DNA of 64,000 bases from Bythopirellula polymerisocia (GTDB taxonomy: Bacteria > Planctomycetota > Planctomycetia > Pirellulales > Lacipirellulaceae): contig NZ_SJPS01000007.1 in the NCBI RefSeq assembly GCF_007860015.1, positions 1 to 64,000 of the forward strand, given 5' to 3'. Position numbers and translations under genes: made by a program. Under the pieces are notes generated by a model that made no database searches, was not told the DNA's origin, and saw nothing but the letters and a program-made list of their open reading frames with translations. Of the stretch, positions 1 to 64,000 are shown one piece after another; positions within the stretch are counted from its first letter, which is position 1, and every line of letters begins with the position of its first letter.

Positions 1-56
1 TTCTGAGGGCCACTGAAGTGACGACGTTCTCGCTTGTTGGAACTGCTCTCGCTCAT
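1..56 (-). CDS. 5' end of a minus-strand protein, truncated by window edge
   Basis: An open frame reads leftward from an ATG at 56-54 and runs off the window after 18 codons, beginning MSESSSNKRERRHF. A GGAG ribosome-binding site lies 8 bases upstream of the ATG, which supports a real start. The basic, Ser-rich start gives no family. It is divergent from the secreted-protein gene that starts at 323. Too little is visible to assign a function. Confidence 0.5.
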   Translation of the reverse strand, partial: MSESSSNKRERRHFSGPQ

Positions 57-322
57 CGAATTCTCCAAAGCTTCGCGTTATACTAACGCTCACCTAGGAT
101 AATTCCAATTCCGACTGAGGCAAGACATTAGCATCCCGGCAATTTTAGAGGTTTGCCGCTTTCGATGCTAGCAGTGCTCCCGAGCAGGCTGATGATTCTC
201 GCCTTCTCTGGCCGATGAATATCGAAGGAATCTGTCTCTCGGCAGCGTTCTCGATTGAATTGGTGGTTGACCCCCCACCTTTGTGCAATATACCCGAATA
301 CTTGCAATCGCCGAGGTATGAA

Positions 323-1036
323 ATGCCTGTCGCTCGACGATGGACCGTCGCTCTCGCATCCATATTCATTGGAATCGGCTCGCTGTCTGCCACCGCTCAA
401 GATGTGGCATCTCCACAGGTTGAGTACAAAGATATCGACGGTGTCCGCTATCAGGTCACTCGGCAAGTCGTTAAGGAGACGGTCCCCATCACGGTGATGC
501 AGGATCGCCAGCAGACCTTCTACGCACCGCAAACTACTACCGAGAATATCAGTCATCAGCAGATGTATTCGGTGCCTGTAACTCAGAATCAGGTAGTCCC
601 TGTTCTGGTTGGAAGGTGGAACCCGTTTGTGACACCCTATTGGGCCTACGAGGTCGAGCAGGTCACCACTTGGCAGAATCAGGTAGCCAACGTCCAGATC
701 CCTGTGAATCGGGTTACCTGGGCCCCGCAAACCAAGACCGTGCAAGTGCCCGTGACTGAATATCGCACGGCGGAGCGCGAGATCATCACCCGCGTGGCGG
801 TGAGCAACAATTCCACGAACAATAGCAATCAAGCACTGGCAACTGCCCAGCCTTTGAGTAGCGCCCAACCCCAGTCCGCCAACCCAGTTCAGTCTCCGTA
901 TCGCAGCGCAACAATTGCAGCGAGACCAAGTGACTCAGGCGGGACAACCATCGGGGGAACCGTCATGCCGAGCGATCCACCTCGCCAGGCAACCGGCAAC
1001 TGGCAGACTCCGCCCGTCAATTCGCGGTATCGCTAA
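323..1036 (+). CDS. secreted Gln-rich hypothetical protein
   Basis: A 237-residue protein. The ATG at 323 is chosen over an upstream in-frame ATG at 215 because it places a basic N-terminus (MPVARRW) directly before a hydrophobic segment ending in SATAQ, a convincing Sec signal peptide. The mature part contains repeated phrases of the type PVTQNQVVPVLVG, TTWQNQVANVQIPVN and TVQVPVTEYRT, so the middle consists of short Gln/Val-rich beta-type repeats with paired polar and hydrophobic residues. The last 70 residues are Ser/Asn/Gln/Pro-rich and probably disordered. It is likely an envelope or exported protein. I do not recognise a named family and infer no enzymatic role. Confidence 0.8.
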   Translation: MPVARRWTVALASIFIGIGSLSATAQDVASPQVEYKDIDGVRYQVTRQVVKETVPITVMQDRQQTFYAPQTTTENISHQQMYSVPVTQNQVVPVLVGRWNPFVTPYWAYEVEQVTTWQNQVANVQIPVNRVTWAPQTKTVQVPVTEYRTAEREIITRVAVSNNSTNNSNQALATAQPLSSAQPQSANPVQSPYRSATIAARPSDSGGTTIGGTVMPSDPPRQATGNWQTPPVNSRYR

Positions 1037-1042
1037 GAAGGT

Positions 1043-1112
1043 TTAGAGTTTAGGGTTGAGGGTTTAGTGTCAAACTAATCTGACTCTCAACACTCAACGC
1101 TCATCCCTCAAC
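1043..1112. repeat. imperfect inverted repeat between convergent genes
   Basis: Left arm GTTTAGAGTTTAGGGTTGAG and right arm ACTCTCAACACTCAACGCTC (followed by ATCCCTCAAC) are imperfect reverse complements of degenerate GGTTGAG units. The element lies between the convergent genes ending at 1036 and 1108 and touches the 3' end of the second, so it could fold in both transcripts and act as a terminator. It belongs to the same style of degenerate palindrome seen elsewhere in the window. Confidence 0.55.
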
Positions 1113-1404
1113 GTGTCGTTGTTCGGCGGCGGGAGCGGCGGCCGGCGGGGGTGCTGCCCCATTCTTTGGTGAGAGCCTCGAAGACCTCGGGGGTTTCATA
1201 GCGGACGATTCCCTTCGTCTCGGGCATGGGGCCTATGAGACCCCGAAAAACCGGCATACCCCGCAAACTCAAATCGGTGCTGCAATCATCGATGCCGATC
1301 TGGGTGTGCATCTTCAGGATGGCTTCTTCGTGCTGGTAGTCGCGGGTCCGCAACTCGCCGTTCGTGCCACGGGTGACGATTCGGATCGTTTTCTCAGCCG
1401 CCAT
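1108..1404 (-). CDS. small conserved-looking hypothetical protein
   Basis: A protein of about 98 residues when started at MAAEKTIRIVTRGTNGEL. A longer frame reaches 1449 but its extra N-terminus looks non-coding. The sequence is mixed alpha/beta with KTIRIVTRG and a Glu/Lys-rich middle, and ends in a very basic tail (RRSRRRTTTR). It has no signal peptide or membrane segment, so it is probably cytoplasmic. I recognise no family. The ribosome-binding site is weak. Confidence 0.5.
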   Translation of the reverse strand: MAAEKTIRIVTRGTNGELRTRDYQHEEAILKMHTQIGIDDCSTDLSLRGMPVFRGLIGPMPETKGIVRYETPEVFEALTKEWGSTPAGRRSRRRTTTR

Positions 1405-1530
1405 AGGGGTTCTCACTGCAACTACGGGAGGAAGGTCAGGATACAGCAAGTATCGGCGCGACCTGCTAGCAGCTGCGGTATTTCGTCCTCAGCATGCATA
1501 CACGGCATAGGGTGAAGAACCCGCAGAATA

Positions 1531-1624
1531 GGAAGGAAAGAAAGAATTGGGAGGAATGTGGGAATCCCCATTGCACGGTTCTTCAAATCCATTCCTTAAA
1601 TTCCCCGATTCCTCCCATTTCTTC
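1531..1624. repeat. degenerate palindrome, family GGAATTTGGGAAT, copy 1
   Basis: The left arm reads GGAAGGAAAGAAAGAATTGG and continues GAGGAATGTGGGAAT. The right arm is the complement (ATTCCTTAAATTCCCCGATT, then CCTCCCATTTCTTC). A second copy with nearly the same arm lies at 16170-16327. It sits just upstream of tRNA-Ser. It is probably a REP- or MITE-like non-coding element. Confidence 0.65.
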
Positions 1625-1692
1625 GATGCATTGCCCACGAGGCCCATGCGGATTAAATTAGGAGGGTCCTGCCGCCTCGGTGAAAGGACATC

Positions 1693-1777
1693 CGGAGGGT
1701 AAGCGAATTGGCCAGCGGTCTGACTCGAAATCAGATGCCCAGCAATGGGTTGTGGGTTCGAATCCCATGCCCTCCGC
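1693..1777 (+). tRNA. tRNA-Ser (anticodon CGA)
   Basis: A cloverleaf can be drawn by hand. Acceptor arms GGAGGG (1694-1699) and CCCTCC (1770-1775) pair. The anticodon stem is TCTGA/TCAGA with loop CTCGAAA, giving anticodon CGA, which reads UCG serine codons. There is a long variable arm with stem CCC/GGG, as expected for class II tRNA-Ser. The T arm is GTGGG TTCGAAT CCCAT. No CCA is encoded. The end may shift by one base because C1693-G1776 can also pair. It stands alone, with no other tRNA nearby. Confidence 0.88.
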
Positions 1778-1888
1778 TTGATAATTGGTTCGCAGAAAGT
1801 GTTCTGTCGATACCCCCTCCCACCGCAGTCCTTAGAGGGCCAATTCCACTGCTGTTCGTTCACTGATTGCTACACTAGGAAATGTGAA

Positions 1889-2563
1889 ATGTCTCAACAT
1901 TTGAATCTACCTTGCCGAGCTCGAAAATCTCCTGCGATCGCTTCTGGCTGCTTTGTAATGATGGCGGTGCTGGGGGGATGTAGTGGGGGAGTTGCCTCGC
2001 GGGTTACCGCTCCCGGGTATAGTCCGCAACAGGCGGCCAGCAAGGCGATTGAAGTTTACGATACTGACAAGGACGGCTTTGTGGCAGGAAGCGAACTGGA
2101 TAATGCACCGGGTTTGAAGGCTGCCCTCAAGAACTTGGAAACTGACGGCGATGGCAAGGTCTCTGAATCAGAAGTGGCAGAGCGCGTACAAGCCTGGGAA
2201 AATCAGGGGGTAGGAATAATGCAGTTCAGTTGCGATGTTGTCCTGGATGGCCGCGGGCTGGAAGGGGCGACGGTCACGTTCGAACCAGATGTCTTTCTGG
2301 AAGGAGTGGTCGAAGCGGGATCGGCGACTACCGATGGTTTCGGTTCAGCCAGCCCGCGAATCCCCAAAGAAAATCGGCGTTCTCCTACCGATCCCCCCGG
2401 CATGCAATTGGGCATTTATAAGGTACGGATTTCAAAAATAGTTGGTGGCAAAGAAATCATTCCCCCCCAATACAATTCCGAGACTACCCTGGGCCAAGAG
2501 GTGGCGAAGGACGACCGCTCGATCATGAACAAGAAGATGGTCTTTTACCTTAAAAGCAGGTGA
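1889..2563 (+). CDS. EF-hand lipoprotein
   Basis: A 224-residue protein. The ATG at 1889 follows an AGGA site. An upstream in-frame ATG at 1745 lies inside the tRNA and is rejected. The N-terminus is basic, then hydrophobic, ending in VLGGCSGG, a lipobox, so it is a predicted lipoprotein. Residues about 45-90 contain two EF-hand-type calcium loops, DTDKDGFVAGSEL and ETDGDGKVSESEV. The C-terminal part (FSCDVVLDGRGLEGATVTF, then a GIYKVRISK strand) resembles the small beta-sandwich carboxypeptidase-regulatory-like domain common in planctomycete lipoproteins. It probably binds calcium at the cell surface. The partner is unknown. Confidence 0.85.
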   Translation: MSQHLNLPCRARKSPAIASGCFVMMAVLGGCSGGVASRVTAPGYSPQQAASKAIEVYDTDKDGFVAGSELDNAPGLKAALKNLETDGDGKVSESEVAERVQAWENQGVGIMQFSCDVVLDGRGLEGATVTFEPDVFLEGVVEAGSATTDGFGSASPRIPKENRRSPTDPPGMQLGIYKVRISKIVGGKEIIPPQYNSETTLGQEVAKDDRSIMNKKMVFYLKSR

Positions 2564-2768
2564 TGTAAGACTTCTTAGATATGTGGGGATAGAGGGTGTA
2601 TATCCCGTTTGTCTTGCCGACATTCTCACGAGTTCCAGGCGGCTTTATAAAAATCACATTGGCACCGCGACACCATGAAAGCAACTACACAGCGAATTCA
2701 AGCCCGTTGCTATTCCGACGCTTCGTCGAACCTCTCTGGTGCATCTTTACGCAACTAGATGGCGCTGA

Positions 2769-3890
2769 TTAGTTCGCACCGATGACCTGGCCATCGAGTC
2801 GATTGGCACTGTAGGAATGTACGAACGGATTAACATCGTAGCTTATCGCGCGGACAGAGCCATCGCAGTAATTCATGTTAAACGCCCCAGGATGGGAACT
2901 GCCGAAAATGGCTTGCCCTGAAAATCCGGGGGTATCCGGACGAGGTTGGAAATCCTCTTGCGCGTCAGGAGAATCTAGTACAGCATTCCAGGCTTTTCGC
3001 TGATTATCCCATTCGTATCCACAGTAAGCTGCTTGATTGGTAGCTAACGATGAACTCGAGGCATACTCATCTGGATCCATAAATTTTTCACCAACAAAAT
3101 AAGTATTGGAAACCCCGTCCGAAATTTGTTGAACTTTAATCTCGCTAGCAGGACCTACAACACCGCTCTGGCAATACTGACGAGAGCCACCTCTCGTAGC
3201 GGGTCCATCGCAGTCATCTATAGGCCGAGAATAAAATACGGTTGATACTGCGGCATCTGCCGCCGAATAATCGTTACCCGAAGGAGCAGGCGTAGAAGCA
3301 AACCAAGAGTCTCCATCCCAAAACTTAGAGTCCCCAGAACTGGCAGCGTAATCAAGACGAAAAGCTCCTTGAGTTTCCACGAGGGGGCGAACCCAGCTCC
3401 CAAGATTTTTCACAGGGGCGTTCCAGATGGTCAGCGGAAGACGAGGGGCACTTCGCGAAGGGCAAATAAAAGTATCGACTGGAGACTGAATCAACTGGGT
3501 CATGGCTGCCTGGTGCGCAGGGGTGCCAATAACCGTTCCACTCCCAAGATTGCTCAAATTCTGCTGTTCAATAAATGCCAACAAGCTGTACGCCCAGCCG
3601 CCCGGCTGTTTCTCACCGTAGCCCCGATTGGGATCGGGTCCCCAGTCATACGTCCAACCTCCGGACGGATAAAACCCATGCGTGCTCTCATGATTCAGTG
3701 CTCCCAAGCCAATCTGCTTGAGATTGTTCTGACACTGCGAACGTCGGGCTGCCTCTCGAGCCGCCTGAACCGCAGGCAGTAAGAGGGCCACCAAGACGCC
3801 GATGATGGCGATCACCACCAGGAGCTCAACCAAAGTAAAGCCTGCTAGGGACGCAAAGCGAGCGGAACTATTTTTTCTAGTCTGTTTCAT
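2769..3890 (-). CDS. DUF1559 pseudopilin-like protein
   Basis: A 373-residue protein started at MKQTRKN, with an AGG site upstream. Residues about 17-50 form a type IV prepilin N-terminus, [16 protein letters not shown], so prepilin peptidase should cleave before the Phe. The rest matches the planctomycete DUF1559 family: the [18 protein letters not shown] region and the C-terminal [17 protein letters not shown] box with its DG pair. These are thought to be anchored surface or pilus-like proteins. A perfect 8-bp hairpin (CGCAGGGA/TCCCTGCG) sits in the leader at 3920-3938, and the 21-bp phased GCGCA boxes lie 105-133 bp upstream. Confidence 0.93.
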
Positions 3891-3994
3891 CTGAAAAACC
3901 TGCTTGCCCAATGTAACTGCGCAGGGAATCTCCCTGCGTCCGGTTCAGCCTACAAGTCCATTTTACCTCGGCACGCCATTCCGGCAACAACACG

Positions 3995-4023
3995 AAGCGC
4001 ATCTATTGCTCGCAATTGCGCAA
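3995..4023 (-). promoter_or_regulatory. phased GCGCA double box upstream of a pseudopilin gene
   Basis: AAGCGCAT at 3995 and TTGCGCAA at 4016 start exactly 21 bp apart, two helical turns. The same arrangement occurs at 6347-6375 and 11850-11878. It lies 105-133 bp upstream of the DUF1559 start at 3890. It is a candidate operator for a DNA-binding protein that contacts one DNA face. The regulator is not identified. Confidence 0.5.
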
Positions 4024-4071
4024 ATTTGTGGGCCGCACCGATCGATCTCACGTCGGGCGGATCGAGCAGAA

Positions 4072-4173
4072 CGAGTTCCGGCACGGGTACTCAGTCGAGA
4101 GCAAAGAGTCTAGAGACATTCTTCAGGCTCTTGACTCTTGACTATCAGCTGTCTGCTAATCTGCCGGAACTCG
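4072..4173. repeat. large hairpin element, copy 1 (CGAGTTCCGGCA family)
   Basis: A perfect 12-bp inverted pair, CGAGTTCCGGCA at 4072 and TGCCGGAACTCG at 4162, encloses an 18-bp imperfect inner stem (AGTCGAGAGCAAAGAGTC with GGCTCTTGACTCTTGACT). The whole 102 bases could fold as one long hairpin. A related element lies at 8052-8174. Both sit on the minus strand between a PEP-CTERM gene and a downstream DUF1559 gene. Confidence 0.65.
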
Positions 4174-4202
4174 TGAAACTCATCTCGGCCGACAAGATAC
4201 CC

Positions 4203-4244
4203 AAAAAAAAGGCCCAGGCAGGAGTCGAGACTCTTGCCTGGGCC
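4203..4244 (-). terminator. rho-independent terminator
   Basis: Read on the minus strand, the stem GGCCCAGGCA/TGCCTGGGCC is followed by eight T. It lies 27 bases after the stop of the PEP-CTERM gene at 4271 and should end that transcript before the pseudopilin gene. Confidence 0.85.
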
Positions 4245-4270
4245 GTTGTTGTTGGTTCGCAAGAACAGAA

Positions 4271-5179
4271 CTAACTGCGCTTACGTCCTGAGGCGACCAA
4301 GCCGATCAGACTCAGGCCCAAGAGAGCAAACGAAGCGGGTTCGGGGACACCTACAGTTACGTTATCAATCACCGTGCCGTTGTTGCCGTTCGAGGAATTG
4401 AACGGATCAGCTGCTCCCAACAGGATGTTGCCTGCCGTGTAAAAGCCGCCGCTGTTGTCGTACGAATCGATTAGAGCGCCGTTCAAGAACGAATTGATCG
4501 TTGTACCATCCGAGGCGACACGAATCTTCACCCACGAACCGCGAGGATTGGAGCCAGCAGGGCCGAGGGCGCCACCTACCCCAGTCTGAAAACCGGGGAT
4601 CGTGCCTGCAGGGAAAGCGGCATAGTCTCCCAACCCGATATAACCTGTGGAAGAGCCGCTACCTTCTTCGAAGACGGCCAAATCTCTAGTTGCGCCCCCT
4701 TCACCGGAATAGGTCAAAGCATATGGCCCACCGACAGAGCCAAATTCGTACGGGGATACGGGGCTTGAGTTATCGAGGAAAAGGCCAGCCATGCCGAATT
4801 CGGTGGATCCGCCACCACCGTCGTTGTATACGAACATGTCGGCTTCAACAAAAAACTTGCCGGAGAAACTCTTGCCATTGGGAAAGATCGAGTAGGATTC
4901 GCCTTCGGCACCAGGCTGATCAGTCTTGTTGACCTGAATAAAGGCGCCGATCGTGTCGCTTCCGCCGCTAGGATTGGCAATTCCAATCGAGCTGTAGTCG
5001 AATGCGAAATCAACGCTGCCATCAGGCGGGGCAGATCCACCGCTCTCCTGCTGGCTGACTACTGACCAACGCGTGGAGGCGTTGCCATCGTTGAAGTTTT
5101 CGGAGAATAGGGCAGCGTGGACTGGCAGTGACCAGGCAACAAATGCCGCGAGTGTGGTAGCTTCGAGTAGTCTCTTCAT
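4271..5179 (-). CDS. PEP-CTERM secreted protein (LamG/beta-sandwich-like)
   Basis: A 302-residue protein with an AAGGAT site before ATG 5179. The signal peptide ends SLPVHA and the mature protein begins ALFSENFNDG. The body (residues about 25-270) is a Gly/Ser/aromatic-rich beta-sandwich of the concanavalin type, with FFVEADMFVY, GSWVKIRVASDG and INSFLNGALIDS strands, suggesting glycan binding. The C-terminus VPEPASFALLGLSLIGLV plus a basic tail is a PEP-CTERM exosortase signal. It is a paralogue of the next gene upstream (5271-6221). The surface function is inferred, not shown. Confidence 0.88.
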   Translation of the reverse strand: MKRLLEATTLAAFVAWSLPVHAALFSENFNDGNASTRWSVVSQQESGGSAPPDGSVDFAFDYSSIGIANPSGGSDTIGAFIQVNKTDQPGAEGESYSIFPNGKSFSGKFFVEADMFVYNDGGGGSTEFGMAGLFLDNSSPVSPYEFGSVGGPYALTYSGEGGATRDLAVFEEGSGSSTGYIGLGDYAAFPAGTIPGFQTGVGGALGPAGSNPRGSWVKIRVASDGTTINSFLNGALIDSYDNSGGFYTAGNILLGAADPFNSSNGNNGTVIDNVTVGVPEPASFALLGLSLIGLVASGRKRS

Positions 5180-5270
5180 TAGACAGATCCTTTTTCAAAA
5201 TAACTAAGAGGTTAATCAAGGAGTGAATACAAACAAAATCAAGTAACGATGCACATTTTGCTCATCTTGT

Positions 5271-6221
5271 TCAGCGACGCTTCCGCCCGGCAGCCACCAA
5301 ACCAACTACACTTAATCCCAACAAAGCCAACGAGGCGGGTTCGGGGATCTCCATTACAACGACATTATCGAAGATACCGAATTGCAGGTCAGGGCGAGAC
5401 GCGACCGAAGAAAAGAAGTCCGCATAAAAGAGCGAAATATTGCCATCGGTGTTTACTCCCGCAGAACCATCGCTCGTGTCGGTCTTATCGTAGCTGACGA
5501 TCTCCAACCGACTGCTATCAGGCTTTTCGATGAAGATGCTGACAATGTTGCCGTTGACATTGAACTCCCAAGTGATCCACTGGAAGCCTGGAGACCCTGC
5601 GACACTCGTGCCAGCCGCTTGACCCTGAGCTGCTGGCGGAGGAACGGCTGGCAAGAAATCGGCGTAATAGGAATCTGATCCATTGCGAGAGCCGCCCGTC
5701 ATATCAGCAGCTGGGATAAAGAACTGTGGAGGGGACTTGAAGGCACGCCAATCGTTGCTCGAGCCTCCTTCGCCGGTTGCGATAGCTTGGGCACCACTTG
5801 CTACGTCTGCTGTGACATCGTCGTAGCCAATTCCGCCACCCATAAATTCTGTGCTGGAACCGCTACCGATCTCAAAGTTTTGCCAGGCATCGAACCGCAG
5901 CTGATAACTTCCCGTGAAGTTTTTCCCAATGGGGTAAGTCGTCAAGAATTCAGAGGCACCTGGAGCACCGATATTTGCTTGTGCCTTAAAGCCGCGGGTC
6001 GCTGCGTCGCCGACTTCGCTATTAGGTGCCTCGGGGATGCCGTCTGCGCTGTAGTCGTAGTCGGCCGTAACAGCCGTGTCGACCGAAGAAACGTTGAGAT
6101 TCCAGGTCGCGCCATTATTCATTTGATCACGATAGAGCACAGTTGCTGCAGATAGCTGCGTACAACTGAGGATGAAGGCACTTCCGGCAAGAAGTGAAAG
6201 AATTCGCTGTGGTCGGTTCAT
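5271..6221 (-). CDS. PEP-CTERM secreted protein, paralogue of neighbour
   Basis: A 316-residue protein with a strong AGGGGAG site before ATG 6221. The signal peptide ends CTQLSAA. The body is a beta-rich domain with GKNFTGSYQLRFDAWQNF and WITWEFNVNGNIVSIFIE, matching the plan of the protein encoded at 4271-5179. It ends IPEPASLALLGLSVVGLV followed by AAGRKRR, a typical PEP-CTERM tripartite signal. The two genes are tandem with 91 bp between them and may have arisen by duplication. A phased GCGCA double box lies 126-154 bp upstream. Confidence 0.88.
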   Translation of the reverse strand: MNRPQRILSLLAGSAFILSCTQLSAATVLYRDQMNNGATWNLNVSSVDTAVTADYDYSADGIPEAPNSEVGDAATRGFKAQANIGAPGASEFLTTYPIGKNFTGSYQLRFDAWQNFEIGSGSSTEFMGGGIGYDDVTADVASGAQAIATGEGGSSNDWRAFKSPPQFFIPAADMTGGSRNGSDSYYADFLPAVPPPAAQGQAAGTSVAGSPGFQWITWEFNVNGNIVSIFIEKPDSSRLEIVSYDKTDTSDGSAGVNTDGNISLFYADFFSSVASRPDLQFGIFDNVVVMEIPEPASLALLGLSVVGLVAAGRKRR

Positions 6222-6346
6222 TAGTACAACTCCCCTATTAAAAATCTCAGAGTCAAAAAACTACGGTAGGGCCAAAATAGCGCAGCCGTGAAGCCCGCAC
6301 ACTCCCTCTATCCTAACAAGCGATTCTAAAAATAGCGAAACAATTC

Positions 6347-6375
6347 TTGCGCAAAATACTCTTCAAATTGCGCAA
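6347..6375 (-). promoter_or_regulatory. phased TTGCGCAA double box upstream of a PEP-CTERM gene
   Basis: Two identical palindromes TTGCGCAA start at 6347 and 6368, exactly 21 bp apart, in AT-rich DNA 126-154 bp upstream of the start at 6221. It is the cleanest of the three copies in this window and is probably an operator or activator site. Confidence 0.55.
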
Positions 6376-6429
6376 ATTGCCTCTCTTTTGTGTATTTGAT
6401 ATGACGGAAATAACTCAAAAAAATCAATT

Positions 6430-6810
6430 TTACCCCTCCCCGAGGACTTTCACGGCCACGGCGCCGACTACGACCAGGGCAATGCCTGTCCAGCGGAGAT
6501 AGCTGGCAGAGGTTTGGGGGCTGTCCTTGATGGATTCGAGCTCTTGTTGCATCTCGGCCAACTTGGCTTTCTTCTCTCGATACTCAGCTTGCACTTCGGC
6601 GGGATCACCACCCTTGTAAGAACGTGGGTTCTCTTCGGCCGCGACGGCCTGGAACATCAGCTTATGAACCTCGTCAGAGAGCGATGAAAGAGCCGCTGCC
6701 TTTTCCGGACCCCACTGATTCGTGGCAGGGAATATCAACCCCCAAATAAGACTCAGCGCAACGCAAATGACTCCCAAGCCAAATGTTCCAAGTGAAATGG
6801 CTGCTTTCAT
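6430..6810 (-). CDS. small two-helix membrane protein with coiled coil
   Basis: A 126-residue protein. Membrane segments are at residues about 5-28 (FGLGVICVALSLIWGLIF) and 108-124 (GIALVVVGAVAVKVL), with a charged, probably coiled-coil segment between them (EVQAEYREKKAKLAEMQQEL). It starts 9 bp after the stop of the DUF1559 gene at 6820, so the two are almost certainly cotranscribed. It may assist membrane anchoring or assembly of that pseudopilin. I recognise no named family. Confidence 0.75.
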   Translation of the reverse strand: MKAAISLGTFGLGVICVALSLIWGLIFPATNQWGPEKAAALSSLSDEVHKLMFQAVAAEENPRSYKGGDPAEVQAEYREKKAKLAEMQQELESIKDSPQTSASYLRWTGIALVVVGAVAVKVLGEG

Positions 6811-6819
6811 CCTTAAGTC

Positions 6820-7902
6820 TTATTCCTGTTCAGTGGAAATTCCGTCGTTGATGCAGACCAACAAACCAAGGATCAGCGGATCAATCTCATCCCGCAGGAA
6901 TCGCACGCTCCCATCCACATTAGCCGCATTCACACCTCCCAGATGTAAACTACGGGCGGCAGCAGTATGAGAGTTTGTTGGATTGCAAGGCATGCCTTGC
7001 AGCTGTGAATCCTGTTGTGTGAAACTTCCTGAGGTACAATCACGAAGATCGTCTTGATAGTTGGTTGCATTGGGTGGCAACGCACCATCAACCAAGCTGG
7101 GATTGGGAATGTAAGGAGTATTGCTTTGGCCGACTTGATCTCCAACGTTGCCCGTGCCGACGCCTGTGCCGTGCATATCCAGCCCCAAAACACTCGCTCC
7201 AGGCCAAGCCAAGGCCCACGCCCCACGCTGGTCAAGCGGGTCTTCACGTGTTCGGACCTCAGCTAACATCACGGTATTAGTAGTGCCGTCTGTAATTCGG
7301 GAAAGTGGCTGGGGTTCATGAATTAAAGCCCCTTGCCAAACTCCGCTGCTTGTGATGTGCTCCGGACAAGTATATGCAGCGTAGTTACCCTTGCCCAAAG
7401 TTTTTCCTGTTGTGTAGGTAGGGGATTGATAAAATCGACCTGAAGCACCGTCGGTGGGACACAGCAGAACAGATGGCTGCTGCGCTTCAGGAGCTAGATT
7501 AACATTTTGGTTTAGCACCGATTTCGACAAGTCAAATTGGTCGTAAAGAGATTGCAATTCCAGGTAAGGTAAGACTTTCACGACGTAACTCAATTGATCG
7601 CCCGAATACATTAGTCGAGCGGCAGATATGTTTCCCCCGCGTCCCCCAGGAGGATTTTGCATTTGACTTGAAGGGGGTAAGTTCTTGTAAGACGACTCGT
7701 AATTAAGTACGGCCAGACCCAAGTTATGCAATTGGCTTTGACATTGAATCCGCCGAGCCGCCTCGCGGGCTGCCTGAATGGCGGGCAACAAGAGAGCAAC
7801 CAAGACGCCGATGATCGCGATTACGACCAACAACTCTACTAGGGTAAAGCCATTGGAATGATTGCCAGCAGGCAAGCCCTTCCTAGATAGGCGGCGATTC
7901 AT
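6820..7902 (-). CDS. DUF1559 pseudopilin-like protein
   Basis: A 360-residue protein started at MNRRLSRKGL, with AAGGAA upstream. A longer reading to 7926 is less likely. The prepilin N-terminus [15 protein letters not shown] is followed by QAAREAARR, then the DUF1559 body and the terminal GGVNAANVDGSVRFLRDEI box. It is the second of three such genes here. It is followed at 9 bp by the small membrane protein at 6430-6810. A very large hairpin (8052-8174) fills the gap to the upstream PEP-CTERM gene, so it may form part of this leader or the previous 3' end. Confidence 0.93.
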   Translation of the reverse strand: MNRRLSRKGLPAGNHSNGFTLVELLVVIAIIGVLVALLLPAIQAAREAARRIQCQSQLHNLGLAVLNYESSYKNLPPSSQMQNPPGGRGGNISAARLMYSGDQLSYVVKVLPYLELQSLYDQFDLSKSVLNQNVNLAPEAQQPSVLLCPTDGASGRFYQSPTYTTGKTLGKGNYAAYTCPEHITSSGVWQGALIHEPQPLSRITDGTTNTVMLAEVRTREDPLDQRGAWALAWPGASVLGLDMHGTGVGTGNVGDQVGQSNTPYIPNPSLVDGALPPNATNYQDDLRDCTSGSFTQQDSQLQGMPCNPTNSHTAAARSLHLGGVNAANVDGSVRFLRDEIDPLILGLLVCINDGISTEQE

Positions 7903-8051
7903 ACACGAGTTCCTTTTCAATATCACGGGGGACCAAGCTTCTCGCTTCCGCCTCTTTCAACACTGCATTGTAGTAGCTGAGGTTCTCCTTAAAAAGTGCT
8001 CTCTCGCGCACGACAATCGCGCTTCTGCGTAGAACAGCCAAATCTTCGTTG

Positions 8052-8174
8052 GCCGGACCGAGCAACGCGAGTTCCGGCACAAGAGTCAAAAGTTCGACTA
8101 GATTCAAGAGACAGAGTGATGGCTCTTGTCTTGAATCTCTCGACTTTCGATTCTGCCGGAAATCGGTCCGGCCT
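8052..8174. repeat. large hairpin element, copy 2 (CGAGTTCCGGCA family)
   Basis: Nested inverted pairs: GGCCGGACC (8052) with GGTCCGGCC (8166), TTCCGGCA (8073) with TGCCGGAA (8155), and AGATTCAAGAGAC (8101) with the GTCTTGAATCT at 8129. About 123 bases can fold into one long stem. It shares the GCGAGTTCCGGCAC arm with 4072-4173 and starts 26 bases after the stop of the PEP-CTERM gene at 8201. Confidence 0.7.
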
Positions 8175-8200
8175 ACGGGAACCACGCCCCACCACCATCT

Positions 8201-9724
8201 TCAACGTCGCCGACACAAACCACACCCAGCCATACCCAATAGCAACAGCAAGCTACCAGGCTCAGGTACAGCAGTCGCTGCGGCGGTCAGTGGAGCATAG
8301 GCTCCTTGCCACTCGGCCAAATCCGCTGCAGACACCGAAACTCCGGGAACACCATTTGGCGAGTTACCACGCTGCCAGGACAGAAAGTCGTTACCGTCGA
8401 CGTCATTGTCGCCGTCAAAGTCACCTGCCAGGCCTGTGGAAATCAAAAACCCATTGGCAACTAAGTAAGCCATCTGGTCGGGCACGTCGTTCGCGTCAGC
8501 AACTTCGAATTCCAGGTTGTCATAGATGACAAAGTTACCCCCATCGGGATCCAACGCGATCGAAGAAAAAAGATCCCAAAAGCCCAGGACTGCGGTTCCT
8601 GCAGAACTATACTGGCTGAAGATATTATCATCGCCGTTCAGGCCGTCCATATCCGGGGTAATTTGTAACACGGGGACGTCATTGATGGAGTAAGTGAACT
8701 GCCCATCTACCCAATAGAGTTCGTGCGTTGCCCACTGGTTGTAAGGAACACCTCCGGGAAGTACCGAGTTAGGAAGCAAGAAGGCAGGGGGACTTACGCC
8801 TGTTCCCGAGAGGTGAAGCGGATCATTATGCGTGGGGAAGGCTTCTTGATAAACGCGACGATCTACGCCCGATCCATCCGATAGAAACCCAGCCGGGTTC
8901 GTGGGATCGGGAGCATAAAAGTTGGGGGAACCCGGGTAACGATGAAGATTGTCGTTCAGTTCAGGCGTCACGGGGTCAAACTCAAACCCTTGGGTTTCCC
9001 AATAATCATTGAGCTTGCGACCGATCAACCCGGAATTTGCACCTGCAGGCTGTGAGTACGACTGACCATCCACCTGACCGACGTCCCGGTCCCGGTAAAC
9101 AGCCCCTCCGTAAAGCGCTCTGTAGTCGTCACCATTGAGACCAGTACCACCGTTTCCAGCGTCGGCAGTGATCGCCAAGGCAAGGCCTTGCCCCGGAAGG
9201 CTCCCAGTAGCTCCCGGTGCATTCAAATTGACAATCTGAACGGTCGTATTGCTCTGGTTGATGCCTACTACAGACCAATTCGTGCTGCCTCTCTGGCTAA
9301 TATTGCCGAAGCCATCATCTACTCCAGTCCCGGTGCTATGGAATACATCCACACGCATCACGTAGTTGGGGTTTGCCGTCCCTGTGCCGACGCTCACGCC
9401 CGTAGGCGAAATAGAGGCAAAGGCAGCTGATCCAGCGATAGTTGAGTCGTTGTTCGCCGACAGGAATGCCCCCGTAGTGGTGCCTCCTCCGCGAGGTGAC
9501 GGGGGAATCGTAGCGACCGTGTAATTTGGCTGACCAAAAGGGGCAAATAAATCGAGTGTACTGTAATCGACATTAAACCGAATGTCGGCGGTATTGGCCG
9601 AACTGGTCGTGTAAGAGCCAGCTAAGAAGTCGCTGTCGGAAAAGATGATTTGGCCACTGGCCAGGCCAGGGAAGCTGAGCACAACCAACATCAAGCATCG
9701 AAGAAGTCTGGGGCTAAGTAACAT
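8201..9724 (-). CDS. large PEP-CTERM protein with dockerin-like repeat
   Basis: A 507-residue protein from ATG 9724, with a GAGG site. Upstream sequence to 9874 lacks coding character. The signal peptide is at residues 1-25, ending LASGQ. The body begins IIFSDSDF and contains many Asn/Gly-rich beta strands (NPNYVMRVDVFHSTG, WATHELYWVDGQFTYSIND). Near residue 445 is a dockerin-type calcium repeat, GDFDGDNDVDGNDFLSWQRG, followed by a second half ending AEWQGAYAPL. The C-terminus AVPEPGSLLLLLGMAGCGL with CRRR is the exosortase signal. It is a tandem paralogue of the gene at 9940. Confidence 0.92.
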   Translation of the reverse strand: MLLSPRLLRCLMLVVLSFPGLASGQIIFSDSDFLAGSYTTSSANTADIRFNVDYSTLDLFAPFGQPNYTVATIPPSPRGGGTTTGAFLSANNDSTIAGSAAFASISPTGVSVGTGTANPNYVMRVDVFHSTGTGVDDGFGNISQRGSTNWSVVGINQSNTTVQIVNLNAPGATGSLPGQGLALAITADAGNGGTGLNGDDYRALYGGAVYRDRDVGQVDGQSYSQPAGANSGLIGRKLNDYWETQGFEFDPVTPELNDNLHRYPGSPNFYAPDPTNPAGFLSDGSGVDRRVYQEAFPTHNDPLHLSGTGVSPPAFLLPNSVLPGGVPYNQWATHELYWVDGQFTYSINDVPVLQITPDMDGLNGDDNIFSQYSSAGTAVLGFWDLFSSIALDPDGGNFVIYDNLEFEVADANDVPDQMAYLVANGFLISTGLAGDFDGDNDVDGNDFLSWQRGNSPNGVPGVSVSAADLAEWQGAYAPLTAAATAVPEPGSLLLLLGMAGCGLCRRR

Positions 9725-9879
9725 GATCTTTTTCCTCAGTAGTCGTGGAGCATCAGCAAAAATAGGTCGATTTAAGTTTCGACTTGTTTGGGAATTGTAG
9801 CGGCGCTGACCGAACTCCTCATTAGTAAAAAGTAATGTCTGCACGGAATAGACCGGGGTTCTCCGACCTATCAAGCATT

Positions 9880-9914
9880 TAAAAACCCCTTCCCCGGTAG
9901 GCCGAGGAAGGGGT
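9880..9914 (-). terminator. rho-independent terminator
   Basis: On the minus strand, the stem ACCCCTTCC/GGAAGGGGT is followed by a T run. It is placed 26 bases after the stop of the PEP-CTERM gene at 9940 and before the next gene. Confidence 0.85.
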
Positions 9915-9939
9915 ATTCAATTCGACTCTAAATCGATCG

Positions 9940-11457
9940 CTAACTTCTACGGCGTCCGCACAAGCTGCAACCGGCCATGCCCAACAGCAACAACATGCTT
10001 GCGGGTTCAGGAACAGCAGTCGCTGCGGCGGTCAGAGGAGCATACGCACCTTGCCAAGCAGCTAGATCCCCTGCGTCCAAAGGACCTGTAGGGGAGTTGC
10101 CACGTTGCCAGACGAGGAAATCATTGCCATCGACATCGCCGTCGCCGTCGAAGTCACCAGCGACGCCACTGGAAAGCAACAAACCATTGGCAGCCAGATA
10201 AGCATTCATATCAGGCACATCCCCCGCAGAGGCGACTTCAAACTCCAGGTTGTCATAGATGACGAAGTTACCTCCATCCGGATCCAAAGCGATTGACCCA
10301 CCAAAGCGGTCCCAGAAAGCCAGCACACCCGTACCAGCGGAACTAAAGGCATCGAAAACATTGGTGCCCTGCTGTGGAGTAATTTGCAGAACCGGCGTCG
10401 AATTGCCCTGGTAGTTAATGACATACGTGAAAGTGCCGTCTACCCAGTAAAGTTCGTGCGTAGCCCACTTATTGTAAGGCACACCCGGGGTCTGCGTGTC
10501 ATTACCACGCAGGAACGCCGGTGGCTGTGCCCCTGTGTAAGTCGAACCAGGCGTAAGATGAAATGGATCACTATGGGTGGTCATTTTCTCAGCTAATATT
10601 TCCCGATCAGCACCCGATCCATCGTCCAAGAAACCCGCAGTGTTAGTGGGATCAGGACTGAAGAAGAGCGAATCGCCTGTGAAGACGTTCAAATTGTTCG
10701 CTGGATTCGCATCCGAATCGACCAATTCAAAACCTAATCCCTGGGCGAGCCAGTAGTTGTTCAGATGGTTTCCAATCAAACCTGTGTTCATCCCAGCCTG
10801 ATCGCCCGTGTAAAACTGACTCGGAGTGACTGTCCCCGGTCGGTCGCGATAGTTAGCACCACCGTAATTTGGCATATAATCTTCGGCTGCTCCGGTGTCG
10901 GCTGTGATAGCCAATCCGAGTCCCTGACCGGAAAGATTGCCACTACCTGGTGCGTTCAAAGAACCAACCTGCACGGTGGTGTTCGCCTGATTAATACCCA
11001 GCAAAGAATAATTCGTCGTACCTCGGACGGTCACATTGCCAGAGCCATCATCAATACCTTCGCCCGTGCTATGGAAGACGTCGACCCGCATCACATAGTT
11101 GGGATTGGCCGTGCCTGTGCCGACGTTCACGCCAATAGGCGAGATGGAAGCGAATGACAGTTCGCTGGAAACAAGCGAATTGTTATTGGCTGACAAAAAT
11201 GCACCAGTCGTGGTCCCCCCGCCGCGAGGCGAAGGTGGAATCGCAGCAAACAAGAAATCGGAACCACCCACTGGGGCAAAGATATCGATATTGCTGTAGT
11301 CCACTCCGAACCGGATATCAGCGATACCCGCGGAACTGGTCGTGTAAGAGCTCGACATAAAGTCGCTGTCTGAAAAAATAATCTGTCCCTCTACAGCACA
11401 AGGCAGCATAAAGGCTGCGCTAGCAAAAATACTTAAAATCTTCGGTCGTAAAAACAT
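9940..11457 (-). CDS. large PEP-CTERM protein with dockerin-like repeat, paralogue
   Basis: A 505-residue protein from ATG 11457 with a GGGGAG site; the frame extends to 11586 without coding support. The signal peptide ends PCAVEGQ, followed by IIFSDSDFMSSSYTTSSAG, closely matching the 8201-9724 product along the whole length, including GGGTTTGAFLSANN and the DPDGGNFVIYDNLEFEV segment. The dockerin-type repeat is GDFDGDGDVDGNDFLVWQRG and the tail AVPEPASMLLLLGMAGCSL with GRRRS. The two probably share a surface function, for example an exported carbohydrate-associated protein. Own terminator at 9880-9914. Confidence 0.92.
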   Translation of the reverse strand: MFLRPKILSIFASAAFMLPCAVEGQIIFSDSDFMSSSYTTSSAGIADIRFGVDYSNIDIFAPVGGSDFLFAAIPPSPRGGGTTTGAFLSANNNSLVSSELSFASISPIGVNVGTGTANPNYVMRVDVFHSTGEGIDDGSGNVTVRGTTNYSLLGINQANTTVQVGSLNAPGSGNLSGQGLGLAITADTGAAEDYMPNYGGANYRDRPGTVTPSQFYTGDQAGMNTGLIGNHLNNYWLAQGLGFELVDSDANPANNLNVFTGDSLFFSPDPTNTAGFLDDGSGADREILAEKMTTHSDPFHLTPGSTYTGAQPPAFLRGNDTQTPGVPYNKWATHELYWVDGTFTYVINYQGNSTPVLQITPQQGTNVFDAFSSAGTGVLAFWDRFGGSIALDPDGGNFVIYDNLEFEVASAGDVPDMNAYLAANGLLLSSGVAGDFDGDGDVDGNDFLVWQRGNSPTGPLDAGDLAAWQGAYAPLTAAATAVPEPASMLLLLGMAGCSLCGRRRS

Positions 11458-11849
11458 ATTACTGACTCCCCTTTCAATGTTGTGAAAATCTCGATCCCAG
11501 AATTTCATTGCGATAAACGATAAAATCGCTGACTGTGGAGCAAGAACTCTGCTGTCTAAATCAAAAAACGCTACCCCCGCAATCATAATTGCTTCTTTGT
11601 TGTTCGACCCTCATCGGAAATGCTTACAGGCCTGATTACCTCCTGTCCTGTTCTAGCGTCATCACTGAAGTTACCCGACCAGCGGTGCACTAGAGAAAAG
11701 CCCCGAATTCACGAGCGCACCGTAGCCACAAAAAAACTCAACTAATCCGCCCGTAACTCCTCATACTAATCCCAAAAAGTAGAATAATCAAGAAATTCGT
11801 TGACTACAAAACCCATTACAACCTAGTTTTTTCCGAGAAATAATCACGT

Positions 11850-11878
11850 TTGCGCATCAACAACACAAGTTTGCGCAA
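11850..11878 (-). promoter_or_regulatory. phased GCGCA double box in a 460-bp gene-free stretch
   Basis: TTGCGCAT at 11850 and TTGCGCAA at 11871 start exactly 21 bp apart. The gap 11458-11920 between the PEP-CTERM gene start and the stop of the next pseudopilin gene holds no convincing gene. This double box, 393-421 bp upstream of the start at 11457, is its only recognisable feature. Confidence 0.5.
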
Positions 11879-11920
11879 TTCACGGTGTTCAATCCCTACA
11901 CAGTTCTGTGCCATGAAAGG

Positions 11921-13018
11921 TCAAAATTGACTCATGTCGACGATCTGACCGTCTTCCCGATCACCCAGATAATCAAACACGAATGGATCGACGTCATAAG
12001 TAATGACATGGACTGAGCCATCGGCGAACACGGCATTGATCCCTCCAGGGTGTGCGGAACCAAAGTCAACGACATCAGCTTCTGGGCCGTAAAGGGTATC
12101 GTCCGTCGTACCACTCAAGCTGTCTTGTCTTGGAGGCCAGCAGGTAGAGCGCATCGTGTCGGGGTCCCAACCGTCACTCCAGCCGCGATCATCCGAGGAG
12201 CTATCCCCCTCGTACAGATCCGGACGAACGAATTTTTCGCTGACCATCAGAGTGTTGCTTGTGCCATCAGAGATTTGGGCTGAACTGATAGTTTGGGTGA
12301 CATTCCTGGCGGGTACATACTGGATTCCCCCCCTAGACCCCGCCGATCCTTGCAATCGGTAGGGAGTGCGAACAATAACTCCTTGATAGATCTCGTCATC
12401 AGGAACTTGAAGAATATAAGTACTGCCTGGGCCTCCAAAGAATCTTTCCCGCCGCAAATTGCGGCTATCAACGGGTCCTCCGCGAGTACCACTTGTTATC
12501 GGGGAATTCTTGGTCGTTTGAGTGTAATCTGAATAACCACAAGGAATGGCTCCTCCATAGTCAGAAAGCGTGACAGCCAGCAAGGGGGATACAACAGTAT
12601 TTCTTGTGACCGGGGAGCGACGCGAAGGACAGAAGTATTGGGGAACCACTGCTGAGTTGAGTTGAGCAGAAGTTGTGATATTCGCAAGATTTGCTTGTTC
12701 CAGGAAAGGGAGGATTTGATAGCCCCAACCAAGGCCTTGTTTCTTTGGGCCCAACGGGGTCCCCCCTACCACGTAGTCCTCAATTTTCGGAACGATAACA
12801 GTTCCCCCAGTTGGAAAGACTTTCTTAGTATCCGAAAAATTGAGAATTGCTAAGCCAATCTGTTTGAGTTGATTGGTACATTGAGTTCGTCGGGCAGCTT
12901 CGCGGGCGGCCTGGACCGCTGGCAATAAGAGCGCCACTAGCACGCCAATGATTGCAATCACGACCAAAAGCTCAACCAGGGTAAAACCGGTTGCTATTTT
13001 TGGTGAACGTCTTTTCAT
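11921..13018 (-). CDS. DUF1559 pseudopilin-like protein
   Basis: A 365-residue protein started at [11 protein letters not shown] after a GAGGAC site. The prepilin helix [15 protein letters not shown] starts at residue 12. The family marks are present: [20 protein letters not shown] and, near the end, [19 protein letters not shown] with the DG pair. The lipoprotein gene at 13048 ends 29 bp upstream, so the two probably form an operon. The surface or pilus-like role is known only by family resemblance. Confidence 0.93.
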
Positions 13019-13047
13019 AGAAGTCCTCATGAACATAATTGGTATCT

Positions 13048-13515
13048 CTAGCTAGCGATGGGAAAGAGTTGATCCAACTCTTGCTTATCCACCAAACGAA
13101 CAAACCCGCGTGCGTTGACAACGCGGTACTTGTTCTCCTCGGGAAGTTTCTCGAATGCGACCCATGGTAGTCCACCATCTTCGGGAGTCTTCACTTCGCT
13201 CCCAAAAAGTACGGTCAATTCAGTTCCATCGCCAGATTTGCTCAGGAAATCTTCAGCCGATGGAGCCAAGTTGTCCCAATTAGCGGAATCACTCTTTAAG
13301 TACTCAAGGAATACTTTTTGATTTGCGGGCGCTTTCCCAGCTGACTGCGACATGAACTGACCGTATAGCAAGCCTAGTACCTTCAGATGAACGTCTTCCG
13401 TCTGCGAGGAAGACGAAGAACCACTGCCACATCCGATTGTCGAAAAAATGATGGAAACAAAAGCCAGACGAACTGCAATCATTCCGGCAGGAAAAGTTGG
13501 CATTGAACGCAGCAT
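13048..13515 (-). CDS. small lipoprotein upstream of a DUF1559 gene
   Basis: A 155-residue protein. Hydrophobic residues about 12-28 end in [14 protein letters not shown], a lipobox followed by a Ser linker, so it is a probable lipoprotein. The start could also be residue 5 or 12; the site upstream of 13515 is weak. The rest is soluble alpha/beta with [15 protein letters not shown] and [21 protein letters not shown]. Small proteins of this kind are often found beside DUF1559 genes in planctomycetes, and here the genes are 29 bp apart, so a joint role at the cell surface is inferred. Confidence 0.8.
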
Positions 13516-13710
13516 CAGGCATTGGTCCTATTCATTCGAGAAACCTCAGTGCCGCCCACGTTGCACAACCCTCACTATGACACACGGGCGGATTTCCGAA
13601 AAGAGATTTCGCAGAAAAGCGACCTAAATTTCGCGTTTTTGCGCTCCAGATGCAGGTTGAGTGCGCTAAAGCGAGAGCTCGTGCCGTGCTACCACAACGG
13701 CCCCCTGCAG

Positions 13711-14028
13711 CTATAGACCAGCGATCTTCAACTGGCTGAAGCGATCGCGATAGCGGATCCTATCCCAGAAGTTCGCCGGGCGTAGTTTGGGATCGTCGGC
13801 GTCGATGAGATGGCTTTTGCCACTCCGCGTTTTTAAGAGCAACTTGCCGTCTTCGCGTACGTCGGCCACGACCCAACACTTTTCGACGAAGTAATAATAG
13901 TCGTCACCATGTTCGGAAGCCTGGACATGTTGAGCACGGCGGCTGGGCTGTGTGTTGCACTTCATGCGTCGGAAGACGACGCAGTCCCCTTTATGGAAAA
14001 TCGCCTTGTTAGACTTTTGGAGAATCAT
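13711..14028 (-). CDS. small hypothetical protein
   Basis: A 105-residue protein with an excellent GAGGAG site five bases before ATG 14028, so the gene is very likely real. It is basic and beta-rich (KGDCVVFRRMKCN, KCWVVADVREDGKLLLKT) with a TRSGKSHLIDADDPKLR segment. It has no signal peptide or membrane helix. The next gene upstream encodes a shorter protein with a similar order of elements (VRVDAGDSE, DLQSGKRYAIE, RLL), suggesting distant paralogues in one operon. The fold may be a small SH3/KOW-like barrel, but this is a guess. Confidence 0.7.
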   Translation of the reverse strand: MILQKSNKAIFHKGDCVVFRRMKCNTQPSRRAQHVQASEHGDDYYYFVEKCWVVADVREDGKLLLKTRSGKSHLIDADDPKLRPANFWDRIRYRDRFSQLKIAGL

Positions 14029-14101
14029 AGTTCTCCTCTCTTTCGCCAGACCTGGATGATTGATAGTTCCGGCAAATGCTAGGGCGACCGTCCGAAAACG
14101 C

Positions 14102-14320
14102 CTATGAGCCTCTCAGCAATCTCTGGCGCTCGATGGCATATCGCTTGCCAGATTGCAAATCCATTAATCCGCAAACTTCGCTGTCGCCAGCATCCACCCT
14201 TACCATCTTACGCCAACTCAATAATAGTCGGCAATACTCATCGGGCTGAACATAGGTATAATCTCGCCGTTCAGAGGACTGGAGACGTTTTTCGAAGAGA
14301 GGTTCCCGCAGTGTCATCAT
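14102..14320 (-). CDS. small hypothetical protein
   Basis: A 72-residue protein, ATG at 14320 or the second ATG at 14317, with GAGGA upstream of both. It is soluble with many Arg, and has YVQPDEYCRLLLSWRKMVRV then CGLMDLQSGKRYAIERQRLL. It is 73 bp upstream of the 13711-14028 gene on the same strand and resembles its core, so both are probably cotranscribed. Function unknown. Confidence 0.6.
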   Translation of the reverse strand: MMTLREPLFEKRLQSSERRDYTYVQPDEYCRLLLSWRKMVRVDAGDSEVCGLMDLQSGKRYAIERQRLLRGS

Positions 14321-14492
14321 AACTTCCTCGCAAGAGTAACCATTCGTGAAGAACGAATACCAAGTGAACCCGCGATTGTAACGCTCTCAGCGATGCAAAC
14401 CTAGTAGGTCGATTCCTGCAGAAATAGCGAGGTACTGGACATTCCGTAAATCGAGCCAGCTTCAGCCAGGTGGAGAACTCTTGCCGGTTTCA

Positions 14493-16052
14493 CTAGAAGT
14501 ACCGGTTGGCGAAGAACCTCAGCTCGCCGTCGAAGACCCGGTCACTGCTCGTAAGTGGGACTCCATAGCCGCCAGTGAAGATCGTCTTGCCAACCTGCAT
14601 GTGGGCACCAATCATTTGATTCACCAGCGACAAATCCTGGTTAGGATCACCGATTTGGAAATTGCCCACCGAAACCGTGTCGGCGTCGTTGAGCGTCGCG
14701 GTGTAATGCGTTTCGAGCGACCAGCCGATCCGTTTGATCATGTTGCCACGGGTGTAATTTTCATAGCACCAGGAGCCGAAAGCCAGGCTGAACGTCACCA
14801 GGTTCTGATCCTGCAACACGCCGATCTGTTCCAGGCCTGTGCCGTTTACGTTGGCCAGGACGTCGTTGCCTATGGTATCGAAATCGAAAGTCAAATAGGT
14901 CAGAACGAAACAGTTGCTTCTCTCAGGTGTATAGAGGGCCGCGATGTACGGCAACAGGTGAGTTGAGTCGTTTTCGATGGCAATCAATTGAGTGCCGTTG
15001 GACAAGCCCAGTTCCATGTCATCGGCCGTGGGTGCTGCCAGGCCTAAGCCCGCGGCTACAGCACAGGTCTCCGTGGAGGTGAGCAGGAACTTCGATATGA
15101 GCGACAGGTTGCCGAACTCGCTGTGAGAGGAATCCGTCGCTCCGTCAGCTGAGATCGAACTATTAAGCGTGAGGGCCATCGGCACCCGCACGTCGATCGA
15201 GGCCATCTTGTTGAGAAATGTCTTCTCGAACCCTGGGGCGAACCGATTCACGTCGACCCCCGCGGCATTCAGTGGCACATTAGTGAAGAGATTGTAATCG
15301 AAGAAGACACGATCCTTGGGCAACGGGCTGTTGTTGTCTTGAACCCTTACCCGGCCAACAAAGTCCGCGGCAGACGGGTTGGGGAGCACAAATTCGACCT
15401 CTTGATAGATGTCGTAGACCAGGGCATTGTAAATGTCAGGATCAATTGCACTCGGATCATCGTACACATCCACGTAATCATCTAAGGTACTTTGGGCATA
15501 AAACAGGCCTGGAACATCGCTCATGAGCCCTAGTACCAAATCCGGGGCTGGAGGTGTGGGGCCTGGGCTATAGATTGATCCCGGGATATTGCCTGAGGGG
15601 CCGCCGACATAAACCGTTTTCATGCCATCGTCCTCGATTAGATGAAAATCGTTGGTGCTGGTCGTCTGCTGTACCGAGGGGCCAATGAACAAATCCATCT
15701 GGCCCGATTCCGATAGTTGCCCAAGAAAGTCTCCCATCATGTTCGGAGCGCGGGCCAGCCGAACGGCAAACGATTGCGGCGTTCGCTGGTTGTTGCCACT
15801 TAGCGATGCCTGTCTGGTAGAGGTGCGGCTGGAACTTCCACCCTGGGCGCCCGACTGGAATTGGACAGGCAGCGCCTGGTTCAAGTCCGTATCGGTAGAG
15901 AAAAATGAGGCATCCTGGGCGTCAGAATAGTTGCGACTCTGTGGCTGCTCGAAGCGGCGCGTGGGCATTTGGGCCTGCGACAGAGCGACTTCAAAGCCAC
16001 CGAGGACAAGTGCCAAGAGAGAAAGTTGGACAGCGAACGATCTGACTAGCAT
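14493..16052 (-). CDS. porin-like outer-membrane beta-barrel protein
   Basis: A 519-residue protein with a GGGGGGA site before ATG 16052. The signal peptide is at residues 1-28, ending VALSQAQ. A disordered Gln/Ser-rich segment follows. From about residue 235 it shows alternating beta strands typical of a barrel (VRVPMALTLNSSI, GNLSLISKFLLTS, NCFVLTYLTFDF, LVTFSLAFGSWCYEN), with aromatic girdle residues and a terminal FFANRYF ending in Phe, as in outer-membrane proteins. It is probably a transporter or surface barrel. No specific family can be named. Confidence 0.75.
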   Translation of the reverse strand: MLVRSFAVQLSLLALVLGGFEVALSQAQMPTRRFEQPQSRNYSDAQDASFFSTDTDLNQALPVQFQSGAQGGSSSRTSTRQASLSGNNQRTPQSFAVRLARAPNMMGDFLGQLSESGQMDLFIGPSVQQTTSTNDFHLIEDDGMKTVYVGGPSGNIPGSIYSPGPTPPAPDLVLGLMSDVPGLFYAQSTLDDYVDVYDDPSAIDPDIYNALVYDIYQEVEFVLPNPSAADFVGRVRVQDNNSPLPKDRVFFDYNLFTNVPLNAAGVDVNRFAPGFEKTFLNKMASIDVRVPMALTLNSSISADGATDSSHSEFGNLSLISKFLLTSTETCAVAAGLGLAAPTADDMELGLSNGTQLIAIENDSTHLLPYIAALYTPERSNCFVLTYLTFDFDTIGNDVLANVNGTGLEQIGVLQDQNLVTFSLAFGSWCYENYTRGNMIKRIGWSLETHYTATLNDADTVSVGNFQIGDPNQDLSLVNQMIGAHMQVGKTIFTGGYGVPLTSSDRVFDGELRFFANRYF

Positions 16053-16169
16053 TACGATTCCCCCCCGAGAACATAAAAAGTACGTCTTAGGTGGGTATCG
16101 GTTAGGGAAACTTTAAGGGTACAGGAAAACTTGCCGACTTTCGGGATTAGTGGGGGTGCTAGCAGGGGA

Positions 16170-16327
16170 GAAGAAATGGAAGGAATTTGGGAATAGGGGA
16201 ATAGGAGTAATTTGGCTTTCCCGTTCTATTCGCATTGGCGGGCAACAAGTTCCCCATCTGCATGGGGATGACGATAAGCGCATTCATTCCCCAGTTCCTC
16301 CTATTCCCAAATTCCTTCTATTTCTTC
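16170..16327. repeat. degenerate palindrome, family GGAATTTGGGAAT, copy 2
   Basis: The left arm starts GAAGAAATGGAAGGAATTTG and continues GGAATAGGGGAATAGGAG. The right arm is its near-complement, ending exactly before the kinase stop at 16328. The centre carries a small inner hairpin, CCCCATCTGCATGGGG. It shares arm sequence with 1531-1624. Confidence 0.75.
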
Positions 16328-18970
16328 TTAAGTCGTTAGATCGGTTTCCTGAAGTTCCTTGATTCGGTGATCGAATCTCTCAATCGCGCTCTCAATGACT
16401 CTCCGATCATCCCCGATTACTTGCAGATCGGACAGCAAGTCCCTGGCTCGTTGCAGTTGAAAGACAGCTTCAGCCATCAATTTGGCTTGCACGAGAGAAT
16501 CGGTCAAACTGCTCGTATATTCGAAGAGCAGATCGGCAGCTTTCTGATTGCTAGAGTTGATCGCCAGCCCATCCACGAGGGTATATTGCAATTCTACGAT
16601 ATAGTCGTAACCTTGGTTGTCTTTGTTGGCAAACAGGAGTTGGCTGAGCATAAACTGGGCCCGCGCCACTCCCTCGCGATAGATGAAGACACTTGGATTG
16701 GTCATTAACAGTCGCTGCATCACCCCCATGTTGCTCTCGTAAGCGGCGATCGCCTCATCAATTTCGCCCAACTGCACGTGGCTTTCCCCGCAAAGGTGGT
16801 AACAAGTGGCTAGATACATTTGGATCTCGGCCGTGACCGCTTCGGGAGGAAGCTTCACCAGGGTCTCCGCAGCTTGCGAGCGGAGTTCGAGCGACTGGCG
16901 AATCAGCTTCTGGTTGGCATCTGGATCGGAAATGACTAGCGGTTCCGCCTCGGCATCGCGCAAACGGGCCAAGGCCGCTAGGCTGCGGGCCAAGTCTTTT
17001 CGCATAAGGGGGTCGTTCTCGGTTTGCTCGTCCAACTCGCGAAAAGTAGTGAGCGATTCTTGCAGGAGCTGTTCCGCATCGGCAAAGTTCTTTCCCGTAG
17101 GGTTCACGCGACCAAGCTGGACATGGCATAAGCCAAGACTCATCTTGGCATTAGCCTGCAACCTCTGCAGGTCGAACCTATTTGGCAACATTGCGAGTGC
17201 CTCGGTGCGGTACTGGAGACATTTTTGCGAATTCTCGCGCCAGGACCGTAGGCCTGCCTGGGCGATTTCGTTGGCAGCGTCGAGGCGGACGCTCCAAGCC
17301 TTTTCACCTAGCTTGGCCAACTCATTGTACGTGGCAGCCAAAGCCATACGCGCATCGACTGTGCTTTTTGGCTTTTGAACTATGCTGGCCTGTATTTCGA
17401 TAGCTTTGCGGAAAGATTGCTCAGCCTCCTTTGCCAAGTTCAGGGAAGCCTGCACCCGGCCCAGCAAGTAACTTGCATTAGCCACATTCTCCGACGAGAT
17501 CTGATCGGTGGCATTCAACTCGTCGTAGTAACGTTCCGCAACGGTTAGCAGCTTTCTGCGTACCTGTTGCGTGCCAGGTTCATCGGAAAGATCGTTTTCG
17601 CTGACGGAGACAAATGCCTCCTCTAGGGCTCGTTCCAGTAAGACAAGATTGTGTTCTGCTGTGACTCGCGACGCATTGGCTTGAATACCAAAACTGATCG
17701 AGACAATCGAGGCGACCAGCATCGTCCCGACGACGGCACCGATGAGTGCGGCTACTAGAGTGTTCCGCTGGCACCACCGATAGGTCCGCATCCAGGGACC
17801 GACGGCCCGCGCAGTGATTGGAAAACCCGAGAGATACCGCTGCAAGTCATCGGCCATTGCCCCCGCCGATTCATAGCGATCCTCGGGCCGTTTGGCGAGA
17901 CTCTTTTCGCAAATAGTCCACAGGTCGAGTGAGACCGGTGAGCCGTGGAAGCTGAGTGGCTCGGGCGTGGCGCTCTCGACCTTGCGCAGCGTCTCCATCA
18001 GATTCTTGCCAACAAAGGGAGGCGCACCCGAGAGCAAAGCATAGAGCGTCGCTCCCAAAGAGTACACATCCGTGCGATTCGAGATGCGGTCGACCTGCCC
18101 CTTCGCCTGCTCGGGGGCCATGTAGTTAGGCGTCCCCATCACCTGACCGGTCATGGTCAGGCCCTCTTCCTCTTGCAGCACCTTGGCGAGTCCAAAATCC
18201 GTGAGTCGCGGCTGCCCTTCTTTGTCGAGCATGATGTTCGCCGGCTTTAGATCGCGATGGATCACGGCGCGGTCGTGGGCGTATTGCACTGCTCGGCAGA
18301 CTTTTTCGATGAGTTGTGTGGCCCGCCGGGGATCGAGCCGCGGATTGTGGGCCCCAATGTTTTTTGCGAGGCTTTGCCCTTCGATGCATTCCATCGAGTA
18401 GTAGTGGGTCCCTTCGTGTTGACCCACGTCATACACGGGAACGATTCCCGGATGATTGAGCCTGGCCGCCGCTTCTGCCTCGATGTGGAACCGAGCGATG
18501 TCCTCCGGAGAACAAAGGCTTCCCGACCCAATCACCTTCAAGGCCACCGTCCGACGGAGTTTCTCTTGATAGGCCTTGTAGACGACTCCCATCCCGCCTC
18601 GGCCAAGCTGTTCGAGGAGCTTGTACTCGCCGATTTCTCCAATGTAATTGTCTTCCTCGATCGGAGCAGCATTCGAAATCGTGCTCATCGAGGGCGCTTC
18701 GTCTTCTGCTTCTTTCTTCTCCAGTGTCTGCATGTCAGCCAGACTGATTGTCTCTTCTAGATCAAGCGCGGTCGATCTCTCAGACTTTAATCCAGTAAGA
18801 AAGCTCTCCTTGTCGGCTTGCTCGTGGGAAGACAGCAAGGCAACCACTTCTTGATGGAGCTTCGAGGACTTCTGAGAAAGCTCGTCGAGAAATCGCTGTC
18901 GGTCTTGTTCGGAAAGCGAGATCACTTCGTTGAAGGCTTGTTTGATGTCATCCCAGGCAGCGTCAGGCAT
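16328..18970 (-). CDS. Ser/Thr protein kinase with transmembrane helix and TPR tail
   Basis: A protein of about 880 residues. ATG 18970 is preferred to 18973 because GAGG is five bases before it. The kinase domain covers residues about 117-385: Gly loop LGRGGMGVVY, VALKV lysine, catalytic HRDLKPAN, DFG in TDFGLAK, and APEQAKG. A transmembrane segment lies near 405-430 (LVAALIGAVVGTMLVASI). The remaining 450 residues are helical repeats of TPR type (ASYLLGRVQASLNLAKEAEQ). The start overlaps the end of the ECF sigma gene by 8 bp, so translation is coupled. In this sigma/kinase class the kinase is expected to act on or with the sigma factor. Confidence 0.95.
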   Translation of the reverse strand: MPDAAWDDIKQAFNEVISLSEQDRQRFLDELSQKSSKLHQEVVALLSSHEQADKESFLTGLKSERSTALDLEETISLADMQTLEKKEAEDEAPSMSTISNAAPIEEDNYIGEIGEYKLLEQLGRGGMGVVYKAYQEKLRRTVALKVIGSGSLCSPEDIARFHIEAEAAARLNHPGIVPVYDVGQHEGTHYYSMECIEGQSLAKNIGAHNPRLDPRRATQLIEKVCRAVQYAHDRAVIHRDLKPANIMLDKEGQPRLTDFGLAKVLQEEEGLTMTGQVMGTPNYMAPEQAKGQVDRISNRTDVYSLGATLYALLSGAPPFVGKNLMETLRKVESATPEPLSFHGSPVSLDLWTICEKSLAKRPEDRYESAGAMADDLQRYLSGFPITARAVGPWMRTYRWCQRNTLVAALIGAVVGTMLVASIVSISFGIQANASRVTAEHNLVLLERALEEAFVSVSENDLSDEPGTQQVRRKLLTVAERYYDELNATDQISSENVANASYLLGRVQASLNLAKEAEQSFRKAIEIQASIVQKPKSTVDARMALAATYNELAKLGEKAWSVRLDAANEIAQAGLRSWRENSQKCLQYRTEALAMLPNRFDLQRLQANAKMSLGLCHVQLGRVNPTGKNFADAEQLLQESLTTFRELDEQTENDPLMRKDLARSLAALARLRDAEAEPLVISDPDANQKLIRQSLELRSQAAETLVKLPPEAVTAEIQMYLATCYHLCGESHVQLGEIDEAIAAYESNMGVMQRLLMTNPSVFIYREGVARAQFMLSQLLFANKDNQGYDYIVELQYTLVDGLAINSSNQKAADLLFEYTSSLTDSLVQAKLMAEAVFQLQRARDLLSDLQVIGDDRRVIESAIERFDHRIKELQETDLTT

Positions 18971-19544
18971 CATTACCTCGAGTCAATTCGCGATAGAGCC
19001 AAGCCTTAGCCGCGGCAAAATCCTGTTTGACGGTACTCACAGACACATTCAACAGGTCGGCGGTTTCTTCGACCGTGTACCCTCCAAAATAACGCATTTC
19101 GACGATCTCTGCCTGCCGAGGATCGAATGTCGCCAATTGCTTGAGTGCCTCGTGCAACGCCAGGACATCGGTATTCGGACCAGGATCGGCGACATGGTCT
19201 AGCTCTACACCAGACCGCTTCCAATTTGCGCCACCCCTCTTGAGGGCACGTCGGGCGCGGGCCCGATCGATCAACATGCGCCGCATTACCTTGGCGGCCA
19301 CGACGTAGAAGTGCTTGCGGTCATTCAAGTCGGCAGCTTCCCCTGCGTCGACCAGTTGGAGGTAAGCATCGTGAACCAAGACAGTGGCCTGCACGGAAAT
19401 CCCATCCTGTTCCTGGGCCAATTTCTTTTCGGCCATCTGATGCAATTTCTGGTAAACGATCTCCAGCAATCGCGGACCGGCATCCTGGTCGCCATGCTGG
19501 GCGCGACGAATTAAGAGGGTCACTTCCGAAGGAGGATCGGACAT
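18963..19544 (-). CDS. ECF-family RNA polymerase sigma factor
   Basis: A 193-residue protein from ATG 19544, with AGGA upstream. Sigma region 2 lies at residues about 20-95 (LLEIVYQKLHQMAEKKLA, TVLVHDAYLQLVD, AKVMRRMLIDRARARRA) and region 4 near 130-185 (DPRQAEIVEMRYFGGYTVEETADLLNVS, a helix-turn-helix). The length and HDAYLQLVD motif fit the planctomycete/acidobacterial ECF group associated with Ser/Thr kinases. No anti-sigma factor is adjacent; the overlapping kinase gene probably replaces it. Confidence 0.95.
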   Translation of the reverse strand: MSDPPSEVTLLIRRAQHGDQDAGPRLLEIVYQKLHQMAEKKLAQEQDGISVQATVLVHDAYLQLVDAGEAADLNDRKHFYVVAAKVMRRMLIDRARARRALKRGGANWKRSGVELDHVADPGPNTDVLALHEALKQLATFDPRQAEIVEMRYFGGYTVEETADLLNVSVSTVKQDFAAAKAWLYRELTRGNDA

Positions 19545-19777
19545 TCGCCAGGTTTCCTATATTCCGCAGGCTTTTACGACCATATCACCATGGACATGAT
19601 AAATCGATACTGGAGTCAAAAGAAGAGAATATCGCAGTTTTACAGGGTTTTTGGGCTTGTTCACCCTCCCGGCAAAGATTTTTTAGGAAAAGATTGTCTC
19701 TCCGGTGCGCCTTCTTCGCTTAATAGGGTGAGTCAGGAAGTTCTGGCCTTTCAAATTCGAAAACAGGAGACCCAGTC

Positions 19778-20536
19778 ATGCGAAACACACTTTCCCTGCT
19801 AGTTGCCACGATTTCATCCATTCTAATCGCCAACCTCGTCGCAGCCCAAGAGAGCCAACAGTATCTCTCACCGAGCACCAACGCTTCGTTTCCCTATGCT
19901 CCGCCAGAGGCACCGCACGGACATTCCTCAACGTATGCCGAGGGAGTGCTGCGGGGGAGTGCCGTCCTAGTGCAGGCATTGGGCAATTATGAACTGGAGT
20001 CTGCTCAAGCCGCTTCCATAGGTGAAGATGCTTATTCCAAGTATCTCGACAACAAAGTGAAGCATGTAAGAACGGCTTTCGCCGTCGAAGATATTCGCCG
20101 AGATCACTACCACTCAGAGCGGATCGCTCGCAAGTTGCACACGCTCGAACTCCGCCAGGTGAACCGGATGCTGGAATTGCAGGAAGCGCTCGAGTATCAG
20201 TTGACTGACTACGACCTGGATTGGGAGACGGGCACCGTCTACTGGCCAGCCATGGCCTCCAGCCCCCAATTCGCGAGGCATCGCCAGGAAGTGGAGCGTA
20301 TGATGGCCCGCATCACAGCCTACGGCAGCTATGTCCCAGAACAGGAACGCACGAAACTTGCCAAAGCTTGTGATCGGTTCCGCGATACGCTTTATCAGGA
20401 AATGCTCGCCCGCGGTGGCAACAAGGTGCCAACGGTCCGCGCCGAATATGATGCCGTGGCACGACTCTTGAAGGGCTTGGAATATTCCCCCGTGCTGTTG
20501 TCCCAGGCTTCGGGTGAAACGCTGAGCATGAATTAG
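19778..20536 (+). CDS. secreted hypothetical protein
   Basis: A 252-residue protein with an AGGAG site 10 bases before the ATG. The signal peptide ends IANLVAAQ. The body is mainly helical with charged segments (DNKVKHVRTAFAVEDIRRDHYHSERIARKLH, then MLELQEALEYQLTDYDLDW), probably a helical bundle, and a C-terminal four-helix-like region with MMARITAYGSYVPEQ and RFRDTLYQEML. It is probably periplasmic. It stands alone between the divergent sigma gene and convergent toxin-antitoxin pair. Family not recognised. Confidence 0.8.
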   Translation: MRNTLSLLVATISSILIANLVAAQESQQYLSPSTNASFPYAPPEAPHGHSSTYAEGVLRGSAVLVQALGNYELESAQAASIGEDAYSKYLDNKVKHVRTAFAVEDIRRDHYHSERIARKLHTLELRQVNRMLELQEALEYQLTDYDLDWETGTVYWPAMASSPQFARHRQEVERMMARITAYGSYVPEQERTKLAKACDRFRDTLYQEMLARGGNKVPTVRAEYDAVARLLKGLEYSPVLLSQASGETLSMN

Positions 20537-20583
20537 GACGCCTTCCAGCAAATCCCCGCGACCGTTGGTCGCGGTATGGATGG

Positions 20584-20659
20584 CACACGATGGCATTGTG
20601 GAGTTTGTCAGAAGCAGGTGCCAGAACCATTTTCAAAAAAGTGGTTCTGGCATCGTGTG
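20584..20659. repeat. nested inverted repeat / possible bidirectional terminator
   Basis: Inner perfect pair TGCCAGAACCA (20619) and TGGTTCTGGCA (20642), outer pair CACACGATG (20584) and CATCGTGTG (20651). It lies between the convergent gene ends 20536 and 20663, where it could stop transcription from both sides. The nested design also fits a small repeat element. Confidence 0.6.
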
Positions 20660-20662
20660 TCG

Positions 20663-20890
20663 TTAACGATTGGAATCGCGCTGCGATGTGAGTTTCTCAA
20701 CTTCAATCACTGCCGCCTCTGCGGCCCCAATATCTCGGATTCTTCTTTGCTTCAATTTTGCGATCGGACGGCCAGATGCTTCAAGCCGAACCTGCGCTTC
20801 ACGCAAGTAAGCAGAAAGGTCGCCGTTGTACTCGGCGAGAATCTTTCTGCGAGTTTCGTGGAGTTCGTCGAGTATGGGGTTACGTGACAT
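20663..20890 (-). CDS. putative antitoxin partner of the PIN protein
   Basis: A 75-residue protein started at MSRNPILDELHETRRKI; a longer reading to 20995 is judged non-coding because it lies inside the toxin gene. The Asp/Glu/Arg-rich helices (ILDELHETRRKILAEYNGD, LSAYLREAQVRLEASGRP) resemble the short protein often encoded next to PIN-domain toxins. It overlaps the end of the PIN gene by 11 bp, with the toxin first, the reverse of the usual VapBC order. The antitoxin role is inferred from position and length only. Confidence 0.65.
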   Translation of the reverse strand: MSRNPILDELHETRRKILAEYNGDLSAYLREAQVRLEASGRPIAKLKQRRIRDIGAAEAAVIEVEKLTSQRDSNR

Positions 20891-21365
20891 CCTTTGGCCC
20901 TCCCAGGAATTCCACAGGCGTGCAAATAAGTAAGCCGGATAAACCGAGTTCGTCGAGCAGTCGATAGACGCGAGGAAGCACATGAGCGTTTGCAATATGC
21001 GTACAATTCTGCGTCAATAAATATTGTACACCGGCCAAAGCGGCAGAGGCAACGTGTAAGGCATCGAGTCGAGCAGTTGGTGGCATCAGAGAACGGGCCA
21101 AGAGGTGGTCAGCAACTGATTCAGCATCGGGGTTTGCTGATAAAACGGGTAAGTCTTTGAGTAATGCGAGCCGACGTGAAACAGCGACCAGATCGCCACG
21201 GCTCGCTTCGTCAATAACAAACTGGGACGTGACAACTTCGTATCTCGGGCTTTGTTCATCCCACCAGCGTTTGGCTTGTTCCTGCAAAACAGCCGTGGCT
21301 GGATGGCTACTTGGCTTTGCAGTTGCATGGCTCATGATAGACGTTTCGATGTAGACTGTATCCAT
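20880..21365 (-). CDS. PIN-domain protein (VapC-like ribonuclease toxin)
   Basis: A 161-residue single-domain protein. It starts MDTVYIETSIMSHA, the first acidic motif of a PIN domain family; the second is around DEASRGD, and the C-terminal acidic site ARLDALHVASAALAG is followed by LLTQNCTHIAN. PIN proteins cleave RNA with metal-ion catalysis. It begins 9 bp after the stop of the RND pump gene and overlaps the putative antitoxin, so all three may share a transcript. Confidence 0.85.
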   Translation of the reverse strand: MDTVYIETSIMSHATAKPSSHPATAVLQEQAKRWWDEQSPRYEVVTSQFVIDEASRGDLVAVSRRLALLKDLPVLSANPDAESVADHLLARSLMPPTARLDALHVASAALAGVQYLLTQNCTHIANAHVLPRVYRLLDELGLSGLLICTPVEFLGGPKDVT

Positions 21366-21374
21366 CGCTTCATT

Positions 21375-24300
21375 CTACCGCGCCCCAGCCCCGACTTCCA
21401 ACTCCTCTTCAGCAGTCGTAACTGGCGAGCTGATAGCTTCTTCATCACCCATGTCATCTTCTATCTCTTTGCCGCCGGTGATGAGCTCTTTGGTGGACAG
21501 GGTGAGAGTAAATAATGTCGGCACAAGGATCAGTGTAAAGAGTGTCGACGAGAGCAAGCCTCCCAGCACCACGCTACCCAGGCCGCGATAGAGTTCACTT
21601 CCGGCTCCGGGGAAGATTACCAAAGGCAACAGGCCGAGGACCGTGGTGGTCGTTGTCATGAAGATGGGACGGATGCGAGTACGGACGCTTTCCAGGACGG
21701 CCTCTTGAGCACTCATGCCATCGAGGCGGATATGGTTAAGTGCTTGATGCACTATGAGTATCGGGTTGTTCACAACGGTGCCAATGAGCACCACGAAGCC
21801 GAGCATTGTCAGCACGTCAAGCGGCTGAAACACAAATAGGTTGAGCACACGCAACGCGAGGATTCCGCCGACCGCCCCCAGGGGGACGCTCAAGATAATC
21901 ACCAGGGGATAGAGCCATGATTCAAACAGTGCCGCCATCAAGAGGTAGGTGATCAACAGGGCAATCAGGACATTTTCACGCAGTGCCAGCCATGTCTCGC
22001 GGAGTTTGTCGGCGGTCCCTTCCAGGGCGATTCGGTAGCCACCGTCGAGTTGATCTCCCTCGCGCAGTGGCTGGATGATCTGCTCCTGGATGATTGTCAT
22101 GGCTTCTTCAAGAGCCATCTCGGGAGGCGGCGAAACAGAGATCGTAATCGCGCGGACCCGTTCGCGATGGTTGAGTTGCTCGGGTCCACTGGCCAGTGTC
22201 ACATCAGCCAGCGCGTTGAGCGGAATAAGTTGTCCCAATGGTGTCGCAATGGGGATCGCACCCACTAACTGTGTGCGATCGGAGAACTTATCTTCTCCCT
22301 TGAGGGTAAGATCGATTTTCTTCCCCTCGAGGAAATAGTCACTCACATAGGCACCATCCACCAGTGCATCGACTGTGAATCCCAGTTCGGAGGAGTTCAC
22401 CTGCATCTCGGCAGCTTGTAACAAACGTGGTGTGACATGAACTTCGGGACTGGAAAGATCAAGACTCGGTTTCGGTTGGGCCTGGACGTTAGGGATCATC
22501 CCCATCACTTGGCCGAATATTTGACCTCCCAATTGCACCAGTCGTTCTACCTCGGGTCCTGTGATCTCGATGTCGATCGTGCGGCCTGCGGCAAGCCCTT
22601 GCTCAAATAGACTCGATTGCTTGGCGACGGCAATCGCGCCAGGGAGCTTCTTGCCAACATTGAAAATGAGAGGCACATACTCCGCTGCGCGCAAGGGATC
22701 CTTCGCACGCAGTCCTAGGAACACGGAACGTCCCCGTACGACGAAGAAAAAATCCGCGATCGCGGGGACTTCTGACTGGCTGTCGTCGGCATCCTCCTCG
22801 ACATCCCAATACGGCTGCAACTCACTTTCGACGATCTCGCCCAGCGACATCAGTTGATCGATGTTGTACCCCGGCGGGGGGAGAATAATACCAAAGACCA
22901 GGTTGCGATTGCCGCTGGGCAGGTATTCCACGCGCGGCCAAAGCTGCCAACTCAGTCCGAGAGCAAAAGAGATTAACAAAACAATTGTCACGAGTTGCCG
23001 CAGGAAGCTCCCCTGGATCCAACGATTGATACCAACCATCGTTTGGTTAAATCTGCCGCCGAGGGAGTTAATCACGCGCACTAATGGGGACTCGTGAGTA
23101 GGCGCGGTCGATGAATGGTTGACCTCGCCGAAATTCAATTGATCGGGCTGCTGCTCACTACGCTTGCTGCGAAACAGTCGCGAGGCTGCAGTCGGGATCA
23201 CTGTCACCGATACCACCAACGAGAGGGCCACTGCGGCACTGATCGCCAACGCGATGTCGCGGAACAATTGCCCCGCTTCTTCCTGGATAAAAACCACAGG
23301 GAGAAAAACTGCAATCGTCGTGAGTGTGGAGGAAATCACGGCTCCCCACACTTCTTGAGTCCCATTCGCGGCGGCGTCCACAGGTGACTCACCCAACGAA
23401 TAGCGCCGGTAAATGTTTTCAAGCACCACAATGGCATTATCCACCAGCATGCCGACCGCAAACGCCATCCCTGCCAGGCTAATCACATTCAGCGAACGTC
23501 CCAACATACCGAGCACGAGAAACGTGCCGATGATGCTGATCGGAATTGCCAATCCCACGACGAGTGCTCCCCGGGCGAACCAAAAACCGCTGCCAATAAT
23601 TAGTGCCAAACACAACACGAACCACCACGAGGAAAGGTAGACAGCTGCCAGCGAAGTAGCCAGGATTGCAGGAATTACCAGCAGTGTGCGATAGCCTAGG
23701 TGCAAGAACGACATCAGCACGATCATCGTCAATGCACCACCCAGGAAGATATTTTCTTGCACCAAGTTGACCGAGGAGTTGATGTACTCCGTTTCGTCGT
23801 ACACTTGGCTGAGCATCAACCCCTTGGGATTGAGAATGTCGCGGTTGAGCTCGCCCATCACCTCACGGAGGTCTGCCATCACATCGAGTACATTGGCACC
23901 CGTTTCGCGAATGCAGTTCACAGCGATACTTGATCCGCCATAACGTCGCACGACGCCATCGGGTTTCTTGTAGCCAAGTTTCACCGTTGCCACGTCGCGG
24001 ACGAACACCGGCGCCCCATCGCGGACTGCGAGCAGTTGGTTCTCTACCTGTTCAGGAGTACGGAACTCTCCCAATGACCGCACCACCCAGCGGCGTTTCC
24101 CTTCGTAAAAATCACCCGCCGATGTGTCTTTGTTTTGGTCACGCAAGACATTCCGCATCTGAGAGAGAGTGATCTGTCTAGCCGCGAGTTTTTCTGGATC
24201 CACGATGATTTGCATCTCGTCTTCCAGGCCGCCGATTACGTTTGACTGCGAGACCCCTGGCACACGCTCAAATCTTGCTTCGATCTCATCCTCTGCAAAT

Positions 24301-24923
24301 CGTCGCAGCTTCGTGACGTCCAGTTCGGGAGGAGGCAGCAACTCATTCACCTCAGGATGTTCGGCTGCGAGAGAGCGTAGCCGATGCAAGAGCAGTCCCG
24401 GATTGCTGGTCCGCGCACATCGCTCAAGTTCCTTCTCGATGGCAGGATGTTTGACCGCAAATGCCATGATCTCTTCTGCCGAAGGGGGTTTGAGACCAAA
24501 GATGAACCACGCGATCGGAGAGTTCGACGAATTAGCGGTCGTAATAACAGGTTGGTCAGCATCCTCGGGATACTCGCGCACCTGATTCAGCCGGCTATTC
24601 ACTTTCAACAAGGCCTGATCCATGTCAGTCCCAACGTTGAATTCAATCGTGATCACCCCCTGCGAGTCGGAACTCTCTGAGGAGAGCTTGTTTGCTCCTT
24701 CGACACCTTTGAGCTGTTCTTCCTGCTCGACGATGATTTCCTGCTCGACTTCTTTGGGGCTGGCCCCCGGCCAGCGAGTCGTGATCGTGATTGTCGGCGT
24801 ATCGACTTCGGGAGTCAGTTGCAAAGGGAGCCGAGTGAGCGCAATCGTCCCGAAGAGTGCCGTCATCAGCACCCCCACGGAGATCTTCACCGGATTGCGA
24901 ACAAAAGACTCAACCAGTCTCAT
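21375..24923 (-). CDS. RND-family efflux pump inner-membrane protein
   Basis: A 1182-residue AcrB/MexB-type transporter. The start MRLVESFVRNPVKISVG, the TM4 phrase GMLVDNAIVVLENIYRR and the C-terminal GTVVNNPILIVH belong to the family. It exports substrates by proton antiport with the fusion protein at 24951. It is about 150 residues longer than the usual 1030. One extension lies in the first porter domain (around residues 150-210); a second adds hydrophobic sequence after TM2 (AVYLSSWWFVLCLALIIGSG), and a third is a linker after RLFRSKRSEQQ. One of the two TM4 aspartates is Asn (VDN). It follows the fusion protein by 27 bp. Confidence 0.95.
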   Translation of the reverse strand: MRLVESFVRNPVKISVGVLMTALFGTIALTRLPLQLTPEVDTPTITITTRWPGASPKEVEQEIIVEQEEQLKGVEGANKLSSESSDSQGVITIEFNVGTDMDQALLKVNSRLNQVREYPEDADQPVITTANSSNSPIAWFIFGLKPPSAEEIMAFAVKHPAIEKELERCARTSNPGLLLHRLRSLAAEHPEVNELLPPPELDVTKLRRFAEDEIEARFERVPGVSQSNVIGGLEDEMQIIVDPEKLAARQITLSQMRNVLRDQNKDTSAGDFYEGKRRWVVRSLGEFRTPEQVENQLLAVRDGAPVFVRDVATVKLGYKKPDGVVRRYGGSSIAVNCIRETGANVLDVMADLREVMGELNRDILNPKGLMLSQVYDETEYINSSVNLVQENIFLGGALTMIVLMSFLHLGYRTLLVIPAILATSLAAVYLSSWWFVLCLALIIGSGFWFARGALVVGLAIPISIIGTFLVLGMLGRSLNVISLAGMAFAVGMLVDNAIVVLENIYRRYSLGESPVDAAANGTQEVWGAVISSTLTTIAVFLPVVFIQEEAGQLFRDIALAISAAVALSLVVSVTVIPTAASRLFRSKRSEQQPDQLNFGEVNHSSTAPTHESPLVRVINSLGGRFNQTMVGINRWIQGSFLRQLVTIVLLISFALGLSWQLWPRVEYLPSGNRNLVFGIILPPPGYNIDQLMSLGEIVESELQPYWDVEEDADDSQSEVPAIADFFFVVRGRSVFLGLRAKDPLRAAEYVPLIFNVGKKLPGAIAVAKQSSLFEQGLAAGRTIDIEITGPEVERLVQLGGQIFGQVMGMIPNVQAQPKPSLDLSSPEVHVTPRLLQAAEMQVNSSELGFTVDALVDGAYVSDYFLEGKKIDLTLKGEDKFSDRTQLVGAIPIATPLGQLIPLNALADVTLASGPEQLNHRERVRAITISVSPPPEMALEEAMTIIQEQIIQPLREGDQLDGGYRIALEGTADKLRETWLALRENVLIALLITYLLMAALFESWLYPLVIILSVPLGAVGGILALRVLNLFVFQPLDVLTMLGFVVLIGTVVNNPILIVHQALNHIRLDGMSAQEAVLESVRTRIRPIFMTTTTTVLGLLPLVIFPGAGSELYRGLGSVVLGGLLSSTLFTLILVPTLFTLTLSTKELITGGKEIEDDMGDEEAISSPVTTAEEELEVGAGAR

Positions 24924-24950
24924 TGTTTTTCTCCGACATAATTTTTTGAA

Positions 24951-26270
24951 CTACTCCACTCCGCCATTCGTTTCACCCGCGATTCGCCCGATCAATACTT
25001 TTTGGCCAGGGCGAATTCGTTCGTTTCCTTGCACTACGACCATCTGCCCTGGTTGGACGTTGCCGATTACTTGAATCAGATCTCCCTGGGAAGTACCCAG
25101 TTTTACAGGCACCGTTACTGGCGATCCCGTTTCACCCAGAGCCGAAGCTCCCTCGATGACTACGATGATGGGTTGAGGGCCCCCCAATACGACGGCATCC
25201 TTGGGGACCATAATGACCCGGTTTCTTTTGGCAATGGGCAACAAAGCGCGGGCATACATCCCTGCCAAAATAAGCGGACCCTCCGTGCCGATCTCATTGG
25301 CCACGCGTATCTTCACCGGGAAGGTTCGCGCTCGCACGTCACCCTGGGGAATCGTGGCAATGGTCTTGCCGACAAATTGGCGGTTGGGGATCGCGGGGAT
25401 TTCCACCGCTACCTCTATGCCAGGGCGTACGAATGAAATGTAATCCTCCACCACCTGAACGACGACATCGACCTCGTCGATGCTGGCCACCTCGGCCACC
25501 GCATCGCCTGGGTTTACCCATTGGCCGGCTTCACTGATCTTGCTAACCACGTAACCAGGAAACCGCGAGATGATGGTATGCTTCTGCAACTGATCGTGGA
25601 GTTTCTCAACTAGTGCCTCTTGAATCGCCACTTGGGCACGAGCTTGGGCAATCATTTCCTCACGCGGTCCCGCGATGGCTAGGTCGTAGGCTGCCTGCAT
25701 CTCGGCAAAGACCTGTTGGCCTTCAAGCGATTGAGATTTGGCGTCTTCAACTTCCTCCTCAGTCACCGCTCCGCGTGTATCACGCAAACTTTGCATGCGG
25801 CCATAGCGGGCATCGAGAAAATCTCGCCGAGCCTCCGCTGCCAACATTCGCGCCTTGGATTGGGCGATCTCCTCCGGCCGACTCCCATTTTCCAGTTCAG
25901 CAAGTTGCTCCTTACGCAGGTCGAGTTCCGCTTCGGCTCCAGTGATTTCGAGTTTGATCGTATCGGTGAGAAGTTGAGCTAAAGGTTGATTGGCCTCGAC
26001 TCGGTCTCCCTCCTCAAAGGGACATTCGATCACGCGACCGCTTACCGCGCTACCAATCGTAGCCACACGCAGCGGCATGACTGTTCCGACAAAGGTCTGT
26101 TCGGCTTCAATGGATTTCTCGACTACCGGTGCAGCGACGATGCCAGCGGGAGGCGGTTCCTGCCCAGGTTTTCCCCCAGGAGGCTGAGCAATAGCCGGCA
26201 AGGCTGAAACTATCAGCATGAGCATCGTTCTGGCTACGCAGAATGTCCATTGTTTTAGGCACTGATTCAT
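24951..26270 (-). CDS. RND periplasmic adaptor (membrane fusion protein)
   Basis: A 439-residue HlyD/AcrA-type protein. ATG 26270 overlaps the MarR stop in ATGA, which decides the start. Signal sequence MLMLIVSALPAIAQ, then the lipoyl/barrel-sandwich halves (VAAPVVEKSIEAEQTFVG... SGRVIECPFEEGDRV and ISRFPGYVVSKISEAGQWVN), a long coiled-coil hairpin at residues about 115-225 rich in Glu/Ala/Arg, a beta-barrel (VDVVVQVVEDYISF), and a C-terminal domain ending GQKVLIGRIAG. It should couple the RND pump to an outer-membrane channel, which is not encoded here. Confidence 0.93.
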   Translation of the reverse strand: MNQCLKQWTFCVARTMLMLIVSALPAIAQPPGGKPGQEPPPAGIVAAPVVEKSIEAEQTFVGTVMPLRVATIGSAVSGRVIECPFEEGDRVEANQPLAQLLTDTIKLEITGAEAELDLRKEQLAELENGSRPEEIAQSKARMLAAEARRDFLDARYGRMQSLRDTRGAVTEEEVEDAKSQSLEGQQVFAEMQAAYDLAIAGPREEMIAQARAQVAIQEALVEKLHDQLQKHTIISRFPGYVVSKISEAGQWVNPGDAVAEVASIDEVDVVVQVVEDYISFVRPGIEVAVEIPAIPNRQFVGKTIATIPQGDVRARTFPVKIRVANEIGTEGPLILAGMYARALLPIAKRNRVIMVPKDAVVLGGPQPIIVVIEGASALGETGSPVTVPVKLGTSQGDLIQVIGNVQPGQMVVVQGNERIRPGQKVLIGRIAGETNGGVE

Positions 26271-26722
26271 CTTGCACATTTCTCGTGAGCCCCTGAGGAA
26301 ACATTCGCCTGCACCTTGCCCAATAGTTTTTTGAGTGTGGCAATCTCGCGGTCCGACAAGCCAGCCGAAGCCACTGCTCGAATACGTCGACCGCAAACAA
26401 CGATTTTTTCCCAGAGGGCGTCTGCTTCAGGCAGCGTCTGGACCAGTTTCTTGCGACCATCGCTTGGACAGGAGCAACGCTTGATTAACTTGCTGGCTTC
26501 CATCCGATCAAGAGTTCCTACCAGGCTTGGAGGTTCGATCAACATCCGGCTAGCCAAGTCGGCTTGTGGCATCGGGCCCTCCAAGGCAAGCCAAGCCAGA
26601 ACTTGTGCCTGACGATAGGTAATACCCTCGGGCGCAAGCTCCTCGTTGAACGCCCGCATATAGGCGTGGTGGGTCATCGTGAGCCAGTAGCCCAAGCTCT
26701 CTTCAAAGTCGTATTTCAGCAC
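26267..26722 (-). CDS. MarR-family transcriptional regulator
   Basis: A 151-residue winged-helix protein. The start is a GTG at 26722; it begins MLKYDFEESLGYWLTMTHHA. The helix-turn-helix and wing region is AQVLAWLALEGPMPQADLASRMLIEPPSLVGTLDRMEASKLI with the wing KRCSCPSDGRKKLVQTL. Two Cys (CSCP) in the wing might sense oxidants; this is speculation. It overlaps the fusion-protein gene by 4 bp and is preceded by a perfect 8-bp palindrome at 26752, so it likely represses its own efflux operon until a ligand binds. Confidence 0.93.
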   Translation of the reverse strand: MLKYDFEESLGYWLTMTHHAYMRAFNEELAPEGITYRQAQVLAWLALEGPMPQADLASRMLIEPPSLVGTLDRMEASKLIKRCSCPSDGRKKLVQTLPEADALWEKIVVCGRRIRAVASAGLSDREIATLKKLLGKVQANVSSGAHEKCAR

Positions 26723-26751
26723 GTGAGGACCGCCAAATGGGCCTAAAGAAA

Positions 26752-26773
26752 AATCGTTAGCGCATTAACGATT
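26752..26773 (-). promoter_or_regulatory. palindromic operator upstream of marR
   Basis: AATCGTTA and TAACGATT are separated by GCGCA/T in the 22-base palindrome, centred about 40 bp upstream of the GTG start at 26722. Its size and position fit a MarR dimer site overlapping the operon promoter. The remaining sequence to 27055 shows no gene. Confidence 0.65.
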
Positions 26774-27055
26774 ATTGCCACTCAAGCCGCCAAAAGCTAG
26801 TGGGAGCCGCTGAAATTGCAGGAAAACCCCTCACTTTAGCCGCGACGCGACTGCCTAGTCTTACGAGGCAGAGCGGAGCGCGTAATGCCCACCCCTACAA
26901 CCACCAACTTAACCAACGCGGCTCATCCCGCCGCTGTCGATTCAACACATTCCCCCACTCAGAGATTCAATCCTGTTGCAGTTTCCACAGGGCAAGTTGC
27001 GAATCGCGGGGCCTTACACTCTCGCTAGAGCTATTCGAAGGTCGCACTGACCTAC

Positions 27056-27991
27056 TCAATCTCCAGCGCTCGGCGGGTCGTATTCAAAATCTTTCCACTT
27101 CATCGCGCGGCGGAAGGGTTCGATGCGGAGCATCACCTCGCCGTTTTGAAACAGTCGCACGGTGCCGTTCGATTCGCTCACGGCGATGGCGACAGCACCC
27201 GTGGCGCGGCTAATGGCAGCGGCGGCCCAATGGCGGGAGCCCAGTCCTTTGCTCAGCGTGATTTCGGCAGCAGGGGCTGAGATGTACTGGCAGGCCGAAA
27301 TGATTGTTCCTTCGGAAGAGACCACAAACGCTCCGTCGAGCTGAGCGATCTCTTTGATCGATTCGCGAACCTTCGTATCTTCCAAGCGGCGGTCGTCGAT
27401 GTTGTAGCCGCGCACGGGATCGAAGCCCAACGGGTGGCAATGCTTGAGCACCTTGCGGTGATCCCCCACGACGAACAGCGTGCCGACCGGTTTCCCCTCG
27501 CGCCCCTCGCGCCCGATATCCACAGCCAGATCGACGGTGGTCTTCAGCGTGTCGAGTGGTACACGGGTCTCGAGCTGGCGCAGATCGTGGACTGTCAGCC
27601 GACCGAGGTGTTCGTCCAGGCTGACCACACTCATCGAATCGATTACTCCCACTTCAAAACCACTATAGAGGGCAATGACAGTGGCTCCCGGGGTCAGCAG
27701 ATCGTCGGCAACACTTTCCAGCAAGGCTTGGGTCAGCCGTTCGTACACGGGGCTGTCAGGGATATTGAGTTCCACAGTGTCGAAATCAAAATCCTCGGCC
27801 TTAGCGAGATGCTGTTTTCGGTCGCTGGCTAGGATGACATGGTGCTTGCCCGTAGCATCTCGCAGTTTCGGCCAATCAATCGAACCCTCGATCAGAAACA
27901 AGAGTGCGTCGGCCTCCTCGTGTTTGGCCATGCGGGATGCGATTTCGCAAAACACTTGGAGTTGCTCGGTGAATTTGATCGACGGTGCCAT
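27056..27991 (-). CDS. DacZ-like diadenylate cyclase (c-di-AMP synthase)
   Basis: A protein of about 311 residues; ATG 27991 is used, with an in-frame GTG at 28003 possible. The N-terminal half is a pyruvate-kinase C-like alpha/beta domain (ADALLFLIEGSIDWPKL, HHVILASDRK); the C-terminal DAC domain (about residues 165-300) has LDGAFVVSSEG (the DGA motif) and LGSRHWAAAAIS in the place of RHR. The domain order matches archaeal-type DacZ rather than DisA with its DNA-binding tail. It would make c-di-AMP from ATP in the cytosol. The Arg of RHR is Trp, a position worth checking. Confidence 0.85.
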   Translation of the reverse strand: MAPSIKFTEQLQVFCEIASRMAKHEEADALLFLIEGSIDWPKLRDATGKHHVILASDRKQHLAKAEDFDFDTVELNIPDSPVYERLTQALLESVADDLLTPGATVIALYSGFEVGVIDSMSVVSLDEHLGRLTVHDLRQLETRVPLDTLKTTVDLAVDIGREGREGKPVGTLFVVGDHRKVLKHCHPLGFDPVRGYNIDDRRLEDTKVRESIKEIAQLDGAFVVSSEGTIISACQYISAPAAEITLSKGLGSRHWAAAAISRATGAVAIAVSESNGTVRLFQNGEVMLRIEPFRRAMKWKDFEYDPPSAGD

Positions 27992-28127
27992 CCACTGATT
28001 CACGGCCTTTCGTGGAGAGACCGCGCCCTAAACTGGTCAAAACATGCAGTAGCAGAGGAATATTCCACTACAAGAGACTGCAATTTAGTGCAGTATGCCC
28101 TGCCGTTCAATGGAAGTTCTGCGAAAC

Positions 28128-29936
28128 TTAGCGACTCGATGAGTTTGTCAACGATTCGCGGATAGCTACGGGCACATTGCTCGGCTCATCGTACTTCGAG
28201 AACATCATCCGATCGTACACCATGAGTGCATGGAGGGCATGGCCTAAGGGACCCGCTTCCCAGTCATGATATCGGTTTGTGTACATAAGATTCGTGAGAA
28301 AGTAGACGGCCTTGGTAGTGCGTGGACTCTTCAATTCGCGATCCGTGGCCGAGTAGAGCAGCCATTCCAAGATATGCCCCGTGGTTTTCAGCTTCCGGTC
28401 AGGGTCGTCCTGGTTCTCACGACCTTGGAACCAATTGGTACTGAAACTCCCGTCGGGATTCTGCATGCGATAGGCATAGAGCTGATGCTGGGCGACAAAT
28501 CGTTGGGCCTGGAGGTACTCGCCGTCTACCGGCTCACCCCTTTGCTGGCGAGCCTTGTAGGCGAGTGTCAGTCCAGAGAGACGATGCGTTCCTCCGCAGG
28601 CAGCACCCCGGATGGGCTGCCGCAATTCCTCGGAGACCAGTTTTCGCATATCCCATTGCATTCCCTGGTCGTTAACCCATTTGGTGTTGGAGTCGAGGTA
28701 ATGCATCAGACCGATCAGCTTGAAGGTGAGTTCCGTGCGGGGATAGCAAGTCGACATTTCCTCTTTGATCAGGTCTTTGACCTTCATCTCATGGCCATCG
28801 ACCAGCATCGGATACTCGCTGCTCACCTTGCACTGGGCCAGGATAGCCAACAACTGGCCCCGATGGCCTTGCAGGGCGGGCCCCACGCGGACATGCAGAT
28901 CCCCTTCATCGTTAATATACATCAGCTTCATCTTGCGGCACGATTGATTGAAGCAGAGCCAACCCACCGCCGAAACTGGCTTGCCTTCGGGACCGCCTTG
29001 AAGAACACGACTATAGATTTCATACGAAAGTGCCGCGTGGATTAGCTCCCAAGGGCTGCGATCTCGGGTGTTCATCGGGTGATCGTAGTAATACTTCAGT
29101 GCCCGACGAACGTGGGAGCGTAGGGCTATTTGGCTTCTGGTAAGAGGAGGCAGCTGTACCTCGACTTCTTCTTGCGCCTGCGGCTCGCGGGTCGGTATGG
29201 GGTATTCACTCAATGGAGTCGCGTTTTGCTCGGCCTCCTCTAGCTCTTCTTCAATCGGAGGTTGTGGCTCGACCGACGTGGGCTGCTCTGGGTTGAGAAT
29301 CTCGCCAATTCGTCGTCCACTACCTCGGGAAGATAGTGATCCACGAACTGTCCTCCGGGCAATCTCAGGTTCACTCTCGCGAGGTTGCACAAATACCGGA
29401 CCTTCCTCTGTGCGATCGGGCTCTGCCACACTCGCACTGTCGTCGGTCTCGTCGGATGTGGTCTTCGGGTTGGACTGTGCTAAGGGTCGCAAGGCTGCCT
29501 GCGATTGATCAGCCGATTTTCTAGCCGCGGAAGTGGTGCGGGGCGAAATCCACTTATGAAACGGCGACGGCGATGAGGGAGTTGTCGCGGATTTTTCCGG
29601 CTGCGGCGTGGTCCTACCAGCGCTGGTGTTTTCCGAAGTACGCAGACTCTTGGAGAGTGGATTCCTGGCTGCAGGTGCTTTAGTTACGGGAACCTTCGTT
29701 TCTGGGGTCTTAGCGCGAAGTGCTGGGTCGGTCAAATACCCCTTCACCGTGGATTGCCAAAGTAAGTCCTGTTGATGAATGCTGGAACCCATGGTTGGCG
29801 AATCTTCAAAGGGATCCACCAACGAGGAACCACTATCAGCATGAGCCGCCCAGGGATGAGCGACTACTAGCAGACAAAATAGGACCACTTTCTGGCACCA
29901 AGAAATCCGTACGTACTCTGGCAACGGGCGTTGCAT
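28128..29936 (-). CDS. secreted helical-toroid-like hypothetical protein
   Basis: A 602-residue protein. The signal peptide is at residues 1-33, ending HPWAAHA. Residues about 35-290 are Pro/Ser/Thr/Arg-rich and probably disordered. The C-terminal half (about 295-590) is an ordered helical domain with LRSHVRRALKYYYDHP, ELIHAALSYEIY, RGAACGGTHRLSGLTLAY and TTGHILEWLLYS, resembling the alpha/alpha toroid of terpene-cyclase-like proteins but with no clear catalytic acid cluster. Planctomycete homologues are often given misleading GTPase-activating names. It is 124 bp upstream of the diadenylate cyclase gene on the same strand. Confidence 0.75.
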   Translation of the reverse strand: MQRPLPEYVRISWCQKVVLFCLLVVAHPWAAHADSGSSLVDPFEDSPTMGSSIHQQDLLWQSTVKGYLTDPALRAKTPETKVPVTKAPAARNPLSKSLRTSENTSAGRTTPQPEKSATTPSSPSPFHKWISPRTTSAARKSADQSQAALRPLAQSNPKTTSDETDDSASVAEPDRTEEGPVFVQPRESEPEIARRTVRGSLSSRGSGRRIGEILNPEQPTSVEPQPPIEEELEEAEQNATPLSEYPIPTREPQAQEEVEVQLPPLTRSQIALRSHVRRALKYYYDHPMNTRDRSPWELIHAALSYEIYSRVLQGGPEGKPVSAVGWLCFNQSCRKMKLMYINDEGDLHVRVGPALQGHRGQLLAILAQCKVSSEYPMLVDGHEMKVKDLIKEEMSTCYPRTELTFKLIGLMHYLDSNTKWVNDQGMQWDMRKLVSEELRQPIRGAACGGTHRLSGLTLAYKARQQRGEPVDGEYLQAQRFVAQHQLYAYRMQNPDGSFSTNWFQGRENQDDPDRKLKTTGHILEWLLYSATDRELKSPRTTKAVYFLTNLMYTNRYHDWEAGPLGHALHALMVYDRMMFSKYDEPSNVPVAIRESLTNSSSR

Positions 29937-30362
29937 CGAGTCTTTCCCCCCTAATTCTACAATTCGTGCTGCCTAGTCCTGTTCCGCTTCCAGAAGTACG
30001 AGACGTGAGTCTGAAGCTGGCATTTTTCGATTCGGTATTCCGCGAGCAGTCCCAATCAAACCGACTGCGAAATCTCAGATCATCGAGAGCACACGATCCC
30101 GTAAGAACAGGTATCGGGTCTGGAGGGCCAGGAATTCACCCCGAAAAAAAGACTGAAGCCGGGAGAATCCTGGTGAGAGAAAGTGGGCACTTTGAGAGAG
30201 AATTACGGAGTCTTGTTTCTATCTGCCGAAGCGCGCTAGCACCAGGTTTCTCTGCCCAGTTTGAATAACCCATCACTAATACGATGCGGCAGCTTGGAGT
30301 CTGTTGCGCTGAGGGCGAAGACGACTGCTAGCAGTCAATGCCAAGATGAGTTTTTTTGACAC
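29937..30362. other. 426-bp intergenic stretch without a gene
   Basis: I see no convincing coding frame, RNA gene or strong terminator here. Small plus-strand frames continue through from inside the neighbouring gene and lack a ribosome-binding site. It contains the upstream region of the 28128-29936 gene and the 3' flank of the HEAT-repeat gene. Confidence 0.5.
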
Positions 30363-31055
30363 CTAGAATGGCGACATCTGTATGACGCGATCTGCGACCG
30401 AGAGTTCCCTTTTTTCAGTGAGCTGTCCTGCTTCGGCGTATTGCTGCCAGGCGGCAACATCATTGCCGAAATCCTGGCCGCTTAGCTGCTTCAATGCTTC
30501 CACTCCGGCGTATTGCAGAGCGGGATCACGATCTTTCAAGGCGATGGCCAAACACTTAACGCTTTCAGTCGAGCGGATTTGTCCGAGTGCATCCGTGGCG
30601 GCCAGTTTCACATCCAAGACTTCGCCACCTTCTAAGATCCCGCGAAGGATGGGGACGTTTTCTGGTTCTCCCCGATTACCCAATTTCTGACAGCAGACGA
30701 GTCTTACATTCAGATCGTCGTCGTTTAGCCCAGCGATCAGGACATCACGTGCCAGTGGAACCTCCATATCGCCCAGTGATTCCTGAATGGCGGCACGCAC
30801 TAGCGGATCTCCTTCGGTGCGAATCTGCATAGCCAGTTCTTCCACCAGGCGAGTTTGCTCCATGGAATCAACAGTCGTCGCTCGTGAAGCGGATTCTCGA
30901 ATAGCCGAGACTCGCATCGCGGGAGTGATAATCGAGGTGTATTCCTTCTTCTGCCAGGGGAGCGTGGTGCTACAGCCTGAAAAGAGATTCACCATGAGCC
31001 CTATGGCGACGAACCTAATTAAAGCAGAGCGGCGATTTTGAGGAGTCGAATTCAT
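30363..31055 (-). CDS. HEAT-repeat lipoprotein
   Basis: A 230-residue protein started at MNSTPQNRRS. Hydrophobic residues end in NLFSGCSTTLP, a lipobox. Residues about 70-205 contain tandem HEAT/PBS-lyase-type helical repeats: LVRAAIQESLGDMEVPLA, NVRLVCCQKLGNRGEPEN, DVKLAATDALGQI and ALQYAGVEALKQLSGQDFG. Such domains bind other proteins. It is predicted to sit at a membrane facing the periplasm or paryphoplasm. It is divergent from the ABC permease gene. Confidence 0.88.
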   Translation of the reverse strand: MNSTPQNRRSALIRFVAIGLMVNLFSGCSTTLPWQKKEYTSIITPAMRVSAIRESASRATTVDSMEQTRLVEELAMQIRTEGDPLVRAAIQESLGDMEVPLARDVLIAGLNDDDLNVRLVCCQKLGNRGEPENVPILRGILEGGEVLDVKLAATDALGQIRSTESVKCLAIALKDRDPALQYAGVEALKQLSGQDFGNDVAAWQQYAEAGQLTEKRELSVADRVIQMSPF

Positions 31056-31089
31056 GCGCGAGACATTAGCAAACACCCCAGGGGACTAC

Positions 31090-31122
31090 CATGCCAACCT
31101 GCCAAGCTGGTAGATTGGCATG
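31090..31122. promoter_or_regulatory. hairpin in the divergent promoter region
   Basis: CATGCCAACCTGCC (31090) and GGTAGATTGGCATG (31109) form a 14-bp imperfect inverted repeat between the divergent starts at 31055 and 31189. It could be an operator controlling either gene or a 5' leader hairpin of the permease transcript. Confidence 0.45.
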
Positions 31123-31188
31123 CCGCGTTCGCCAAGGCATTGCTAGCAGCGCAGATCGCGATAGTGATTTACTATTCTCGGAGAGACC

Positions 31189-32826
31189 ATGCCGGTTGGC
31201 AATCAAACCTCGCTGCGACCGTTGCGACTTCTCCTGCTAGCGTTTGTGGGTGGGTGCGTTTGTCTGGCTTTTGCCAGTGGGCGATTGCGAGGGTTGCTGC
31301 TCAATTCGCTGTGGCTGTCGGTAGGTGCGGTGGCGATTGCCGTCCCGGCGGGAACGTTTCTGGCCGTAGTGATCTCCAAGACATCGCTTCCGGGACGACG
31401 TTTCCTGCATGGGCTACTCTTGGCTTGGTTACTTGTTCCTCTATTTGTGCAAGCAGCCGCATGGCAAGCGGCGTTAGGGCAGGGGGGGTGGCTCATTCCC
31501 CCAGGCCCACTGAATGATCGAGGTGTTTTGATATCGGGTTGGTCAGCAGCAGTGTGGGTACATGGTGTAGCGGGAATAGCCTGGGTAGCGCTGTTGGTAG
31601 CTGCCTCCCTCCGAACCGTTCCCCGCGAAGCAGAGGAAGATGCCCTACTCGACGCGGCGCCGTGGAAAGTCCTGTTGGCAGTGAGCCTCCCGCGCGCGAA
31701 GACTGGAATTCTGACGGGTGCGTTGTGGGTAGCAGTTGTCTGCCTGGGTGAAATCACGGTGACTGATCTCTTTCAAGTCCGCACGTTTGCCGAAGAGGTA
31801 TACACCTCGGCAAGTGTCGGATCGCTCAGCGGACCGATCGTACCGCTTGCCGATGACGAGGGGCAGGTGGACTTCGAAACGAGTGACCTAGTCTTGGGGA
31901 CTGCGATAGCAGTATGCCTGGTGCTGGTCCTGCTGGCAGTGATTGCCCACTGGTTGCCGAGTGCCCATTTCTTTTCGCTTGACGAAAGTTGGCGATGGAA
32001 ACTCGATCGCGCCCTGTTTCCTCTGGCTGTATTCACATGGCTATTGATTACAAACCTGGTCGTCATCCCGTTGGTGAGTCTTGTTGGCAAAGCGGGAGTT
32101 CAAGCCACGCGCACAGAGACTTGGATCGTCCGCGAGTGGTCGGCGACCAAGGCCGTGGAGTTGGTAGCCCGCAGTCCTTGGGAGCATCGTCGCGAAGTCG
32201 GTTGGTCTTTTGCGATAGGCGCCTCAGCAGCAGCACTCGCGACATTTTTTGGAATCCTCATCGCCTGGGCATTGCGAACTAACTGGTTGAATCTCACACT
32301 CACCGCCGTCGTTCTGGCGATCCTGTTTGCCCTCCCTGGACCACTAGTTGGCGTATGGATAATCCGACTCTTGAATCACTCAAAAGATTCCCCGTGGGCT
32401 TGGCTCAACAGTTGGTATGACAACACGATTCTCGCTCCCGTGTTAGCCCAATGGATACGAACGCTGCCGCTGGCGACCCTTTTGATCTGGTCGCAATTCG
32501 CCAGTATTTCTCAGCAAATACTCGACAGCGCGACCAGCGAAGGGGCAAACTGGTGGCGGCAACTAGTCAAGATCGTGATTCCCCTCCGTCAAAAGGCCAT
32601 CCCGGCTGCGTTTTGTCTGGCATTCATCGTGGCCGTAGGCGAACTGGCGGCAACGATCCTTGTCGTCCCTCCCGGGGTATCAACCCTCTCGGTGCGCATA
32701 TTCGGACTCATGCACTACGGAGCCGACGACCAGGTATCCGCCATCTGCCTCGCCTTGGCCCTGGCCACAGGAATCGGCACACTCGTGGTCTGCTGGTTAC
32801 TCGGCTGGCGAAGCAGTACACGTTAG
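31189..32826 (+). CDS. two-domain ABC transporter permease (FbpB/ThiP type)
   Basis: A 545-residue protein with a GGAGAGACC site directly before the ATG. About 12 membrane helices are arranged as two binding-protein-dependent permease domains. Each carries an EAA-type coupling loop: EAEEDALLDAAPWKVLLAVS in the first half and SATSEGANWWRQLVKIVIP in the second. Fused permeases of this plan import ferric iron or thiamine. Here neither an ATPase nor a substrate-binding protein gene is adjacent, so the substrate is unknown. Confidence 0.88.
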   Translation: MPVGNQTSLRPLRLLLLAFVGGCVCLAFASGRLRGLLLNSLWLSVGAVAIAVPAGTFLAVVISKTSLPGRRFLHGLLLAWLLVPLFVQAAAWQAALGQGGWLIPPGPLNDRGVLISGWSAAVWVHGVAGIAWVALLVAASLRTVPREAEEDALLDAAPWKVLLAVSLPRAKTGILTGALWVAVVCLGEITVTDLFQVRTFAEEVYTSASVGSLSGPIVPLADDEGQVDFETSDLVLGTAIAVCLVLVLLAVIAHWLPSAHFFSLDESWRWKLDRALFPLAVFTWLLITNLVVIPLVSLVGKAGVQATRTETWIVREWSATKAVELVARSPWEHRREVGWSFAIGASAAALATFFGILIAWALRTNWLNLTLTAVVLAILFALPGPLVGVWIIRLLNHSKDSPWAWLNSWYDNTILAPVLAQWIRTLPLATLLIWSQFASISQQILDSATSEGANWWRQLVKIVIPLRQKAIPAAFCLAFIVAVGELAATILVVPPGVSTLSVRIFGLMHYGADDQVSAICLALALATGIGTLVVCWLLGWRSSTR

Positions 32827-32850
32827 AAAATTACGGGTGAATCTTGCTGC

Positions 32851-33972
32851 CTAGCTGCAACGTCGTCTGGCGAACTGTAAGCCCAGACTGGCCAGCACTC
32901 CCAGTAATGCCGTACCGGGTTCGGGAATTCGTGCGATCCAACCTTCAAAGTTGCCATCAGGATTGATGCCATTGCCGATGATCACCCTGCCGTCGTCGGA
33001 GATGGCCGTGGCCTCGATTAGGTCCCAACCCGTAAGAGCAATTCCCAAACCGAAGTCGTTGGTCAGCACATCTACCAGATTTCGAATGCCGTTTGAATCA
33101 TCCCAGATGAATGGGTCAGAATCCGCGCCCATTGAAGCAATTCCAACAACGATGCTACCGTCAGCAGTGGTGTCTGTTGCGGAACTGAAGGACCCACCTG
33201 TCAAAAATCCTAAGCCGACCATGTTGGTGGCCTCAGTCCAACGGAATGCTTGAAGGCCTAGGGTGCTGTCGCTGTCGCCAACGACGACTTGGCCATCAGC
33301 AGAAACTCCCAAGGCAGAACTATTCGTCAAACCTCCAGGGAGCTCTCCCAAACCCACTACGCCACCACCGGCAGTCCATCGGAAAGCTTCTGTGCTTGAG
33401 CCGACGTCCCCAAGAACACCAACCACAACTTCCCCGTTTGCCGACAAACCGGTGGAGCCTCCGCCGTCGATAGTAGTTAATACGTTGTTCTTCCAGTGGT
33501 AAGCCATGGTTCCCACAAGTTCAACAATATACGAACCCACTATCACGGCTCCGTTAGCCGAGGTGTCGTTGGCAGAGCTTCCGAGAGCTCCGACAGGAAA
33601 CGGATCAAAATCTGCGGCTGAGTTACTGGTCCATTGCATAGCTCGTGGATTAGCAAATGGAACATCTGGCATATGCGATCCTGCGACCGTACCGCCATCG
33701 TCGCTTACCGCAGTTCCCTCGCTAGAAGCACTTCCAGATGGCATGCCCAATCCGACCATTCCGGTACCTTGAGTCCACAGAAAAGCTTCCCCGCCAACAG
33801 TTGACGTACTCACCCCGGTTACAAAACTGCCGTCAGAGGACAAGTTGCCTGCAAAACTCTCGAAGCTGCCGCCAGCGAGGTCTCCCAAGCCAGCAAAGCT
33901 TTGCGCAGAACTCGTCGCGCAGATACTCAAACAAGCTAGGTACACTGCGGCCGTAAACGATGTCGTTCTCAT
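32851..33972 (-). CDS. HAF-repeat PEP-CTERM surface protein A
   Basis: A 373-residue protein started at MRTTSFTAAV; the GGTGA site lies in the conserved GAGGTGAATCTG just before the ATG, so a GTG nine bases upstream is less likely. The signal peptide ends CATSSAQ. Residues about 25-330 are HAF-family extracellular repeats, with repeated units of the type MVGLGFLTGG, SSATDTTADGSIVVG and EAFRWTAGGGVVGLGELPGG, probably a beta-propeller. The C-terminus IPEPGTALLGVLASLGLQF with ARRRCS is a sorting signal. Third gene of cassette ECF - kinase - PEP-CTERM. Confidence 0.92.
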   Translation of the reverse strand: MRTTSFTAAVYLACLSICATSSAQSFAGLGDLAGGSFESFAGNLSSDGSFVTGVSTSTVGGEAFLWTQGTGMVGLGMPSGSASSEGTAVSDDGGTVAGSHMPDVPFANPRAMQWTSNSAADFDPFPVGALGSSANDTSANGAVIVGSYIVELVGTMAYHWKNNVLTTIDGGGSTGLSANGEVVVGVLGDVGSSTEAFRWTAGGGVVGLGELPGGLTNSSALGVSADGQVVVGDSDSTLGLQAFRWTEATNMVGLGFLTGGSFSSATDTTADGSIVVGIASMGADSDPFIWDDSNGIRNLVDVLTNDFGLGIALTGWDLIEATAISDDGRVIIGNGINPDGNFEGWIARIPEPGTALLGVLASLGLQFARRRCS

Positions 33973-34110
33973 CAGATTCACCTCATTGTCGGCCCGCGGT
34001 ACAATGAAAAGCCATCGCTCGTCGCGCGCGGACCGTGTGCGCGGGCATCCGGCACCGGCCGGTGAGGTGTGGTTGGCGCTACAGGCTCACCGGCCGGAGT
34101 TTTTGTGAAC
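33973..34110 (-). promoter_or_regulatory. conserved two-hairpin leader, copy A
   Basis: It lies between the kinase stop (34125) and the HAF gene start. On the plus strand hairpin 1 pairs CACCGGCCGGTGAG (34053) with CTCACCGGCCGG (34086); hairpin 2 pairs GGCCCGCG (33991) with CGCGGACC (34027). Hairpin 2 ends shortly before the ribosome-binding site. Near-identical copies precede genes at 38664 and 41586. It is probably a 5' leader; on the opposite strand hairpin 1 is followed by T5 and could terminate antisense transcripts. Confidence 0.65.
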
Positions 34111-34124
34111 TCAATTGGTCGTGT

Positions 34125-36695
34125 TCATTCGTCCTTCACTGAGCCGGGTAATTCAGCATTCTCGATGCCGAGTAATCTTGAGACCTCTGTACGGATATGT
34201 TGTGTTTGCCCTGCTCTGGCTCCGTTTTTGTCGACCACTCCATCTGCCTCGTCGTACCATTTGCGGGCCTCTTTTGGCTGGCCAGTCATCGCATACAGTT
34301 TTGCCAAGGCGTTCTGATATTCCTTTGTTAGGTTGTGGTCTGAGCCGTAAATGGATTGAACTTCATCGTACTTATTGCGCATCTCCTCCATGATCGGGAC
34401 AGCTTCATCGTATCGCTCTTGATTTGACAGAAAGCCAACCACATTGAGATAGTACAAAAGGTACATGACTTCCAAAGGTTCGCTCGCCTTCGACGCGCCC
34501 CTCAGGATTTCATTTGCTTCAACCCGATTGCCTTGGAGTGTTAAACACGCAGCGAGCTTGCGTCTTACGACTTGATTCATCGGATGATCTTTGTCGTAGA
34601 TTCTCTCCCTCATTACGAGTGTTTGGCGGAGAAGAGGTTCCGCATCAGCCTCCTTGCCTTGAACAAGCAGGATCTGCCCAAGCACCCACTGTGCACCCAA
34701 TGTCTTGTGATGGTCGGGGCCAAGATGCTCGTGAAACATTTCGTGTGCTTGTCGGGCAAGCGATTCGCCATGATCGTCGCCAATTTCACATGCCGCCAGG
34801 CGTTGGATACAGGCTGCCTCGTCGAGGGGGCGGTTCCCCATTTCGCGGTAAAGCTCCAGACTTTCGGTCAAAAAAGGGACCGCCTCGTCCGAACCCATGC
34901 CCCAGTGTGTGGATGAACCGGCCCGATTGCAGAGACATAATGCAAGTGTTTCCTGGTCGCTGACCAGACGCGCCATGTCCAATCCTGCTTGAGCGTTTGC
35001 TTTACCCTCGGCCGCCTGTTCAATAAAACATTGGCTGTAGCCGAGACTTCCCAGCGCGACGGCGAGCTTAGTATTGGGTTCACCTGGAGCGTCCCGGAAG
35101 CAATTCACGGCCCGTTGGAACGTCTCTACCGCTTTCTTGTGGTAGCCGATGTCTTGGTAAGTACTTCCCAGCGTAAACCACATATCTCCCTGGATTTCCG
35201 GTTGATCTGCCAAATCGCGTTCGACTCGCTCGGCGGTGCCTTCTAGTACTTCGCGGAGTAGCGTCGCATCGCGACCGCGAGCCACGCTTGGCCCCGCTGC
35301 GGCGAGCATGTCCTTGAGGAATTGGGCCACTTGCTCGCTGCGGGCGGCTTCAGTTCCAGCTACCTTTTCAGCGGCGATTGCACGATCGCGCTCAACAGTG
35401 GCGCGTATGGCCTGCCAGGTTGCTACGCCCGCTCCCACAACTAACGCTGTAGCAACTACTGCCATCGTTGCAATCACCACTTTGTTCCGGCGAATGTATT
35501 TGCGGAACCGATACGCGGCCGACGGCGGACAGGCTTCCACCGGCTCGTCTTGCAAGTAGCGTTCGACATCTCGGGCTAGACTGCTGGCCGATTCGTAGCG
35601 TCGATTGCGGTCCTTTTCCATCGCCTTCATCACTAGCCAGTCCAGATCTCCCCGGACTGTCTGCTGCAATTGGCGCACGTCCGTACGATGGCGGTCCGCA
35701 ACGGTTGAGGCCAGGTCGGCGGACAGCGTACTAATCCGCGTGCTGGGTCGGGGCGGTTCTTCCTCGCGAATGATTTGTCGCAGCTCATCAAAGGAGGCCG
35801 ATTGCAGCCGGTCCTTCTCGAAAGGCGTCGTGCCGGTCAACAGCTCATAGAGCAATACACCCAAGGAATAGATGTCGCTGCGAGTATCAACACCCAGGGG
35901 ACTCAACTCGGCCTGTTCCGGGCTCATGTAGAGCGGAGTGCCAATGATTTGGGCAAAGCGAGTCTTGAGCGTGTGCTCGGTGAGTCGCTGGTTGATGGCT
36001 TTAGCGACACCAAAGTCGATGATCTTGGGCGCCGGCCGACCATCCTGCATCGCGATCAATACGTTCGACGGCTTGATGTCGCGGTGGATGACGCCCTTTT
36101 GATGGGCGTGTTGCACTGCCTGACAGACCAGCACAAACAGTTCCAACCTCTCGCGGGTGGTGAGCTTACACTGATCGCAGTACTCGTTGATGGGAATACC
36201 GTGCACGAGCTCCATCACAAAGTAAGGCCGACCCGACTCGGTGGTTCCAGCATCCAACACCTTGGCGATGTTCGGATGGTCCATCATCGCCAGCGCCTGT
36301 CGCTCGGCCTCGAAGCGGGCAATGACCTCTTTGGTATCCATGCCGGCTTTGACGATCTTCAGTGCGACTTCGCGACGGACCGGACGAGTTTGTTCGGCGA
36401 GGAACACCACGCCAAAGCCCCCCTCGCCGATCTGCTCCAGCAGTTTGTAGGGACCGATGTCGACACCCGGTCTCTCAGCGAGTGGACTATGCTCAATGGT
36501 GGCTTCAATCTCGATGGCTGGCTCGTCCAACAGACTTGCATCGCTGCGATGGGCCTCGAGCAAGACTTCTACGCGCCGTCTCAATGCAGCATCTTCCCCG
36601 CACGCCTCCTCGAGATAGCCGGGCCATTGGTCTGGCGTATATTTCTCGATAGCGTCTAGAAAAATCTGTTTGGCATGGCTTGGTGCGGAATTCAT
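34125..36695 (-). CDS. Ser/Thr protein kinase with TPR tail, cassette A
   Basis: An 856-residue protein. The kinase domain is at residues about 81-350: IGEGGFGVVFLAE, VALKIVKAGMD, HRDIKPSNVLI, IDFGVAKAI and YMSPEQAE. A transmembrane helix near 405-425 (VVIATMAVVATALVVGAGV) is followed by a short coiled coil and tandem TPRs (GDMWFTLGSTYQDIGYHKKAVETFQRA). It starts 96 bp after the ECF sigma stop and ends 152 bp before the HAF gene. Kinase-domain sequence is close to cassette C, while the sensor-like tail differs. Confidence 0.95.
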   Translation of the reverse strand: MNSAPSHAKQIFLDAIEKYTPDQWPGYLEEACGEDAALRRRVEVLLEAHRSDASLLDEPAIEIEATIEHSPLAERPGVDIGPYKLLEQIGEGGFGVVFLAEQTRPVRREVALKIVKAGMDTKEVIARFEAERQALAMMDHPNIAKVLDAGTTESGRPYFVMELVHGIPINEYCDQCKLTTRERLELFVLVCQAVQHAHQKGVIHRDIKPSNVLIAMQDGRPAPKIIDFGVAKAINQRLTEHTLKTRFAQIIGTPLYMSPEQAELSPLGVDTRSDIYSLGVLLYELLTGTTPFEKDRLQSASFDELRQIIREEEPPRPSTRISTLSADLASTVADRHRTDVRQLQQTVRGDLDWLVMKAMEKDRNRRYESASSLARDVERYLQDEPVEACPPSAAYRFRKYIRRNKVVIATMAVVATALVVGAGVATWQAIRATVERDRAIAAEKVAGTEAARSEQVAQFLKDMLAAAGPSVARGRDATLLREVLEGTAERVERDLADQPEIQGDMWFTLGSTYQDIGYHKKAVETFQRAVNCFRDAPGEPNTKLAVALGSLGYSQCFIEQAAEGKANAQAGLDMARLVSDQETLALCLCNRAGSSTHWGMGSDEAVPFLTESLELYREMGNRPLDEAACIQRLAACEIGDDHGESLARQAHEMFHEHLGPDHHKTLGAQWVLGQILLVQGKEADAEPLLRQTLVMRERIYDKDHPMNQVVRRKLAACLTLQGNRVEANEILRGASKASEPLEVMYLLYYLNVVGFLSNQERYDEAVPIMEEMRNKYDEVQSIYGSDHNLTKEYQNALAKLYAMTGQPKEARKWYDEADGVVDKNGARAGQTQHIRTEVSRLLGIENAELPGSVKDE

Positions 36696-36791
36696 CGCGC
36701 GATCTCTCAGGAAAAGCTCGTCTGAATAGCTATGCGACGAAACGGGGCGAAATGTCGCACGCCAGAAAAAAATTATAGAGAAATAGACGTA

Positions 36792-37364
36792 CTATTTGAT
36801 GTCTGTATCCGTTGAGAGCAGTTCGGCGCGAATCCACGCCCGTGCATAAGTCCAGTGACGGTGGGCAGTTGCGCGGTGGATGCCCAACGAGTCGGCTGCC
36901 TCAGCGATGTTCATCCCGGCAAAATAACGCAGCTTGACCACCTCGGCCGCTGTGGGGTCCTCCTCGGCAAGCTTGATGAGGCAGTCGTCGACAGCCATCA
37001 ATTGTTCCGGCGAAACCGAGGTGACCCAATGATCGTCGTCGAGCTCCACACGCTGCGCACCGCCCCCATGTTTCAGTCGTGCTTTTTGCCGAGCGTTTTC
37101 CACAAGGATCCGCCTCATGGCTTCAGCTGCCGCAGAAAAGAAATACCGACGACTATGCCAATGTTGCGCTTCGTCTGTAGCAACAAGCCGAATATAGGCG
37201 TCATGCACCAAGGCGGTCGCTTGCAGTGTCTGGCCGGGTTTCTCGTGAGCCAGTTTCGCAGCGGCCAGTTTGCGCAACTCTTCGTAGACCAGCGGCAAGA
37301 GCTGGTCGGCGGCAGAAGGATCGCCCGCCTCGATTTGTGACAAGATCTGGGTAACGTCGGCCAT
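36792..37364 (-). CDS. ECF sigma factor, cassette A
   Basis: A 190-residue protein started at MADVTQILSQIEAGD because the shared promoter block ends exactly there; the frame extends to 37409. Region 2 includes LLPLVYEELRKLAAAKL, TALVHDAYIRLV and AEAMRRILVENARQKAR; region 4 includes AAEVVKLRYFAGMNIAEAADSLGIHRATAHRHW. It is the ECF type that partners with Ser/Thr kinases. The first 54 codons and 18 upstream bases are almost identical to the gene at 44634-45200; the rest is clearly diverged. Confidence 0.95.
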   Translation of the reverse strand: MADVTQILSQIEAGDPSAADQLLPLVYEELRKLAAAKLAHEKPGQTLQATALVHDAYIRLVATDEAQHWHSRRYFFSAAAEAMRRILVENARQKARLKHGGGAQRVELDDDHWVTSVSPEQLMAVDDCLIKLAEEDPTAAEVVKLRYFAGMNIAEAADSLGIHRATAHRHWTYARAWIRAELLSTDTDIK

Positions 37365-37371
37365 AAGGCCG

Positions 37372-37377
37372 ATTATA
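37372..37377 (-). promoter_or_regulatory. TATAAT -10 element, apparently leaderless start
   Basis: A perfect TATAAT on the minus strand lies only 7 bases before the ATG at 37364, so transcription would start at or next to the A of the start codon. The same GCTGCTATAATCGGCCTT sequence precedes the sigma gene at 45200. No good -35 box is seen. Confidence 0.5.
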
Positions 37378-37436
37378 GCAGCTCGCGCTGAAACCGTGAC
37401 TGGGGACAAAGAACTGATCGCGTGGGTCTGCGGGTA

Positions 37437-37469
37437 GAAAAATCCACCCGCAGCATCCAGCGGCGGGTG
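37437..37469 (-). terminator. rho-independent terminator after HAF gene B
   Basis: On the minus strand CACCCGC and GCGGGTG form a stem followed by GATTTTTC. It lies 32 bases after the stop of the gene at 37501 and separates it from the cassette A sigma gene. Confidence 0.75.
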
Positions 37470-37500
37470 ATTAGGGTTTCGCAGTTGTTTGGCTTGTGGA

Positions 37501-38664
37501 TCAACTGAACCATTTTCTCTGGAGCAAAAGTCCCCAGCACATTAGCACTCCCAGTAATGCCGTACAGGGTTCGGGGATTTGTGCAATCCAACCCTCAAAT
37601 TTGCCATTGGGATTGATGCCATATCCGATGATCACCGTGCCGTCGTCGGAGATGGCCGTGGCATCGGTAAGATTCCAATCCGCCAGCTCAGAGCCGAGAC
37701 CATAGTCATTGGTAAGCACGTCCACGAGATTCCGCATACCGTGCGATTCGTCCCAAATGAACGGGTCGAAGTCTGGCCCCACGCCCAGCGGGGATGTGAT
37801 GAGTCCGACGATGCTGTTTCCTACGACGATTCCGCCGTCGGCCGTCGTATCACTCGCGACGCTCTGAAACATGCCGCCAGGCAGGTCGCCCAAGCCAACC
37901 ATGCCGCCCCCTTCGGTCCAGCGGAAGGCTTCTGCAAATCCGGACGAGTTGTTGCCGGCGCCGACAACCACGCGGCCGTCGGCCGAAATGCCCGTTGCGG
38001 AGCTATCCCCCGAGCCGCCCGGTAGGAACCCGAGCCTGGTCAAACCATCGACTGCTGTCCAGATGAAAGCCTCGTTGGTCGCTGGAGGCGTGCCGAGGAT
38101 CAAGTCCGTTCCAACCACGACACTGCCATCGGCCGAAACTGCTGAGGCCTCGGCGGTGTCGTCGATTTGTGTGAGCGTGCCGCCGCTCCAGTGAAACGCG
38201 ATGGCGTTTTGAAACTCGCCGGGTTGGAACCCGCCGACGATTGTGCTGCCATCCGCCGAGAGACCGTTTGCCAAGCGGGAGGCCGCTCCCACGGGAAACG
38301 GGTCGAAATCGACGGGTCCACCGCCGGCCGTCCACCGCATCGCCCGAATCGAGGAAAGTTCTCCGTGGAGGCCGACGACCGTGCTGCCGTCGTTGCTTAC
38401 CGCGGTCCCAAAACTGTCTTGGCTGCCGAGCGGCGCCCCCAGCCCGACCATGCCAGTCTCTTCGGTCCATAGAAAAGCTTCCGTGCCGTTTGTCGTGCTA
38501 CTGCTGCCTGTAACGAACTTGCCGTCAGCAGACAAATTCCGTGTAATGCTTTCAAAATCACCGCCTGGCAGGTCACCCAAACCCATAAAGCTTTGGGCGC
38601 TGGCCGGTACGCACAGACTCAAGCAAGTTACGAAGACTTTGGCCACGGATGTTGTCGTTCTCAT
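37501..38664 (-). CDS. HAF-repeat PEP-CTERM surface protein B
   Basis: A 387-residue protein from ATG 38664, with AAAGGTGA just upstream. The signal peptide ends VPASAQ, followed by SFMGLGDLPGGDFES. HAF repeats fill residues about 24-350 (GMVGLGAPLGSQDSFGTAVS, SSATGISADGRVVVG, TATDGTVIIG-like units). The C-terminus IPEPCTALLGVLMCWGLLL with basic tail is a PEP-CTERM signal with Cys after PEP. It is a paralogue of the gene at 32851 and carries the same leader, but lies after the pentapeptide gene rather than a kinase. Confidence 0.92.
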   Translation of the reverse strand: MRTTTSVAKVFVTCLSLCVPASAQSFMGLGDLPGGDFESITRNLSADGKFVTGSSSTTNGTEAFLWTEETGMVGLGAPLGSQDSFGTAVSNDGSTVVGLHGELSSIRAMRWTAGGGPVDFDPFPVGAASRLANGLSADGSTIVGGFQPGEFQNAIAFHWSGGTLTQIDDTAEASAVSADGSVVVGTDLILGTPPATNEAFIWTAVDGLTRLGFLPGGSGDSSATGISADGRVVVGAGNNSSGFAEAFRWTEGGGMVGLGDLPGGMFQSVASDTTADGGIVVGNSIVGLITSPLGVGPDFDPFIWDESHGMRNLVDVLTNDYGLGSELADWNLTDATAISDDGTVIIGYGINPNGKFEGWIAQIPEPCTALLGVLMCWGLLLQRKWFS

Positions 38665-38800
38665 TAGATTCACCTTTCAAGTGGTCCGCGATACAATAAA
38701 AAAGCCATCGCCCCCCGCGCGCGGACTGTGCGCGAGGGCATCCGGCACCGGCCGGTGAGACGTGGTTCGCACTACAGGCTCACCGGCCGGAATTTTTCTG
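38665..38800 (-). promoter_or_regulatory. conserved two-hairpin leader, copy B
   Basis: Between the stop of the pentapeptide gene (38803) and HAF gene B. Hairpin 1 pairs CACCGGCCGGTGAG (38746) with CTCACCGGCCGG (38779); hairpin 2 pairs GTCCGCG (38684) with CGCGGAC (38720). The bases between the hairpins (GCATCCGGCAC) match copies A and C. Confidence 0.65.
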
Positions 38801-38802
38801 GA

Positions 38803-41586
38803 TCAGCTGTCTCCTCTTCGTTGAATAAGTAGTTGGGTAAGTGCCAGCACGCACAGGATTGCCGTACTTGGCTCCGGTACGGCGGCGGATGTGGCCGAGA
38901 GTGGCGCGACTACGCCAAAATTCGTTTTCCAGTCAGTCAAGTCCCCAACGAAAGGCTCTCGTTGCCACTTCAAAAAGTCAGCACCGTCTACATCGCTGTC
39001 GAGGTCAAAATCGCCAGCGAGGCCGGGCGCCACTACCTCGAGCGCCACGCTTTTAGACCCGTAAATCAAATCAAAGCTCAAATCATTCGAGAGGGTCGGA
39101 AACTCAACACTGTCAAATGCGCCTACCACTCCCATGTCGCAAGAAATGATGGTGAACAACGCACCGACAGACGGAAGATAGTTGCTCTCCAACTCGACGA
39201 TCAGAGAGCCCCGCAGGACGGCAAAGGACGAGACGTCCAAAAATCCATATTCTCCCGCTGCTGGGCCTGCCAATGTTACAGCAAGGGTTCCATTGACCGC
39301 TTGCGTATAAGCCCCCTGCGGCAAAATCGCTGGTGATCCGCTCCCCACCCACATCGATCCAGTCGATTCGATTGAAATCCGCCCCGTGACATCGACCCAG
39401 TTGGTTCGCAATTCAGCTTCATCTGCATCGCCGTCACTATAGACCCGCAACACTCCGCCCTGGTCAACCTTGACCCTGCCTCCTCCGTCGATGGAAAGAG
39501 TATCGACAATGCGTACTTCCGCCGTATTGACGACCGGTAGCGAGGGCATGGACGCGGGCAGCAGTGCATGGTGGAGATTGGCACTGTAGAGAACAGATCC
39601 ACCCAGATTGGTCGTCGACAAGTCCGCCCCGGCCAAATTGGTACCGGTAAGCTTGGCCTGCGTCAGGTCAACGTCCTGCAAATTTGTGCCACTCAGATCG
39701 TTTCCACTCAAGTTTACTAAACGCACATCTCTCGCAGAACGGAGCTGGCTATCGTTAATCGATTGCGACCGCGCAGTGTTCCGTAAATCGGCACCTAATA
39801 GATTTGTGTCCGTCAGAATAGCGCTCGACAGGTTAGCATTTAGGAGTCGAGCACTCGTAAGATTGAGGCCGTTTAAGTCGAATCCGCTCAAGTCATTGTC
39901 GCCGAGATTCACACCTATGATACTCGCTGCCGACCGAAGCTGGCTCTCGCTGATCGCCTCTGACCGGTTCAAGTTTCGAAGGTCGGCGTTGGGAAGCCGA
40001 GCGTTGGCGAATTGAGTCGACGCTAGATTCGCGTTGGCAAGTTTGGTTGCAATTAGACTGGCGTGTTGCAGGTCGAGACCACTGAGGTCAGAGCCACTGA
40101 GGTCGTTACCTGACAGCGTGATCCCTTGGATGTTTGCTGCGGATCGTAGTTGGTCGGCGGTGATCGCCTGCGCTAAGTTCGAGTTCCTGAAATCCGTGTT
40201 GTTAAGATTGGCGCCGGTAAAATCTGTGTTGGTTACGTTCGTACTTATAAACTTGGCTAGCTCCAGATTTAATCCTCGCAAGTTATCCGAGCCGGCTTCA
40301 TTGGCGCTTAAATTCACTGCTCGAACATCCGCTGCGGACTGAAGCTGCTGATCGGTGATGGCGCCAGAAAAGTTGGGATTACGCAGGTCGGCATTGTAGA
40401 GACTTGCCCCGGAGAAGTTTGTATTCCTTATGTTGGCGTTGTGCATGCTGACATTCTTTAGATTTGCCCCGCTCAGGTTTGCATTCGTCAAGTAGCCCTC
40501 CGATAGATCTGCGTTTTGGAAGTTGATGCCACTGAGGTTGTAGCCACTGAGATCGTTGGCACTGAGATTAACGCCCGTGACATCAGACGCAGCTTGCAGT
40601 TGGTAGGCGACGATCGCTTCACCCCGATCCGCATTGCGCAGATCAGCACCCTTCAGGATGGTGTCGGTCATGTCAGCGGGGTAATAGCCAGAAAGTATCG
40701 CGTCGGACAGATTTGCCTGTGTGAAATCTGCTTGGGTAAGATTCGCATTGATGAAATCGGCGCCGCGGAAATTTGCGCTCACCGCCGTCGCTAAGAACAT
40801 GGAGGTACTGCCAAATATGGCGTCCTCCGCGTTTACATTGTCAAGCTTAGCCCTGCTCAGGCCGGCGGCGGTTAACCTCGCATTGGTCAGACGAGCAGAA
40901 CCAAGGTTCGCGTAGGTCAGGTCCGCCTGTGACATGTCCGCGCCGGTCAGATCCGTATTACTTAGGTTCGTAACCGACAGATTGGATTGAATCATTTCGG
41001 CGCCGCTCAGATTCTCACCTTGCAGATTCCACGCCTGCATGTTATTTCCGCTGAGATTTACTTCACGTATATCACTGGCAGTTATAAGTTCCACGTTATT
41101 AATACCCGAGTCGCGAAGATCCGCATTGTAGAAAATTACGCCAGAAAAATCGGCGTCGTTGTAGATGAGCACGTCTCGCATGTCTGTATTGGTCAAATCG
41201 GCATCGCGGAAAATGGTGCCATTGATTCGCGAGCCTTGCAGGTTCGCACCTAGTAGATCCGCGCCTCTGAAATTGGCCCTGGAAAGAGCTGCGTGCGCGA
41301 GATTCGCGTACCGCATGTTGGAGAACAAAAAGTACGTCTCGACCAGCCTTGCAGATTCGAGGTCTACAGCGTAAAGGTATTGAGAATTGTGCAGGTGATC
41401 TGAGTGGTCTTCCCCGCTATGATCGCCGTACGCTTCCAGGTCGTCCTCCGCGGCCGCCATCGATACGAAAGTGCCGGCTAAAGCCACGCAGAGAATGGGC
41501 GCTAGCCTCCGTATTAATGCACAGATCAGACGCAGGCGTGACAAAATTCCGATCATCGCATCAGTGGAACAGGTCGTAGTTTTCAT
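38803..41586 (-). CDS. giant pentapeptide-repeat PEP-CTERM protein
   Basis: A 927-residue protein from ATG 41586 with GGGGTGA upstream; the frame extends to 41670 through the leader. A long N-terminus contains a hydrophobic signal (PILCVALAGTFVSMAAA). Residues about 75-690 consist of pentapeptide A(D/N)LXX repeats forming a right-handed beta helix (ANFRGADLLGANLQGSRING), with a higher-order period of 65-70 residues opening QLRSAxxI and NLSGNDLSG. A beta-rich region and dockerin repeat GDFDLDSDVDGADFLKWQR follow, then AVPEPSTAILCVLALTQLL and RRGDS. It is the output gene of cassette C. Confidence 0.93.
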   Translation of the reverse strand: MKTTTCSTDAMIGILSRLRLICALIRRLAPILCVALAGTFVSMAAAEDDLEAYGDHSGEDHSDHLHNSQYLYAVDLESARLVETYFLFSNMRYANLAHAALSRANFRGADLLGANLQGSRINGTIFRDADLTNTDMRDVLIYNDADFSGVIFYNADLRDSGINNVELITASDIREVNLSGNNMQAWNLQGENLSGAEMIQSNLSVTNLSNTDLTGADMSQADLTYANLGSARLTNARLTAAGLSRAKLDNVNAEDAIFGSTSMFLATAVSANFRGADFINANLTQADFTQANLSDAILSGYYPADMTDTILKGADLRNADRGEAIVAYQLQAASDVTGVNLSANDLSGYNLSGINFQNADLSEGYLTNANLSGANLKNVSMHNANIRNTNFSGASLYNADLRNPNFSGAITDQQLQSAADVRAVNLSANEAGSDNLRGLNLELAKFISTNVTNTDFTGANLNNTDFRNSNLAQAITADQLRSAANIQGITLSGNDLSGSDLSGLDLQHASLIATKLANANLASTQFANARLPNADLRNLNRSEAISESQLRSAASIIGVNLGDNDLSGFDLNGLNLTSARLLNANLSSAILTDTNLLGADLRNTARSQSINDSQLRSARDVRLVNLSGNDLSGTNLQDVDLTQAKLTGTNLAGADLSTTNLGGSVLYSANLHHALLPASMPSLPVVNTAEVRIVDTLSIDGGGRVKVDQGGVLRVYSDGDADEAELRTNWVDVTGRISIESTGSMWVGSGSPAILPQGAYTQAVNGTLAVTLAGPAAGEYGFLDVSSFAVLRGSLIVELESNYLPSVGALFTIISCDMGVVGAFDSVEFPTLSNDLSFDLIYGSKSVALEVVAPGLAGDFDLDSDVDGADFLKWQREPFVGDLTDWKTNFGVVAPLSATSAAVPEPSTAILCVLALTQLLIQRRGDS

Positions 41587-41725
41587 CAGATTCACCCCGA
41601 GGTATGTCCGCGGTAGAATAAAAATGCCTTCGCCCCCCGCGCGCGGACCGTGCGAGGGTGCATCCGGCACCGGCCGGTGAGGTGTGGTTGGCGCTATAGG
41701 CTCACCGGCCGGAGTTTTTCTGGTT
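41587..41725 (-). promoter_or_regulatory. conserved two-hairpin leader, copy C
   Basis: Between the kinase stop at 41750 and the pentapeptide gene. Hairpin 1 pairs CACCGGCCGGTGAG (41668) with CTCACCGGCCGG (41701); hairpin 2 pairs GTCCGCG (41606) with CGCGGAC (41642). It is as similar to copies A and B as they are to each other, although the downstream coding sequence is unrelated. Confidence 0.65.
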
Positions 41726-41749
41726 CGTTACTTGGTAGTTAGCAGTAGT

Positions 41750-44557
41750 TCAATCGGAAAGTTCTTTCTCTTCGATTCCGATCAGTGTTGCCGTCTCATT
41801 TCGTAAGCGGAGCAGCGTTGAATCATCCGGTTTATTTTCTTCCATCCACCCGATAGCTTGGTTGTACCAGTTGCGGGCTTCTCCTTTCTGATCCAATCGC
41901 CAATAAGCCATGGCTAGGAAGAACCCGTCGCATGCATCGGCACCCTTACGAAGCTCGACTGCTCTGTCCAAGGACTTGACTGCTGTGTCCATCTCGCCCG
42001 CGCGAAATTGTGCGACGCCCAACGTCTTCCAATAATCCGGTACTTCCGGTTCCCCATCTGTAGCCAACTGGGCGAATTGAATTCCTTCGCCTGATTCACG
42101 ATATGGAGAATACCGGTCGGTGGCACACCACCACGCCAAATGGTTCGCGTGACGACCGCCAGGCGCGAGTTCAATTGCTCTCCTCAGCATCCGCAGTGAA
42201 CGCTGAGGATGTCTCAGCATTGTGAGCTCGGCATATGCTGCCATATGGAAAGCCTCAGCTAACATTCTGGGCGCGAGGACATCACGTAAATCTTCGACTG
42301 CAGTGGCATCTCCCTTGGCTTCTGCTATTTCGATAAGTTCAACAACTGCTCTTCCTGAATATCGAGGAGGATAGGCTGCATGAGAGTCGCGAAAGTGAGC
42401 AAGCGACTTTTGGAAGCAAGTTTCTGCTTCATCAAGATTGTCGTCGTCTCGAAATGCCAAGCCGAGGTAAAACCAACTCCATCCAGTCGTGACTGGCTCG
42501 TCGTCGTGAAGCTTCTTGCATCTATCGATGGCGTCGCGAGCCAGTTCCAGGGCCGCGTCCTTTTTCCTCAAGCCATTCTTTACAAGCGACAGATTGTAAA
42601 TGAAACTGGACGCTTGTGTTGAGTTTTCGAGATTGAATTGATGAGCGATCTGTAGCGACTCTTCGGCTAATCGCTCCGCATCTTCAAGTCTCGATTGACT
42701 GAGATAGTTCAAGAGCAGCCAGAAACGAGCACCAAGTGCTCGGTCGTGTTCGCCGCACTCGTCATAGATTGCGAGAGCTCGCAGGTACATCTCTTCGATG
42801 TGATATTTATCATTCCAAGGTGACCTCCACAAGTTCTTCGCCAGTTCACGGACAGCGTCCGCGTACATAACATGTTTTTCACCGAAGACTTCGCGATTCA
42901 GTTGGAGCGAGCGGGTCAGATGGGGCTCCGCTTTGTCCGCCAGGTCCAGTTCGCGATATGTCGTGCCGAGAATCTGTCGTATTACCATTTCGACTTCAGG
43001 CTGTTTCACCAATTTGGCGGATTGACTGTCGAGACTGGCGGCGAATTCGTCAAGAAGATCTTCCACAGTGTAGTGGCGACCTTTGTTCCTGTCGGGGGCG
43101 GTCACGGACAGCATTTCTTTGAGCAAAGCGACTACAGCGGTTGCCCTGTCTGCTTCGGCAATTGCTTTTTTCGTTTCCTCGGCTGCTTTTTGTGCTTCGC
43201 TGTCTGCACGTAGGGTTTGTTTCTCTGCGGCTGCTTCGGCAATCACAGCGCGGTCGCGCTCCTGGGTTGCACGAATGGCTTGCCATGTTGCCACCCCCGT
43301 GCCCGCCAAGAGAGCGGTAGCAATAACTGCCATCGTTGCGATGGCCGCTTTATTCCGTCTGACAAACTTTTGGAAATTGTACGCCGCCGACGGCGGACAG
43401 GCTTCGACCGCGTCCCCATTGAGGTAATGCTGCACGTCCTCGGCGAATTTGCTGGCCGTTTCGTACCGCCGAGTGCGGTCCTTCTCCAGCGCCTTCATCA
43501 CGATCCAGTCGAGCTCGCCATGGACCAAGGCGCTGAGCTGCTTCGGCTCGATATGGCGGTTGGCCGCGATTGACGGGAGCGATTCGCTGGTGCTCAATCG
43601 CGTGCTAGGCCTGGGAGGTTCCTCCTCTCGGATAATACGGAGAAGCTCATCAAAGGCAGCGCTTCGGAGTCGCTGGCGGTCGAACGGGGTTTCACCGGAG
43701 AGCAATTCGTACAACACCACACCCAAGGAATAAATGTCGCTACGGGTGTCGACATCCCATTGATTGAGCCGCGCCTGCTCGGGGCTCATGTATTCGATTG
43801 TCCCAAGAACCTGGCCGAACTCGGTAAACATCGTCTTTTCCGTAAGTCGATGCTCGACCGCCTTAGCAACTCCAAAGTCGATGACTTTGGGCACAGGCTG
43901 GTCGTCGTAGTGGGCCACGAGCACATTAGACGGCTTGATGTCGCGGTGAATAATCCCTTTTTGATGGGCGTGCTGCACGGCCTGACACACCGGCAGAAAC
44001 AATTCCAGCCGCTCACGCGGGGTAAGGTGATGCTGATCGCAATACTCGGTGATCGGAATACCCTTCACCAGTTCCATTACAAAATATGGTCGGCCGGTGT
44101 CGGTCGTTCCGGCATCGAGCACCTTGGCAATGTTGGGATGATCCATCATCGCCAGCGCCTGCCGCTCCGCTTCAAACCTGGCGATCACTTGTCGTGTGTC
44201 CATACCAGGCTTGATGATTTTGAGTGCTACTCGGCGCTCGATCGGCTCGGACTGCTCGGCCATGTAGACCACGCCCATGCCCCCTTCGCCGATCTGCTGC
44301 AGGAGCTTGTAGTGGCCAATCGTGTCCCCTGATTGTTCGGTGATTGGTTGGGCGATTGTAGCGGAGAGGTTTAACCCCGGGGCAGGAGCTTCGAGGAAAC
44401 TGCCTAATTCCTGCTGGGCACTCAAAAGACGTTCGACGCGAGAACGTAGTTGGGCGTCGTCACCACAGACTTCTTCCAGATAGTCCGCTCTCTCGTCGCC
44501 GGTCTTTTCGAGGGCAACTAAGTAAATATCGTCGATTCTTGGTCTTTCCAGAGGCAT
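41750..44557 (-). CDS. Ser/Thr protein kinase with TPR tail, cassette C
   Basis: A 935-residue protein. Kinase domain near residues 81-350: IGEGGMGVVYMAEQ, VALKIIKPGMD, HRDIKPSNVLV, IDFGVAKAV and YMSPEQAR. A transmembrane helix (AAIATMAVIATALLAGTGV) near 405-425 is followed by a long coiled coil rich in Ala/Glu/Lys and a C-terminal array of TPRs (ALGARFWLLLNYLSQSRLEDA; AELTMLRHPQRSLRMLRRAIEL). It starts 76 bp after the sigma factor stop. It probably transmits an envelope signal to the partner sigma factor. Confidence 0.95.
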   Translation of the reverse strand: MPLERPRIDDIYLVALEKTGDERADYLEEVCGDDAQLRSRVERLLSAQQELGSFLEAPAPGLNLSATIAQPITEQSGDTIGHYKLLQQIGEGGMGVVYMAEQSEPIERRVALKIIKPGMDTRQVIARFEAERQALAMMDHPNIAKVLDAGTTDTGRPYFVMELVKGIPITEYCDQHHLTPRERLELFLPVCQAVQHAHQKGIIHRDIKPSNVLVAHYDDQPVPKVIDFGVAKAVEHRLTEKTMFTEFGQVLGTIEYMSPEQARLNQWDVDTRSDIYSLGVVLYELLSGETPFDRQRLRSAAFDELLRIIREEEPPRPSTRLSTSESLPSIAANRHIEPKQLSALVHGELDWIVMKALEKDRTRRYETASKFAEDVQHYLNGDAVEACPPSAAYNFQKFVRRNKAAIATMAVIATALLAGTGVATWQAIRATQERDRAVIAEAAAEKQTLRADSEAQKAAEETKKAIAEADRATAVVALLKEMLSVTAPDRNKGRHYTVEDLLDEFAASLDSQSAKLVKQPEVEMVIRQILGTTYRELDLADKAEPHLTRSLQLNREVFGEKHVMYADAVRELAKNLWRSPWNDKYHIEEMYLRALAIYDECGEHDRALGARFWLLLNYLSQSRLEDAERLAEESLQIAHQFNLENSTQASSFIYNLSLVKNGLRKKDAALELARDAIDRCKKLHDDEPVTTGWSWFYLGLAFRDDDNLDEAETCFQKSLAHFRDSHAAYPPRYSGRAVVELIEIAEAKGDATAVEDLRDVLAPRMLAEAFHMAAYAELTMLRHPQRSLRMLRRAIELAPGGRHANHLAWWCATDRYSPYRESGEGIQFAQLATDGEPEVPDYWKTLGVAQFRAGEMDTAVKSLDRAVELRKGADACDGFFLAMAYWRLDQKGEARNWYNQAIGWMEENKPDDSTLLRLRNETATLIGIEEKELSD

Positions 44558-44633
44558 CTTTGTTTCCTGAACGAGTGTCCTTAGATCAGTGGCGAGTATT
44601 TTCGCTATAACGCCTCACACTCTCAGAATTTTT

Positions 44634-45200
44634 TCAGTCTTTTTTACGGTCCTCTAACTCGCAGAAAAGGAAAACCTTCGCGTAAGCCCAGTAACGGTCA
44701 GCAGTTGAGCGGGAAATGCCCATAGCCTCCGCTGCCTCAGATAATGTCATTCCGGCGAAGTACCGTAGCTTCACCAGCTCGGACTTCTCCGATGATTCGG
44801 CTTCCAATTTTGAGATCGCCTCATCCACAATCAGGATGTCTTCAGAGCACTTGTCTTCGATTGAACATGCTTCATCTAGCTCGATTCGCTTGAATTCACC
44901 ACCGTGTACGAGACGGCGTTTCCTTCGCGCGTTATCAATTAGGATGCGCCGCATCGCCTCGGCCGCTGCTCCGAAGAAGTGGCCCCGACTGTTCCATTGC
45001 TGCGCCTTCTCTACATCGACGAGTCGGAGATACGCATCATGCACCAAGGCGGTCGCTTGCAGTGTCTGGCCGGGTTTCTCGTGAGCCAGTTTCGCAGCGG
45101 CCAGTTTGCGCAACTCTTCGTAGACCAGCGGCAAGAGCTGGTCGGCAGCAGAAGGATCGCCCGCCTCAATTTGTGACAAGATCTGGGTAACGTCGGCCAT
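44634..45200 (-). CDS. ECF sigma factor, cassette C
   Basis: A 188-residue protein beginning MADVTQILSQIEAGD. Region 2 is LLPLVYEELRKLAAAKL, TALVHDAYLRLVDVEKA and AEAMRRILIDNARRKRR; region 4 is KSELVKLRYFAGMTLSEAAEAMGISRSTADRYW. The N-terminal 54 codons and promoter are almost identical to cassette A, but the C-terminal DNA-contacting part differs, so the two would likely recognise related -10 and different -35 elements (inference). No anti-sigma gene is present. Confidence 0.95.
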   Translation of the reverse strand: MADVTQILSQIEAGDPSAADQLLPLVYEELRKLAAAKLAHEKPGQTLQATALVHDAYLRLVDVEKAQQWNSRGHFFGAAAEAMRRILIDNARRKRRLVHGGEFKRIELDEACSIEDKCSEDILIVDEAISKLEAESSEKSELVKLRYFAGMTLSEAAEAMGISRSTADRYWAYAKVFLFCELEDRKKD

Positions 45201-45207
45201 AAGGCCG

Positions 45208-45213
45208 ATTATA
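45208..45213 (-). promoter_or_regulatory. TATAAT -10 element, apparently leaderless start
   Basis: TATAAT lies 7 bases before the ATG at 45200 within the block shared with cassette A. The implied start site coincides with the start codon. The sequence further upstream differs from that of cassette A. Confidence 0.5.
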
Positions 45214-45430
45214 GCAGCCCCAAATTCTGATCACAGTCGCTGTATAAGTTACGTCGTGTTCGCCTAAAACGACAAGGTTGCAACGAAATCTTCTTGCTAT
45301 TGAAAGAAGTAGCCGATTTGGATCTCGGCTGGCTCTGCGTATTGGCAGGATTCGAGTACCTAGCTGAAACGTGCAGAGCAGCAGTATGCCTCGCCAAACG
45401 ATCGGTTAGAATAGGAAGTCCATTGAACAA

Positions 45431-45486
45431 TAGTCACCTTTCGCTCCGCGAATGTAGCGCTGCTTTCGCGGAGCGAAAGGTGACTA
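45431..45486. repeat. perfect 22-bp inverted repeat element
   Basis: Arms begin TAGTCACCTTTCGCTCCG and end CGGAGCGAAAGGTGACTA, perfect over 22 bp with a 12-base spacer. It lies 38 bp before the plus-strand gene at 45524. The perfect arms and lack of gene indicate a REP/MITE-type mobile hairpin. It may also shape the promoter or leader of the neighbouring gene. Confidence 0.85.
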
Positions 45487-45523
45487 ACTATGAAACTTTC
45501 AACCGCGAAGATATGTAGTGCGA

Positions 45524-48022
45524 ATGGTTGGTCTGCCCAAATTTCTGAATAACCTCGCAGTTCAGTGCGGCCTAGTTGCATTCGCACTTGCGGTATTTCC
45601 CTTCATCTCTCTCGCGGCCGAAGAAGATCCAATTCTCGAGGACTTCGCTACGGAGAGCGAACAGAGTTCCGAACCAGAGACCAAAAAACCGGCAATTGAA
45701 AAAGAGAAAAAGCCACCCCTGGAGATCGGTCCTCTGGCGCCACGGCTTGGTCAAGAAGTTGGCGAGTTGGCCGAGGATGGCCCCGTGCTCTTAGTCAAGC
45801 CGGGTCATTGGGGTTCGACGGCCCAGTCGATGAAAGCCAACTACGCCGACTTCGTTGGCAGTCTCACGATAGAAACGGTAGACGCATCCCGGCGCCCCGT
45901 TGCCCTGGAACATACCCATTTCGGATTGCAAACAACTCGGTCGATTGCACTGGCCAAGGGGCGAGCCAAGCAGGTGGAAGCCGATCTTTTCATCCCCCAA
46001 CAGACAACCGGCGACTACTTGTCAGCAAAGCTGACAGATGTGGATTCTGGTGCCGAGGCCTATCGCACGCAGCTCAAGCTCGTTCGCTTGCCTGCCTACC
46101 AATACACAATCGTGGTCCTAGCCAAGGAGCCCGATCAATATGCTTTCTTGAAGGTCTCAAATACCGTTCGCGCACCCTGGGAAGAGGACTACGAGCAGTC
46201 CTCCGCCCCGCATTATCAAGTCGCCCTGGTGAATGCGACTAAAACCATTCCCCTCGCGGAGAATCCGCTCACCTGGACCAACATCGCCTACGTGCTCTGG
46301 GACGAGGTGGATCCGTCGCGGCTCACCGCCGAGCAGCAATTGGCACTCGTCGATTGGATCCATTGGGGTGGCAGATTGATCATCAATGGCCCTGATTCGC
46401 TGGCCAGCTTGAGAGGCAGTTTTCTCGCTCCCCATCTGCCTGCTGAAGACACAGGTCCACGCAAAGTCACGAATAAGCAACTTGATTCTTGGTCCACCTA
46501 CTGGGGAAAACGATCACAAGGCGCGGACATCCCTCCTCTCGCCCCCCTCAAGCCGCTCTCAGCCATTGAGCTCAAGCCCCACGAGAAATCAGCAGAACTT
46601 GCTGGCGGTGCCAATCTGTTTATCGAGCGAACTGTCGGCAACGGCAGCATCGTGGTCTCGGCCGTGCAACTTGCCGACCGCGATCTTATCAACTGGCCCG
46701 GCTTCGATGGATTCTTAAATAGCGGATTACTCCGCCGCCCGGGCCGTGTATTTTCGGAAGGTCCTTACGGTGGCCTCAATGCCAATTGGAATGAATTTCC
46801 TCAGAAGCGACTCGATGCCCACTTCACCACTCCACTGAGGCTATTCGCCCGTGATGCGTTGGCCAGCGCAAACACCGAGATATCAAACTCCACCACATCG
46901 GATCAATTTGGGCAGATGCAAGAGTACTCACAGCTTAAGGTGGATCGCCCCGGGGGCCTCGGTGCTTGGGACGACTTCTCTCCCGTAGCTGAGACAGCTC
47001 GCGAATGGCTCCTGCTTGCAGCCGGGGTAAAGGTCCCCGGTGCAGGATTTGTTCTGGCATGCCTGGGGGTTTACCTGTTAGTGCTCGTGCCGCTCAATTG
47101 GCTGGTCTTTCATGTCATCGAGCGGGTGGAATGGGCTTGGTTCGCAGTTCCGTTAATCGCATTGCTAGGCACCTGGGCCGTGGTGAAGCAAGCACAGTTA
47201 GACATTGGCTTCGTCCGCTCTCAAACCGAAGTCGCCTTGCTTGAACTGCATGGCAACTACCCTCAGGGTATCCTCACCCGCTTCACGGCGTTCTACTCGT
47301 CTCTTTCTACCACCTACGACGTCACGTTTCCCGAAGATTCCACGGCGCTGGCCCTGCCATTTCCGGCTAACAACTCGGATCAAACCGAATGGCAATACTC
47401 CGTCAGTTTTGAACGTAAGTCAGAAACGCAGCTCAATGGTTTGGCCGTCTCCTCGGCGTCAACCAATCTGATACATAGCGAGCAAGTGTTCAAGCTCGAT
47501 GGACCTCTTCGATTCGGCGAATCCTCTCGTGGCCAACGCCAACTCGAAAATCGCTCGCAACTCAGCCTGCGGGATGCGGTGCTAGTGCGTCGCTTTTTCG
47601 ACAGCAAGAACCGAGTTCGCTACGATGGTGCCTGGCTCGGTGATATGCGCGCCGGTGAATCGGCGTTGCTCGCGTTTGTCCCCTTGGATATTTCGCAGGA
47701 TCGACTCCCTTTTGAGTCCGAGCGGATTACAGCTGCCAAACTGCGTGGGGAAGCTTCGCAGAGTGTCGACACGTTGGTGCAGCTTGCATTCCAATTCCCG
47801 TCGGGGGATGATCCAATGGCTAGCCGTCGTGAGGAATACCGCCTGGTGGGAATTATCGACGGGGCACTCCCAGGAATGGAGGTCGAACCGGCCGCCTCGC
47901 AACTCCAGGGGGCTACCGTTGTCGTCGCCCACTTGGCATTTGGTGAACTTCCCACTCCCCAACCCGATGCCAACAGCAGCGGCGACGTCATCACTGCGCA
48001 ACCCATCGACGAAGAGTTATGA
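45524..48022 (+). CDS. large envelope protein partner of ABC ATPase
   Basis: An 832-residue protein; ATG 45524 is used, with GTG 45518 possible. The signal peptide or first helix ends FPFISLAA. Around residues 225-330 is an alpha/beta region like a class I amidotransferase-type fold (LALVDWIHWGGRLIINGPDS). Two adjacent membrane helices lie at residues about 505-560 (GFVLACLGVYLLVLVPLNWL, WFAVPLIALLGTWAVV). The C-terminal half is beta-rich. The gene overlaps the ABC ATPase in ATGA. Proteins of this type accompany ABC-2/Gld-like exporters in planctomycetes; the role here is inferred. Confidence 0.82.
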   Translation: MVGLPKFLNNLAVQCGLVAFALAVFPFISLAAEEDPILEDFATESEQSSEPETKKPAIEKEKKPPLEIGPLAPRLGQEVGELAEDGPVLLVKPGHWGSTAQSMKANYADFVGSLTIETVDASRRPVALEHTHFGLQTTRSIALAKGRAKQVEADLFIPQQTTGDYLSAKLTDVDSGAEAYRTQLKLVRLPAYQYTIVVLAKEPDQYAFLKVSNTVRAPWEEDYEQSSAPHYQVALVNATKTIPLAENPLTWTNIAYVLWDEVDPSRLTAEQQLALVDWIHWGGRLIINGPDSLASLRGSFLAPHLPAEDTGPRKVTNKQLDSWSTYWGKRSQGADIPPLAPLKPLSAIELKPHEKSAELAGGANLFIERTVGNGSIVVSAVQLADRDLINWPGFDGFLNSGLLRRPGRVFSEGPYGGLNANWNEFPQKRLDAHFTTPLRLFARDALASANTEISNSTTSDQFGQMQEYSQLKVDRPGGLGAWDDFSPVAETAREWLLLAAGVKVPGAGFVLACLGVYLLVLVPLNWLVFHVIERVEWAWFAVPLIALLGTWAVVKQAQLDIGFVRSQTEVALLELHGNYPQGILTRFTAFYSSLSTTYDVTFPEDSTALALPFPANNSDQTEWQYSVSFERKSETQLNGLAVSSASTNLIHSEQVFKLDGPLRFGESSRGQRQLENRSQLSLRDAVLVRRFFDSKNRVRYDGAWLGDMRAGESALLAFVPLDISQDRLPFESERITAAKLRGEASQSVDTLVQLAFQFPSGDDPMASRREEYRLVGIIDGALPGMEVEPAASQLQGATVVVAHLAFGELPTPQPDANSSGDVITAQPIDEEL

Positions 48023-48945
48023 TTGAAATTCGCAATTTCCGCAAAGAATATGGCGACTTCGTCGCGGTGGCCGATCTCAGTTTGAGTATCCCAGCCGGCG
48101 AGATGTTCGGCTTCATCGGCCCGAACGGGGCCGGCAAAAGTACCACCATTCGGTTCCTGGCCACCTTGCTCAAAGCCACTCACGGCGAGGCAACCGTCAA
48201 CGGCCATAGTGTCACCCGCGATCCAATCGCAGTGCGCCGCAGCATTGGCTACATGCCCGATAACTTTGGCGTCTACGATGGTATGAAGGTTTGGGAGTTT
48301 TTGGATTTCTTCGCTGTGGCGTATCAGGTTCCTATGGCCCGTCGCAAACAAGTTCTTTCCGACGTGCTGGAATTATTGGACCTTACTCACAAACGCGACG
48401 ACTATGTCAACAGTCTCTCGCGCGGGATGAAGCAACGACTCTGTCTGGCTAAGACGCTGGTGCACGATCCACCCGTATTGATTCTCGACGAACCTGCCAG
48501 CGGCCTTGATCCCCGAGCCAGGTTGGAAGTGAAGGCCCTCTTGAAAGAACTTCGCAAGATGGGCAAGACCATTCTGATCTCCAGCCACATCCTCACGGAG
48601 CTCGCCGATTGCTGCACTTCGATCGGCATCATCGAGCGCGGCCAACTCTTGCTGCACGGCCCCATCGACAAGGTCTATCGCAAGATCACCAGCAACCGTC
48701 ACATCGTTGTCCGCTTCACCGGCAACCCTGATGAGGGAGTGAGTCTCATTCGTAGTGATCCCCACGTACAAAACATCGAAGTCAACACCCGTAGTTGCGC
48801 CGTAGAAATGAAAGGCACCGACGCCGACGTCCAACGCCTAATCCGCCAACTCGCCGCCGCCAACTGCGGCTTGATCTCCTTCGCCGAAAAAGAACCCACC
48901 CTCGAAGACGTGTTCATGCTCGTCACGAAGGGGTTGGTAACCTAA
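48019..48945 (+). CDS. ABC transporter ATP-binding protein (ABC-2 type)
   Basis: A 308-residue ATPase. Walker A GPNGAGKST (residues 38-46), signature SRGMKQRL, Walker B PVLILDEPASGLDPRARLE, and a switch His in SSHILTELAD. The C-terminal extension of about 90 residues is typical of CcmA/GldA/NodI-like ATPases of ABC-2 exporters. Translation is coupled to the upstream gene by a 4-bp overlap. No permease gene follows; the next gene is convergent, so the membrane partner must be the 45524 product or encoded elsewhere. Confidence 0.93.
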   Translation: MIEIRNFRKEYGDFVAVADLSLSIPAGEMFGFIGPNGAGKSTTIRFLATLLKATHGEATVNGHSVTRDPIAVRRSIGYMPDNFGVYDGMKVWEFLDFFAVAYQVPMARRKQVLSDVLELLDLTHKRDDYVNSLSRGMKQRLCLAKTLVHDPPVLILDEPASGLDPRARLEVKALLKELRKMGKTILISSHILTELADCCTSIGIIERGQLLLHGPIDKVYRKITSNRHIVVRFTGNPDEGVSLIRSDPHVQNIEVNTRSCAVEMKGTDADVQRLIRQLAAANCGLISFAEKEPTLEDVFMLVTKGLVT

Positions 48946-49039
48946 GTTGAGCCGCAACCCACAGGGGAGCGCTTTCCCGTTGGACGCGATGCGCCCGCCG
49001 AGTGAAGCTCGGTAGAGCGGAGCGATCACGACGAACCAC

Positions 49040-50695
49040 CTACTCAGACTCCCCAGCAAGAGTCTTCTTGATTGTAGAAGATTTCCACCCAATCCGATGA
49101 GCGACCACTTCTATTGCCTTAGCGTCTGTTTCAAATGGCGCCGTGTAGATCGTCCATGGTCCCGAGCCTGACTCGCGATATCCAACGCTGGCCCCTTCGG
49201 TCGGACAATCAATAGTCACTTGGAAGGGACCTTGCACGGATTGAAAAATGCTGATCTCCGGTTGCGCCGTTGTCGACTGCTTGCCATTTGGCGGCCAGAC
49301 GCGATTTTTCAAAACTTCCATCTCGGGGGTAGCTAATGGATCATCGATGTTTTTCTCCCATTGCTCCAAGGCTTCACGCATCTTCGCAAGTTGGGAGAAG
49401 TATCGAGGGTCACTCGCAAGATTGTGGATTTCATCTGGGTCAACGTCGGTATCATAGAGTTCTTCTAACGGCTTGGTCTTGGCAGTCCATTGCCATTGGT
49501 CTTCATTAAGTTCGTTATTATCAATGAGACGATAAATCTCACTCATGGTTGCCGCGCGATCTCGGTAAGGCAGCGGCTGCAAGTAGGGTAGATCAGCACG
49601 ATAATTGCGTACGTACTGGAACTGCTTGTCACGTGCTGCCCTGATGGTTTCATGGCTCGTGTCATCCATCCGATCGCGGTGCATGAACACGTACTCCGGA
49701 GAAGGTGAGGCGTTTGGTCCTGTAAATACTCCACCAGACATGTAAGCGGGTTGATCCAAACCGGCCAAATCCATAACGGTTGGCGCCAGGTCGATAAAGC
49801 TCATCAGCCGATCGTCGGTGGTTCCTGCCTTGAACCCATCGGGAAAGCGCACAATCATCGGCACATGGGTCCCCGAGTCGTAAACCCAGCGTTTGTGTCG
49901 AGGTAACCCATCGCCATGGTCAGAAAAGAAGAAGACAATTGTCGAATCCGCCAGTCCTGCTTTTTTAAGTTCAGCGAGCTTCTTACCAACCCAAGCGTCG
50001 AGTTCGATGATGTTGTCGTAATATCGAGCGATGTCAGATCTCACGACCGGGGTGTCAGGCAGAAACTTGGGTACCGCTACTTTTGTCGGATCCGTTTTAG
50101 CGAGACTTCGTCGAGCGCCGTGGATGCCCGATTCATGGGTTACAGTATTGTTGAAAACTGCAAAGAAAGGCTGGCCGCTTGCGCGGTTGCGGTAATGTGC
50201 CTTAGGCGAAGATTCGTCCCAGGCAGTAACTGGTGCGACAAATTGATAATCTTCCTTGCTATTGTTCGTGCAGTAGTAACCTGCCATGCGAAGGTATTCG
50301 GTGAAGCATCGGACACCTGCGGGGGGAGTTGCTTCATACAAGCGGCGATTCTTCGCTTCTGTACGAAGAGAAGGGTCCTTGACCTCACCGAGAGCTGAGC
50401 TGCGAGACGTAGTGCGCATGTATTGCGCACCACTTTGCATGGGATAGAGGCCTGTGATCATCGTATGCCGACAAGGAGCACAAACCCCGGTAGCCGTAAA
50501 GGCGTGGGTGTAGCGGATTCCCTCGTGCGCCAAACGATCGATGTTGGGCGTTGGCACGGTATCGTCGCCGTAGCAACCCAACCGTGGAGACAAGTCTTCG
50601 CAGGAAAGCCATAAAATATTGGGACGACTTTGCTCTGCAGACCAAAGATCACCAGCTAGAAGTAACAGAATGAGAATGCTTGAGCTAATTCGCAC
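49040..50695 (-). CDS. sulfatase (formylglycine type)
   Basis: A 551-residue protein from a GTG at 50695, with signal peptide MRISSSILILLLLAGDLWSA. SRPNILWLSCEDLSPRLGCY supplies the metal-binding Asp. The active-site motif is CAPCR (CxPxR), where Cys becomes formylglycine. Further family marks are YDNIIELDAWVGKKL and FFFSDHGDGLPRHK. The C-terminal 60 residues (GASVGYRESGSGPWTIYTAPF) form a small beta-sandwich. It is exported and would remove sulfate esters from polysaccharides. It begins 10 bp after the stop of the carboxypeptidase gene, so they share an operon. Confidence 0.94.
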   Translation of the reverse strand: MRISSSILILLLLAGDLWSAEQSRPNILWLSCEDLSPRLGCYGDDTVPTPNIDRLAHEGIRYTHAFTATGVCAPCRHTMITGLYPMQSGAQYMRTTSRSSALGEVKDPSLRTEAKNRRLYEATPPAGVRCFTEYLRMAGYYCTNNSKEDYQFVAPVTAWDESSPKAHYRNRASGQPFFAVFNNTVTHESGIHGARRSLAKTDPTKVAVPKFLPDTPVVRSDIARYYDNIIELDAWVGKKLAELKKAGLADSTIVFFFSDHGDGLPRHKRWVYDSGTHVPMIVRFPDGFKAGTTDDRLMSFIDLAPTVMDLAGLDQPAYMSGGVFTGPNASPSPEYVFMHRDRMDDTSHETIRAARDKQFQYVRNYRADLPYLQPLPYRDRAATMSEIYRLIDNNELNEDQWQWTAKTKPLEELYDTDVDPDEIHNLASDPRYFSQLAKMREALEQWEKNIDDPLATPEMEVLKNRVWPPNGKQSTTAQPEISIFQSVQGPFQVTIDCPTEGASVGYRESGSGPWTIYTAPFETDAKAIEVVAHRIGWKSSTIKKTLAGESE

Positions 50696-50705
50696 GATAT
50701 GTTTC

Positions 50706-52412
50706 TTACGTATGTGTCAGCTTACTTGATGACCGGGCAGAAGTAGTGAACGCAAACATTCCAATCACGGCAACAATCAGCAAGCCACTCGAACCCGGTT
50801 CGGGAACAGCTTTGGCAGAGGATAGAGAACCTTGCCCTCCATTGAATTGTCGTTGCCAGACGAGAAAGTCAGCAGCGTCGGTGTCTCCATCCCCGTCGGC
50901 ATCTCCCAGCAGGTGGGTGGCTCCAGAGGAAGTTCCAAAACCGGCGTTCCAAGCATCCAGATCACCGGCATCCACATCGCCGTCCTCGTCGAAGTCGCCT
51001 GCCAAAGGATTCGCAACTTGCACCCAAGCCTCATACATAGCCAGCCCGACGTTGCGCCCCAAGTCGTGGTAATAAGAGATTGGCCGTGAAATTGCAAATT
51101 GATTCTCAAGCGTGACAGACATATCGGCGTTTAAACCGTAGACATTGTTCAGAGCATAGCCTGTCGACGTTCGGCTGCTTGGGCCAGTTCCAGAGGTTTC
51201 CTGCAGTAAATTCGGTTGCAGCGTGCGGAGGGCTTGCCACCAATCATTGCCTTCAGCCCCGCTGGTGATGTAGGCCCAGTCGTCGCGGTATTGGCCCGCT
51301 AGTCCAGGAAGGGGGCTTTCGGAACCTAGGCCATTGGGGCCGACGATCTCATAGTCCGGCACGGACGAATGGAAGTCGACGAACAAATCGAGCGAATTCC
51401 CGGGGGTCGCTGCAGCATCGTTACGCATCGCTTCGCCATTGAGTTTTTGCTCAGTGCGAAGCGGGCTGTCCCAGTCGTTACCGCTAATCGGACCCGGGCG
51501 CCAGTAGCTGTTCGAGTCGGTATCGGGGTGCTGCAACATGGAGCGTGTGAGACCCGCGGCGCGACCCGATGCATTCAAGGTCGGATAAAGAAAAAACTCA
51601 GCTTGGTCGCGGAGTGCGGACGCACGCGGGTCGTCCGAAATTAGCCAATCGACGAGTCCTTCAAAAGTATAGATCCCGAGCGTCTCGGAAGCGTGCTGCC
51701 CTGTAACGAACATGGCCTTTCGCTTTGGCGTTGCGGAGTCCGTGGCGGGATTCGTAATTCGGTAGGCAAATAGATCTCGAGCCAGTTGATCTTTGCCGAT
51801 ATCGTTGACTCCTGCCGGCGCCTGTCCGATGACCCCGTTGACGTTACCCGAAGCCGTCGGTTCAGCCCAAGGCGATGCGAGCACCTGCTGGGTATGCGTC
51901 ACACTGTGATTGTAAGTGTAAGGCAACGCATAGGCGACATAGACCTCGTCCTGAGTGAATGGAGCGTTCAATCCGAACGTGTAGAGGTCGTTTGCCGGAT
52001 TAGCGTTGGCCGTGCTGAGCGTATTATTTGCGTGGGGAAAGAATTGCCAATTCTCTCCATCATACGAGTAAACCATCTCGTGGTCGTAGAGCTCGTGGTC
52101 AGTTTCGATGCTGGTATCGTCACAGCATGGGCCGTCTCCGCCAAATTCTCCTTTCACCGAAAAAGTCAGATTCTGATTCTGAACGCCGCTGGCTTTGAAG
52201 TAAAGCCAACGCCAATGCCCATCCCCCAGTCTGAATGAACCTCCGGCATAAGAATCACGACCCACGATATTGACGGTATTGCCGGCAACCGTATAGCTAT
52301 TGAGCGAGCCGGAATCGATATTGCCATCCAGTGTGATCATTGCCTTAGAGGAAGTAGTTGGTAGCACTATGCTGATTAAGATAAAAAAACAACGCAGTTT
52401 ATTGCAGGTCAT
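50706..52412 (-). CDS. M14-type zinc carboxypeptidase with dockerin and PEP-CTERM
   Basis: A 568-residue protein. The signal peptide is at residues about 1-24. Residues 30-190 are a beta-sandwich (WRWLYFKASGVQNQNLTFSV). The peptidase domain, about 195-465, shows GQHASE (HxxE zinc ligands), LFVDFHSS (third His) and SVTLENQ with a candidate catalytic Glu. Two dockerin-like halves follow (GDFDEDGDVDAGDLDAWN and GDADGDGDTDAADFLVWQRQ), then AVPEPGSSGLLIVAVIGMF and RSSSK. It probably trims peptides or amides at the surface. It lies directly upstream of the sulfatase. Confidence 0.92.
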   Translation of the reverse strand: MTCNKLRCFFILISIVLPTTSSKAMITLDGNIDSGSLNSYTVAGNTVNIVGRDSYAGGSFRLGDGHWRWLYFKASGVQNQNLTFSVKGEFGGDGPCCDDTSIETDHELYDHEMVYSYDGENWQFFPHANNTLSTANANPANDLYTFGLNAPFTQDEVYVAYALPYTYNHSVTHTQQVLASPWAEPTASGNVNGVIGQAPAGVNDIGKDQLARDLFAYRITNPATDSATPKRKAMFVTGQHASETLGIYTFEGLVDWLISDDPRASALRDQAEFFLYPTLNASGRAAGLTRSMLQHPDTDSNSYWRPGPISGNDWDSPLRTEQKLNGEAMRNDAAATPGNSLDLFVDFHSSVPDYEIVGPNGLGSESPLPGLAGQYRDDWAYITSGAEGNDWWQALRTLQPNLLQETSGTGPSSRTSTGYALNNVYGLNADMSVTLENQFAISRPISYYHDLGRNVGLAMYEAWVQVANPLAGDFDEDGDVDAGDLDAWNAGFGTSSGATHLLGDADGDGDTDAADFLVWQRQFNGGQGSLSSAKAVPEPGSSGLLIVAVIGMFAFTTSARSSSKLTHT

Positions 52413-52801
52413 GGCAGGTAGAAAATCAAATCCAGGGTTGTCGATGCATGATTCGCTCAGGAAGGATTCATTGTAATCGACTCTGGCAAGGTTGGCGACT
52501 TATAAGCAGCGTTGCGATGAGATTTCTTCGCCTTGGTTCCTGCGATCTGTCTCATCTGTCTTGCAAGTTGCAATGGGTTCCGCATCAAAGGCATACCAAC
52601 AACCGATCGGAACCTTGCTAGGCTCTTCGATAATGTCCCTCGGTTGCATTTTTCCCAGGGAATCAAGCAATTCTCCTTCAAAACCAAGCTGGTTTCACCT
52701 TGACTTCCTTGGCCGACATCTCTATTCTCCGCACCCCGCACGAAGTGCATTTTCTCTGCTAGCGATCCGGATGCGATGGCTCCAAATATAAGGAAGACCC
52801 T
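52413..52801. other. 389-bp intergenic stretch without a gene
   Basis: It separates the divergent carboxypeptidase and SYLF genes. A minus-strand frame crosses it but continues antisense to the SYLF gene and has no family features, so I treat it as non-coding. No clear hairpin or operator was seen. Confidence 0.5.
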
Positions 52802-53836
52802 ATGTTGCCGATCACTCGATTGTTTCTGTTTGCCACTATGATGCTCTCTTTGGTCCCCGCCGAAGCGAAAGCCCAAGCGTTTAGCGAAGACGAAACTTTG
52901 CGCCAAGCAAGTAATGTATTTCAACAGGTGATGGCTGCTCCCGGAAATGGCATTCCGAAGCAACTTCTTTCCGATGCGCAAGGCGTGGCAATAATTCCCC
53001 AGGTCAAGGGTGGTGCCTTTGTCATTGGAATTCGTATGGGCCGTGGTGTCTTTATCGGTCGCGGGGCAAATGGGCAATGGGAGATGCCCCGCTTCATTGA
53101 TCTCACCGGTGGAAGCGTTGGTTGGCAGGCGGGCATCCAATCGACCGATGTGATCTTGGTTTTCCGCAGTCGAGAAAGTGTGGCGAATCTCTTGCAGGGA
53201 AAACTTACCGTCGGGGCTGATGCGTCCGTGGCCGCCGGTCCGGTGGGCCGCCAGGTTTCCGCAGGGACCGATTTGCCGATGAACGCAGAGATCTATAGCT
53301 ATTCCCGCAGTCGAGGGGCGTTCCTGGGAGTGTCATTAGACGGGTCAGTAATCAAGCAAGATGCGCAAGCCGATGCAGCCTACTATCAACAGGCTGCCGC
53401 TGCGGGACAGCAGCCGGTGCTTGCGAGCCAACTCGTTACTCAAATCGCGCAATACGCAGGTGGTGCTCCCACACAGATGCAGCCGCAACCGAACCCAAAT
53501 CAGTTTGCCGCTCCTACGAACCCGCTCTCTGAGTCATGGCAGCGGCTCGATGGTATCCTAACTCCTGAGTGGAAACAGTATCTCGCCATTCCTACGGCCA
53601 ACGAATTCAACAACGCCGAGGCCTATCGGGAAGCACTCATCTATACTCAGGCACGGTACGAAACCATCGCCTCCAATCCGCAATACGCCCAGTTGTCGGC
53701 ACGGCCAGAATTTCAGGCCGCCTATGGCCTGTTGCGTCATGCGGTGAGTTCCCAAATAGCTGCGCCGGAAGGTCAATTGGTCTTGCCACCTCCACCGATG
53801 CAAGGCGGCACTCCCAACCCCAACGAGATTCGCTGA
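52802..53836 (+). CDS. SYLF-domain lipid-binding protein (Ysc84 type)
   Basis: A 344-residue protein. The signal peptide ends PAEAKAQA. The SYLF/Ysc84 domain covers residues about 30-200: VFQQVMAAPGNGIPKQLL, DAQGVAIIPQVKGGAFVIG, GRGVFIGRGANGQW, and AAGPVGRQVSAGTDLPMNAEIYSYSRSRGAFLGVSLDGSVI. SYLF domains bind phosphoinositides or other lipids; the bacterial role is unclear. The C-terminal 140 residues are Ala/Gln-rich with a helical segment. Exported single-gene unit. Confidence 0.93.
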   Translation: MLPITRLFLFATMMLSLVPAEAKAQAFSEDETLRQASNVFQQVMAAPGNGIPKQLLSDAQGVAIIPQVKGGAFVIGIRMGRGVFIGRGANGQWEMPRFIDLTGGSVGWQAGIQSTDVILVFRSRESVANLLQGKLTVGADASVAAGPVGRQVSAGTDLPMNAEIYSYSRSRGAFLGVSLDGSVIKQDAQADAAYYQQAAAAGQQPVLASQLVTQIAQYAGGAPTQMQPQPNPNQFAAPTNPLSESWQRLDGILTPEWKQYLAIPTANEFNNAEAYREALIYTQARYETIASNPQYAQLSARPEFQAAYGLLRHAVSSQIAAPEGQLVLPPPPMQGGTPNPNEIR

Positions 53837-53906
53837 TCTAGATTCGCACGACTTTCAGAGACGTTTGTTCTTTGCGACATTTAGCCGAGCGATCGGCGGA
53901 CAGACA

Positions 53907-53977
53907 GTCATTCCCGCGCAGGCGGAAATCCAGAACTTTAGCACTGCTAATTGGATCCCTGCCTGCGCAGGGATGAC
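53907..53977. repeat. inverted repeat, TCATTCCCGCGCAGGCGGAAATC family
   Basis: GTCATTCCCGCGCAGGCGGA (53907), continuing AATCCA, is complementary to TGGATCCCTGCCTGCGCAGG (53952), continuing GATGAC. This palindrome of GTCATTCCCGC...GGAATCCA type is widespread in many bacterial genomes as a small non-coding repeat. It lies between the convergent SYLF and DUF1080 genes. Confidence 0.8.
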
Positions 53978-54009
53978 GGTAAGTTTGGAATTTCACAACG
54001 TACCAAACT

Positions 54010-54783
54010 TCATTCACTGAGTCGATCAATCGGCGTCAGCGAGACCTTGCGAAATTCAACCTCGGACCCTTCGGCCTGAAGAGCGATCTGTCCCTTGTCG
54101 GCCGTGCAGTCGGTACCGTAGTTGACCAGGTCACCATTGACCCACACCTTGATCGAGTTGCCCACGGTTTCAATGACGAGCGTATTCCACTCGCCAGGTG
54201 GGTTTTCCGAGCCGTCGGTGAGATTCTTGATGCGGCGGGCCTTGTCACCGTCAACGCCCCATTTTGCTCTGGGTCCACGTCGGGCAATCATATCGGGCAC
54301 ATTGATGTCTTCCTTAATGCACCAAAAATCCCCCGCCTCCCCTGATTGCATCTGAACCTCAATTGATTGGGGAAACATTGCATAGAGGGCGCGAGGGACC
54401 GAAGCATGGACAAGCACCCCGCAGTTGCCAGGCTTGGCGGCGAACCGATATTGTACTTCAAGTCGGTAGTTCTCAAACTTGGCATCCGTGATGAGGTGGC
54501 CTCCCGGAGTTCCGAGGCTCACCAGCATTCCATCCCGCACAATGAACGGAGATCGGACATCTGAATTCTTATCGAGTTCAGGAACATCGGCATGCCAACC
54601 ACTGAGGTCAGTGCCACTGAATAACTCTTGTCCTGCACCAGTATCCGCACCAATCAAAGGTGACTGGGTGCAAAGTATCGAGAGACAGCAGAGAGCAATA
54701 ATGACCAGCCAAGTTGGCTGCGAACCGAGTCTGTGACTTCCAGATCGTTGATGGTGCGTTTTTTTGGGGTCGTCATTAGCCAT
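54010..54783 (-). CDS. DUF1080 / 3-keto-disaccharide hydrolase-like protein
   Basis: A 257-residue protein started at MANDDPKKTHHQRSG; the frame continues to 54873 without support. A hydrophobic export segment (LVIIALCCLSILCTQSPL) is followed by LFSGTDLSGWHADVPELD, the hallmark of DUF1080, which has a concanavalin-like beta-sandwich. Other marks are FIVRDGMLVS, NYRLEVQYRFAA, NCGVLVHASVP and GEWNTLVIETVGNSIKVWVNG. Members process or bind sugars; some are 3-keto-glycoside hydrolases. Its 299-bp upstream gap to the LRR gene shows no other gene. Confidence 0.92.
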   Translation of the reverse strand: MANDDPKKTHHQRSGSHRLGSQPTWLVIIALCCLSILCTQSPLIGADTGAGQELFSGTDLSGWHADVPELDKNSDVRSPFIVRDGMLVSLGTPGGHLITDAKFENYRLEVQYRFAAKPGNCGVLVHASVPRALYAMFPQSIEVQMQSGEAGDFWCIKEDINVPDMIARRGPRAKWGVDGDKARRIKNLTDGSENPPGEWNTLVIETVGNSIKVWVNGDLVNYGTDCTADKGQIALQAEGSEVEFRKVSLTPIDRLSE

Positions 54784-55082
54784 AGTGATAAACTTTCTAT
54801 TCTTATGGGTCCACATATGTATTGGATTTAGACAATCAGTATTAAGCATCTCATACATGCTCACCAGTACCAACGTTCCTAGAGAAAAGTGTTGGATTAT
54901 TCTGATCTAGCTGAGTCCAATTGTGCATTTCCTCGAAAGAGTTGCAAAGCCTGATCGAAGATTCTCAAGGAAGTGAATCTCACTTTGATCAAAGGTTAAA
55001 GGCTTCTTGCGGTGCGCATCTGGCCCAAGGTAAGATGTCAGGAAGTCTCAGGCAATCGTTTACTCCCAATCGGTGAGTTCCC

Positions 55083-56297
55083 ATGTCTGTCGAAAATCCA
55101 ATGAGTTGTGAGCCGAGCGAGGGAATCCGACAGCGTTCTACTCATGTAAAATCACTGCTGCGGGTGTTCGTCATTACAGTTCCGTTGTACACTGCTGGAA
55201 TCGCTTCGCTCGAGTATCTCCTCGCTCCACGTGGTATTACGCTTGGCGTGGGTGTGATCTTCATTTGGGTATCTGCTACCATCCTGTGGATAATCGCTGA
55301 ATTGATTTCCAAAGGGTCGCTTCGCTTTGGAATGCGATCAATACTCGTAGCCACCACTGTTGTAGCTATCCTATGCTTTTTGGCTGTGCAATATGTGCGA
55401 CCATACACGACCCAGCGTCAGGCGATGGAGATACTTAAGAAGACCGGCGTCAGGTATGAATCGCAAGTACGAGCACCGATATGGCTGCAGAGGCTGGTAG
55501 GTCCGCAGAATTGTCAGGTCGTAACTGCCGTCCAAGGCCACCAGCAAAGTCGTCTCGAAGATAATCTCATGGAGAATATCTCCGGATCGCCGCACCTGTA
55601 CGAGCTATTCATCGGCAACTCACTAATCACCGACAAAGGTCTGCGACATATAAAAGGAATGAACAACCTATTGGCACTCGACCTTCCCAGCGGTCCCGAG
55701 GTAAGCAACGCCTGCATGGCCCACTTGGCTGCGATGAAACAGCTCAATTGGATCGATGCGAGCGATGTGCCTGTCAAGGATGAAGGCTTAGCGTACTTGT
55801 CGAAGCTTACGCAGATTGAGCAGATTGAACTCAACCGGTCCCAAATCAAGGATGCAGGGCTGATTCACTTGAAGCCACTCACTAACCTCCGCCGACTTGT
55901 TCTAGATAACAATGACATTTCGGATGCGGGCTTGAAACATATTCAACCGCTGACCAATCTAATTATGTTGTCTCTTGAAGATACGCAGATTACCGACGAC
56001 GGGCTCAAGTATTTGCAAGCTCTCGACAAGTTGCAATATCTGCGGCTCAGCGGCACTAGGATTACCGATGCTGGCCTGGAGATTTTGATGAAAATGAAGA
56101 GCCTTAGAGTATTGGAACTGGAAGATACGTCAGTCACGCTCTACGGCTTGCAGAAATTGCGAGCGGTGCTGAATAAATGCATTACGACCCACGATGAGTT
56201 GCCCCGGAACGCGAGGATCCGCCAGTATCAGTTTTTTGGCTACCAGATGTATCGCGACCGAACAGCGAAGATGAAAGATAATCCGTTCGAGTTCTAG
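55083..56297 (+). CDS. leucine-rich-repeat membrane protein
   Basis: A 404-residue protein with GGTGAG five bases before the ATG. Two or three membrane helices lie at residues about 25-110 (VFVITVPLYTAGIASLEYLL, GVGVIFIWVSATILWIIAEL, SILVATTVVAILCFLAVQYV). Residues about 165-370 hold around eight LRR units of the bacterial cysteine-free type, for example ITDKGLRHIKGMNNLLALDL, IKDAGLIHLKPLTNLRRLVL and ITDDGLKYLQALDKLQYLRL. LRRs bind proteins; this is probably an external receptor or adhesion module fixed in the membrane. Confidence 0.9.
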   Translation: MSVENPMSCEPSEGIRQRSTHVKSLLRVFVITVPLYTAGIASLEYLLAPRGITLGVGVIFIWVSATILWIIAELISKGSLRFGMRSILVATTVVAILCFLAVQYVRPYTTQRQAMEILKKTGVRYESQVRAPIWLQRLVGPQNCQVVTAVQGHQQSRLEDNLMENISGSPHLYELFIGNSLITDKGLRHIKGMNNLLALDLPSGPEVSNACMAHLAAMKQLNWIDASDVPVKDEGLAYLSKLTQIEQIELNRSQIKDAGLIHLKPLTNLRRLVLDNNDISDAGLKHIQPLTNLIMLSLEDTQITDDGLKYLQALDKLQYLRLSGTRITDAGLEILMKMKSLRVLELEDTSVTLYGLQKLRAVLNKCITTHDELPRNARIRQYQFFGYQMYRDRTAKMKDNPFEF

Positions 56298-56509
56298 AGC
56301 TACGACGTTGAGTTCCAAGCGATCGTTCTTGAAGGAACAAAGAGAAATATCAGCCCTCACATCTATCTTGCGCGCATCACGCCCTTTAATCCAACACTCA
56401 TCTCAGGTGGACGAACTCCCTCGTAGCCAAACCAAATGAAACAATGGTATCATCAAACGCTTCAACCAGATCGATCACAAACGGCATCTTACTTGGAGAC
56501 TACCAAGCC

Positions 56510-58186
56510 ATGTTTCGTTATTCACAACATAGAGAACTTATGCCTTCCGCCAACCAATTCAATAGGTCACTCATTGTGTTCGGCGGGTTATTGTTGCTCA
56601 GTTGTTTAAGCACACGCTCGGGAGCGGAACCAATTGACGCCGACTATCTCTTGGTCGATGGGACGATTATGGACGGCTCGGGCGAAGCCAGCCATGTCGG
56701 CAGTGTAGCCATTCGTGGTGACCGAATCGTTGCCGTGGGCGAGTTTGAAGTGGGCACAGTGGGAAAGACAATTTCCTGCGAGGGCATGATCATCGCCCCC
56801 GGTTTTATCGATCTACACAATCACAGCGATTCTTCGATCGAGATCAAGGACGAGCGAACGGGAGAGGAAAAGAACTCACGCCCGATCTTTGCCGATGCCA
56901 CCCAGCATGCCGAGTGTTATCTCACCCAGGGATGCACGACGCTTGTAACGGGTAATTGTGGCGGGGGTGCTTTGCCAGTCGGTGAATTCTACGATTCACT
57001 CTCCGAGGTCGCGCCCGGAATCAATGTGGCCCATCTCTTGCCGCAAGGTGCCCTGCGTGAGCAGGTGATTGGCCTGACACGTCGCGCTCCGACAGACGAA
57101 GAACTGCAAGAAATGAAGAAACTGGCGAGCCAGGCCATGCAGGAGGGTGCCTGGGGGATGACGACCGGCCTGCAATACGTACCCAGCTCGTTTGCCGATA
57201 GCGACGAGCTAGCGGCCATCGCGAGTGTCGTCGGACAGCATGGAGGTTTTTACGCAAGTCACATCCGAGATGAGGGCGATCTCTTGCTCGAATCCATCGA
57301 AGAAGCACTAGAAATTGGCCGCAGCGGAAATCTTCCCGTGCACATCTCCCACCTTAAGTCCAGCAAACGACCCAATTGGGGAAAAGTTCACGCTGCAGCG
57401 GCTTTGGTTGAACGAGCCAGGTCAGCAGGCATGCACGTGACAGCAGACCAATATCCCTACGAAGCCAGTAGCACGTCGATCACGGCAATGCTCTTGCCCG
57501 ACGTTGAACGCGAAGGGGGAACTGAGGCACTACTGCAGCGGCTCAACGATACCGAACAACTTCCACGCCTGCAGAAGCTCATCGAAGAATCGATCGCAGC
57601 GCGGGGTGCGATCATGATCGCCCGTTGCCCGAAACATCCCACCTGGGTCGGCAAGATGATTCGTGAAGTCGCAAAGGAGGAAAACCGCGAGCCGGTGGAC
57701 GTCGCACTAGACATTCTGCGTTCAGGGGAAGAGCAGGGGGTAAGCTTCAGCATGTCCCCTGAAGATGTCCGCTATGTGATGACCCTTCCCTGGGTCGCGA
57801 CGGCTTCGGACGGAGGGGTCAAAGTGGACGATGGCACGCGGCCCCACCCAAGATCGTTTGGCACATTCCCCCGTAAGATCGGACTTTTCGCAATCGAAGA
57901 GAAAGTAATCTCACCCGAAACGGCAATCCGTAGCGCAAGTGGTCTTCCCGCCGACATCCTCAACCTCCCTGAGCGAGGTTACTTGAAGCCCAACTATTTT
58001 GCCGACGTGGTAGTGTTTGACCCTCAAACCTTCCGAGACCACGCCACCTACCAGGCACCTTTTGAGATGTCCAGCGGAGTCCGCTGGCTATTTGTCAATG
58101 GAAAGACGGCCATCAATGAGGGGAGCTTAGGTGACACCAACGCAGGAAGACCTCTCCGGAAGAAGGCACCTGCTGAGGCCCAATGA
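56510..58186 (+). CDS. N-acyl-D-amino-acid deacylase-type amidohydrolase
   Basis: A 558-residue protein. ATG 56510 (GGAG upstream) or 56540 are possible; the frame begins at 56444. The hydrophobic segment LIVFGGLLLLSCLSTRSGA indicates export. The amidohydrolase fold has FIDLHNHSDSS (zinc HxH), the family Cys in VTGNCGGG, YASHIRDEG and HISHLKSS His residues, and ATASDGG Asp. The family hydrolyses N-acyl-D-amino acids or dihydro-pyrimidine-like amides; the exact substrate cannot be told. Ends with a C-terminal basic Lys/Arg tail. A terminator follows at 58267. Confidence 0.92.
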   Translation: MFRYSQHRELMPSANQFNRSLIVFGGLLLLSCLSTRSGAEPIDADYLLVDGTIMDGSGEASHVGSVAIRGDRIVAVGEFEVGTVGKTISCEGMIIAPGFIDLHNHSDSSIEIKDERTGEEKNSRPIFADATQHAECYLTQGCTTLVTGNCGGGALPVGEFYDSLSEVAPGINVAHLLPQGALREQVIGLTRRAPTDEELQEMKKLASQAMQEGAWGMTTGLQYVPSSFADSDELAAIASVVGQHGGFYASHIRDEGDLLLESIEEALEIGRSGNLPVHISHLKSSKRPNWGKVHAAAALVERARSAGMHVTADQYPYEASSTSITAMLLPDVEREGGTEALLQRLNDTEQLPRLQKLIEESIAARGAIMIARCPKHPTWVGKMIREVAKEENREPVDVALDILRSGEEQGVSFSMSPEDVRYVMTLPWVATASDGGVKVDDGTRPHPRSFGTFPRKIGLFAIEEKVISPETAIRSASGLPADILNLPERGYLKPNYFADVVVFDPQTFRDHATYQAPFEMSSGVRWLFVNGKTAINEGSLGDTNAGRPLRKKAPAEAQ

Positions 58187-58266
58187 TGGACTCCCGATTG
58201 TCCTGACCGATATCTGGCCAGCTCAGTTTAGAATCGTCCTGGCGACCAAAAGCTCAAATGGGAAAA

Positions 58267-58300
58267 AGACGTAGCTCAGCATTATTACTGAGCTACGTCT
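58267..58300. terminator. bidirectional rho-independent terminator
   Basis: AGACGTAGCTCAG pairs perfectly with CTGAGCTACGTCT across an 8-base loop. The plus side is followed by CTCTTT and the minus side by TTTTTCCC. It sits between the convergent amidohydrolase (ends 58186) and membrane-protein (ends 58329) genes. Confidence 0.85.
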
Positions 58301-58328
58301 CTCTTTCCACTGAGAACGTGTCGTCTCA

Positions 58329-58787
58329 TTAAGCTGCTTCGTAAGCACCAACAACTTGTACGGGTTCGCTCGGCACGGGAACAACTTCCCTTTCGAAGGA
58401 GCGAGCCTCTGACCCAACTGCCACAATATGGAGCAGGGCTGGACTAGCTAACGCGGCCACGAAGGCATCCAAAGATGCATTGTGAATCGTACGGTACCAG
58501 GCGAACATGCCCCCTACGGCGCAAATCGCGAGCAGACTGCCTGCCACGGCTAATCTCTTATTTGAATTTGCAGCGAGCAAATAGCTAAGAAAGACGCCCA
58601 GCAGCAAGCCTAAATAGATACGCACTCCATAATAGTCTATATTACCCGATAGGATTTCTTCATAGTGGCTGAAGAGGGGCCTGTCGGTTGCAAAAGCTAT
58701 CCCGCATAGGAGTGCGGCGATAGCCGACCCGTAGAGGGCACTGAGGCGGACAGCGTTTCCGAATTTACTAGTGTGTAGAGCTTTCAT
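58329..58787 (-). CDS. integral membrane hypothetical protein
   Basis: A 152-residue protein with four predicted helices: LYGSAIAALLCGIAF, IYLGLLLGVFLSYLL, LAVAGSLLAICAVGGMFAWY and DAFVAALASPALLHIVAVG, then a short acidic/Pro-rich tail ending VVGAYEAA. No signal-peptide cleavage or family motif is recognised. It forms a single transcription unit with the terminator at 58267. Confidence 0.75.
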   Translation of the reverse strand: MKALHTSKFGNAVRLSALYGSAIAALLCGIAFATDRPLFSHYEEILSGNIDYYGVRIYLGLLLGVFLSYLLAANSNKRLAVAGSLLAICAVGGMFAWYRTIHNASLDAFVAALASPALLHIVAVGSEARSFEREVVPVPSEPVQVVGAYEAA

Positions 58788-59593
58788 GCTAATCTACTTT
58801 CATATTCCTTGGTTTAACTGAACGGTAGCCGCAACGAATCCAATACGGCTTGGAATCGATTGACAAACTGCGGACATGGATTTAGCTGACAGATCCGGTG
58901 CCACGATACGGATGGACCGATCCTGGTTTTGCCAGCATTTCAAAGTCGGCGTGCAAATAACGGAGAAGCGCACCAGAGTCAGCATTCGCACTGCGAAGAT
59001 CTCTCTAGCCACGTTCCCTCAAAGCAAGATAACCAGCTAACTAATGAGCAGTTTCGTCTGACTCGTCGGTTTACTGATCGATTTCTTTTGGCGAAGCCGA
59101 ACAAGTCGGCAATTTTTGGAAGCGTACATTTCTCGGTTCACTTTACTTTTTTGCTTAATACACGACTGCATGCAACCGTGTGGAGGTGGGTAAGTTTTAG
59201 GTGGGTAGTGGTGCATGGCTTGCGGAATCAATTCCAAGAACAAGCAACGCAGGTGGGAAGATGCTTTCAAATACTCTGCCGACTAACGGCAGAAAATTTT
59301 CCATCTTGTGTAATCTGTAGAAAGCAAATGGCGTGCCGTAGTAAGCAAAGCCTTCTTCTCAGGGAGTTCGTCACGAAAAGATGCTACTACGACGAACAAC
59401 AAAGAGCGAACCATTGGCAAAGAGTGCTTAAAATTGTGGCAAGCTAGCTTGGAATGCTCGAACAGACCTCAAGTTCCCGAATCAAAGCGGAGCGCCGGTT
59501 CTTATCTAAGGAGCAGCCCACAATGAATTTCCCTATTTCGATAGCAGGAATTGTTCGCCTGGTCTCGGAATCTATGGGAGCTTCACGGGCATT

Positions 59594-59658
59594 GAAGGAA
59601 CAGAAGGAAACAAAGACATCAGAGATAGATCACTCTGTTCCCTTTGTCTCCTCTCTTC
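59594..59658. repeat. degenerate purine-rich palindrome
   Basis: Left arm GAAGGAACAGAAGGAAACAA, right arm TCTGTTCCCTTTGTCTCCTC followed by TCTTC; the arms are imperfect complements of units AAGGGAACAAAG. Non-coding repeat element. Confidence 0.5.
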
Positions 59659-59772
59659 GTAAGACCTCCCAAATAAATCCATTATCTTCATAAGCATCTG
59701 AAAAAACTCATGACGTGATCGGCGCTGCGTTTGAGGTTCCCAGCAAGGCATCTAGCCGCAAATAATAATCAT

Positions 59773-59866
59773 GGAACAGGAATTGGCGGAACCAACAGAG
59801 ATTTGTAAAGACTGATCTTCCAACCTACTTTTTATTATCTCCGTTGACTCTCTTTCCTCCTGTTCA
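59773..59866. repeat. degenerate palindrome, GAACAGGAATTGG family
   Basis: GGAACAGGAATTGGCGGAAC (continuing CAACAGAGAT) at 59773 is an imperfect complement of ATCTCCGTTGACTCTCTTTC (continuing CTCCTGTTC). It ends 33 bp before the stop of the PEP-CTERM gene at 59899 and could affect its 3' end. Confidence 0.5.
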
Positions 59867-59898
59867 AACCACCCCAGGAGAACCACAAAAGGCCGAAG

Positions 59899-60975
59899 TT
59901 ATTTTTGAGCTGTTCCTAACAACCTACCACCTACCACCCACCACCAGCCAATCACCACCAGCCACCCAATCATCCCACTCGGCTCTGGCACCGGGTTCGA
60001 AGACGCGCCGAGCGGAGCGACTCCACCATAGTGGTCTTGCCAATCGGTCAGATTCCCAGCGCTCGGGTTGCGCTGCCAAGCTAAAAAGTCACGGCCATCG
60101 ACGTCGCCATCGAAATCAAAATCACCAGGGCCAGCTAGTTTGGCCAGCGGAAGCTCTGCAAAGAATTCGCCGATGTAGCGCAGATGCTCAAGATGGGCGT
60201 CACCATCGGCACCCAGTGCTCCCCAAAGTCGAAAGTTGCCGCTTTGCGCTGAGCGATAGAAGTCGAGTGTGCCTAATCCACTTTCGTTGATCGCTGAAGC
60301 CGACACCCCCAGATGCTGCAGCAATTCATCACCAGTTTCCATCGTACTTTCATAGGTATAGGTCGGCACCTGTGAATGGCTGAAGAGAAAAGTCTTGCTA
60401 CCAGCCTGCGCCAGACTCGCAAGGGTCTTGTAGTTGACCATTTGAGAATCAAGCGGAGTACCATCGCCTGCGGTCGAGGCATACAGCGAGTCGGCGGCCA
60501 GCAAGGCATCGATTTCATTACGATAGGTGGCACTCTTGAGAATCTCGCGGACTGCACCGTAACCGGCGCTGAACGACGAAACACCTAACTGATCCCAAGC
60601 CAGCGTACTGGAAAAATCTCGTTGCGACCGCACCTTCGCCAGCGCTTCATTCAAGATCGACCCAAACAGTGCACTGTTAGAAAAAGGCCCTGAGTAAGCA
60701 CTCGACAACCCACTATAATTCACCGTCAGCACGATTGAGTTCAAGTTGGCGTAGAGGGCGTTGTTCCAAACCGTTTGGGGATCCCCATGAAAATGAACCA
60801 GTAAGTCGGCTACGTCACCAGGACGCTGTTGGTAAGTGCTGGGAATGAACAGCTTCCAAGCAGAATTACTCAAAGTGTATTGTCGCCCAGCAGCTACCGG
60901 AAGCTGCGCAGCCGCATCCCCACCGCACAGCGGCAACACAATCACTGCAAATAGGAGCGTCCAAAGATTTCGCAT
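59899..60975 (-). CDS. PEP-CTERM protein with alpha/beta-hydrolase-like fold
   Basis: A 358-residue protein. The signal peptide ends GGDAAAQ. Residues about 40-270 resemble an alpha/beta hydrolase: the strand ADLLVHFHGDPQTVW, LTVNYSGLSSAYSGPF, a nucleophile-elbow-like SSFSAGYGAV (GxSxG-like but not exact), and the later HLEHLRYIGEFFAEL His. A dockerin-like repeat FDFDGDVDGRDFLAWQR follows. The end PVPEPSGMIGWLVVIGWWWV then VGGRLLGTAQK has the PEP motif and helix, but a weak basic cluster. It may be a surface esterase or lipase; catalysis is not proven. Confidence 0.85.
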   Translation of the reverse strand: MRNLWTLLFAVIVLPLCGGDAAAQLPVAAGRQYTLSNSAWKLFIPSTYQQRPGDVADLLVHFHGDPQTVWNNALYANLNSIVLTVNYSGLSSAYSGPFSNSALFGSILNEALAKVRSQRDFSSTLAWDQLGVSSFSAGYGAVREILKSATYRNEIDALLAADSLYASTAGDGTPLDSQMVNYKTLASLAQAGSKTFLFSHSQVPTYTYESTMETGDELLQHLGVSASAINESGLGTLDFYRSAQSGNFRLWGALGADGDAHLEHLRYIGEFFAELPLAKLAGPGDFDFDGDVDGRDFLAWQRNPSAGNLTDWQDHYGGVAPLGASSNPVPEPSGMIGWLVVIGWWWVVGGRLLGTAQK

Positions 60976-61073
60976 AGTGGGTCGCTTGTTAATCGAATCC
61001 GAGCCCAGTCAATGGGAAAGTCAAACTTCTGCAGCACCAATTATAACTCAAACTGAAAAGAGATGAATAATTT

Positions 61074-61198
61074 ACCACAGAGCACACGGAGAACACCGAG
61101 GAATTCAGGCATGTAGTCGAAGCAAGTAGAAAGCATTCATGATTCTCTCAAGTGTCACTTTCATTCCTCACCTCTCTGTCCTCCGCGACCTCTGTGGT
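61074..61198. repeat. degenerate palindrome, ACCACAGAG family
   Basis: ACCACAGAGCACACGGAGAA at 61074 is complementary to CTCCGCGACCTCTGTGGT ending at 61198, with units like ACACGGAG repeated in the arms. It lies in the 555-bp gene-free gap 60976-61531, which otherwise shows only the terminator at 61436. Confidence 0.7.
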
Positions 61199-61435
61199 TC
61201 AATTCTTTTCACATTCAGTTGTAACATCTGCTTGGGACATTGCAGAGGACGAAACCAACACGGCCCGCATTGTCCCATTGTAGCACCATTCTCCAAGTGG
61301 CAATTCTCCTTTTCCCTTACGCCTAGACAAGCCATCTATCCTTCCCCAGCTGCCGTGCTACGCACGGAAAGTCTCCCCCTTCCTCAAACCTCATCACTTC
61401 TTCCCTCCCTGTCCCCCGTCCTCTTACCCCCACTC

Positions 61436-61476
61436 AAAAAAAAACAGGCCGGCAACTCTTGCGAGTTACCGGCCTG
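61436..61476 (-). terminator. rho-independent terminator
   Basis: On the minus strand CAGGCCGGTAACTCGC and its complement GAGTTGCCGGCCTG form a stem followed by eight or more T. It lies 55 bases after the stop of the gene at 61532. Confidence 0.9.
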
Positions 61477-61531
61477 GCGGGTTGCAATGCCGCAGCCAAG
61501 TGTATTTGGCGAGTGGGGCTGGCAGCCGATC

Positions 61532-62236
61532 CTAATAGTCTGGACCGTCGATTCCCAGTCGTGTTTTGAGTACTTCGAATTGTTCGATGAACTCTTCGTT
61601 GGTCGAATGGACGTGTTCTGCTTCGGTAATGAATTGCATCTCTTCGCGGCAATTGAGTCCCGCGTCGATCAATGCCCCTTCGTAGGGAGTCAGTTGTTTG
61701 CCGTAGACGATCAACAGCTTGTGCTCGTCGAATTGCACTTCCTGTGGCGTCGAGGGATTAAGCACCGCGATCCCCGTGCAACCGTCGTTCGTGAGCAGGT
61801 CTTCAAATTCCCAGAGGATGCTCTGCAAGATAGGCATATCGATGTGCTCTCGATACATGTCCTGCATGCCAGTCTTGGGATACTGATGGCTGCTTTCCAG
61901 TACCACGTCTACGGCTGGCCCCAATGGATCCAACAGTTCCATGAAGGTCTCGAACACCCGCTCTCGCGAGACGGCTGCCATGACGACCGGCACATCCTGC
62001 TTTGAAGTCTCGTCGCGGTAGGTATCGTGACGGAAACCTGCCGAGGGGACCACGTCCAAACCATAGGAGGGTCGCACCGCATCGGTAAGCTGGAAGCTGC
62101 CGTAGCGACTGACTCCCAAATGAGCCTCAAGTTCGGACTCGTTGAGCAACTCGAAGCTGCTGGTGCTTTGGGTGCCAAGTTCCTCATGGAACACATTACG
62201 GAAGAATTTTTTTAGGAAGCCCATCGGCGAACTCAT
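61532..62236 (-). CDS. conserved planctomycete-type cytoplasmic hypothetical
   Basis: A 234-residue protein started at MSSPMGFLKKFFRN; the frame opens at a TTG at 62251. No signal peptide or membrane helix. The fold looks alpha/beta with repeated acidic segments: ELLNESELEAHLGVSRYG, VPVVMAAVSRERVFETFMEL, DVVLESSHQYPKTG and EVQFDEHKLLIVYGKQL, and a C-terminal helical half (EFIEQFEVLKTRLGIDG). No catalytic motif is recognised. It has its own terminator, so it appears to be a single-gene transcript. Confidence 0.8.
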   Translation of the reverse strand: MSSPMGFLKKFFRNVFHEELGTQSTSSFELLNESELEAHLGVSRYGSFQLTDAVRPSYGLDVVPSAGFRHDTYRDETSKQDVPVVMAAVSRERVFETFMELLDPLGPAVDVVLESSHQYPKTGMQDMYREHIDMPILQSILWEFEDLLTNDGCTGIAVLNPSTPQEVQFDEHKLLIVYGKQLTPYEGALIDAGLNCREEMQFITEAEHVHSTNEEFIEQFEVLKTRLGIDGPDY

Positions 62237-62621
62237 TACTGGGTTGAGCAAACTAGTGTGATAAATCTTGGGGAGTTGCCGGCAGTATTTGCAGGGTGGA
62301 CAAGCTGGTCAAAATGCTCGTTCGTCTGCTGCTAAAATCTACGTTATGTCTTGGAGGCAGGTTTCGTCATAATCGACAGAACCTACAGCCTATCCGTCGT
62401 CCGATCCGTGCCCGGCGGCACTCGTCGTGCGAATAGCAAAAGGTAGCTCAACACCATTTCACACCCTGGGAAAAAACCATCACTGCAGAAGACTTTTTCA
62501 GCAAAATGCAGAGCCTGCGTTGTGTCCTACGAAATCTTCGCGCTAACCCTACCAGCACGTTGAAAAACAGAAACGCAGCTAGAATTAAGCGGTGCGTTGA
62601 GGCCACACTACCGCCTGCGGT
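62237..62621. other. 385-bp intergenic stretch without a gene
   Basis: No coding frame of convincing composition, tRNA or strong hairpin is seen between the hypothetical gene start and the stop of the toroid-like gene. Confidence 0.5.
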
Positions 62622-63965
62622 TTAGCGGTCTTCACCCGGCAAACACCGCACCAGTGACGAGATCGCCATTGAGGTGCCGTATTGCTGGTGGTAATCGTAG
62701 AGGATGTAGTCCCACCAGCTGCCGTCGCTTTCCTGCAAAGGAAGCAAAACATGCGCAAGCTGACCCTGGTAGAAAGGTTGTGCCTCGGCAGGAAGCTGCT
62801 CGATGCACATCGAGGCATAGTAGTGGCCGTAATAATAGAAATAACCTGCCACACCAAAATCCGCATAATGTGGCGATTGGCCCGGGTAATTGCGCTTGCG
62901 ACTCATGTTGAGCCAGCCATTACGAGCAAACAGCCGGTTAAGCCACGTCTCCAGCACCTCGTCCGTGACCAGCTTGTCGCCATACAACCGCAAGGCAAGG
63001 TTGCAGACCTGCGAGCGACCTAGACTGCCACCCGGACGATTGATGTCCATCCGGGGCACATACTTAAGATACTCACCATAGGCGTAGGCAAAGTCGGGAT
63101 AGCGCTGCCGTATGATCGAGGCAATCGCAGGCGTGGTCACCTTCTCTGGCACTTCGATACCGAATTCCTGGGCCTGCTTCAGGGCAATCAACACAGTGGC
63201 TGTTGTGAAGCTGATGGAACTCCCCGTGGGAGTCGCGAGTTTGGCACGACGTGGCTGGACAGGATTACCGTACTTGTCCGAGAAGGGATCGTCGTAATAG
63301 CCCCAACCCCCATTGATAAATTCATCTTTCTCGAGCCGCTTGACCTGGAATGCAACTAACTCCTTCAGCTTAGACTGCAAGTCACTATTCCCAGCAGACC
63401 TTTCGTGCAAAGCGATTCCAGCTTGAATGGCATAGGCATGGCCCCACACATTGTAGAGGGCATAACCCATGTAATCGTCGTATTGATCGGGTGCGCTGCG
63501 GCGAAGATTGCTCCCATGTTCCAACAACCATGCTTGGCTAAGGTCTAGGGATTGCTCAATGCGCTCTCGCAGTTCGCCATCGAAGAGGTCGCGTGCATCT
63601 AACAGGGCCATGATTGCCAATGAGGTCGTGGCCGTGCGATAGGCGTTGTGCGCCCCTGGCACTGGTGACCAAATGCGATAGTACTTGCCGTTTTCCGAGC
63701 GTCCCCAGGCCCCTTGCTTTAATTGCGTCTTGAGCAGGAATTCAACTCCCCGTTCGATCGACTGCTTGATTTCGTCAGGGCTGGGGGGTGTGACGGGCGC
63801 CGGCTTGGGGCCTTCGACGGAGAGTGGATACGTCGCCTTTCCCTTAGCACTGGTCTTGGCAGGAACTGCCGATTCGGCCAGCAAGGCTCCCGAAGTCGAC
63901 AGAGAACTCCCCAGGACGAGGAACAACTTGCAGGCAAGTGTCAGTTTATTACTATGAGATCTCAT
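62622..63965 (-). CDS. secreted prenyltransferase/squalene-cyclase-like toroid protein
   Basis: A 447-residue protein started at MRSHSNKLTL; a GTG at 63980 is possible. The signal peptide ends SGALLAES. From about residue 65 it shows repeats of the alpha/alpha-barrel terpenoid-cyclase type: IERGVEFLLKTQLKQGAWG, NAYRTATTSLAIMALLDA, GGWGYYDDPFSDKYG, GYFYYYGHYYASMC and LQESDGSWWDY, with QxxxGxW-like QW motifs. A DxDD acid motif is not obvious, so enzymatic cyclisation is doubtful. The related shorter domain in 28128-29936 suggests a family of surface-exposed toroids. Confidence 0.85.
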   Translation of the reverse strand: MRSHSNKLTLACKLFLVLGSSLSTSGALLAESAVPAKTSAKGKATYPLSVEGPKPAPVTPPSPDEIKQSIERGVEFLLKTQLKQGAWGRSENGKYYRIWSPVPGAHNAYRTATTSLAIMALLDARDLFDGELRERIEQSLDLSQAWLLEHGSNLRRSAPDQYDDYMGYALYNVWGHAYAIQAGIALHERSAGNSDLQSKLKELVAFQVKRLEKDEFINGGWGYYDDPFSDKYGNPVQPRRAKLATPTGSSISFTTATVLIALKQAQEFGIEVPEKVTTPAIASIIRQRYPDFAYAYGEYLKYVPRMDINRPGGSLGRSQVCNLALRLYGDKLVTDEVLETWLNRLFARNGWLNMSRKRNYPGQSPHYADFGVAGYFYYYGHYYASMCIEQLPAEAQPFYQGQLAHVLLPLQESDGSWWDYILYDYHQQYGTSMAISSLVRCLPGEDR

Positions 63966-64000
63966 GCCTGGGATTGCCACTCTATCAACTACTGACCATT

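Follow-up and report, generated by a model that had tools for sequence, protein, structure and literature searches.

Diadenylate cyclases of the DacZ and CdaZ type are described, in the excerpt of PMC6741144 used here, as a pyruvate kinase C-terminal (PK-C) domain combined with a diadenylate cyclase (DAC) domain, and the DacZ of Haloferax volcanii is reported there to be active. The nucleotide pocket is documented for other DAC enzymes. In Listeria CdaA, according to the extract of PMC10167629, the adenine is stacked by Tyr187 and bound by backbone atoms of Leu188. For S. aureus DacA with ApCpp, the portion of PMC6368335 at hand lists contacts by D176, G177, the stacking Y192 and T207, which lies directly before the RHR motif and touches a phosphate; the third RHR residue is not named in that portion, and the tyrosine equivalent to Y192, it states, is no conserved feature of DisA or CdaS. 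Replacement of RHR by AAA abolishes the activity of M. tuberculosis DisA (excerpt of PMC3328451) and of B. thuringiensis CdaS (excerpt of PMC4568413); both mutants are triple changes as these excerpts give them, so that the third residue is not isolated. PgpH is described as a c-di-AMP phosphodiesterase (excerpt of PMC4568413). Among the papers searched, there was no work linking Pirellulales with c-di-AMP and no title on planctomycete c-di-AMP, in line with the remark of the initial annotation that c-di-AMP in planctomycetes is little studied.

We propose, with a probability of roughly 0.83, that a gene of Bythopirellula polymerisocia encodes a functional DacZ/CdaZ-type diadenylate cyclase, a predicted c-di-AMP synthase. 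The gene lies in the window, that is the whole stretch of 64,000 nucleotides analysed here, and has the following parts:

27056..28003, minus strand: dacZ-like gene, GTG start at 28003, 315 amino acids plus stop
27593..27964, minus strand: N-terminal DacZ_P domain (PF21755), residues 14-137, Pfam 5e-40, pyruvate kinase C-terminal fold
27137..27514, minus strand: DAC catalytic domain (PF02457), residues 164-289, Pfam 5.2e-22

The gene had been placed at 27056-27991, and the reading frame stands; position 27991 is an in-frame ATG at codon 5, an alternative start, and the frame runs on to the GTG at 28003. Both domains exceed their Pfam cut-offs, with 78.1 bits against 27 for the DAC domain and 136.5 bits against 27.4 for DacZ_P. 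The best NCBIfam family is the DacZ equivalog NF041371 with 161.8 bits; its cut-off of 430 bits is not reached, which counts against a functional DacZ. On these scores the protein is a relative of this narrow equivalog, not a member within it.

An AlphaFold2 model was built on an alignment of the protein and 38 relatives, with a mean pLDDT of 82.1, a pTM of 0.56 and unsure regions at residues 1-5 and 298-315. A Foldseek search with the model ranked DisA and CdaA structures at the top and put pyruvate kinase 49th and 50th. By VIA-align, residues 147-295 of the model were superposed on 2fb5_A (Z 15.0, rmsd 2.5, 130 aligned) and the DAC domain on DisA 9y9y_C (Z 15.0, rmsd 2.6, 131 aligned). The N-terminal part matched pyruvate kinase, with residues 5-130 on 3srf_D (Z 15.0, rmsd 2.2, 118 aligned) and residues 12-130 on chain residues 405-530 of 8f5t_G, its C-terminal domain (Z 14.7, rmsd 2.3, 118 aligned). 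The DacZ_P score and the VIA-align superpositions of the model thus give the N-terminal domain a predicted PK-C fold, and the architecture of the protein is that described for DacZ and CdaZ in the excerpt of PMC6741144. The designation as a DacZ-like diadenylate cyclase given beforehand holds on the Pfam domain order, on NF041371 as the best NCBIfam family (below its cut-off) and on the PK-C and DAC folds.

The active-site motifs were read in the translation:

27329..27337, minus strand: DGA motif, residues 223-225, intact
27227..27235, minus strand: R257-H258-W259, RHW where other DAC enzymes have RHR, codons CGC CAT TGG

The open reading frame, the Pfam matches and the codons bear out what had been seen before, namely an N-terminal alpha/beta domain followed by the DAC domain, an intact DGA and the string GSRHWAAAAIS. 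The active-site residues D223, G224, A225, R257 and H258 are all present in the protein, and the Arg found at the third RHR position of canonical diadenylate cyclases is replaced by Trp259. The initial annotation had taken this tryptophan to mean altered or lost activity, and had called for an alignment of planctomycete DacZ homologues.

In a search of the phylum with the protein, 260 of 392 genomes gave a match, and 20 of the 132 non-matching genomes were listed. All 40 listed genomes of its own class matched; 36 of them carried a close orthologue (>280 bits), always with RHW, and the match in the remaining four (G216, G283, G321 and G373) was a more distant RHQ protein. Together with the best 80 of at least 567 relatives from a scan of genome contigs, all 80 bearing planctomycete titles, these 36 made up 116 close orthologues, some species perhaps occurring in both sets. 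RHW was found in 116/116 (36/36 and 80/80, the latter among the best 80 of at least 567). Since the tryptophan is common to every close orthologue examined, it is no private lesion of this gene.

More distant relatives were taken from 80 places with E values of at most 3.5e-31. Of these, 70 entered the alignment and the tree; the other 10 were read separately and stand outside the tree and outside the 152-protein alignment, and L001, a duplicate of L003, was left out. The third letter varied widely among the 34 aligned distant places (RHR 13, RHQ 9, RHA 5, RHK 2, and one each with L, Y, N, M and G), and the 10 further places kept DGA and RH, with RHR in nine and RHQ in one. Arg is thus the commonest third letter outside the RHW clade (22/44 distant places), yet far from fixed. 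Two Haladaptatus plasmid proteins annotated as dacZ carry RHH and pass the NF041371 cut-off with 449.8 and 441.8 bits. When they are included, the 46 non-RHW DacZ-like proteins show an invariant R and H followed by Arg in 22 and by nine other residues in 24; this comparison covers the 44 distant places and the two Haladaptatus copies, proteins whose activity is predicted from their sequence. That Arg is still the commonest letter among distant relatives (22/46) was counted against a functional DacZ.

Across the 152 aligned DacZ-like proteins, the positions of D223, G224, R257, H258 and S276 never vary; as the third letter, 116 of them have Trp, and the remaining 36 show ten other residues. DGA is kept in 115 of the 116 RHW orthologues, L094 having DGG. 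On these alignments, Trp259 marks a single planctomycete clade, in which it is fixed, at a site that DacZ-like proteins do not conserve, and a clade trait at a variable position is not by itself the sign of a broken enzyme. The expectation that Trp in RHR would alter or abolish activity therefore found no support in this alignment or in the RHH of the two over-cut-off Haladaptatus DacZ, and Trp259 appears compatible with activity. The two Haladaptatus genes lie on large plasmids of two species (L153 and L154, NZ_CP085330.1 and NZ_CP085338.1).

In a tree of 72 proteins, a single branch separated the 36 RHW rows from all others, with a support of 98/78, just under the star of the tool, and in 99% of the bootstrap trees. 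Arg at the third letter requires three changes on this tree. Several end branches are long, including that of L056 (RHM), which is placed beside the RHW clade. Comparison of the gene with seven near relatives (NG86) gave a dN/dS of 0.03-0.16, an approximate estimate since dS, at 1.3-5.2, is saturated or nearly so. These ratios indicate that the dacZ-like gene is under purifying selection.

We also examined the genomes for other DACs and for c-di-AMP machinery. The DacZ-like protein is the sole DAC over the cut-off in its own genome, and the RHW DacZ is the only one in 30 of the 36 RHW genomes, the six others (G024, G152, G266, G307, G361 and G377) having another. A second, partial DAC-like open reading frame of 429 amino acids was seen in the own genome (L002:445-1734; G000:C1, match 432900-433091); its DACNV sensor domain scores 89.6 bits, its DAC match falls under the Pfam cut-off, and it has DGS for DGA with RHR kept. 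The 7TMR-HDED domain (PF07697), which we take to mark PgpH, gave a match over the cut-off in 39 of the 40 class genomes, in 35 of the 36 RHW genomes and in 29 of the 30 whose only over-cut-off DAC is the RHW DacZ. The exception among the 30, G167, has no DAC other than the RHW DacZ and gave no 7TMR-HDED match, which counts against a functional DacZ. 7TM and HD domains accompany 7TMR-HDED in the protein of the own genome, and the open reading frame next to it is presumably PhoH. No match to the c-di-AMP riboswitch RF00379 turned up in the own genome, which was again counted against a functional DacZ.

Outside the class, 6 of 36 genomes with DacZ-like matches had a 7TMR-HDED match, four of them over the cut-off, and it was not found in any of the 20 planctomycete genomes examined that gave no match to the protein, 16 of which carry another DAC. 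Co-occurrence with PgpH as a phylum-wide link to DACs is weakened by this rarity outside the class even where DACs occur; the PgpH-type gene follows the class rather than DAC presence, and stands as a class-level observation only (39/40). Two other candidate signs of c-di-AMP were dropped as too widespread, TrkA_C (14 matches, 12 over the cut-off), present in 13 of 14 control genomes, and DHH-DHHA1, present in 14 of 14.

These data bear on whether the DAC domain could be catalytically dead and serve as a nucleotide sensor or scaffold. The loss of activity on changing RHR to AAA in the DisA and CdaS mutants, as given in the excerpts of PMC3328451 and PMC4568413, speaks for such a state; the AAA mutants, however, also lose the invariant R and H, which this protein has. 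Throughout the RHW clade, D, G, R, H and S are conserved, and the RHW DacZ is the sole over-cut-off DAC in most RHW genomes, nearly all of these with a 7TMR-HDED match. A dead enzyme is therefore very improbable, and was set aside on the fixation of Trp in 116/116, the other conserved catalytic positions and the purifying selection. For the same reasons, and with the PgpH-type gene present in most of the genomes, the tryptophan lost its standing as a sign of a defect.

That the enzyme would make a different cyclic dinucleotide or use another nucleotide, also raised at the outset, is suggested by one differing neighbour residue in the active site and nothing more. The Trp follows the invariant RH, away from the backbone of Leu188 that recognises the base in CdaA (extract of PMC10167629); DGA, R, H and S are kept, and 39/40 class genomes have the PgpH-type gene. 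We regard this possibility as barely credible.

The base pocket of the RHW clade was compared with that of its relatives. The residue concerned is:

27284..27286, minus strand: Tyr240, the counterpart in the alignment of Listeria CdaA Tyr187, which stacks on adenine; kept in the protein

At this position, 73 of the 116 RHW proteins have Tyr, and the other 43 have I, M, H, L, N or R. Tyr is found in 13/13 RHR and 2/2 RHH aligned proteins and in 8 of 9 RHQ proteins, the ninth having Phe; these counts come from related sequences and are not independent. The replacement of Tyr is the main sign of a possibly reshaped base pocket in the RHW clade, and is not a feature of the protein studied here. 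Directly before RH, at the T207 position of S. aureus DacA, the protein has Ser and 81 of the 116 RHW proteins have Ala, which counts against a functional DacZ.

The clade might accordingly make c-di-AMP with changed kinetics or regulation, Trp259 reshaping the nucleotide pocket or the dimer interface and, for example, taking over the stacking of the adenine where the usual Tyr is gone. In favour are the frequent loss of Tyr in RHW proteins, its presence in all aligned RHR and RHH proteins, and the stacking role of Tyr187 in Listeria CdaA (extract of PMC10167629). Yet Tyr240 is retained in the protein itself, and residues other than Tyr or Phe also occur at this position in RHA (3/5), RHN and RHG proteins, all without Trp; one further RHR protein, L181, outside the 152-protein alignment, has Phe. 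As DisA and CdaS do not conserve the Tyr, according to the portion of PMC6368335 at hand, its loss would need no compensation, and the relatedness of the sequences weighs on the counts as well. We consider changed kinetics or regulation unlikely, if worth keeping in mind. A more specific version, in which the pocket has been re-engineered and the fixed Trp helps to hold the adenine or the interface of the dimer, so that the stacking Tyr can be lost in many members, is a long shot; if true, the kinetics or the inhibitor sensitivity of these DacZ enzymes would be distinct.

The neighbourhood of the gene was compared among the relatives. Two genes lie upstream on the same strand:

28128..29936, minus strand: 602-amino-acid protein, no family match, signal-like N-terminus (by eye)
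30363..31076, minus strand: HEAT-repeat protein, HEAT_2 5.2e-17, lipoprotein-like N-terminus (by eye)

The 602-amino-acid protein gave no Pfam or NCBIfam match at 0.001. Among the best 80 of at least 567 relatives, 48 of 71 loci with at least 2 kb of upstream sequence have its homologue there on the same strand, and 56 of 65 loci with at least 4 kb have that of the HEAT-repeat protein. In many of these 80 loci the two form a conserved cluster (28128-31076) upstream of dacZ, and within the DNA examined neither was found in the six RHW loci L033-L038 of another family of the class (f5). Downstream, the window has MarR and RND-efflux genes whose place beside dacZ is not conserved: in 152 loci including its own, with flanks mostly of 1.5 to 5 kb, there were one MarR and three HlyD matches. 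Scans of viral contigs, with the protein, alignment A1 or the Haladaptatus DacZ as query, gave no relatives, and PADLOC returned a single weak 'Diadenylate cyclase' match of 19.4 bits. A mobile or defence role was set aside on these three grounds.

Two other matches were seen in passing. The phage record MT836427.1 ('Bacteriophage sp.', human faeces) contains an unannotated DAC-like stretch at 6131-6331 (tblastn 7e-5). The PDB entry 37jy_A, 'Panoptoo PanS synthase', is weakly matched by the protein (E 0.016), a hint at a DAC-like synthase in a different type of system; a literature search on Panoptoo PanS returned nothing relevant.

A functional DacZ/CdaZ-type diadenylate cyclase remains our preferred reading, and its grounds are the domains, the predicted fold, the invariant D, G, R, H and S, the variability of the third letter, the fixation of Trp, the purifying selection and the phosphodiesterase-type gene. 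The N-terminal PK-C-like domain would probably sense a ligand or drive oligomerisation. Two DAC domains would face each other with one ATP each, and the two ATP would be joined into c-di-AMP, which may then be degraded by the PgpH-type phosphodiesterase encoded elsewhere in the genome. 'RHR' is unfit as a three-letter test of activity for DacZ proteins, since its third letter varies among those aligned and just R and H do not, and a planctomycete class carries a predicted archaeal-type c-di-AMP synthase together with PgpH-type genes.

Judged from its sequence, the protein adds an ordinary member to the DacZ/CdaZ family, with a predicted activity. It shares with haloarchaeal DacZ (NF041371) the two-domain order and a DAC domain with DGA and RH; its tblastn identity to the two Haladaptatus copies is 32.5% and 37.1%. 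Its N-terminal domain is DacZ_P (PF21755), whereas that of haloarchaeal DacZ is DACZ_N (PF19294), and its RHW stands against RHH in both Haladaptatus copies. Also among the closest known systems is CdaZ / DacY of Methanocaldococcus jannaschii. The enzymes CdaA/DacA, DisA and CdaS have the same DAC fold with DGA and RH, but other N- or C-terminal domains; in alignments with CdaA, which has RHR, about 70 residues align by phmmer. The distant planctomycete DacZ-like proteins (RHR, RHQ, RHA, RHK and others) have the same DAC core, and one that was checked, L045, has a weak DacZ_P match of 33.5 bits; they differ from the protein in their often longer open frames, in their third letter and in their place outside the RHW branch.

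Follow-up and report, generated by a model that had tools for sequence, protein, structure and literature searches.

How two neighboring sigma factor genes that have otherwise diverged can carry almost the same 182 bp at their 5′-ends is the question raised by the locus analyzed here, which lies in a 64,000-nt stretch of Bythopirellula polymerisocia DNA (the window; NZ_SJPS01000007.1) from a draft genome of 6.14 Mb in 27 contigs. Both genes, sigma A and sigma B (Table 1), are on the minus strand, with ATG codons at 37364 and 45200, and both match PF07638 over their full length (residues 1–182 and 1–183; 211 and 207 bits against a cut-off of 21.1). A Ser/Thr kinase (STPK) gene directly follows each sigma gene on the same strand and, read leftward, the order is sigma B, kinase B, a pentapeptide-repeat PEP-CTERM-type protein, a HAF-like PEP-CTERM-type protein, sigma A, kinase A and a second HAF-like PEP-CTERM-type protein. 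A third sigma–kinase–PEP-CTERM module is located elsewhere in the same genome, on contig C2, and sigma–kinase–HAF modules are also present on contigs C46 and C26 of Aeoliella straminimaris ICT_H6.2 (G034), a genome of the same family. The two HAF-like genes of the window show a patchily raised silent identity (31/44 at codons 304–363), and no conversion tract was found between kinase A and kinase B. Other tandem paralogous stretches in the window (8199–8609/9944–10345 and 9155–9655/10891–11388) are 70–72% identical. A 56-bp inverted repeat at 45431–45486, self-complementary at 93%, separates sigma B from the divergent gene at 45518 and is probably a transcription terminator.

Table 1. Features of the two sigma–kinase modules and their surroundings (positions in the window).
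Feature	Position	Strand	Basis or remark
Sigma A, PF07638 Sigma70_ECF, 190 aa	36792..37364	-	hmmscan 211 bits, E 1.6e-62
Sigma B, PF07638 Sigma70_ECF, 188 aa	44634..45200	-	hmmscan 207 bits, E 3.6e-61
Probable converted block, sigma A	37201..37382	-	GCTATAAT box and codons 1–54; 180/182 vs 45037–45218; silent 51/53
Probable converted block, sigma B	45037..45218	-	180/182 vs 37201–37382; silent identity 51/53 codons
TATAAT box, sigma A	37372..37377	-	hexamer starts 13 nt before ATG; predicted leaderless promoter
TATAAT box, sigma B	45208..45213	-	hexamer starts 13 nt before ATG
QATA, codons 48–51 (Thr50), sigma A	37212..37223	-	replaces acidic DAED motif; predicted phospho-switch
QATA, codons 48–51, sigma B	45048..45059	-	same basis as sigma A
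Ser/Thr kinase with TPR adjoining sigma A	34125..36695	-	PF00069 162 bits and TPR families
Ser/Thr kinase with TPR adjoining sigma B	41750..44557	-	PF00069 153 bits and TPR families
Exported HAF-like protein, PEP-CTERM-type end, between the two modules	37501..38673	-	ORF
Second HAF-like PEP-CTERM-type protein, after kinase A	32851..33981	-	ORF
Pentapeptide-repeat protein, PEP-CTERM-type end, after kinase B	38803..41670	-	PF00805 267 bits
Structured leader, copy 1	33989..34103	-	covariance-model match
Structured leader, copy 2	38681..38796	-	covariance-model match
Structured leader, copy 3	41603..41718	-	covariance-model match, covariation

A first-pass annotation of the window had described a near-identical block with sharp limits, and an ungapped comparison returned the same count of 180 identical bases out of 182. 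The block comprises 18 bp 5′ of the ATG, 54 codons and two further bases, and its two mismatches (37332/45168 and 37311/45147) are both silent. Upstream of it, the same comparison detected no similarity between the two genes; downstream, the identity drops immediately to approximately 65–70% and then lower, and the proteins are 49% identical past codon 54 (codons 58–188). The flanks of both copies are intact and differ on the upstream and downstream sides. Further copies of the block, for which the annotation had advised a search, were sought throughout the 6.14-Mb genome; none was near-identical, the next paralog being 81% identical from the ATG onward. The best match within the genus reaches only 77%, and its neighborhood is not in common.

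Silent identity was measured as the proportion of identical codons at residues where both aligned proteins agree, among PF07638-type sigma genes of this and other genomes. Sigma A and sigma B share 51/53 such codons within the block (codons 2–54) and 18/60 beyond it (codons 58–188; Fisher p 3e-14), against between-genome means of 0.371 and 0.358, respectively; dS is approximately 0.05 inside the block and saturated outside. Given the family average of 0.37, a match of at least 51/53 has a probability of approximately 6e-20, and this pair shows the largest N-minus-C difference in silent identity among 5,967 gene pairs; chance is therefore excluded. In a best-segment search (148 genes, 10,873 pairs), the pair scores 42.4 with limits at codons 2–54, whereas the 99.9% quantile of the between-genome scores is 12.1 and their maximum, 34.2, comes from one pair of near orthologs. 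Purifying selection behind the block identity, the alternative that the annotation itself had named, is contradicted by a between-genome silent identity of only 0.37 over codons 2–54, and its protein-level form is ruled out by the silent sites of the pair. The best relatives match sigma A at 19–24 of approximately 50 codons, and most silent sites are therefore free to change.

These features are best explained, we are fairly confident, by recent non-allelic gene conversion between neighboring paralogous sigma–kinase modules. Two such modules in direct orientation, each made up of a sigma gene, an STPK–TPR gene, a leader and at least one gene for an exported protein, would have contained sigma genes that diverged long ago. 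Homologous recombination between the loci, which are 7.8 kb apart, or between sister chromosomes would then have overwritten approximately 180 bp of one sigma gene with the sequence of the other, with no exchange of flanks. The tract would be the only part similar enough to pair, namely the -10 box, the start codon and early region 2 up to the QATA motif, and would stop upstream at the end of homology and downstream within homologous sequence. The remainder of the sigma genes would have diverged to saturation before the event, and the two silent changes would have been gained since. As an outcome, one type of leaderless -10/ATG element would start transcription of both sigma genes, and their products would share an identical surface for core binding and kinase switching (Thr50), with region 4 and the kinases retaining separate identities. 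The gene conversion or domain replacement suggested by the annotation is strongly supported, on the silent sites, as recent conversion or an equivalent recombination; its left boundary does not count as evidence of an event, since it coincides with the fixed -10 box. The accompanying idea that promoter and core-binding part are kept while specificity diverges is better recast as conversion where the paralogs are still similar enough.

In a tree of the C-terminal part (codons 58–185), sigma A and sigma B are not paired, although their N-terminal parts are identical; sigma B groups weakly with a sigma factor of a Planctomicrobium MAG and sigma A is placed elsewhere, but an AU test does not reject their sisterhood (p 0.17). 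No sufficiently close sister species with both orthologs was found, so the state before conversion is not seen, and the donor could not be distinguished from the recipient.

Similar tracts occur in other genomes. Two adjacent sigma genes on A. straminimaris C46, 4.9 kb apart, have a silent identity of 57/62 over codons 6–80, with different upstream DNA and diverged ends, and two sigma genes of G040 share a short tract (codons 44–62) with a silent identity of 19/19. When such recent pairs are removed, silent identity is still higher within than between genomes in the first 30–50 codons or so, and hardly beyond. No such tract was found in the linked sigma pairs of G027, G071, L114 and Stieleria; proximity alone is therefore insufficient, and it was rejected as a general cause, most linked sigma pairs being without a tract. 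Comparisons of the kinases failed to establish strict orthology between the sigma–kinase pair of the window and the C46 pair, and concerted evolution of an orthologous pair is therefore not claimed. A homogenized tract with sharp ends between neighboring paralogs that are saturated outside it is reportedly also a feature of interlocus gene conversion, for example among duplicated teleost genes (PMC10503786) and at Mycobacterium tuberculosis antigen loci (PMC13061034); in contrast, the present tract consists of the promoter box and the region 2 part of ECF sigma genes. The literature searched yielded no report of gene conversion in ECF sigma factors.

Among the alternatives, the one that survives best, though improbable, is a chimera in which a gene, either older or newly arriving, recently had its 5′-end replaced by a copy of its neighbor's through insertion or crossover, possibly when a foreign module was imported. 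The C-terminal part of sigma B is closest, with weak support, to the sigma factor of the Planctomicrobium MAG, which belongs to another family (69% identity), and the genome contains N-terminal sigma relics (C2:428174-428332, which has a stop), as such a replacement would allow; but both genes are full length with intact flanks and kinases, the tract is confined to homologous sequence, which is what conversion predicts, and the unrelated neighboring pair of A. straminimaris has a tract of a similar kind. An assembly artifact, in which one locus was given the block sequence of the other, is conceivable in a draft of 27 contigs and yet very improbable, because two positions inside the block distinguish the copies, each copy has flanks unique to it, reads can span so short a block, and another assembly shows a similar pattern. 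A mobile-element or plasmid origin was rejected: there was no plasmid match, the 21-bp start had no exact match in viral contigs, and no other near-identical copy is present in the genome.

Least probable of all is purifying selection on the 5′-end nucleotides (a promoter, a leaderless start or an RNA-level function) that keeps the copies alike, for which the constant offset of the -10 box across many genera and a within-genome silent identity raised at codons 2–9 would speak, but which is contradicted for codons 10–54 by the between-genome values, which are no higher than downstream, and by the poor match of the best relatives. Alongside gene conversion, a 5′-weighted constraint on nucleotides contributes at the -10 box and perhaps in the first nine codons.

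Of 38 same-family sigma genes, 19 have a TATAAT-like hexamer whose first base lies exactly 13 nt upstream of the start codon, and four more have it at 14 nt; at every other offset within the final 45 nt, it occurs at most once. Paralogs of other genera carry the -10 box at the same distance from the ATG; only this hexamer is common to them, with no conserved -35 element or other upstream DNA. The upstream end of the block is where homology stops, not a recombination scar. No Shine-Dalgarno sequence is present in the 18 bp 5′ of the ATG, and the spacing of 6–7 nt between box and ATG would place the transcription start at the start codon, which suggests that both sigma genes are transcribed as leaderless mRNAs from the -10 box. 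Two other long ORFs of the same genome begin with GCTATAAT-N6-ATG, and the 21-mer GCTATAATCGGCCTTATGGCC is also found in front of an unrelated rhodanese/pseudouridine-synthase-like gene in G029; the arrangement is therefore a start type of general use and not specific to sigma genes. Genome-wide, the totals of GCTATAAT-N-ATG are not above the control (17 vs 23), and only the 6–7 nt spacing stands out. In G072, a member of another Pirellulales family, sigma genes (L184-L188) have approximately 50 bp of conserved upstream DNA (GGCTAGACTCAA...GCGGCGCCG) and a longer spacing to the ATG, a promoter arrangement of a different type.

The sigma family also contains remnants. A relic of a sigma N-terminal part (approximately codons 13–65, one stop; G000:C2:428174-428332, or L180:10175-10333 on the minus strand) lies just 5′ of the intact third sigma gene (C2:427972), and disrupted sigma genes in G005, G034 and G035 (L063:4483, L183:9211 and L065:2015) retain the start-proximal block and a -10-like box; the latter suggest birth and death in the family.

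The downstream end of the block falls within still-homologous DNA, four codons past Thr50. Most sigma factors carry an acidic DAED motif at this position, which binds core RNA polymerase. In sigma A and sigma B, the DAED of region 2.2 is replaced by uncharged residues that include a phosphorylatable one (QATA); Thr50 does not vary among the aligned family members (148/148), and in a weak alignment (E 0.15) with QAED of M. tuberculosis SigL it stands opposite Glu. ECF43 sigma factors have STTA at this position, and phosphorylation of the second Thr by a neighboring kinase turns the sigma factor on (PMC8999054, PMC8103513). Thr50 thus sits where kinase-activated ECF factors carry the phosphorylated Thr, and its phosphorylation is predicted by this analogy. 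As in EcfP/PknT of Vibrio parahaemolyticus and EcfK/PknS of Xanthomonas citri, the sigma gene adjoins an STPK gene, and QATA resembles the STTA of EcfP as an uncharged motif in place of DAED with Thr third (PMC8999054, PMC8103513). Unlike ECF43, the present factors belong to the PF07638 family and occur in planctomycetes with TPR-bearing kinases, and their phosphorylation is a prediction. Since the tract extends past QATA in both genes, sigma A and sigma B carry the same predicted switch surface beside different kinases.

The surroundings contain a structured element of approximately 116 nt that precedes three exported-protein genes in the window and, in several Pirellulales families, lies between STPK–TPR genes and exported PEP-CTERM-type genes. 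A covariance model matched it in 12 of 147 Pirellulales genomes (other copies include G000:C2:422916-423031 [L264], G034:C26:15714-15830 [L258] and G102:C170:65759-65878 [L247]), and no Rfam match was found. Most non-seed matches are downstream of an STPK gene, several are 2–5 kb 3′ of a same-strand PF07638 sigma gene (twice in G102, and in G040, G067, G000 C13, and G034 C86 and C74), and the genes that follow encode exported proteins, often of the PEP-CTERM type. Its two helices, GGCCGGTGAG/CTCACCGGCC and GTCYGCG/CGCRGAC, flank a T-rich stretch and covary, with changes on both sides in 14/19 pairs and 95% of cells paired; these values are reached by no shuffle, and slid controls fall far below them. 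The alignment was fitted to the covariance model, and an unfitted nine-sequence alignment gave the same trend. The element may act as a regulatory leader, or it may represent a conserved terminator/attenuator; it is possibly a regulatory RNA or target site of the sigma–kinase modules. PrsK/PrsR/PrsT-linked regulons of Proteobacteria likewise join exported PEP-CTERM genes, signaling with a TPR protein and a conserved upstream element (PMC1569441), but that element is a sigma-54 DNA motif, whereas here an ECF sigma–STPK module accompanies a leader with covarying helices. The leader offers a way into the question of what these modules may regulate; it may be of more interest than the conversion event and merits separate study.

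The conversion event is ordinary in kind and somewhat unusual in what is homogenized. Mosaic genes of this kind would mislead ECF trees built from whole proteins, including published ones. Planctomycetes have many ECF sigma factors paired with Ser/Thr kinases, which have been little tested; since the part under the predicted kinase switch is common to neighboring modules and the DNA-reading part is private, cross-talk between modules becomes a concrete, testable question. It is tempting to speculate, although we regard this as doubtful, that planctomycete sigma–kinase modules repeatedly exchange a 5′ switch cassette (leaderless -10 box, core-binding surface and kinase-target Thr motif) by conversion while promoter-recognition domains, kinases and exported targets diverge. 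If so, new signaling channels would arise on a common, concertedly evolving switch.
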